From a virus, in IMG/VR virus record IMGVR_UViG_3300044833_000309, positions 1 through 25,812 of that record: a stretch of DNA of 25,812 bases; one strand, given 5' to 3'. The translations under genes were made by a program, and so were the position numbers. Of the stretch, positions 1-25,812 are shown piece by piece (the stretch's first letter is position 1; the number at the start of each line of letters is the position of its first letter). A model generated the notes under the pieces. That model was not told the origin of the DNA. It did not search any database and saw only the letters and a list, made by a program, of their open reading frames with translations.

Positions 1-304
1 GCCAATCGATCTGATCATTGGCACCGGTCCTTACACCAACGCCAATTCCTCTATCTTTGAGCATAATCCGTCCATCGACGGCACTGGCAGCTTCGCCCTT
101 TCGGCACTCGGTATCACGGCCAACACCACGGTCAGCGGCATCATCTTTAGCTTTGGCACTGGTCCCGATACCTTCCTGCCCGGCTCCGTCATGACAGCCG
201 TTCCTGAAGTCTCGACCTGGGCGATGATGTTATTGGGCTTTGCTAGCGTCGGTTTTTTGGCTTATCGCCGCAACAGTCCGGGCCACACCTTTCGTCTCAT
301 TTAA
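1..304 (+). CDS. PEP-CTERM sorting domain protein, C-terminal part
   Basis: The open frame enters from the left edge (first full codon at position 2) and stops with TAA at 302-304. The last 30 or so residues are a classic PEP-CTERM tail: a VPE motif ([10 protein letters not shown]), a hydrophobic stretch ([14 protein letters not shown]) and a short basic end. The part before it is Gly/Ser/Thr-rich, as expected of an exported surface protein. In this family the tail is recognised and processed at the membrane by an exosortase; no exosortase gene is in the window. The N-terminus with the signal peptide lies outside. The tail closely resembles that of the complete PEP-CTERM protein at 13378-14142. 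The family call is firm; the specific role is unknown. Confidence 0.9.
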
Positions 305-325
305 CTTGATTTAAGCCGTTGAAAG

Positions 326-355
326 AAAGGCCGTCTTCCAAGACGGCCTTTTTTT
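326..355 (+). terminator. Rho-independent terminator after PEP-CTERM gene
   Basis: A perfect inverted repeat, AAAGGCCGTCTT / AAGACGGCCTTT, with a 2-base spacer is followed by a run of T to 355. It begins 22 bases after the stop codon of the PEP-CTERM gene and ends transcription before the H-NS-like gene. Confidence 0.9.
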
Positions 356-417
356 GTGATCTAATCGAATTAATATTGTCGAATAATTTTTGCGAGTCGC
401 GCCCCTAGGAGGCAGCG

Positions 418-726
418 ATGAAAGATATCGATTTTCAATCGATGACAATAGATGAACTTTGGGCCCTTCACGAAACGATCGCCTCGATCCTATCGACAAG
501 GATGAAGGCCGAAAAACTGCAACTTGAAAAGCGGATCGATGAGCTTGTCCAAGCCCCCTACAAGACCTCCGAGCGTCGACCCTATCCAAAGGTCTGTCCA
601 AAGTTTCGGAATCCAGAACCACCTCACCAAACATGGTCCGGGCGCGGTAAGCTACCGCGCTGGGTGAGCGAGATGCTCGACGGCGGCAAAAGCATGGATG
701 ATCTTCGAATTCCGGAAACGGCTTGA
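418..726 (+). CDS. H-NS family histone-like nucleoid protein
   Basis: The 102-residue product has the two-part H-NS layout. Residues 5-46 are a charged helical oligomerisation region (FQSMTIDELWALHETIASIL followed by a Lys/Glu-rich helix). Residues 54-83 are the DNA-binding domain, with the conserved RPYPKV, FRNPE and TWSGRGKLPRW elements; the GRG at 75-77 matches the minor-groove hook of this family. H-NS-type proteins bind AT-rich, curved DNA and silence foreign genes. The start is set by an AGGAGG Shine-Dalgarno at 407-412. A paralogue lies at 6953-7282, and the two share the RRPYPKV-PKF block. Its position beside an AT-rich accessory region suggests xenogeneic silencing, which is inference. 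Confidence 0.9.
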   Translation: MKDIDFQSMTIDELWALHETIASILSTRMKAEKLQLEKRIDELVQAPYKTSERRPYPKVCPKFRNPEPPHQTWSGRGKLPRWVSEMLDGGKSMDDLRIPETA

Positions 727-733
727 GCGGGTG

Positions 734-750
734 GACCGGGCGGTCTTTTT
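734..750 (+). terminator. weak terminator after H-NS-like gene
   Basis: A short GACC-GGGC-GGTC hairpin is followed directly by five T, just downstream of the H-NS-like stop codon. The stem is only four base pairs, so this is tentative. Confidence 0.4.
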
Positions 751-881
751 GTTTGACGCTGCAGGTGCAAATCGAATTTCCGTTTTAGACGATCCGCCTC
801 CGTTCGAATTCGCTCGATGCATTCCTTTCCAGCACCGGGTTCCTGGTTCACAACGCGGATTCAATGATGATATGGGGTTCG

Positions 882-1184
882 ATGTCTAAAGCCCGCGCTT
901 TCAACGCTGCTAAATATCGAGACAACCCGAAGATGATTGCCAAGTACCTAAACGACGCGCTCGCGACGGAAGATGCGGTTCTCGTAAACATCGCGATCGG
1001 CAATATGGTGCGGGCACAAGGTATGACCAAATTTTCGCGGAAGGTTGGGTTGCGTCGCGATAGTCTACACAGAGCCTTTAGAGGAGAAATTAATCCCGGA
1101 TTCGATACGGTTTTGAAAGTACTGCTCGCCCTTGAAATACAAATCGTGGCAAAAGCCAAAGGAGTCAGCCCACCGTACATATAG
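882..1184 (+). CDS. HigA-type addiction module antidote protein (orphan)
   Basis: The 100-residue product resembles the HI1420-type 'probable addiction module antidote' family: an AAKYRDNPKMIAKYLNDAL N-terminus, then a helix-turn-helix near residues 45-75 (MTKFSRKVGLRRDSLHRAF). The family length is also about 100 residues. Such proteins neutralise a RelE/HigB-like toxin and repress their own operon. The toxin gene normally lies directly upstream, but 727-863 has room for none and shows no remnant, so this antidote is alone. I chose ATG 882 over 864 because the family begins close to this point; the Shine-Dalgarno is weak (GGGG at 874-877). Confidence 0.75.
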   Translation: MSKARAFNAAKYRDNPKMIAKYLNDALATEDAVLVNIAIGNMVRAQGMTKFSRKVGLRRDSLHRAFRGEINPGFDTVLKVLLALEIQIVAKAKGVSPPYI

Positions 1185-1229
1185 GAACAAACCTTCGACG
1201 GGCCGATTATTGCCGTCGGAGGTACGGCG

Positions 1230-1346
1230 ATGAGCACCATGGACCAGACGAGAGGTCAGGAAAACCTTGGGTGGACGATGATCTCGGTCGATTGCACCGC
1301 TGTTTCTTTTTTGAGTCACTTACGGACCATTCGCCGGTCAAGCTAA
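1230..1346 (+). CDS. possible small protein, 38 aa
   Basis: A 38-codon frame starts at ATG 1230 with GGAGG at 1218-1222 at good spacing. It ends 18 bases before the IS3-family element. The product begins MSTMDQTRGQENLGW and matches nothing I recognise. The only support is the ribosome binding site, so the gene is doubtful. It is not interrupted by the insertion. Confidence 0.25.
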   Translation: MSTMDQTRGQENLGWTMISVDCTAVSFLSHLRTIRRSS

Positions 1347-1361
1347 GAAAAAACATTGGAG

Positions 1362-1364
1362 CAC
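1362..1364. repeat. 3-bp target site duplication, left copy
   Basis: CAC directly abuts the left inverted repeat of the IS3-family element and is repeated at 2609-2611 on the right side. Confidence 0.75.
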
Positions 1365-1394
1365 TGAGCTGCACCCGGTTCGGTTGACACCCGC

Positions 1395-2261
1395 TTAAGC
1401 TAATCCAGCCTGCCTTTCGAACTCCATAGGACTTAAATATCCGATCGTCGAGTGCCGGCGTTTCGGATTATAGAAGCGCTCGATGTAGTCGAACACGTCG
1501 GCCTTCGCCTCGTCGCGTGATCGGTACACCTTGCGCGTTGTCCGTTCGATCTTCAACGACGAGAAGAAGCTCTCCATCGCCGCGTTGTCCCAGACGTTGC
1601 CGGACCGGCTCATCGAACAGACGACGCCGTGATCGGCCATCAACCGCTGGAACTGCTCGCTGGTGTATTGGCTGCCACGATCGGAATGATGCAGCAGCGC
1701 ATCCGGTTTGCCGCGTCGCCAGATCGCCATCACCAGGGCATCGGTGACGAGCTGCGCCGTCATCGCTGCGTTCATCGACCAGCCGACCACCCGGCGCGAG
1801 AACAGATCGACGACGGCGGCCACATAGAGCCAGCCCTCCGCGGTCCAGACATAGGTGAAGTCGGCAATCCATTTGCGGTTGGGGGCGGCTGCGTCGAAGC
1901 TGCGGTCCAGCACATTGGCAGCGACGGCGGTCGCCTGCCGCTCACCCAGATCAGGCGGCAGGCGCCGCCGTCGCGGACGGGCTCTGAGAGCCTGTAGCCG
2001 CATCAATCGCTCAATCCGGTGCAGCCCGCACGATACTCCCACGGCGAGCAGATCGTGCCACACCCGCCTGGCGCCATAGGTTCGGTCGCTCGCCAGGAAG
2101 CTGGCACGAACCTTCGCACCGACATCCTCATCGCTCCGGCTGCGCTGACTGCGCGGTCGTGTCAGCCATGCATAAAACCCACCCCGCGAGACACCGAGCG
2201 CCCCGCACAACCATTCCGCCGGCCAGATCCCCCGGTGCTTCGCAACAAAACCGAACTTCAC
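1395..2261 (-). CDS. IS3-family transposase OrfB (DDE integrase domain)
   Basis: The 288-residue product is the catalytic half of an IS3 transposase. An N-terminal HTH_21-type segment (residues about 50-105) precedes an rve-type integrase core. The DDE triad is visible as D134 (WIADFTYV), D194 (HHSDRGSQYTS) and E230 (NAAMESFFSSLK), with 35 residues between the second Asp and Glu as the family requires. The C-terminal YNPKRRHSTIGYLSP motif is typical. The frame begins at GTG 2261, overlapping the OrfA stop, but is open back to an A7 run in OrfA. It is therefore probably translated mainly as an OrfAB fusion by -1 frameshifting. The length is normal and no damage is visible. Confidence 0.95.
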   Translation of the reverse strand: MKFGFVAKHRGIWPAEWLCGALGVSRGGFYAWLTRPRSQRSRSDEDVGAKVRASFLASDRTYGARRVWHDLLAVGVSCGLHRIERLMRLQALRARPRRRRLPPDLGERQATAVAANVLDRSFDAAAPNRKWIADFTYVWTAEGWLYVAAVVDLFSRRVVGWSMNAAMTAQLVTDALVMAIWRRGKPDALLHHSDRGSQYTSEQFQRLMADHGVVCSMSRSGNVWDNAAMESFFSSLKIERTTRKVYRSRDEAKADVFDYIERFYNPKRRHSTIGYLSPMEFERQAGLA

Positions 2262-2548
2262 GTCGATTCCTTCGCGAAGTAGGCCGCGGCTTTTTTTAGG
2301 ATGTCCCGTTCGGCCCTCAGCTTGGCGACTTCGCGCTTGAGCTGCGCGATCTCCAATTGCTCCGGCTTCATTTGACCGTGGCCGGGAAACGCATGCTGCG
2401 GATCATCCGCAAGCTGCTTCACCCAATTGCGCAGCTGTGTCGGATGAACCCCAAGGTCTTTTGACGCCTGTGCATACGAAACGCCGCGCTGCTTGATTAG
2501 CCGGACTGCCTCAAGCTTGAACTCCCGCGTAAACTGCCTTCTCTCCAT
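2258..2548 (-). CDS. IS3-family transposase OrfA (HTH, DNA-end binding)
   Basis: The 96-residue product starts MERRQFTREFKLEAVRLIK and contains the HTH_Tnp_1 domain (residues about 3-50, with SYAQASKDLGVHPTQLRNWV as the recognition helices). A leucine-zipper-like coiled coil (about 65-90, ending AERDILKKAAAYFAKE) follows and mediates multimerisation in this family. It binds the terminal repeats. A CACCTCC sequence at 2554-2560 gives a GGAGGTG Shine-Dalgarno on the coding strand. Its last codons contain the slippery run that links it to OrfB. Confidence 0.95.
   Translation of the reverse strand: MERRQFTREFKLEAVRLIKQRGVSYAQASKDLGVHPTQLRNWVKQLADDPQHAFPGHGQMKPEQLEIAQLKREVAKLRAERDILKKAAAYFAKEST
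2291..2297 (-). promoter_or_regulatory. A7 slippery site for programmed -1 frameshift
   Basis: On the coding strand seven A in a row fit the X-XXY-YYZ pattern in the OrfA frame (A-AAA-AAA followed by G). Shifting back one base at this point enters the OrfB frame, which stays open from here through the OrfB start. This is the usual IS3 arrangement for producing OrfAB. Confidence 0.7.
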
Positions 2549-2608
2549 GACGCACCTCCTGTTCCATAAAACACCTAACTCGGTGTCTTCGGAACCGGGT
2601 GCAGCTCA

Positions 2609-2611
2609 CAC
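2609..2611. repeat. 3-bp target site duplication, right copy
   Basis: CAC directly follows the right inverted repeat of the IS3-family element and matches 1362-1364. Confidence 0.75.
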
Positions 2612-2687
2612 ATCCTGTGGGAACAACTTGCGGGAAGCTCCTGTTAACTTTGGCCCCCGTATTTGAGAGGGTTTGGAGTGCGTGGAA

Positions 2688-2954
2688 ATGCGAAGATCAT
2701 GGACGCCATCGATCGTATTGAATGATCGCGTCGTTATCGACAATTTCAGTCGCCGGACTACCTCTGGCAATCCGACTGTATATGAGGCACTGCAAGCCCT
2801 GATGCCCTTAGCAGTCCATTTCCAAACCTCAGAGCGAACTCAGCGCTGGGACGACCTCTATGTTTCGGTGGCGATCTCATTCGCATTTGCTCTGCCTGCT
2901 ATCCTTGGCGCATCCGTTTATCTCGCAACGCATGCCCTTCTACGAGCGAGTTGA
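2688..2954 (+). CDS. small hypothetical protein with one membrane segment
   Basis: The product has 88 residues from ATG 2688, chosen over the upstream TTG at 2673 because GGAG at 2675-2678 sits 9 bases before it. Residues 1-55 are soluble with mixed charge. Residues 58-84 form a probable transmembrane helix (VSVAISFAFALPAILGASVY). I do not recognise the family. It lies 24 bases upstream of the secreted protein at 2979 on the same strand and may be co-transcribed with it. Confidence 0.45.
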   Translation: MRRSWTPSIVLNDRVVIDNFSRRTTSGNPTVYEALQALMPLAVHFQTSERTQRWDDLYVSVAISFAFALPAILGASVYLATHALLRAS

Positions 2955-2978
2955 GGAACAAAAAAGGAGAGAAACACC

Positions 2979-3254
2979 ATGAGGACCGTTTTAATTTCGG
3001 TTGCAGCGGCATTCTTGGTTACGAGCGCTTCGGCAATGCCGCTCTTTAACAAAACAAATTCGGTCCCCGGGGTTTCGCTTGCGGAAAATGTCAAGATTGT
3101 GTGCGAAGCGGACGGGTTTTGTTATCGCCCCCGTGGCCGACCCAAGGTTGCCCGTTGGGTTTATGGTGACGATGCCTTCTATGGTCCCTATGTCGGAGCT
3201 GGAAACTATGGAAGACCCGGCTGGCACTCGGGCTGGTGGTGGTGGGGTTTGTAA
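2979..3254 (+). CDS. small secreted Trp/Tyr/Gly-rich protein
   Basis: The 91-residue product has a clear Sec signal peptide (MRTVLISVAAAFLVTSASA, residues 1-19, cleavage after ASA). The mature part carries two Cys (VCEADGFC), a basic RPRGRPKVAR stretch and an aromatic Tyr/Gly/Trp-rich end finishing WHSGWWWWGL. An AGGAGA Shine-Dalgarno lies upstream of the ATG. Short exported proteins of this build are common in Bradyrhizobium but have no assigned function. The two Cys could form a disulfide in the periplasm, which is inference. Confidence 0.65.
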   Translation: MRTVLISVAAAFLVTSASAMPLFNKTNSVPGVSLAENVKIVCEADGFCYRPRGRPKVARWVYGDDAFYGPYVGAGNYGRPGWHSGWWWWGL

Positions 3255-3392
3255 TTCCCAGCCGGCCAAATAACCGAAAGAAAGAGCCGCCGGGCGTGAA
3301 CTGGGCTGGGTCTGAAATAGGCTGGTCCCGTTTGCCCTGGGCACCAGTTGCGCTCCGATTGTATTACCTCTTCAATCAAACAGGAGGTCTAC

Positions 3393-3646
3393 ATGATCCG
3401 TAAAGTTCTCGGTACGGCGTTTCTAGCCGCAGTTATAATCGCCCCACTTTCCGCATCAGCTCAGGGCGTGCCCGGAGGCGTCGAACGCGGTGCCCGCGAA
3501 GGTGAGCGCGCTGCAGGTCCTGCCGGCGCCATCGTTGGCGGCACGATTGGAGGCCGCTCGCAGGCGTTCTGGGTGTAGATCAGCGGCCTCGTTTCCGCAG
3601 TTATGAACAACACCGTTGGTTCAGATCCCACAACTTATATTTGTGA
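3393..3646 (+). pseudogene. DUF1236-type secreted protein, frameshifted and truncated
   Basis: ATG 3393 follows a perfect AGGAGG (3382-3387) and encodes a signal peptide (MIRKVLGTAFLAAVIIAPLS, ending in ASA) and the GVPGGVERGAREGERAAGP Gly-rich block. These are the usual start of small Bradyrhizobium DUF1236-type proteins. The frame then runs into RSQAFWV and a TAG at 3576. Shifting frame near 3555-3565 restores VLGVDQRPRFRSYEQHRW, the expected continuation, up to TGA 3644-3646. The usual conserved C-terminal part (valine/tyrosine-rich, ending in a VDPRTRRIV-like motif in relatives) is not found downstream. The gene therefore has both an internal frame break and a lost 3' end. Family naming rests on recalled pattern. 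Confidence 0.7.
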
Positions 3647-4150
3647 CCGCTTAACTCTGTCGGGTAAGCAAAGTGAGTTCAATCAGATGGGGTAATCGGT
3701 AACCGTGCATTGCACGAGCATCTGTTCGCAAGGCAGAGCGGCCTGCCGCCCATCTCCAGGATTTCCGTGGGGACCTTGGTAGTGGGGCTTGGGGAGGACG
3801 GGGACCGTGCAGGCCGCTTCGGGGGCGACCCATGTATCAACGCAAGGCTTTCGGCGGACGTTCCTGCTACTTGATGGCCAGCTTGCGCGGGACCGTACCC
3901 AAAGAAACGGCCCCAGCGTCGAGGCAGGCGTGAGGAAGTTTTACGCCAACCTGATGCAGCTGCCACGTTCAACCGACTTCACCCCGCTTACCTAAAAAAT
4001 TCAATCCACTATGTCTTCCCTGTGTGGCGGTTCCGTCGAATTTGCGTTGGGGATAAGACGCAATTTTCACGGAGCTGTGTCTCGTTACTCTGTCCGCTAA
4101 TTGGACAAAGGCGCAAGCTAGCGGGTCTCACTCGTGATTGGGAGGCCCTC
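3647..4150. other. gene-poor stretch, about 500 bp
   Basis: Short frames exist on both strands (for example + 3789-3995 and - 3679-3972), but they lack ribosome binding sites, recognisable domains and convincing composition. I see no terminator or repeat here. It may include eroded sequence that once continued the DUF1236-type gene. Confidence 0.5.
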
Positions 4151-4348
4151 ATGATTTCAATGATTGCCGAACATACTGCCGAAGTGCGGGTACGATGTTA
4201 CAGCGATGTCCCGGAGTGCGATGTTGTCGTCGCCGTCCGCGGCCAAGAATTGTCGCTCAGGTGTCGCGACTATAACCAAGCAGTCAAGTGGGCACGTATC
4301 GAATGCAAGTCCTACAAGATTGCAGGCGGGTTCACTGTAGAACGCTGA
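4151..4348 (+). CDS. small hypothetical protein, 65 aa
   Basis: ATG 4151 is preceded by GGGAGG (4140-4145). The frame is open further upstream, but the upstream residues are unlikely protein and lack a ribosome binding site. The product (MISMIAEHTAEVRVRCYSDV, ending KIAGGFTVER) is a compact alpha/beta-like sequence with three Cys and no signal peptide. It resembles no family I can name. Cytoplasmic location is inferred from the absence of hydrophobic segments. Confidence 0.5.
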   Translation: MISMIAEHTAEVRVRCYSDVPECDVVVAVRGQELSLRCRDYNQAVKWARIECKSYKIAGGFTVER

Positions 4349-4701
4349 TCATTTTTTGACCTCAGGTTCTTGTCAAACGGCAAGCTGGGCGACTCTGCAA
4401 TCGACTGCACATGCGCGGAATTACCGGCTCGGGCGACGTGCTACCGCCGCGTCCATCGCAACTTTCATAATGTCGTCTCTGGTGGAAATGATGCGTTTGA
4501 AAAGTTTTTCATCGGTTAGATATTATTCTCTCATGAATTATTGAACTGACGCGACCGGGGATTCCATCCTTACCTCTATACCAATTGCCAAAGCGTAAGG
4601 TTGTTCCCGTTCGGATAAGCGCAAACACCAGGCAAGTCAGTTGAACCATTGGCTCGGTGAGGGCTTGGTGTTTGGGACAGCAGATATGATGGATCTCAAA
4701 C
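4349..4701. other. gene-poor stretch, about 350 bp
   Basis: No frame here carries a ribosome binding site with a credible product. The end of the stretch is the upstream region of the small gene at 4702. Part of it (4500-4545) is AT-rich. Confidence 0.4.
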
Positions 4702-4890
4702 ATGCAGAATCGTATCGTGCGAATCGACAGGATTCATAGCCGGGCAATATCTGCCGAAATTGCAGATAGACTGCGCATCGTTCTGGCAAAGGAACAATCG
4801 GAAATTCCCAGCTCTCTCAGAAGTCAGATCGACCGCCTACCCGAACTGGATGAAGCCTCGCCCTCGATTGTTCCCTCATACCGACGCTAG
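4702..4890 (+). CDS. small hypothetical protein, 62 aa
   Basis: The product (MQNRIVRIDRIHSRAISAEI, later LRIVLAKEQSEIPSSLRSQI) is a short helical protein with balanced charge. It resembles small uncharacterised Bradyrhizobium proteins that start M-N-RIVRIDRI-SRAI and end in a SIVPS motif; that recollection was not checked by search. There is no signal peptide or membrane segment. The Shine-Dalgarno before ATG 4702 is weak. It is followed by the repeat protein on the same strand after 85 bases. Confidence 0.5.
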   Translation: MQNRIVRIDRIHSRAISAEIADRLRIVLAKEQSEIPSSLRSQIDRLPELDEASPSIVPSYRR

Positions 4891-4975
4891 GTTCCACTCA
4901 GCAAGGTCGCTAAGATAATCCATCGGCCTTCGTGAGGATTGCCGTCAGGACCGTAATCGGTTGATAGGTGTGGTG

Positions 4976-6313
4976 ATGGTGACGCGAACAAATGATCAAG
5001 ACCGGTTGATAGATCAGGCTCTATCGCTACTCCGCAACGCCATGGCTGAAACGAAAACGGTCTTACCGGTGGTGCAATTTTGCCCCGCAGAGCCGAAAGC
5101 TGTCCTGCCGTCAGAAACTTTGGTTCAAGAGGAACGAGCAGCTTCTCTCCAAATGCTGCCGATGGTCGCGAACATCGCTGTGTCCGAAGCACCATCGCCT
5201 TCGTTGCAGCGGCCTGATACTAAACAAGTCTCAAAAGACATCGTGCCGACAGAACCATCGGTTCAAGAGGAAGAACCGCCTCCTCTGATTGATCAGACGC
5301 TGTCGATGGTTGAGCAGTCGTTGCAGCAGCTCGTCGCCAAACAAACCTCAAAAGACGTGCCACCCACAGCACCACCGGTTCAAGAGGAACGAACGGCTTC
5401 TCCGATTAATCAGACGATGTCGATGGTGGCCGTCGCTGTCTCTGAACCCACGGTAACCGAAGCACCACCGCCTTCGTTGCACCGGCCCATTGCAAAACAA
5501 ACTTCCAAAGACGTAGTGCCCACAGAGCCACCGGTTCAAGAGGAACGAACGGCTTCTCTGATTGCTCAAGCGCTGTCGATAGTCAAGAATGTCGTCGCTG
5601 CTGAACCCAAGCCTGTTCCGTTTCAGCAGCCCGTTGCCAAGCAGACCTCAAAAGACGTGCTGTCCACAAAACCACCGGTTCAAGGAACGGCTTCTCTGAT
5701 TGGACAGACGCTGTCGATGGTCGCCGTGGCTGTCTCTGAATCAACAGTGGCCGAAGCACCATCGCCTTCGTTGCAGCAGCCTGTTAACAAACAACCCCCA
5801 AAGGACGTGCTGCCGTCGGCACCGTCGCTGCAAGATCAACGACCAGATCACGCACTGTCGATCGTCGAGATCGTCGCCCTCGCCGAAACCCAAGAACCTG
5901 AGGGGCCATCTCCTATCCAGCAGCCCGTTGTCAAACAAGCCTTGAAAGACGTACTGCCTTCGGAACCTCCGATTCAAGAGGAACGAACGGTTTCTGTGGA
6001 ACAGCCCGTTGCCAAACAAACCTCCAAAGACCTGCTGCCAACACAGCCACCGGTTCAGGTGGAACGAACGGTTTGTCAAACGCCATCATTAATTGAGAAC
6101 GCCGCGGTTCATGAAGCCAAGGCCGCTGAAGCCGCACCACTTTCGTCCCAACAGCCCCTTGTGAAACAACTCACCTCGAAAGAACGGCTTGATATGGAAC
6201 GCGCTGACATCCAGAAACGGATAGCGATATTCAAGGCGAACCAACAGCGTTTTCAGCGGGAACGAGAAGAATATTACGCGACCACCATGGCAAAAGCCCG
6301 CGCCGCTCAGTAG
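4976..6313 (+). CDS. Pro/Glu/Gln-rich imperfect repeat protein with basic C-terminal helix
   Basis: The 445-residue product is dominated by about seven imperfect repeats that each open with KQxxKD-(V/L/I). They start at residues 83, 122, 174, 222, 272, 320 and 347. Spacing is mostly 48-52 residues, with shorter units of 39 and 27. A typical unit reads KQTSKDVLPTEPPVQEERTA, then an SLI-QTLSMV hydrophobic patch, then an EAPSPSLQQPVA linker. The N-terminus (DRLIDQALSLLRNAM) resembles the hydrophobic patch. Residues 397-445 form a different, highly charged helix (ERLDMERADIQKRIAIFKAN, then QQRFQREREEYY). There is no signal peptide or membrane segment. I chose ATG 4976 because AGGTG at 4966-4970 precedes it. 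It is probably an extended, partly disordered cytoplasmic protein. The function is unknown. Confidence 0.75.
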   Translation: MVTRTNDQDRLIDQALSLLRNAMAETKTVLPVVQFCPAEPKAVLPSETLVQEERAASLQMLPMVANIAVSEAPSPSLQRPDTKQVSKDIVPTEPSVQEEEPPPLIDQTLSMVEQSLQQLVAKQTSKDVPPTAPPVQEERTASPINQTMSMVAVAVSEPTVTEAPPPSLHRPIAKQTSKDVVPTEPPVQEERTASLIAQALSIVKNVVAAEPKPVPFQQPVAKQTSKDVLSTKPPVQGTASLIGQTLSMVAVAVSESTVAEAPSPSLQQPVNKQPPKDVLPSAPSLQDQRPDHALSIVEIVALAETQEPEGPSPIQQPVVKQALKDVLPSEPPIQEERTVSVEQPVAKQTSKDLLPTQPPVQVERTVCQTPSLIENAAVHEAKAAEAAPLSSQQPLVKQLTSKERLDMERADIQKRIAIFKANQQRFQREREEYYATTMAKARAAQ

Positions 6314-6397
6314 AATCCTTCGGGCGATCCCACGCCCCACTCAACAGCCTGTGTCTTCAGCGCGATAGAAGCCGCCAAGCCGTTCGCATGAGAGTAC

Positions 6398-6694
6398 TCA
6401 CGCGGCGACAATCGTCTTCCATCGCGTGTCACTCGCGTCTGGAGTTGTGCCAGACCTCGCTAGGCCACTTGAACTAGTGGTGTTGCATTCTTTGAAGTGG
6501 AGAGCGATTTCAGTTTCGGCGAGATGTTCCCACCGTTCAGCATCTCCGAGAAGCTTCCAACTATTGAGCGGGTTTAATACCGCGCTTTGTCGGCACAAAG
6601 AACCCGTAGCGCGATTCATCACGACATAAATCAGGCAAACGAATGGAAGTCCGATCGCCACTATCGGTGGGAATTTCAACCAAACAATGGTCAC
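6398..6694 (-). CDS. possible small membrane protein, 98 aa
   Basis: From GTG 6694 the frame encodes one probable transmembrane helix near the N-terminus (LKFPPIVAIGLPFVCLIYVV) followed by a soluble Ser/Thr-containing tail. It starts 8 bases after the stop of the orphan PEP-CTERM frame (6703-6810), with no clear ribosome binding site, so coupling to that frame would be needed. An open extension to 6880 exists but reads through the PEP-CTERM segment out of frame and is unlikely. Low confidence; it may be non-coding. Confidence 0.3.
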   Translation of the reverse strand: MTIVWLKFPPIVAIGLPFVCLIYVVMNRATGSLCRQSAVLNPLNSWKLLGDAERWEHLAETEIALHFKECNTTSSSGLARSGTTPDASDTRWKTIVAA

Positions 6695-6702
6695 GGCGTC
6701 GT

Positions 6703-6810
6703 TCAAGCCATAACGAGGTTGCGCTTGCGACGATAGGCCAGCGCTCCGATCCCCGCGAACCCGATCAGCAGCATCGCCCATGTATGACCACCTGCTGCCC
6801 GTTTTTGCAT
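6703..6810 (-). pseudogene. orphan PEP-CTERM C-terminal tail
   Basis: The minus-strand frame of 35 codons reads MQKRAAGGHTWAMLLIGFAG, then IGALAYRRKRNLVMA and stop. The TWAMLLIGFAGIGALAYRRKR part is an unmistakable PEP-CTERM membrane anchor with its basic end. Nothing resembling the rest of an exported protein or a signal peptide precedes it in frame. The best reading is the leftover 3' end of a PEP-CTERM gene whose body was deleted. A free-standing mini-anchor peptide is possible but unsupported. Confidence 0.7.
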
Positions 6811-6952
6811 GTTCAAATTCAATGATTTCAACACTCTTCTGCAATGCAACATTTTGGATGCGAAACAAATGCGCTTTCAAGTCGAACTAACGCTGTTCAG
6901 AATGATTGAGGGTTCAGCACCCCGACCGAGAAATTTTTAAAACGAGGCCACT

Positions 6953-7282
6953 ATGAAACGATGTAACTTTGAATCGATGTCCGCTGATCAGCTGTGGATG
7001 CTTCATGAAAAAATCACCGCGACTCTTGTTGGAAAGATAACCGCCGAAAAGGCGCAACTCGACACGCGCCTTTGCCAGCTTAACCAGGGACTCGGATCTA
7101 AAACTAATGGCGCTCACGTTAACCACACCCGTCGACCTTATCCGAAGGTTTTTCCGAAATTCCAAAATCCGGCGCGACCATTCGAGACTTGGGCCGGCCG
7201 CGGTAAGCAACCGCGCTGGCTGACCGCACAATTGAGTTCGGGGAACAGGATCGAAAACTTTCGGATCCGCCACACTCATTGA
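6953..7282 (+). CDS. H-NS family histone-like nucleoid protein, second paralogue
   Basis: The 109-residue product is built like the one at 418-726. An N-terminal helical oligomerisation region (MSADQLWMLHEKITATLVGK, residues 9-28, and on to about 45) comes first. A slightly longer linker (GSKTNGAHVNHT) follows, then the DNA-binding domain RRPYPKVFPKFQNP...TWAGRGKQPRWL, with GRG at 82-84. The C-terminus (IENFRIRHTH) also parallels the first copy. ATG 6953 follows a CGAGGC sequence. The two genes are about 6.2 kb apart and divergent enough to be old paralogues. The likely role is binding and silencing of AT-rich DNA; heteromers between them are possible but unproven. Confidence 0.9.
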   Translation: MKRCNFESMSADQLWMLHEKITATLVGKITAEKAQLDTRLCQLNQGLGSKTNGAHVNHTRRPYPKVFPKFQNPARPFETWAGRGKQPRWLTAQLSSGNRIENFRIRHTH

Positions 7283-7724
7283 AAGCCGCCGTTCGTTTCC
7301 GCGACAAAAGACCGCCTCGGTTCAATCGCTCCCGACGAAAGTTAGTGGATTGACTCCTGCGGTTTGTGGACCATCTAGGAGGAGGCAGAAGGAAGGTCGC
7401 ACCATGCTCGAAGCACCGACAATCATCGGCACCTGCATCAACTGCATCGCGCCGTGAAGCTTGAGCGCAACGCTCACGCTGGTTCTGATCGGAGCCGGTG
7501 TCGCGCTGACGGCTGAGCGACGGAAGCTAGTGCGAGCTAAAATCCGAGAAGCGCCAGTCCAACCCAACTGAGCAAAAAAAGCGATCCTGCCGACGTAGCG
7601 ACTGCCACAAGGGAAATCGAAGCTTTGATTATCTGAGAGCTCACAGTCGGACGCTTGGTTGCGGAGAGTCGCCAAAACATAGGTCCCGGCGCCGGCCGAA
7701 AGGTTCAATGGTCGAACCGAAAAA

Positions 7725-7763
7725 CAAAGCCGCCAAGCGGAATATGATCGCCTGACGGCTTTG
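7725..7763. other. imperfect hairpin, possible terminator
   Basis: The 8-bp arms CAAAGCCG and CGGCTTTG close a 23-base partly paired loop. There is no long T-run on either strand, so termination is only a possibility. Confidence 0.35.
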
Positions 7764-7837
7764 CCACGGTGGGTCCGGACTTGGGGCAATGTCCGGTCAA
7801 ATCAACCTAACCGGTCGTCGCGACGTCGCAACGAAAG

Positions 7838-7882
7838 TCGCTTGTTAAGCTGAATAGCGGTTATGCGGGTTAATTCCGGAAC
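7838..7882 (+). repeat. 45-bp dispersed repeat, copy 1
   Basis: This copy opens TCGCTTGTTAAGCTGAATAG and closes GGGTTAATTCCGGAAC. It is exactly the same length as the copies at 8110 and 11320. The conserved parts are the TCGCT...TTAAGCT left block and the GTTAATTC-G-AAC right block, with a variable middle of about 15 bases. Confidence 0.75.
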
Positions 7883-7914
7883 TGAACGCGGCAAGGGGAT
7901 CGCCGCATAGAATA

Positions 7915-7941
7915 AGCCGCCCGGGCGATCACCGGACGGCT
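7915..7941. other. GC-rich imperfect hairpin
   Basis: AGCCG-c-CCGG, a 7-base loop, then CCGG-a-CGGCT. It lies 33 bases after repeat copy 1. No T-run follows on the plus strand. Confidence 0.4.
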
Positions 7942-8109
7942 CATCCCGCAACTGCCGGCGCGGCGCCGGTTCTGTCGCATGTGGGCGGGGCCGCCCCTCC
8001 CTCCTCGAAAAGCGGCGACCCCTAATCGCGCGAGTGGGGAACGGCCTTGGGGGCTTAAGCGCGCGACTTGCACTGATGATAGATCTCCGACGGCACTCAG
8101 CAACAGTGG

Positions 8110-8154
8110 TCGCTCATTAAGCTTGATGTCGACGCTGCGGGTTAATTCGGGAAC
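8110..8154 (+). repeat. 45-bp dispersed repeat, copy 2
   Basis: This copy opens TCGCTCATTAAGCTTGATG and closes GGGTTAATTCGGGAAC. It shares the same-length left and right blocks with copies 1 and 3 and has a different middle. Confidence 0.75.
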
Positions 8155-8298
8155 GACACGGAGGGTCGGCATGTCAGGCCGTTCGCGCTCGCGTCAATTT
8201 CATCAGGGCATCTATTGCACCTTCACAATAACGAAGCGCATCGCCTAATCGCTGCCTGACGACTGAATTATATAAAGATCGACCGCTCTCATTTTCGG

Positions 8299-8419
8299 TC
8301 ACAGGCGGTTCAGCCTAGGCCAGGTCGCGCGCATGTCGACGAGCTCGCCGCAGATCGGACAATTGCCGAAAATGATCGGCGTCGGTTTGGGCGCCGCCGT
8401 CTGGATCGTAGTCTTTCAT
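8299..8419 (-). pseudogene. small CPICG zinc-ribbon-type protein, frame-disrupted
   Basis: ATG 8419 overlaps the stop of the preceding gene (ATGA). It encodes MKDYDPDGGAQTDAD, then loses the frame and stops at 8315. In a neighbouring frame the same DNA reads IFGNCPICGELVDMR, a single CxxC zinc-binding knuckle. A further shift is needed to reach DLA, where a TAG interrupts. The combination of an acidic N-terminus with CPICGELV suggests a tiny zinc-binding protein that has decayed. Naming is by motif only. Confidence 0.5.
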
Positions 8420-8591
8420 GATTTCTCCTTTGGCCTTAGCCCCAGCTCTTCGCATTTGCGGGCGACGTCGTCGACGCTATCGGCGCGGCACAGAAATTCC
8501 GCCGCTTCCGTGATCGAGGCCCAACTTCAATCGCGGCCTTGAGATCGTCGATATCCATCTCGGTCCAGTCCGCGCCGTCGTAAATGTCCAT
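8416..8591 (-). pseudogene. small acidic protein, single-base frameshift
   Basis: ATG 8591 overlaps the stop of the upstream gene (TGATG). The first frame reads MDIYDGADWTEMDIDDLKAA then IEVG and drifts into a basic sequence. The next frame from about 8524 reads ASITEAAEFLCRADSVDD, VARKCEELGLRPKEKS and TGA 8416. That is a sensible helical, amphipathic continuation that ends exactly in an ATGA overlap with the next gene. A one-base deletion around 8520-8526 explains it. The protein would have been about 58 residues. The restored C-terminal half is a helical AEFL-R---VDDV-RK-EELGL pattern with no function known to me. Confidence 0.6.
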
Positions 8592-8704
8592 CACATATCT
8601 CGCTTCAGTTTCCGCTTTCCCCAATGCGGGTCTTTGCGATCGGGATTAAACTCCCGGACGACGCGACGGTTCAATGCCCGCATGATGCCGATGCGCGCGA
8701 ACAT
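8591..8704 (-). CDS. tiny basic protein, 37 aa, translationally coupled
   Basis: From ATG 8704 (or the internal ATG 8683) the frame reads MFARIGIMRALNRRVVREFN, then PDRKDPHWGKRKLKRDM and TGA. It is rich in Arg/Lys with a PHWG turn. The stop codon overlaps the next start (TGATG at 8589-8593), the pattern of translational coupling, which supports it as a real gene despite its size. I recognise no function; the charge suggests nucleic acid binding (inference). Confidence 0.5.
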   Translation of the reverse strand: MFARIGIMRALNRRVVREFNPDRKDPHWGKRKLKRDM

Positions 8705-8803
8705 CGTCGGCCCTCCGAAAGCCACCGCGAAAGCCGCCCGTGCGGGCTTGGCAATCATTCCCGCGGTGTCGGCTCGTGCTTGTGAATTTTAGGCTGTTCG
8801 GTT

Positions 8804-9154
8804 TTAGATCATACTGCCTGGCATAAAGCATCTGATCTTGATGGTATCACCTTCAATCATAGGCATAGGCCAGACCATCGTTCGGCCTGCGCGATTCGGC
8901 ACCGTGACTAAGGCATCATCTGGAACATCGATCCATTGGCCGCCAAGACGGACGCGGTAATGGCCGTCCTTTGATTCCCAATCGACGTCGCTAACGGCGG
9001 TTCCATCCGCGTCGGAGCAACACAGAAAACCCTTGCCGCTCTTCAAGCTGTCGAACCACGCCTTCATTTCCGGAGTTGATTTCGCGAACTGACCGCGATC
9101 ACGCGCTTCGCTGGCCACGATTGCAAGGCTGATGATAATTCCCGCTAGTCGCAT
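8804..9154 (-). CDS. exported hypothetical protein, 116 aa
   Basis: The product begins with a short hydrophobic export-type segment (MRLAGIIISLAIVASEA, residues 1-17). The mature domain is marked by a Cys pair (GFLCCSDADGT), DVDWESKDGHYRVRLGGQW, VPDDALVTVPNRAGR and a late Cys (KIRCFMPGS). This pattern, with the Cys-Cys-Asp/Ala block and a tail ending in RCFMPG, resembles uncharacterised secreted proteins of rhizobial and phage-like islands. The three Cys suggest at least one disulfide. AGGCGGCG lies just before ATG 9154. It heads the minus-strand run of small genes ending at 8299. Confidence 0.7.
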   Translation of the reverse strand: MRLAGIIISLAIVASEARDRGQFAKSTPEMKAWFDSLKSGKGFLCCSDADGTAVSDVDWESKDGHYRVRLGGQWIDVPDDALVTVPNRAGRTMVWPMPMIEGDTIKIRCFMPGSMI

Positions 9155-9238
9155 TTGCGCCGCCTAGTCGAGGAAGTGTTTCGCAACCCCGAGGCGAACG
9201 CAAGCGAGACTTTCCCAACATGGGGGAAATCGTCGCCG

Positions 9239-9565
9239 TCACTTCCCCTTCGCCTTCCGTGCGGCCAGTGCTTGAGCGAGCCTATTTTCCAACTCCGCTC
9301 GCCTTTCCTCTAGCGGACGATCGAAGAAATTATCCCTCACGTACAGCCCGCGTTCCCCATTTCCCTCCAGCCTATCGATGTTGCAGTCTTTGAACACGCA
9401 CTCGGTAAACGCTAATTGCTCTGTGCCTTGGTCAATGAGCAGTGTGCATTTCACGAACTCGCAACCGTCAAAGCGGGTTAACGCCATTTTGCCGCGAAAA
9501 TCGAAATGCCGAGCCTGGAAGCGTTCGCGATATATGACGCGCTCTTCCGGTGGCCCTTGGCTCAC
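9239..9565 (-). CDS. hypothetical protein with pentapeptide-like strands
   Basis: The 108-residue product starts at GTG 9565, which overlaps the stop of the upstream gene (9562-9565). Residues 15-65 look like short beta-strand turns spaced by about ten residues (FDFRGKMALTRFDGCEF, CTLLIDQG, LAFTECVFKDCNI). This is reminiscent of pentapeptide or right-handed beta-helix proteins but is too short to be sure. Residues 85-105 form a charged helix (LEERRAELENRLAQALAARK). There is no signal peptide. The function is unknown. Confidence 0.65.
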   Translation of the reverse strand: MSQGPPEERVIYRERFQARHFDFRGKMALTRFDGCEFVKCTLLIDQGTEQLAFTECVFKDCNIDRLEGNGERGLYVRDNFFDRPLEERRAELENRLAQALAARKAKGK

Positions 9566-9744
9566 TTTTTCGCCTGCAGCCCCTGATCCAGAACGCGCTC
9601 AAGGGGCTCGACGTCTCGGCCCATAAGAAGCCTGCCATTGGCAAAGCGGATCGTAACCCTGCCATCGTCGCGGCACTCGATAACCTCGCCTATTTGACCT
9701 TGCAATGCCATCTCGGCTTTCCATGCGAGAGTTTGAGGGATCAA
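9562..9744 (-). CDS. small SH3/KOW-like protein, start uncertain
   Basis: The product contains GQIGEVIECRDDGRVTIRFA, then NGRLLMGRDVEPLERV, a beta-rich pattern like KOW/SH3-like small proteins. The only usable starts are TTG 9744 and ATG 9711. Codons directly upstream of the TTG, in frame, read LEVGDRVR, which fits the missing first strand of such a fold, but an in-frame TGA precedes them with no start between. The gene may therefore have lost its original start through an indel. Its last codon overlaps the GTG of the next gene, indicating coupling. Confidence 0.6.
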   Translation of the reverse strand: MIPQTLAWKAEMALQGQIGEVIECRDDGRVTIRFANGRLLMGRDVEPLERVLDQGLQAKK

Positions 9745-9825
9745 TCTGACTCGATCGCCAACTTCGAGATATCACAGAATGCCGTCGTCCAATCTCCGCT
9801 GTAGGGCGAGTAAATCTTTATCCAC

Positions 9826-10059
9826 TCAAGGCAGCATCAGACTCACTTCTTCGCCATCAGATACTTGGGTCAGGGCTGCGCGAGCCATCAGTTCGAGCTT
9901 TGGCCAATTTTCGCGAAAGAGATATGTTGCATCCTGATGACTGGCCGCTTGCACTCGAACGCTGCAGCCTTTTCTGCCGCCGGCGTTTGTTATTTGAAAA
10001 TAAAAAGTGTACTGGCCTGTTTCCCCATCCTGTTTTGTCCCAGGCCGATCGCGGCGCAT
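9826..10059 (-). CDS. hypothetical protein, 77 aa
   Basis: ATG 10059 is preceded by AGGGGGGA at ideal spacing and is preferred to 10089. The product begins MRRDRPGTKQDGETGQYTFY. It has a beta-rich first half (FQITNAGGRKGCSVRVQAAS) and a helical second half (QDATYLFRENWPKLELMARA) ending in an acidic GEEVSLMLP. The layout suggests a compact alpha/beta domain; I recognise no family. It is probably co-transcribed with 9562-9744 after an 81-base gap. Confidence 0.6.
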   Translation of the reverse strand: MRRDRPGTKQDGETGQYTFYFQITNAGGRKGCSVRVQAASHQDATYLFRENWPKLELMARAALTQVSDGEEVSLMLP

Positions 10060-10118
10060 GCAGTGTCCCCCCTGTCTTGCGTTACGCACCTTAGTTCCGC
10101 AAATGGCGGCTGTCTACA

Positions 10119-10347
10119 ATGAGCCGCGCAGACCGTCCTATGACCGGCGCCGAGCGCATGCGAGCCTACCGCGATCGAAAGAAGCACGGCAAAATGCATG
10201 GTGCTGATGGAAGCTGCAGCGTTTGCTGCGACTGATGCCGAGCAGCGGGAAATGGGTCAAGTTACGAACCGCTTGATTCAAGGAACGAGCGCTCAGCCCG
10301 CGATTCCTACGGTGCACTCGCGTCCCGAACCGACCCATAAAGGCTGA
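10119..10347 (+). pseudogene. MTGAER-type small protein, frame break
   Basis: From ATG 10119 the frame reads MSRADRPMTGAERMRAYRDR, then KKHGKMHGADG, and stops at 10235. The overlapping frame beginning ATG 10198 reads MVLMEAAAFAATDAEQREMG, then QVTNRLIQGTSAQPAIPTVH, and ends at 10347. The MTGAERMRAYRDRKK opening is like a common short start of small DNA-binding-type proteins in rhizobia. Joining the two frames with one indel near 10195 gives a plausible protein of about 75 residues. Two separate overlapping genes are the alternative. Confidence 0.4.
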
Positions 10348-10483
10348 GCAATCCGACTATGACGGCAAGCAGTCCCATGAGTGCCCAAGCCAAAGGCCAG
10401 CCTGCAGCGATCGTCCCGGCGACAACCCAAACGCCGAAGGCGATTATTCCTGCCGAGATTAGAAACGAGAGCACCGTGTCCAT
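10307..10483 (-). CDS. small two-helix membrane protein, 58 aa
   Basis: From ATG 10483 the product is MDTVLSFLISAGIIAFGVWV, VAGTIAAGWPLAWALMGLLA and VIVGLLSLYGSVRDASAP. It forms two hydrophobic helices (about 3-25 and 30-50) with a short polar end. ATG 10483 is preferred to 10507 because it starts directly with the helix. Family and function are unknown. Its 3' end overlaps the 3' end of the plus-strand pseudogene at 10119-10347. Confidence 0.5.
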   Translation of the reverse strand: MDTVLSFLISAGIIAFGVWVVAGTIAAGWPLAWALMGLLAVIVGLLSLYGSVRDASAP

Positions 10484-10516
10484 GACAATACTTCTGCGAC
10501 CGTACAAAATCTTTGA

Positions 10517-10945
10517 TTAGCGAAGGCCTCGCGCACCCGTGTGCATGCGGGGCGACGGGCTGCCCGAAACGGCGCGGGTGGTGCTAGGTCGCCGCAAGAT
10601 AAAATGTCGTCCGTGCCGGATGCCAAGAAGCGTACCGATGTATCCGACCTGTTGCTCCTCATAGGCTCTGGCGGCTGCTTGGGCGGCATCGGCGTTTAGC
10701 CGGGCCTGCTCGGCGGCCAGTTCCTCTTGGCGCCTAGCATTTTCTATCCTTTGGTTTCTCGCACGGTCTGCCCGTTCATTTTGTAACCGGAGAGTTTCGT
10801 CGTCTGGAAGCTGCTGGGGCGCGCGGGGATCGGCGCCGTACAGATGCTCACTGTCAGGCGTAATTACCCTGACCTGGGCGAAGGCGGCGCATGAAACCAT
10901 CGTCAGAGCGGCGGCTGCGATTAACGATGCGCGAAAAATGTTCAT
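10517..10945 (-). CDS. exported coiled-coil protein, 142 aa
   Basis: ATG 10945 follows GGGAGGG with good spacing; upstream open codons lack support. Residues 1-23 form a signal peptide (MNIFRASLIAAAALTMVSCA, then AFAQ). Cleavage after AFA is likely, and MVSC could alternatively serve as a lipobox. Residues 45-100 are a charged coiled coil (DETLRLQNERADRARNQRIE, NARRQEELAAEQARL, then an Ala-rich stretch). The tail is basic (GRHFILRRPSTTRA). Periplasmic or envelope location is inferred. The function is unknown. Confidence 0.6.
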   Translation of the reverse strand: MNIFRASLIAAAALTMVSCAAFAQVRVITPDSEHLYGADPRAPQQLPDDETLRLQNERADRARNQRIENARRQEELAAEQARLNADAAQAAARAYEEQQVGYIGTLLGIRHGRHFILRRPSTTRAVSGSPSPRMHTGARGLR

Positions 10946-11028
10946 TGCGAGAACCCTCCCGAAAGCCCAGGGCATCCTCCCGCGACCAGAGCGGGCACGC
11001 AAGGGCGTTCCTATCGTGGGAGGGAAAA

Positions 11029-11151
11029 CTAATAGCCGATCAGTGCCAGAGCAATCCAGCCAAGGAGAGTCAGCGCACCGGCCGCTACGATGGCGACGCA
11101 GGCGAACACCACGATCGACGGCCACAGGCTTGGAATGGGTTGCTGGTGCAT
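11029..11151 (-). CDS. tiny membrane protein, 40 aa
   Basis: From ATG 11151 the product is MHQQPIPSLWPSIVVFACVA then IVAAGALTLLGWIALALIGY, a short polar head and one or two hydrophobic passes. It starts 12 bases after the stop of the other tiny membrane frame at 11163-11279. The pairing of two small hydrophobic frames in tandem supports both. I recognise no family. Confidence 0.4.
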   Translation of the reverse strand: MHQQPIPSLWPSIVVFACVAIVAAGALTLLGWIALALIGY

Positions 11152-11162
11152 CGCTTTTACGT

Positions 11163-11279
11163 TCAATGCTTCAAAACGAGGTCGGCATAAGCAAACAGGA
11201 ACCAAAGCCAGACGGCCGCCACGATAGCCAAGGCGACCGCAGAGATGATCCAAACGTGGTCAACGTGGTCAGGCGCCAT
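11163..11279 (-). CDS. tiny single-pass membrane protein, 38 aa
   Basis: From ATG 11279 the frame reads MAPDHVDHVWIISAVALAIV, then AAVWLWFLFAYADLVLKH and TGA. This is one transmembrane helix (about 10-32) flanked by His/Asp-rich and basic ends. It lies 41 bases downstream, in the minus direction, of the third 45-bp repeat, so the repeat could be part of its upstream region. No strong Shine-Dalgarno is visible. The function is unknown. Confidence 0.45.
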   Translation of the reverse strand: MAPDHVDHVWIISAVALAIVAAVWLWFLFAYADLVLKH

Positions 11280-11319
11280 CAGCGAACGATATCGTGACCG
11301 CACAACGCCACAACTAAAC

Positions 11320-11364
11320 TCGCTCATTAAGCTGAATAGTCGCGTTCTGAGTTAATTCCGAAAC
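11320..11364 (+). repeat. 45-bp dispersed repeat, copy 3
   Basis: This copy opens TCGCTCATTAAGCTGAATAG and closes GAGTTAATTCCGAAAC. It has the same length as copies at 7838 and 8110. Its left 20 bases differ from copy 1 at two positions. Confidence 0.75.
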
Positions 11365-11371
11365 CGCTCGT

Positions 11372-11431
11372 TCATTTTCCCTTCGCCTTCAGCCCGAGCT
11401 GCCGGCGGATGGCCTCTGAACGGCCAAGCTC
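11372..11431 (-). pseudogene. C-terminal remnant of a second ribbon-helix-helix protein
   Basis: Directly after the RHH gene, a minus-strand frame reads ELGRSEAIRRQLGLKAKGK and stops at 11372-11374. The SRxEAIRR-x-LGLKAKGK ending is typical of small RHH/CopG-type proteins, usually with a few more residues between EAIRR and LGLK. No start or N-terminal half is present, so it looks like the scar of another RHH gene. Confidence 0.5.
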
Positions 11432-11597
11432 ATTTTTTCAAATGGCCGTGCTCAACGAGATAGTCCGTCAAAATCTTTTCGACCATGCCTGCAGTGGTTC
11501 GTTGGTCGCGGCGCGCGGCCTTATCAATCGCAGCCTTCAAGGACGGCGTGATGCGGAGCCCGACTGAGACGGACTTAGTTTCTTGCTTATCTATCAT
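11430..11597 (-). CDS. ribbon-helix-helix (Arc/CopG-like) regulator, 55 aa
   Basis: ATG 11597 to TGA 11430 encodes a 55-residue protein. The N-terminal beta strand (KQETKSVSVGLRITPSLKAA) and two helices (IDKAARRDQRTTAGMVEKIL, then TDYLVEHGHLKK) match the RHH fold. In that fold a dimer inserts a two-stranded sheet into the major groove of inverted operator repeats. It faces away from the operon at 11725, and the space between holds inverted TTGCTAGT/ACTAGCAA and GCTATA/TATAGC repeats over a strong promoter. It is therefore probably the autoregulator of this module; that is inference. An antitoxin role is possible, but no toxin is adjacent. Confidence 0.7.
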   Translation of the reverse strand: MIDKQETKSVSVGLRITPSLKAAIDKAARRDQRTTAGMVEKILTDYLVEHGHLKK

Positions 11598-11598
11598 T

Positions 11599-11656
11599 GC
11601 TATAAATTGCTAGTTGACATGATTAGTGACGGTAACTATATAGCATTTACTAGCAA
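11599..11656. promoter_or_regulatory. nested inverted repeats, candidate RHH operators
   Basis: GCTATA (11599-11604) pairs with TATAGC (11639-11644), and TTGCTAGT (11607-11614) pairs with ACTAGCAA (11649-11656). The arms bracket the predicted promoter in a strikingly AT-rich stretch between divergent genes, the normal place for an autoregulatory operator. Confidence 0.55.
11614..11642 (+). promoter_or_regulatory. near-consensus sigma-70 promoter
   Basis: The -35 TTGACA (11614-11619) and -10 TATATA (11637-11642) are separated by exactly 17 bases. It points at the operon starting at 11725 and is unusually close to the housekeeping consensus for a high-GC alphaproteobacterium. Confidence 0.7.
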
Positions 11657-11664
11657 AAGCAAGC

Positions 11665-11698
11665 GGCCCGCAACGGTGCTTGAACACCGGAGCGGGCC
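11665..11698 (+). other. structured 5' leader, nested hairpin
   Basis: The outer stem GGCCCGC (11665-11671) / GCGGGCC (11692-11698) encloses an inner stem CGGTG (11674-11678) / CACCG (11685-11689) with a 6-base loop and symmetric 2-base bulges. It sits between the promoter and ATG 11725, so it would form in the untranslated leader. No T-run follows, so simple termination is unlikely. Confidence 0.55.
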
Positions 11699-11724
11699 TG
11701 ACTCAAGCCAGAAAGGGTTAGTAA

Positions 11725-11928
11725 ATGGCTCAAGCTATTTCACAGAATATCAGACTTTCCACCTTATTTGTTGATCCGTTCTTGCGCTCTGCCTTCGCTA
11801 CCGTTGAAGACGACGGCGGCTTAGGCGAGCTGGTCGAAACGGATCACCCGCGCACCTTGGACGGCGGCGCCGCGGAGCGGATGACGGAAACGACCGGCCG
11901 CCGTCTCTTCGCGTTGGTGGAGGGCTGA
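11725..11928 (+). CDS. small hypothetical protein, first gene of RHH-linked operon
   Basis: The 67-residue product begins MAQAISQNIRLSTLFVDPFL and is followed by an acidic, Gly-rich second half ending AERMTETTGRRLFALVEG. AAAGGG before the ATG (11711-11716) serves as the ribosome binding site. It is the first gene after the promoter and hairpin leader, and the next gene starts 3 bases after its stop, so the two are surely co-transcribed. I recognise no family. It has no membrane segment. Confidence 0.65.
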   Translation: MAQAISQNIRLSTLFVDPFLRSAFATVEDDGGLGELVETDHPRTLDGGAAERMTETTGRRLFALVEG

Positions 11929-11931
11929 CCG

Positions 11932-12189
11932 ATGACCGCCACAGAAACCAAACCCGACGAACTCGGTGACATCGATCGCCGCATTGATCTAGAAAACGCG
12001 GTTTGCAACGTGAGGGACATGGCGGCGCTCTGCCTTGTCGCCTTGGAGCACGCCGGCACGCCTGAAAGCGAATACGTCAAGGTCACCAAAGAAAATTGGC
12101 GGCTTCTATCGTTCGCGCTCGGCAAGCAAGAGGATTTTGCGAACTTGCTGGCGAGCACGTTCTATACCGAAAAAACGGTGGAGGCGTGA
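11932..12189 (+). CDS. small hypothetical protein, operon gene 2
   Basis: The 85-residue, mostly helical acidic product (MTATETKPDELGDIDRRIDL, then NAVCNVRDMAALCLVALEHA) ends in FALGKQEDFANLLASTFYTE. The spacing is tight: 3 bases after the previous stop and 3 bases before the next start. GGAGGGC sits inside the end of the preceding gene (11922-11928). The composition suggests a soluble helical bundle. The family is unknown to me; small proteins of this kind accompany accessory islands in rhizobia. Confidence 0.65.
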   Translation: MTATETKPDELGDIDRRIDLENAVCNVRDMAALCLVALEHAGTPESEYVKVTKENWRLLSFALGKQEDFANLLASTFYTEKTVEA

Positions 12190-12192
12190 CGG

Positions 12193-12822
12193 ATGGCCAA
12201 GCACGTTCCACCGCCCACAGGCGAGCCGCTGGAGTCGGTTTCTCCCGAGCTGGCTATGCAGGAGGCCCAGCGCATAGCAACGCTCCAGCGCCTTCGAGGC
12301 CTCCGCAAAGAGGCCCGCGACGAGATAGATCGGTTGCTCAACTTTCTCGACGCCAGCGACCTTGATCCTGATCTTGAGGAAACCGCCGACGCTGAGCCGT
12401 CACTCGGATGGACGAATCCGGGCCCTTCTCAGTGCAGCAACTGCGGCGGCATCGAGGACCTTGAGCATGACGACTGCGACGACGAGCCCAGCTTGGGCAG
12501 CGGTGCGGCCGCTGTGTACAGCACTCAGAGCCATTGGTCCCAGCTCGGCGGCGGCAGTGATGACCGCGAAGAGGATGCCGGCGATAGTTGCGAAGAAGAA
12601 AACGAGCACTGCGACGGCCACGCGGACTCTGAACCGTCGCTAGGCTGGCCGGAAGGCATGGCACAAGGCCAAGGTCGTTGGGGCGGGACCGATGATCGCG
12701 AAGTATCCGCCGAGCCAAGTGCAGCTTGCGTCGAGATCGCGCGCAAGCGCCACAACCATACGAGCATTTGCAACGTGGCGCCGGTGAACGGCGAGTGGTG
12801 GAAAATCGAGAAGGTGGATTGA
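12193..12822 (+). CDS. EPSLG-repeat acidic protein, operon gene 3
   Basis: The 209-residue product has an N-terminal helical region (residues 17-55, LAMQEAQRIATLQRLRGLRK, then ARDEIDRLLNFLDA). A highly acidic low-complexity region follows, punctuated by EPSLG at residues 68-72, 98-102 and 147-151 and a degenerate EPSAA at 174-178. DDREED-type and Gly-rich linkers and several Cys (CSNC at 81-84) lie between. The last 25 residues are different (HNHTSICNVAPVNGEWWKIE). Proteins with EPxLG-W repeats occur widely in rhizobial genomes without a known role. The reading frame is continuous. The C-terminus appears to have replaced further repeats in this copy. Confidence 0.75.
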   Translation: MAKHVPPPTGEPLESVSPELAMQEAQRIATLQRLRGLRKEARDEIDRLLNFLDASDLDPDLEETADAEPSLGWTNPGPSQCSNCGGIEDLEHDDCDDEPSLGSGAAAVYSTQSHWSQLGGGSDDREEDAGDSCEEENEHCDGHADSEPSLGWPEGMAQGQGRWGGTDDREVSAEPSAACVEIARKRHNHTSICNVAPVNGEWWKIEKVD

Positions 12823-12864
12823 CGGTCCCAACTTGGCGTAGTCTCGGAAATAGGAGGGGATCAA

Positions 12865-13059
12865 ATGCCGAAAGAGAAAAGCACATCGGGGCTAGATGAA
12901 CTGTTCACGCAGTTGAGAGAGGAAAATCCGAAAGCCAGCGAGAAGGAACTGCAAAAACTTTTCATCGCCGCCGCTAGGGGGAATGAAGATTTGTTGCGCG
13001 AAGCGGCAGAATGGTTTTTTGAGCGGGAGTATGACAAATACGCCGCGAAGAAGAATTAA
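12865..13059 (+). CDS. small charged hypothetical protein, operon gene 4
   Basis: The 64-residue product MPKEKSTSGLDELFTQLREE, NPKASEKELQKLFIAAARGN, EDLLREAAEWFFEREYDKYA is almost entirely amphipathic helix. AGGAGGGG at 12852-12859 is a strong ribosome binding site. It is the last gene before a strong terminator at 13085-13112, so the operon probably runs 11725-13059. Family unknown. Confidence 0.65.
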   Translation: MPKEKSTSGLDELFTQLREENPKASEKELQKLFIAAARGNEDLLREAAEWFFEREYDKYAAKKN

Positions 13060-13084
13060 GCCACCGCTCCCCCTGACAGTCTCG

Positions 13085-13112
13085 CCCGCCGGTTCACGCC
13101 GGCGGGTTTTTT
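13085..13112 (+). terminator. strong Rho-independent terminator
   Basis: An 8-bp perfect stem CCCGCCGG / CCGGCGGG with a 6-base loop is followed by six T. It closes the small-gene operon that starts at 11725. Confidence 0.92.
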
Positions 13113-13256
13113 GTTGCCCAACGGTCTTTTCGATATCTTCATCGCCAGCCTCCTTAGGCAGCGACTTGCAAAAGACCCGCGCTAATGCCTCGCCATGCCC
13201 TCGAAGTCCGCAAAGAATAAATGTTGAAATATTAGACCCTCAGACAGCCAATCGAA

Positions 13257-13285
13257 AGGACCCCGGATTGCTCCGGGGTCCCTGA
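13257..13285 (-). terminator. hairpin terminator after PEP-CTERM gene
   Basis: A perfect GGACCCCGG / CCGGGGTCC stem with a 6-base loop lies about 95 bases beyond the stop of the minus-strand PEP-CTERM gene. On that strand it is followed by only TTT, so termination may be partial. Confidence 0.6.
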
Positions 13286-13377
13286 CCGCGCTGGGCTACA
13301 TCCGCCGCCGCCGCGATGGTCAATTCGAAACGGCGTTGCGCGAGGGCTCTTTCGCGCAACCTCGATGCACTTGAACA

Positions 13378-14142
13378 TTAAACGAGGCGAAAGCGGTTTT
13401 GACCCCTACGGCGATAGGCCAAGAAACCAACTCCAGCAAAGCCCAATATCATCATCGCCCAGGTTGAGGGCTCGGGAACGGCAGCCGTCGGTCCTAATAT
13501 GGCTACAAAAGAATCTGGCCCGTCATTTGACGGAAGACTCCCCACAGCACAAGTCGCACATCCCGATCCCAGCGACGAAGAAAGTGAGATAATGTCGCTG
13601 CCACTACCAGGAGCAGCAATCAATCCATTGAATGTGGTCTGCTGACCTGGGGTTAGTACGAAGTCAAAAACTGCGTTACCGTTTCCCTGTTGCAGTGCCA
13701 GATCAGTGGCGGAGAAGGTAATAGGGGCCGCCAGAGAGAAGCTACCCAACAGGCTCATACCAGTCGAATCCCATAAGCTCAAGGTCAGGGTCTGAAGGGT
13801 AATACCAGTCGGGCCTTCCTGATCGGAGTTGAACCCTATCCCAACATTGGCACCACTCGTCCAGCCCACCGTGCTAAGTGTCGACGTGCCGGACTTGTTG
13901 GCACCGCTTACGGCGTCGCCGGAGAGCGCGCCAGTCCCGCTGACAGCGCCGCTTTCAAACGTGTTGGTCTGGAGCGTTAACAGGCGAGGCGCGTTACCGA
14001 AGCCCTGCGCGCCGAGATCTACAAAACTCGTAGCCGGCGTGCTACCCGACAAAACAAGATCCGCCCGCGCATTCGAGCCGCTGAACGCAACCGCGGCCGT
14101 TGAGATTAAAAGGCCCATTAGGGCTGAGCGAAATGTAAACAT
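13378..14142 (-). CDS. PEP-CTERM sorting domain protein, complete
   Basis: The 254-residue product has a signal peptide ([20 protein letters not shown], residues 1-27 up to ARA). A Ser/Thr/Gly-rich beta-type domain follows, low in Lys and charge, with one Cys pair (SGCATCAVG). The PEP-CTERM tail is [20 protein letters not shown] then [13 protein letters not shown]. It is exported, anchored and then processed by an exosortase (not in this window), and typically ends in the extracellular matrix. GAGGGAG upstream is the ribosome binding site. The tail is near-identical in plan to the partial protein at 1-304, and the two genes may be related copies. Confidence 0.9.
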
Positions 14143-14214
14143 AGCATTTTACTCCCTCACAATTTGAACATTTACTCCCCGTGTTTTTGCTCCCCATCGG
14201 AAGATGACAAAAAG

Positions 14215-14430
14215 TTAACCATTCGTAATTGGGCAACTTGCCGCTGCGACAATTCGTCCACGGCCTTGGTTTTTAATGCCGCCGGTGATGATGGTGATTG
14301 TTGTCGAATGGCTGCACTTGTAGTCGGCGCAATAGATCAGGAGGCCGCGAACGCCTGACGATCGCATTTCCCCGAGGGTGATTTTCTGCTGGCGGCGTTC
14401 CAAGGATTGGCGGCGGGTGAGTTCGGGCAT
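14215..14430 (-). pseudogene. truncated MPELTRR...YCADYKCSH protein
   Basis: From ATG 14430 the frame reads MPELTRRQSLERRQQKITLG, EMRSSGVRGLLIYCADYKCS, then HSTTITIITGG and an unrelated end. I recognise the GEMR-SGVRGLLIYC-DYKCSH block from small rhizobial proteins. In those, a stretch with a WPDD-RLSDLEPRF-like segment and a further Cys pair normally follows, giving a Cys/His zinc-type site. That second half is absent here and is replaced by Ile/Gly-rich sequence, so the protein is probably truncated. The family recall has not been verified by search. Confidence 0.55.
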
Positions 14431-14547
14431 CGGCGTATCAAAGCCCAAGGCCGAGGCGGCTGGCAAATCGCCCATACATTGGGCTTGGAACGCATCGGAG
14501 CCACCGCTGCTGGCGGTGTTTTAAGTCGGCCAGCGGCTCACCTAAAG

Positions 14548-15096
14548 TCACGCCTTACGTCTGGGTGCATCCGGACGAGGAGAGGTAAACGTCTCGTTGC
14601 AAGATTCGGCGTTGTCGCGATTTTTTTCTTTGTGTCCGACCAAAAACTGCCTATAGCCCACCCACACGGTTCGGCAACTTAGGATCGTACCTTCCAGCTG
14701 TAGGTAGTAAATGGGGACGCCACGGTGAACCTCGATCGTAACGCGCATCCCGATCTCGGGTCGCGATGGGTCCATCGGTTCCGCGCCGACCTCCCGAATC
14801 AAGCCCGGCTGCCTCTTAGTCACCGTCTTCAGGCCGTGCTCATCAACGTTTCTTGCGTGCAAAAGATAGGAAAGAAGAGGGTCTTTCTTCCGAAACTGCT
14901 CAACTCGTCCATACCAAGCGTTGCCTTTGCCACCGGCCGCCGCTTCGAGTCGGCGGAAGATGCGCTCGAAATGCAAGAGAAAGCCGGCCCAATGTCTCTC
15001 GATCTCACCGAAGTGCTTGGTAGCACCCAAATCAGTCAAAGATTGATGGGCGCTTTCGATCTCGGTCTGGGCTCGGGCTAAATGCACCGCATCCAT
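14548..15096 (-). CDS. conserved hypothetical protein, 182 aa
   Basis: The product starts MDAVHLARAQTEIESAHQSL. A helical core (FGEIERHWAGFLLHFERIFR, then RLEAAAGGKGNAWYGRVEQF) leads to KDPLLSYLLHARNVDEHGLK, which resembles HEPN-like or abortive-infection-like small helical proteins with an RN-x-DEH motif. A beta-rich second half follows (MRVTIEVHRGVPIYYLQLEG). GGAG lies eight bases before the start region. The RNVDEH motif is suggestive of HEPN (R-x4-6-H) but I am not certain. The last 30 residues are polar and basic. Confidence 0.65.
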   Translation of the reverse strand: MDAVHLARAQTEIESAHQSLTDLGATKHFGEIERHWAGFLLHFERIFRRLEAAAGGKGNAWYGRVEQFRKKDPLLSYLLHARNVDEHGLKTVTKRQPGLIREVGAEPMDPSRPEIGMRVTIEVHRGVPIYYLQLEGTILSCRTVWVGYRQFLVGHKEKNRDNAESCNETFTSPRPDAPRRKA

Positions 15097-15510
15097 CGGC
15101 TACTCCATCAGTCGTTGCGCCGAGATTTTTGAATTTAGCGCGCCTGGCTCGCGCAACGGCTGCGCGCGTGCGACATCTGCAACGTGCGGATAGAAATTGC
15201 CAACCGATTTTGGAGTCTAAAATTGGACAAAAATAAATGTGCTTCCGAGTCCTGTTTTGGACGGCGCTCGTTTCGGAAACAGCGTAGCATAGCTTTCCAC
15301 TCGCGTAAGCGAATCAGTTTGTGCGCATAATACAAGGGGGGCTAAGAAGCTTGCCCCTGCCGAAACGCGATCGTCGTTCACACAGGAGCAAGTCGCCGGC
15401 TAAGAATCCAAAATATTAGATCTGGTTCCGCAGGGATGGACTGTGCGTTAGGCTCTCACTATTATTTAGTTGATGCCTATCGATGTTCAATAACATTCGA
15501 TACCCGCAAA
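15097..15510. other. intergenic stretch, about 410 bp
   Basis: No frame with a ribosome binding site or recognisable product is visible. The stretch separates the conserved hypothetical and the serine recombinase, both minus-strand, so it includes the 3' end of the recombinase transcript and the promoter region of the hypothetical. I see no clear hairpin terminator. Confidence 0.4.
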
Positions 15511-17047
<1,537 letters not shown>

Positions 17048-17058
<11 letters not shown>

Positions 17059-17683
17059 GATCGTCACCTGCAAAGGCGGATTTCCGGGCAATGCGCCCGT
17101 TCCGCCTCCGATAGTCGCTTCCGACGACCAAATGACCCGAGCGGACCGATGTGGCCCCGGCTTTTCGCTTTGCGCCATCGCACCGACCAGGAGCTCTAGG
17201 CTCGTCGCTCTCTTGCGTCTTGGACCGCAGACCGAAAAATCGCGGCCCGCTCCACCGGGTCCCGGTGATAAGGACTGCGATTTCGGAGAGGTTGCTGTAG
17301 GTCGCCCCGTCATAAGCAAACCCGTCCGCCAGCACTATGACGCGATGACTCTTGCCTTTCCATTCCCGGACAAGGACGGAGCCCGGTTTGATCCGGCGTG
17401 GCAGCACAATTTTGCCGTTCGGCTTCGCACCAAAGGCCTTCATCATCTGATCAAGAGCGCGCTGCGCCGAGCGGGAGAGACCGCCATAGGCCTTCTCCTG
17501 AATCCGATGCGCAATACTGCGCCGGAGCAGATCCGGGCCGAACGCTTTCGGCGGGTCGCCCCGATACACTTCGCGATATCTCACGCGCAGCTGGGCGATC
17601 GGCATCGTCGCCAACCGATCCAGCTCAGCCTCGACGGCTGGATCGGCAGGTTGAGCAGGCCCGGTCTGTTGTATGACCGTCAT
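17048..17683 (-). CDS. DUF2924 domain protein
   Basis: The 211-residue product has the DUF2924 pattern. Residues 16-90 ([20 protein letters not shown], then [20 protein letters not shown]) are helical. Residues 95-155 carry the [40 protein letters not shown] and [13 protein letters not shown] blocks. The C-terminus past residue 160 is basic and probably not conserved. ATG 17683 overlaps the previous stop (ATGA), and its own end overlaps the recombinase start, so the three genes are translationally coupled. The family is repeatedly found beside serine recombinases; a role in recombination directionality or DNA binding is inferred, not shown. Confidence 0.9.
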
Positions 17684-18036
17684 CGTGCTGCGCTCGGTTT
17701 CGCAATCCGGTAGGTACGCTCTCCATCAACCTTGTCTGAGATAAGATTGAGGTTAAGCTTCTTTTTAACCACGCTGGCAAAGAAGCCGCGCACCGAGTGC
17801 TGCTGCCAGTCGGTGACCTTCATGATTGCCGCGATGGTCGTACCCTTCGGCTCGTGCAACATCTTCAGCACGGCCGACTGCTTGGAGGGCGATGAAGCCT
17901 TCGATGATGCCGTTTTGGATACCGCGGTGTTGGAGGCAACGGCGGGCTTTGATCGAGCGGGAACGCTGCTCTTGATGGGACGTTTTGCTTTGTGAGGCGT
18001 CTTTGCGGATTTAGAATTCGATTTGCTGGTAGCCAT
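17680..18036 (-). CDS. DUF3489 domain protein
   Basis: The 118-residue product has a long Lys/Ser/Ala-rich disordered N-terminus (residues 1-52, [20 protein letters not shown]). A compact DUF3489 domain follows (53-113): [60 protein letters not shown]. This resembles a winged-helix DNA-binding fold. The ATG at 18036 follows AGGGAGAG. It is the first gene of the coupled recombinase cassette. It is probably a small DNA-binding accessory; that is inference from composition and context. Confidence 0.88.
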
Positions 18037-18204
18037 CTGGCTCTCCCTTGGATCAACGACAGCATCAGGTGCTGCCACTGACACGAGCCCGCGGAAAATG
18101 TCAGCGCAGGCGGGAGGGATCAGTCGAATCTCGAAGACGGATATGCTTCGGTAACACCACACACGCTCCTTCCCGTGCGGAAGTCGAGCGGATTGTGAGC
18201 AATC

Positions 18205-18486
18205 TTACGGCTTCTTGGGATTAAGCCGTGAGATCTTGCGGCCCTGCGGCAGCGGCTTAGGGGCAGTGGCGCCCTTAGCCGGCTGCGCGAAAAACTCCGA
18301 AAGCGGGACCTCAAGCGTTTTAGCCAATCGGTCCAGGAGGTCGATCGTGGGGTTCTCCGCCTGCCGTTCCAGCCCGCCGACGTAAGAGCGGTCGACCCCG
18401 GCGTCATAGGCGAGCCGCTCCTGCGAAACTCCGCGTTTGACGCGGATCCGCCGTAGATTCCAGGCTACCAGCGCACGAGCTTTCAT
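18205..18486 (-). CDS. XRE-family helix-turn-helix regulator
   Basis: The 93-residue product has a standard Cro/C1-type HTH at residues 7-63 (VAWNLRRIRVKRGVSQERLA, YDAGVDRSYVGGLERQAENP, TIDLLDRLAKTLEVPLSEFF) and a short Pro/Lys-rich tail (PKPLPQGRKISRLNPKKP). These are prophage- or restriction-type repressors. It lies upstream of, and in the same direction as, the DUF3489 cassette (170 bp gap), and divergent from the lipoprotein. A small palindrome (TGGCT-AA-AGCCA, 18523-18534) in the divergent region is a possible operator. Confidence 0.92.
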   Translation of the reverse strand: MKARALVAWNLRRIRVKRGVSQERLAYDAGVDRSYVGGLERQAENPTIDLLDRLAKTLEVPLSEFFAQPAKGATAPKPLPQGRKISRLNPKKP

Positions 18487-18522
18487 GCGGGCAGGCAGCC
18501 ATTACAAGGGCCATTAAACCAC

Positions 18523-18534
18523 TGGCTAAAGCCA
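18523..18534. promoter_or_regulatory. candidate operator palindrome
   Basis: TGGCT-AA-AGCCA lies in the region between the divergent XRE regulator and the lipoprotein gene. Only position and symmetry support it. Confidence 0.3.
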
Positions 18535-18553
18535 TACTATTGTGGGCATGTCG

Positions 18554-18575
18554 CCAATGCGCTTCGACGCATTGG
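18554..18575 (+). promoter_or_regulatory. hairpin next to the lipoprotein ribosome binding site
   Basis: A perfect 8-bp stem CCAATGCG / CGCATTGG with a 6-base loop ends inside the GGGGGA Shine-Dalgarno (18574-18579) of the gene that starts at 18586. It could partly sequester the ribosome binding site. Confidence 0.45.
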
Positions 18576-18585
18576 GGGAACTGAA

Positions 18586-19023
18586 ATGAGACGTATTTGC
18601 TACGCATTTGCACTGACGACGCTACTCACCGGCTGCTCTGGCCTCAACCAGCCAACCGCGCGGGTGATCGCAGCGCCGAAGCGAGACCTTACGCCTGCGG
18701 AAAAGCTCTCGTTTGCGCCAGTATTCGCCGCTGGATTGAAAGACCCTTCGGCCGCCCAGTTCAAATGGATGCCAGTGATCTTGACAGAGCGCGACGGCAT
18801 TACCGATTACTGCGGACTGGTAAACGGGAAGAACAGCTATGGAGGATACACCGGCTTCGTCCGGTTTTACGCCCAGCTACAAAAAGACGACAAAGGACAA
18901 TTCGTCAAAGCAACCCTTCGCTCTGTTGAGCCGCCGAACCGAGAACCTAACGCGCTTGATCCTCGGTGGCTCAATGGCATCTGCGAGCAATTCGGGTACG
19001 AAGATTTCAGCTTAGCTAAATAG
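18586..19023 (+). CDS. lipoprotein, 145 aa
   Basis: The product begins with a lipoprotein signal (MRRICYAFALTTLLTGCSGL), lipobox LLTGC with Cys17 as the likely lipidated residue. The mature domain is about 120 residues: LTPAEKLSFAPVFAAGLKDP, then AAQFKWMPVI, TDYCGLVNGKNSYGGYTGF and RFYAQL. A second Cys pair is made by C80-type (DYCG) and C134-type (GICEQFGYEDF) residues. The pattern resembles a small exported domain found in alphaproteobacterial islands. It stands alone, divergent from the XRE gene, and is followed by a hairpin terminator. Confidence 0.85.
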   Translation: MRRICYAFALTTLLTGCSGLNQPTARVIAAPKRDLTPAEKLSFAPVFAAGLKDPSAAQFKWMPVILTERDGITDYCGLVNGKNSYGGYTGFVRFYAQLQKDDKGQFVKATLRSVEPPNREPNALDPRWLNGICEQFGYEDFSLAK

Positions 19024-19030
19024 TTAATTA

Positions 19031-19058
19031 CGGCGGCCATTTCGAAAAATGGCCGCCG
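19031..19058 (+). terminator. hairpin after lipoprotein gene
   Basis: A perfect 12-bp stem CGGCGGCCATTT / AAATGGCCGCCG closes on a CGAA tetraloop 7 bases after the stop codon. It lacks a T-run, so it may act as an mRNA-stabilising or bidirectional hairpin. Confidence 0.6.
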
Positions 19059-19097
19059 CTCGGATTTGAATCGTTCTCGCGCGCTCCTCTTCGGATT

Positions 19098-20682
19098 CTA
19101 AAGCTTAATGAAACCGGCAGCGATCAGCGGCCCCATTTCCTCCCAGCTACCTTCGATGATGCGATCCGAAGGAACCGATATCTGCCGGCCGGTGATGGTG
19201 CGTACAGTCGAAGTCCCTGCGGGAACCAACAATCGGATCATAACGCGACCTGATCCGAGCTTAGCAGCTTCGAGGCGGGTGTACTCGATAAGGCCCCAAC
19301 CTGCTACTCGATGTTTCATCCAGGCGAGAGCCTGCGACGTGGAGTCGACCTGATCGTCATGTTTCGAGTTCGGGAACGTCATCATCTCGAACAGATATTC
19401 GGCGAGCCAGTGTGCGTCGTTCGGGACATATATGAATCCATTTTCGATCGTCGCCGTCTGTTCGATCATCCGGGTCCGCTTATCGACCCGTGAAATGCAG
19501 CGCTGAACTTGATGCAGACCTTCTTCGATTAATTCCTGAATCAGCTGTGTGCCGGAGGCGCGGTCCTCTACCAGAACGACCGACGCCTTGAAGGTGGTAG
19601 CTTGCTCGCGAACAGCGCGTTTAAGATCGGGATAGTTGACCTTTTTGCGATATGTTCAGCAAGTAGATGCGCTGACTCTTGATGCCCCAGGTGGTGCAGA
19701 CGCTATAGTCATTGAACTCGCCGGGTTTGTTGGCGGTATCCCAACTCTGGACAATGCTGTCGAACGACGGGGGGAGTTCGTGGTCGGCACAGCGCTTGAA
19801 CCAGTCACCCTGGACCATGCCGCCGCCCTGCGGCGCCGGAGATTGCTGGTATTGTCCGGCGAAATTATATGCACCAAGGTTGCGGCGAAGTTCAACAAGA
19901 ACCTCGCGCGACTCCCGTTCAGGATGAAGAACGTCGTCGATTTCGCGGACATGGACCAGCCGGCCGTAGGGGCTCTCGATGACATGTTCCTCGCGGACCT
20001 CCGCGATGGCCGGGAGATTCAGAACCTCCCAGTTCCCCTGGCCCAGAACATGACCAATGAGATCGTCTTGATGCACACGCTGCATCACGATGATGATGCA
20101 GCCGTTGTGCTGGCTGTTGAGCCTGCTGAGCAGCGTGTTATCGAACCAGTAGTTGGGAAGATTGCGCTGGCTCGGCGACAGCGCGTCGGCCGGCTTCAAC
20201 GGGTCATCGATGATGACGAAGTCGCCACCGCGCCCAGTCAGCACGCCGCCGACCGAGGTTGCCAACCGGAATCCGCCGGCATCGGTCGACAGTTCCTGGA
20301 TCGAGCTCTGAACCAGTCGCGTCTGAAACAGCCTCTGGAAAAAAGCGGACGTCATGATCGCGCGACTGTCCCGGCCGAGCTTGTCAGACAAGTCTTGGCC
20401 GTAACTTACGTTTATGATCTGGCACGATGGGCTGTGGCCGAGCAGGAACGCGGGGAATGCCACCGACACGCACATCGATTTAAAGTGGCGTGGGGGCAGG
20501 GTAATGATCAGGCGCTTGATCTCGCCGCGGCGACAGGCCTCCAACTTGGCTGCCATCAACTCGATGTGCCAGTTCGGCAGAAAAGTCGTCTGCGGATACA
20601 GCTCGTGAAAGCAGCGCTGGGTAAAGGCGTAGAGGTCAGAACGCAAAATGGCACGATATTCACGGGGTGTGAGGTCAATCAT
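19098..20682 (-). pseudogene. phage terminase large subunit, frameshifted
   Basis: From ATG 20682 the first frame encodes the ATPase domain: Walker A-like LPPRHFKSM (residues 62-70), Walker B DFVIIDD (154-160), coupling motif region, and the start of the nuclease domain (QSWDTANKPGEFNDYSVCTT). It then ends at an artificial stop at 19621-19623. The next frame, entered near 19647-19656, continues the family sequence without interruption: RKKVNYPDLKRAVREQATTF, VVLVEDRASGTQLIQEL, then SKHDDQVDSTSQALAWMKH with the last acidic residue. It stops at 19098. A 2-base loss (or 1-base gain) beside an A5 run explains the break. Without frameshift the enzyme would be full length, about 525 residues. Confidence 0.85.
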
Positions 20683-21073
20683 CCGAGGTCTCCCCCCTGC
20701 CGCGGCGGATCCGCGCGATAATTTCGACAACGACGGCCGCGTCGGCCTCGTGAAAGGAATCGACGATGTAGTCGGCGGCTGAGGCGTTCTCGGCATTTTT
20801 GAAATGCTCGAGCACCATTTGCGTAAATCTTGGTTCCCCCTTGACGGCCTTGTTGAACATCTGAGTGACAGCGATATCCATCTTGGTCTTTCGCATGGCT
20901 TTGCCGTCCTCGTAGACGGAAACCTTCTTGGCGGCGGCCTGTTTGATCAGGGTGCGAAGGTTCTTGGAGCCCTTCGGCCGGCCGCCAGGATTGCCTGAGC
21001 TCCCCTTGCCGAAACGATTGGCGCGAGGCGGCTTGCCGTAGCCGCCGCCACCTGATGTCGGTTGCTTAGTCAT
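20675..21073 (-). CDS. DUF5681 protein (small-terminase-like)
   Basis: The 132-residue product has the DUF5681 signature at its N-terminus (RFGKGSSGNPGGRPKGSKN, residues 20-38) followed by a helical part (NLRTLIKQAAAKKVSVYEDG, MDIAVTQMFNKAVKGEPRFT). Members of this family usually precede the large terminase and are thought to act as the DNA-recognition, small-terminase-like partner. ATG 21073 overlaps the stop of the ParB/methyltransferase gene by eight bases, and its own stop overlaps the start of the large terminase, so the three are one translational unit. The sequence is intact. Confidence 0.85.
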   Translation of the reverse strand: MTKQPTSGGGGYGKPPRANRFGKGSSGNPGGRPKGSKNLRTLIKQAAAKKVSVYEDGKAMRKTKMDIAVTQMFNKAVKGEPRFTQMVLEHFKNAENASAADYIVDSFHEADAAVVVEIIARIRRGRGETSDD

Positions 21074-22448
21074 TGTGGTTGGTCTCCATTGCGATGTGAT
21101 TGAAGTGGCGGCCGCTTGCAGCGTGCACCGCGTCGTCACCGGTTTGCGCCTGCCAGCGGCGGATGGCGGTGTCGACGTAGAGGGGATCAATCTCGAGGCC
21201 GCAGAAGCTGCGGCCGACGCGCTCTGCCGCCATCAACGTGCTGCCACTTCCCAGAAAGGGATCGAGGACGACATCACCGCGAGCGGAGCAATCAAGAATG
21301 GCGTCGGCGACAAGCGCGACCGGCTTCACCGTCGGATGCAGGGCCAATAGGTTGCCTTCCTCGGTGCCACGTCCGAGCGAATTGGCGCCCTGATAGCGCC
21401 AGACGTTCGAGCGTTGGCGCCCGAAGCAACCAAGCTGAATGTTGTTACGATGCGAAGCGGTGCCGTTTTTGAACACATGCACGAACTCGTGCTGGCTGCG
21501 GTAAAGTGAGCCCATGCCGCCGTTGTGCTTGACCCACACGCACGTGTTCTTATGCTCGGCGTAAACGGAATTTCCGGCCGCGAGTAGTTCTGCCGAATGG
21601 CGCCAGTCCATACAGATGAAGTGGATCGAACCGTCGATAGAGTGGTTCGCAAGTAGGGTAAAGGCGGTCAGCAGGAAGGTCTGGAACTGCGAGGAGGTCA
21701 TTTCTCCCGCCGCCATCGCGAATTCCCGGTGGCGGTGTGCGCCGAGGCCGGTCGCGTGGCCATCGATTTTTACGTTCCAAGGCGGGTCCGCGAAGACGAT
21801 GTTGGCCTTGTTGCGGTCCATCAAGGCCGCGTATGCCGCCGGATCGAGTGCGCTGCCGCAGACAACGCGATGACGACCGAGGACCCACAAGTCTCCGATC
21901 TGGCTGACGGGCCGACCAGCGGCTAGTTCCGGCACGACGTCGGGCGGCCCGTCGAGATCCAGATTGAGAGATTCGATCCGCAGGTCGATCTCGGCGACCT
22001 CGAAGCCCGTCACATCAATATCGAAGTCGAGATTGATCAGGGACAATTCGGAGAGCTGCTCGGCCAGCACCTTGTCGTCCCATTTGGAAATCTCTGCGAG
22101 ACGGGATTCCGCGATCGCGAATGCTTTCTTCTGTGCTTCGTTCAGGTGTGTCACCTGAATGGTCGGCACTTCGGTAAAGCCAAGGTCCCGTGCCGCGCTG
22201 ATGCGACCGACCCCGACCAGCACGCAGTCGGCCTCATCGACGACGATCGGAATCAGAAAGCCGAAGACACTGAGGCTGCGGCTGATCTTTTTGATCTGGC
22301 TCGGCGAATGAACCCGCAAGCTCTTTGCCGGCAGGGTCAGTTGGTCCGGCGATTTATAGATAACGCCGATCCTGGCAAGCTCGTTGCTAAGCTTGTGCAA
22401 CGGCGGCGGAGCATTCGGCTTTTCGGGAAGGCGATTGAAGGTTGTCAT
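21066..22448 (-). CDS. ParB-domain / DNA methyltransferase fusion
   Basis: The 460-residue product starts with a ParB/Sulfiredoxin-type domain (about 28-125: YKSPDQLTLPAKSLRVHSPS, FGFLIPIVVDEADCVLVGVG, GRISAARDLGFTEVPTIQV). It continues into a beta-class-like N4/N6 methyltransferase, with catalytic motif IV DPPW (221-224) before the SAM-binding motif I DPFLGSGST (396-404) and HPTVKPVAL (371-379). DPPW points to adenine-N6. These fusions are common in alphaproteobacterial prophages, modifying phage or host DNA. ATG 22448 with GGAG upstream was preferred to 22481. No cognate restriction enzyme is visible. Confidence 0.92.
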   Translation of the reverse strand: MTTFNRLPEKPNAPPPLHKLSNELARIGVIYKSPDQLTLPAKSLRVHSPSQIKKISRSLSVFGFLIPIVVDEADCVLVGVGRISAARDLGFTEVPTIQVTHLNEAQKKAFAIAESRLAEISKWDDKVLAEQLSELSLINLDFDIDVTGFEVAEIDLRIESLNLDLDGPPDVVPELAAGRPVSQIGDLWVLGRHRVVCGSALDPAAYAALMDRNKANIVFADPPWNVKIDGHATGLGAHRHREFAMAAGEMTSSQFQTFLLTAFTLLANHSIDGSIHFICMDWRHSAELLAAGNSVYAEHKNTCVWVKHNGGMGSLYRSQHEFVHVFKNGTASHRNNIQLGCFGRQRSNVWRYQGANSLGRGTEEGNLLALHPTVKPVALVADAILDCSARGDVVLDPFLGSGSTLMAAERVGRSFCGLEIDPLYVDTAIRRWQAQTGDDAVHAASGRHFNHIAMETNHND

Positions 22449-22506
22449 GTAGAGCTCCGTTTGAGTTAACGAAGCTCTCAACTACTCCCTGCAAATCAGA
22501 AAAAGT

Positions 22507-22527
22507 TGCACGTAAAATAAAAGTGCA
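22507..22527. promoter_or_regulatory. inverted repeat upstream of the methyltransferase
   Basis: TGCAC - 11 AT-rich bases - GTGCA, in the 90-bp gap between the methyltransferase start and the hypothetical gene. The form is that of a dimer-binding operator or a promoter spacer. No protein is assigned. Confidence 0.4.
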
Positions 22528-22538
22528 TTACCACTAGC

Positions 22539-22994
22539 TTATGCGCTGTCGGCCCGATGGAACTGAATCATCGAATCCCGAAGTATTCGAGGTTGGCCGC
22601 AGAGATCGCGCACCATATTCGTCCACGCGAAATGAATTTCGTGATCGGCAGTCCACTTTCTCGCTTCGTAATAGAGGTTGCGGATCCTCGTCGCCTCTGG
22701 AGTCACATAAGTCGCATACACCGGAATTGCGATTCTTGCTTCGATCGTTTCGACCGTCGCATGAGCTAATCTCGTCTTCGCCAACAAAGGTAGTTCACGA
22801 GCCAACATTTCCACGTTGCCTCCGACGATCTCAGCGAGGCCTCCGGACGCTGCCAGTGCCATCGCGACGTGCCTGATCGAGGCAAGGCGCCCATCGGGCT
22901 TAGCGAGGCGCACCCGCAGAAATTCAAAACGCACCCAAATGTCCTGACAAAATTCATACGTCAGTGCTTTCGGACGCCCACGAGTCGTCGCCAT
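22539..22994 (-). CDS. phage-module hypothetical protein, 151 aa
   Basis: The product MATTRGRPKALTYEFCQDIW, VRFEFLRVRLAKPDGRLASI, RHVAMALAASGGLAEIVGGN is mainly helical. It carries a start typical of small DNA-binding or replication-region proteins (TTRGRPKAL, with a possible AT-hook-like GRPK) and ends MVRDLCGQPRILRDSMIQFH. There is no membrane segment. It lies 58 bases upstream of the methyltransferase in the same direction. I recognise no named family. Confidence 0.65.
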   Translation of the reverse strand: MATTRGRPKALTYEFCQDIWVRFEFLRVRLAKPDGRLASIRHVAMALAASGGLAEIVGGNVEMLARELPLLAKTRLAHATVETIEARIAIPVYATYVTPEATRIRNLYYEARKWTADHEIHFAWTNMVRDLCGQPRILRDSMIQFHRADSA

Positions 22995-23497
22995 GTCAAA
23001 TCTCCAGAGATGAAGTATGTGTCGTGTAAATCAACGACATTCGCCGGCACAGTTTTCAGCTGTGGTAGACAACCATGTGCAAACCCAGAAAGCTTCGAAA
23101 TCGATACAGCGTCCGCAAGGCAGAGGCAGCTACAAAGGCTGTCTGAGGAAGTCGGCTCATCTAAAGTTGGCCGCACTGCGCTTGCGACGTAGATGTTCGA
23201 TAATGACTGCTCGACGCAGTCCTGCAAAAGCAAAACCGCCCATCAGAATTTCTCTGGGGCGGCTCTCGATCCACGTCTTCCGAATTCTGTCCTTGGTAGT
23301 GTGATTCGCACCTCGTTTCAAGAGTCATGAGAAGATGGAACTTAAAATAAGAGCCCAGGATAGAAAAAGAAGCATCCCAGGCATTTGCTTGCCGTCGATC
23401 GATCAGGAGCGCATTTACATTGGTGGCGTGTTTTTCCTATGTCGTCATTCGCATAATGAGCGGTTATGGAATGCGAAGTATGGCCACCCGCGTTCGA
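22995..23497. other. gene-poor stretch, about 500 bp
   Basis: No frame has a ribosome binding site and plausible product on either strand. A weak PEP-CTERM-like tail can be read on the minus strand near 23158-23260 but is not convincing. The stretch separates the phage module from the histidine kinase, both on the minus strand. Confidence 0.4.
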
Positions 23498-25480
23498 TCA
23501 CGATGGACTGTTTGAATGGTCAGGAAGCGTAAATTGAAAGGTGGCGCCACGCTGCTGGTTCGTGCTCGCCCAAAGGCGTCCGCCATGTGCCTCGATGATC
23601 GAACGGCAGATTGAGAGGCCCATCCCTAAACCGGTCGGCTTCGTCGTGTAGAAGGACTCGAACACCCGCTGGAGCATGGCTGCCTCTAGGCCCGGACCCG
23701 AATCCTGCACCGCGACCAACACGCCGCTGGATTCGTTTGTTCCTGTGCTGATCAGCAATTCTCTCGGCCCCTCGTTAGCAGCGCCCATTGTTTCGAGAGC
23801 ATTGACGATCAAGTTAAGCAGCACCTGCTGCAGTTGAACACGATCTGCCTCAATCACGGGTAGGTGGTTCGTCAATTCCGTTAAGACCGAAATGCCATAC
23901 TTCATCGCTTCGCCACGCGTGATTTCAATGATTTCGAGGATCACTTCATTGATCTCCAAACGATTCTTTTGAGGCGGTGCCTTCTTCATAAGCCCACGGA
24001 TCCGATCAATCACCTCGGCTGCACGGTGGCCATCCTCGACGATGTTAGTGAGCGTGTGCTGCACCTTATCCAGATGCGATGATCCAGCACGAAGCCAGCG
24101 CAGGGCAGCCTCCGCGTTGGTGACCATCGCGGCGATCGGCTGATTCACTTCATGGGCGATCGAGGCCGTGAGTTGTCCCATGGTCGCGACGCGGTTTGCA
24201 TGCGCCAGCTCCATCTGCATCTCACGGTAGCGCTGGTCGCTTTCTCGTGCCTCGGTTTCCGACCGCTTGCGCTCGCTGATATCGCGGCACACGTTCCCGA
24301 CGTTGACAGGCTGTCCCGTCTCGGGATCGTCGATCCGAAAGGCCGAATAGAGGACCGGGATCGGATCTCCAGTCTTGAAATGGCGGAAGCGCATCTCTCC
24401 CGACCAGCAACCCTTCTCCAGCACCGTCGGCCAAAGGATCTCATTCACGAACTGACGGTCCTCGGGGAACATGTAGTGAATTCCGCGCCTGGCCCTGGCT
24501 TCTTCCCAGCTGTCGAATCCGACCATTTTCATCCCGGCCTTGTTAAGGTAGATCGGCGTCCCTCCGCTGAGATCGGCAATCGCCATAAGGTCGGCCGCCT
24601 GCTCAACCAATGACGCCAAGTGTCGGCGCTCAAGCTCAGCGCGTTTGCGTTCTGTCACATCTACAGCAATACCAACAAACTCGATGAGCTCTCCATCTTC
24701 ATCGAGAACCGGATGACCTGAGGAATTGATGTACCTAACTGTTCCGTCAGGCATAAGAACCCTATACTCATCGAAGCTATCTACTCTTTCGCGAAGCGAC
24801 TCCTCAAAGCTCTTGGCTATCCGATCGCGATCCTCGGGGTGGATTCGCTGCCGAAAACTGTTGCGCGGCGGTAACCTCTCCCGTGGATCCAATCCGAAAA
24901 TTCGGAACATTTCCTCGGAGCAATAGAGCACCTTTTCGGTGCGGAGATCCCAAACCCAACTGCCCGTGTGAGTCAGCTTCTGCGCCTTGGCCAGATACGC
25001 CTCACTTCGCTGGAGCTTTTCCTGTGCCAATTTCTGTTGGATTGCGGCACCAGTGAGGTGCGTGATCTGGTCGATGACCTCTTGATCGCGCTGGGTTGGC
25101 CGGCGCGGCTCGCGATAATACATGGCGAACGTCGCAATTACTTCGCCTCGCGGCGCGAAAACCGGTGTGGACCAACACGCGCGCAGAGAATGGGGTAAGG
25201 CCAAGGCGCGATAGTCCGCCCACAACGGGTCGGTCGCGATGTCCTCCGCGATCACCGGTTCGCCGCGAAATGCGGCTGTCCCACAGGACCCCGCTGAGGG
25301 CCCAATCATTATGCCATTGATGGCGTCGGTATAGGCTTTTGGAAGGCTAGGCGCGCCACCATGCCGCAAGTGGTTGCCGTCCACCAATAAGATGGACGCG
25401 AGCACCTCGCCAGGTTGTGCCTCCACGAGCCGGCAAAGGCTATCGAGTATTTCAGCGAGCGAATTTCCTTTAGCCACCAT
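23498..25480 (-). CDS. GAF-PAS-PAS sensor histidine kinase
   Basis: The 660-residue soluble kinase has a GAF domain (about 1-155, with IGPSAGSCGTAAFRGEPVIA and ACWSTPVF). It is followed by PAS 1 (about 165-280, ending in VGIAVDVTERKR), PAS 2 (about 290-405, ending in NVCRDISERKR), HisKA and HATPase_c. The phosphoacceptor is His443 in SIAHEVNQPIAAMV. The ATP site shows the N-box (QQVLLNLIVNALETM, N560), G1 DSGPG (593-597), F-box FESFYTTK and G2 GLGMGLS (617-623). There is no transmembrane segment, so it senses a cytoplasmic signal. The HisKA form is like FixL/DctB-type kinases of rhizobia. An in-frame TAG upstream and CGGAG before ATG 25480 fix the start. No response regulator is adjacent. Confidence 0.95.
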   Translation of the reverse strand: MVAKGNSLAEILDSLCRLVEAQPGEVLASILLVDGNHLRHGGAPSLPKAYTDAINGIMIGPSAGSCGTAAFRGEPVIAEDIATDPLWADYRALALPHSLRACWSTPVFAPRGEVIATFAMYYREPRRPTQRDQEVIDQITHLTGAAIQQKLAQEKLQRSEAYLAKAQKLTHTGSWVWDLRTEKVLYCSEEMFRIFGLDPRERLPPRNSFRQRIHPEDRDRIAKSFEESLRERVDSFDEYRVLMPDGTVRYINSSGHPVLDEDGELIEFVGIAVDVTERKRAELERRHLASLVEQAADLMAIADLSGGTPIYLNKAGMKMVGFDSWEEARARRGIHYMFPEDRQFVNEILWPTVLEKGCWSGEMRFRHFKTGDPIPVLYSAFRIDDPETGQPVNVGNVCRDISERKRSETEARESDQRYREMQMELAHANRVATMGQLTASIAHEVNQPIAAMVTNAEAALRWLRAGSSHLDKVQHTLTNIVEDGHRAAEVIDRIRGLMKKAPPQKNRLEINEVILEIIEITRGEAMKYGISVLTELTNHLPVIEADRVQLQQVLLNLIVNALETMGAANEGPRELLISTGTNESSGVLVAVQDSGPGLEAAMLQRVFESFYTTKPTGLGMGLSICRSIIEAHGGRLWASTNQQRGATFQFTLPDHSNSPS

Positions 25481-25635
25481 AGGCTCCGTTTCTCCCCGGC
25501 GACCAACCGCTTCGGCAGCGCCAAGGGGGCCAACGCCTCCCTACTCACACGTTGACGCCTCCGCACGGGACTTTCAGTGCGGCCCTGTCGATGATCGAAA
25601 TCTTCCGATCTGGGTGCACCATGCGTCACACCAAG

Positions 25636-25812
25636 TCAGGCAGCTGCCCCATCCTTGCTGCGCTGTTGTTCGAAGTCGCGGCGGGCACCCTCGATTGCAG
25701 TGCGGTTGGCCTGAGCCCACGTCCAGAGCAAGTGTAAGGGCACAATCAGCGTTTTTCCGCGTTCGGTCAGCTCATAATCCACCCGTGGCGGATTCGTCGG
25801 GTAAACCGTTCG
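25636..25812 (-). CDS. HxlR-family transcriptional regulator, C-terminal part
   Basis: The frame enters from the right edge and stops at 25636-25638. The 58 visible residues read RTVYPTNPPRVDYELTERGK, TLIVPLHLLWTWAQANRTAI, EGARRDFEQQ then RSKDGAAA. The V-P-x-NPPRVDYELTERGKTL block is the wing and last helix of the HxlR winged-helix domain, and W-TWA follows as usual. HxlR proteins are dimeric regulators, often of redox or aldehyde stress genes. The N-terminal Cys and recognition helix lie outside the window, so target and ligand cannot be inferred. It is separated from the kinase start by about 155 bases. Confidence 0.9.
   Translation of the reverse strand, partial: RTVYPTNPPRVDYELTERGKTLIVPLHLLWTWAQANRTAIEGARRDFEQQRSKDGAAA

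Follow-up and report, generated by a model that had tools for sequence, protein, structure and literature searches.

The operon and its products

The window referred to throughout is the whole stretch of DNA analysed, IMG/VR virus record IMGVR_UViG_3300044833_000309, which is 25,812 bases long. It contains a compact operon of four genes on the (+) strand, here named A to D. A prior reading made from the letters alone (the sequence-only reading) had placed these four genes with gaps of 3, 3 and 42 bases, and the open reading frames are found exactly so. Gene A (11725–11928) encodes 67 residues and starts with a shared tag, MAQA, with GCT as codon 4. Gene B (11932–12189) encodes a small, acidic, all-helical protein of 85 residues, gene C (12193–12822) the EPSLG-repeat protein of 209 residues, and gene D (12865–13059), which has an AGGAGG site, a charged orphan of 64 residues. 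The operon ends in an intrinsic terminator, GCCCGCCGGTTCACGCCGGCGGGT plus a T-run (13084–13107, (+) strand), whose 10-pair G+C-rich stem and T-run bear out its description as strong.

Taken by itself, the open length of A, B and D barely beats chance (P 0.1, 0.03 and 0.04, respectively; 0.0025 for C). A, B and C are certain genes because they have homologues, as described below; D, for which homologues were undetected, is a putative gene on the basis of its good AGGAGG site and its position ahead of the terminator.

As the sequence-only reading had supposed, none of the four products belongs to a named family: searches of Pfam, PHROGs, NCBIfam and PADLOC were empty or gave noise. Weak matches to NPHP3_hel, TPR_TEX10, Rv0078B and PRK09294 were under the cut-off and were judged to be chance. 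The model of B has 4 helices (pLDDT 68), and a PDB fold search with it gave no match (E above 6). Product C carries the expected three EPSLG motifs, at residues 68, 98 and 147, with a degenerate EPSAA at 174, and it is indeed acidic (net charge −30, pI 4.3). Its model has a single confident helix (residues 18–54), with the remainder predicted to be disordered. Across the family of C, an invariant helix, RKEARDEIDRL, is followed by acidic EPSLG repeats. A literature search on EPSLG proteins, and on the hairpin leader described next, found nothing relevant.

The hairpin leader

Gene A is preceded by a structured RNA leader (11660–11724, (+) strand), consisting of a hairpin with arms at 11665–11678 and 11685–11698, then an unpaired UNAC motif and a ribosome site. 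It folds with −31.1 kcal/mol (z = −3.6), in keeping with the strong leader proposed earlier. When ten leaders were aligned by a procedure blind to structure, they shared one hairpin with 85% of cells paired; 9 of its 14 pairs showed double-sided changes, and the covariation was 0.471, compared with at most 0.165 when the partner was slid. A search with a model made from these ten gave leader matches in 93 out of 297 related genomes. In an alignment of 88 sequences all 14 pairs have compensatory changes, with a score of 0.438 against at most 0.087 for slid partners, this alignment being fitted to the model, which flatters the score, and including ten short antisense matches. A held-out model (R2), built without the window sequence, gave 11660–11723 as its sole match in the window (32.8 bits, E 4e-10, Infernal E-values being rough). 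No Rfam family matches the hairpin leader above its gathering score.

An unpaired U-A-A-C is conserved 3′ of the hairpin. A boxA-like reading of GGCUCUAAC is at most tentative: the CUC part shifts with its pairing partner, and UAAC alone is therefore independently conserved.

Two further types of leader were seen. One is a hairpin variant that has no divergent ribbon-helix-helix (RHH) gene and ends in CCAAAAGGGGTAACTCATGGCTCAAGCTATC or similar (L152, L158, L160, L163, L175, L187, L188 and L192); these leaders mostly have no long reading frame downstream. The other is a second, different leader about 150 bases upstream of the EPSLG gene, with the pattern TATGCCGGG..CCAGAG..CTTAAAAGCG..GTTCTCAC..CCCGG..GTGAGAAGCC (L050, L051, L053-L055, L062, L069, L075, L076, L078, L082 and L008). 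Compensatory changes occur in 14 of its 24 predicted pairs, and it matches the Rfam family sRNA-Xcc1 weakly, below threshold (27.4 bits; gathering score 53).

The divergent RHH gene and its putative operator

Pointing away from the operon is a gene for a predicted RHH (Arc-like) repressor of 55 residues (11430–11597, (−) strand), which matches the Arc-like repressor PHROG 582 (E 4.8e-5) and is scored weakly by Pfam. The promoter that had been called strong is present upstream of gene A: a −35 element, TTGACA, of exact consensus (11614–11619, (+) strand) is followed after 17 nt by a −10 element, TATATA (11637–11642, (+) strand). A standard consensus scan, whose −10 rule is stricter, does not list this promoter (11614–11642). 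Flanking it are two putative operator arms of 16 nt each, TTGCTATAAATTGCTA on the left (11597–11612) and TAGCATTTACTAGCAA on the right (11641–11656), which form an inverted repeat that is 81% complementary. The right arm overlaps the −10 element and the likely transcription start. An RHH-controlled divergent operon is marked by a divergent RHH gene and an inverted repeat over the promoter, and the locus has both.

The same organisation is common among the leader loci. With an RHH profile whose training set was twelve of these proteins, including the window RHH, a divergent RHH gene was found within 450 bases upstream at 58 of 78 leader loci, compared with 0 of 78 downstream control stretches. 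An RHH protein of the cassette type is assigned to PHROG 4738. At the 20 of 78 loci where no divergent RHH gene was detected, some have an XRE-type regulator (L140 and L146) and others have none, and in a subset no long reading frame follows the leader. L140 and L146 also have a AGGTGTCA-type upstream repeat, and a similar upstream sequence occurs at L190 and L193.

Perfect inverted-repeat arms of at least 7 are present at 52% of the RHH loci and in 8% of shuffles. The operators can be sorted into five classes, which pair with five classes of the presumed DNA-contacting strand of the RHH protein: GGTACC with [VI]Q[VI]GxRW, GATATC with V[LM]VR, GATAACAC with LVGVR, GTTTAC with [TS]AVR, and GATGTCATA with AVNVR. 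The match has Fisher p values from 3.5e-5 to 2.5e-8, which are overstated because the classes were drawn post hoc and the loci share ancestry. A small independent check is provided by a plasmid locus added later, which combines the RHH strand VQIGTRW with GGTACC arms. Given that operator motifs covary with the DNA-contact strand of the RHH, each cassette appears to have its own private repressor-operator pair.

The start tag and the interchangeable cargo

In the gene that comes first behind the leader, the product usually begins M-x-[QK]-A-[DET]..[ST]T, and the bodies that follow are unrelated. This tag is carried by A, by EPSLG and Tat-signal proteins, by several orphans and by a phage protein of the Rha-like type. 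The fourth codon is GCT in 48 of 51 tagged genes, whereas GCT makes up 13.4% of the alanine codons of those genes (p 1.7e-38). This bias implies either that the constraint is at least partly at the level of the nucleic acid, or that the module is young and spreads by recombinational exchange. An additional stem pairing the leader with codons 3–4 was rejected as the cause of the GCT preference, since the upstream partner AAGCC is missing in many loci.

One recurrent cargo joins a Tat-like signal (RRxFL plus a run of hydrophobic residues) to a small helical domain (DPIFAAIExHR) behind it, and is found at L008, L053, L080, L084, L092, L094, L131, L132 and L134. Those of these proteins that were tested had no Pfam or PHROG match.

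The variability of the cargo bears on whether this is an RHH-regulated module of toxin-antitoxin type, with a toxin among A to D and an antitoxin supplied by the RHH gene or by a partner. RHH proteins are common as antitoxins, and the paired small genes with 3-base gaps and the mobile context would suit such a module. However, cargo behind the same RHH-leader differs from locus to locus, where a toxin would be expected to stay with its antitoxin; the RHH gene points the other way and lies outside the operon; none of A to D matches a toxin-antitoxin family; and there is no co-directional toxin and antitoxin of known families, as a type II system would have. We regard this explanation as quite improbable.

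Recurrence in other genomes

Members of the C (EPSLG) family were found in 53 of 392 genomes from the family of Bradyrhizobium zhengyangense. Clear relatives of A occur in six genomes (L077, L085, L092-L095), and at the loci examined A is always the first gene behind an RHH-divergent leader. The EPSLG gene follows directly after A at L077, L085, L093 and L095, about 3–4 bases away where intact. For B, G185 has a full-length relative (36%), placed behind an RHH gene, and B-like genes follow EPSLG genes at L061 and L085. Searching viral contigs with B or D as a single sequence gave no relatives, and D has no relative among 199 genomes.

L085 repeats almost the whole arrangement found in the window, with an RHH gene, operator (arms GGATATCC), hairpin, A, C, a B-like gene and a near-identical terminator; here the gene order is A-C-B. 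The N-terminus of C reads MSKHVPPPTGEPLDSLS at L085 and MAKHVPPPTGEPLESVS in the window. The L085 operon adjoins two tRNA-Ser genes.

It had been suggested that the other genes of the operon, and the RHH gene, be looked for beside EPSLG genes elsewhere. The inclusion of the RHH gene was well founded, as a divergent RHH gene recurs with A and C at all four loci where these two are adjacent. Recurrence extends to the B-like genes of L085 and L061 and fails for D, which has no relative. The four genes do not form a constant group: their order varies, D is an orphan, and other cassettes place unrelated genes in the same position. The sequence-only reading was thus right about an operon with strong signals, while the part that is conserved proves to be the 5′ control module, which it had noted merely as promoter and leader. 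On this comparative evidence, the conserved unit is the RHH gene, the putative operator, the hairpin leader and the start tag, rather than the four genes.

The mobile-element setting

The gene content of the window suggests a prophage or island in decay, from a Bradyrhizobium relative. On its (−) strand it carries a large serine integrase with DUF3489, clustered with a further gene of phage type, PHROG 11806 (15511–18162), a split-looking terminase large subunit (19098–20796), and a fusion of a ParB-like domain with an N4/N6 DNA methyltransferase (21066–22481). The N-terminal part of the terminase (19621–20796) matches PHROG 38, and 19098–19469 is C-terminal-like by eye; a frameshift or stop appears to separate the two frames. 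The window also encodes a sensor kinase and a PEP-CTERM protein and carries an IS3 element. Among public plasmids, its closest DNA matches are mostly from Bradyrhizobium, and megablast against phage and plasmid DNA matched the IS3 element and the histidine-kinase stretch and nothing else. As a complete element, the record is a candidate only. Just 3′ of the operon terminator there is a candidate BjrC68 sRNA (13249–13324, (−) strand; 25.9 bits against a gathering score of 39, E 0.00055).

Such decay, seen in the split terminase and the IS3 element, could in principle have joined ordinary, unlinked hypothetical genes, as the orphan D might be taken to indicate. This is contradicted by the recurrence of A, C, RHH gene and leader in independent genomes and by the covariation of the leader, and we find it very hard to credit.

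Cargo of mobile elements is expected on such elements or at their ends, and loci of this kind occur there. A tRNA or tmRNA gene is present within a stretch of about 10 kb at 18 of 39 EPSLG loci, and at 15 of these 18 it is convergent, with its 3′ end toward the 3′ end of the operon. The enrichment has p about 1e-8 or lower against an assumed background density of 50–55 tRNA genes per genome. Clustering at tRNA and tmRNA genes is expected for cargo of integrated elements, and therefore points to a mobile cargo cassette. The leader adjoins a phage terminase on a viral contig (L124) and is also present on a conjugative plasmid of B. barranii. The Rha-like cargo, the RHH assignment to PHROG 4738 and the window's own terminase and serine integrase genes point to the same context. 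No att repeats at tRNA ends or element boundaries were found within the sequence stretches examined around the loci.

Siting at element ends beside tRNA genes would also fit lysogenic-conversion cargo with steady expression in the host, in which the RHH protein would be a mild autoregulator and the hairpin merely a 5′ stabiliser. The Tat-signal cargo, which hints at envelope functions, and the strength of promoter and terminator are in line with this; the strict, private operators placed over the promoter favour tight control instead. We consider it a rather doubtful explanation.

A probable repressor-gated cargo cassette

The locus is probably a cargo cassette gated by a repressor and belonging to an element that is, or used to be, mobile. 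Comparison of the loci establishes that the arrangement of RHH gene, putative operator about a common promoter region, covarying hairpin, start tag, variable small genes and terminator recurs across the Bradyrhizobium family. Weighing against the reading are the 20 leader loci with no detected divergent RHH gene, the post hoc classes and shared ancestry of the loci, the weak Pfam score of the window RHH and the failure to find att repeats in the stretches examined. The cassette type is a widespread bacterial one, previously unrecorded and usually near mobile DNA.

From the known behaviour of RHH repressors, RHH dimers on the two operator arms would silence the cargo promoter as well as the RHH gene itself. 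Were the repressor absent, as when the element has newly entered a cell, or displaced, a burst of cargo transcription would follow; induction of the cargo upon entry to a naive cell is speculative. At the RNA level, the 5′ hairpin together with the unpaired UAAC and the constant initial codons would act through stability, initiation or read-through, and it may be speculated that the leader gives whichever gene is swapped in equal expression. We further propose, as a plausible but tentative idea, that the new cis-acting RNA leader and the constant tag form a universal expression socket, into which unrelated cargo is swapped, to be silenced by an orthogonal RHH-operator pair and released in a naive cell.

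Small early proteins of phages and plasmids bind host or competitor proteins. By analogy, A, B and C (the last largely disordered and strongly acidic, with one long helix) would most likely do the same, which is speculative. A rival explanation would be an anti-defence operon (anti-CRISPR or anti-restriction) of small acidic entry proteins, with the RHH protein as an Aca-type autorepressor. Small, acidic, fast-changing orphan proteins, among them the predicted disordered C with its charge of −30, a dedicated autorepressor and the setting in mobile elements and a plasmid all speak for it. Against it, Aca genes usually sit within the operon, and many cargos have Tat-like export signals, which are ill-suited to cytoplasmic inhibitors. 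There is also no likeness to a known anti-defence family in Pfam, PHROGs or NCBIfam (PADLOC covers defence, not anti-defence, proteins), which is weak evidence because most anti-CRISPRs are orphans. We consider this role unlikely.

If the cassette reading is true, it adds an undescribed structured RNA family that is common in soil and symbiotic bacteria. The approximately 58 paralogous repressor-operator pairs would form a comparative data set for an RHH-operator specificity code, useful for understanding and building orthogonal repressors, and the leader would be a search handle for cargo genes that have no protein similarity, possibly with functions in host takeover or anti-defence.

Comparison with known systems

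Repressors of the Arc/CopG/MetJ type (PHROG 4738 and 582; Pfam RHH_1) resemble the present system in having a small RHH protein, a divergent gene, an inverted-repeat operator around the promoter and implied autoregulation. In contrast, the cassette RHH proteins are a large paralogous set with apparently private operators and one common RNA leader, and most score under the Pfam cut-off.

Anti-CRISPR operons with Aca autorepressors offer a parallel, in that small orphan proteins of a mobile element come in a burst under repressor control, as is proposed for the cassette. The cassette differs in having a divergent RHH gene rather than an in-operon HTH gene, in its structured leader, and in that no anti-defence family was detected.

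In ORPHETs (terminal reassortment, known from type III effectors), a constant 5′ end consisting of promoter and start is found on unrelated coding parts. The cassette is similar in its constant 5′ end fused to unrelated downstream coding parts. Its constant part, however, adds a repressor gene, a putative operator and a covarying hairpin, and its tag is apparently under synonymous-site (RNA-level) constraint.

Br-REP1 and Br-REP2 of Bradyrhizobium, which lie in 3′ UTRs and intergenic regions, are likewise repeated hairpin-forming sequences of the same genera, with consensus sequences that differ from that of the leader (PMC5082802). An integron gene cassette was considered and rejected, since the hairpin here is upstream of the gene and downstream of a promoter of its own, whereas an attC would follow the gene and the cassette would be promoterless; also, the conserved CUAAC fails the RYYYAAC/GTTRRRY pairing of an attC, as judged by eye.

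The 'morons' of phages and plasmids are alike in having their own promoter and terminator, neighbouring tRNA sites and variable content. The cassette differs from them in sharing a standardised 5′ control module over unrelated cargo.
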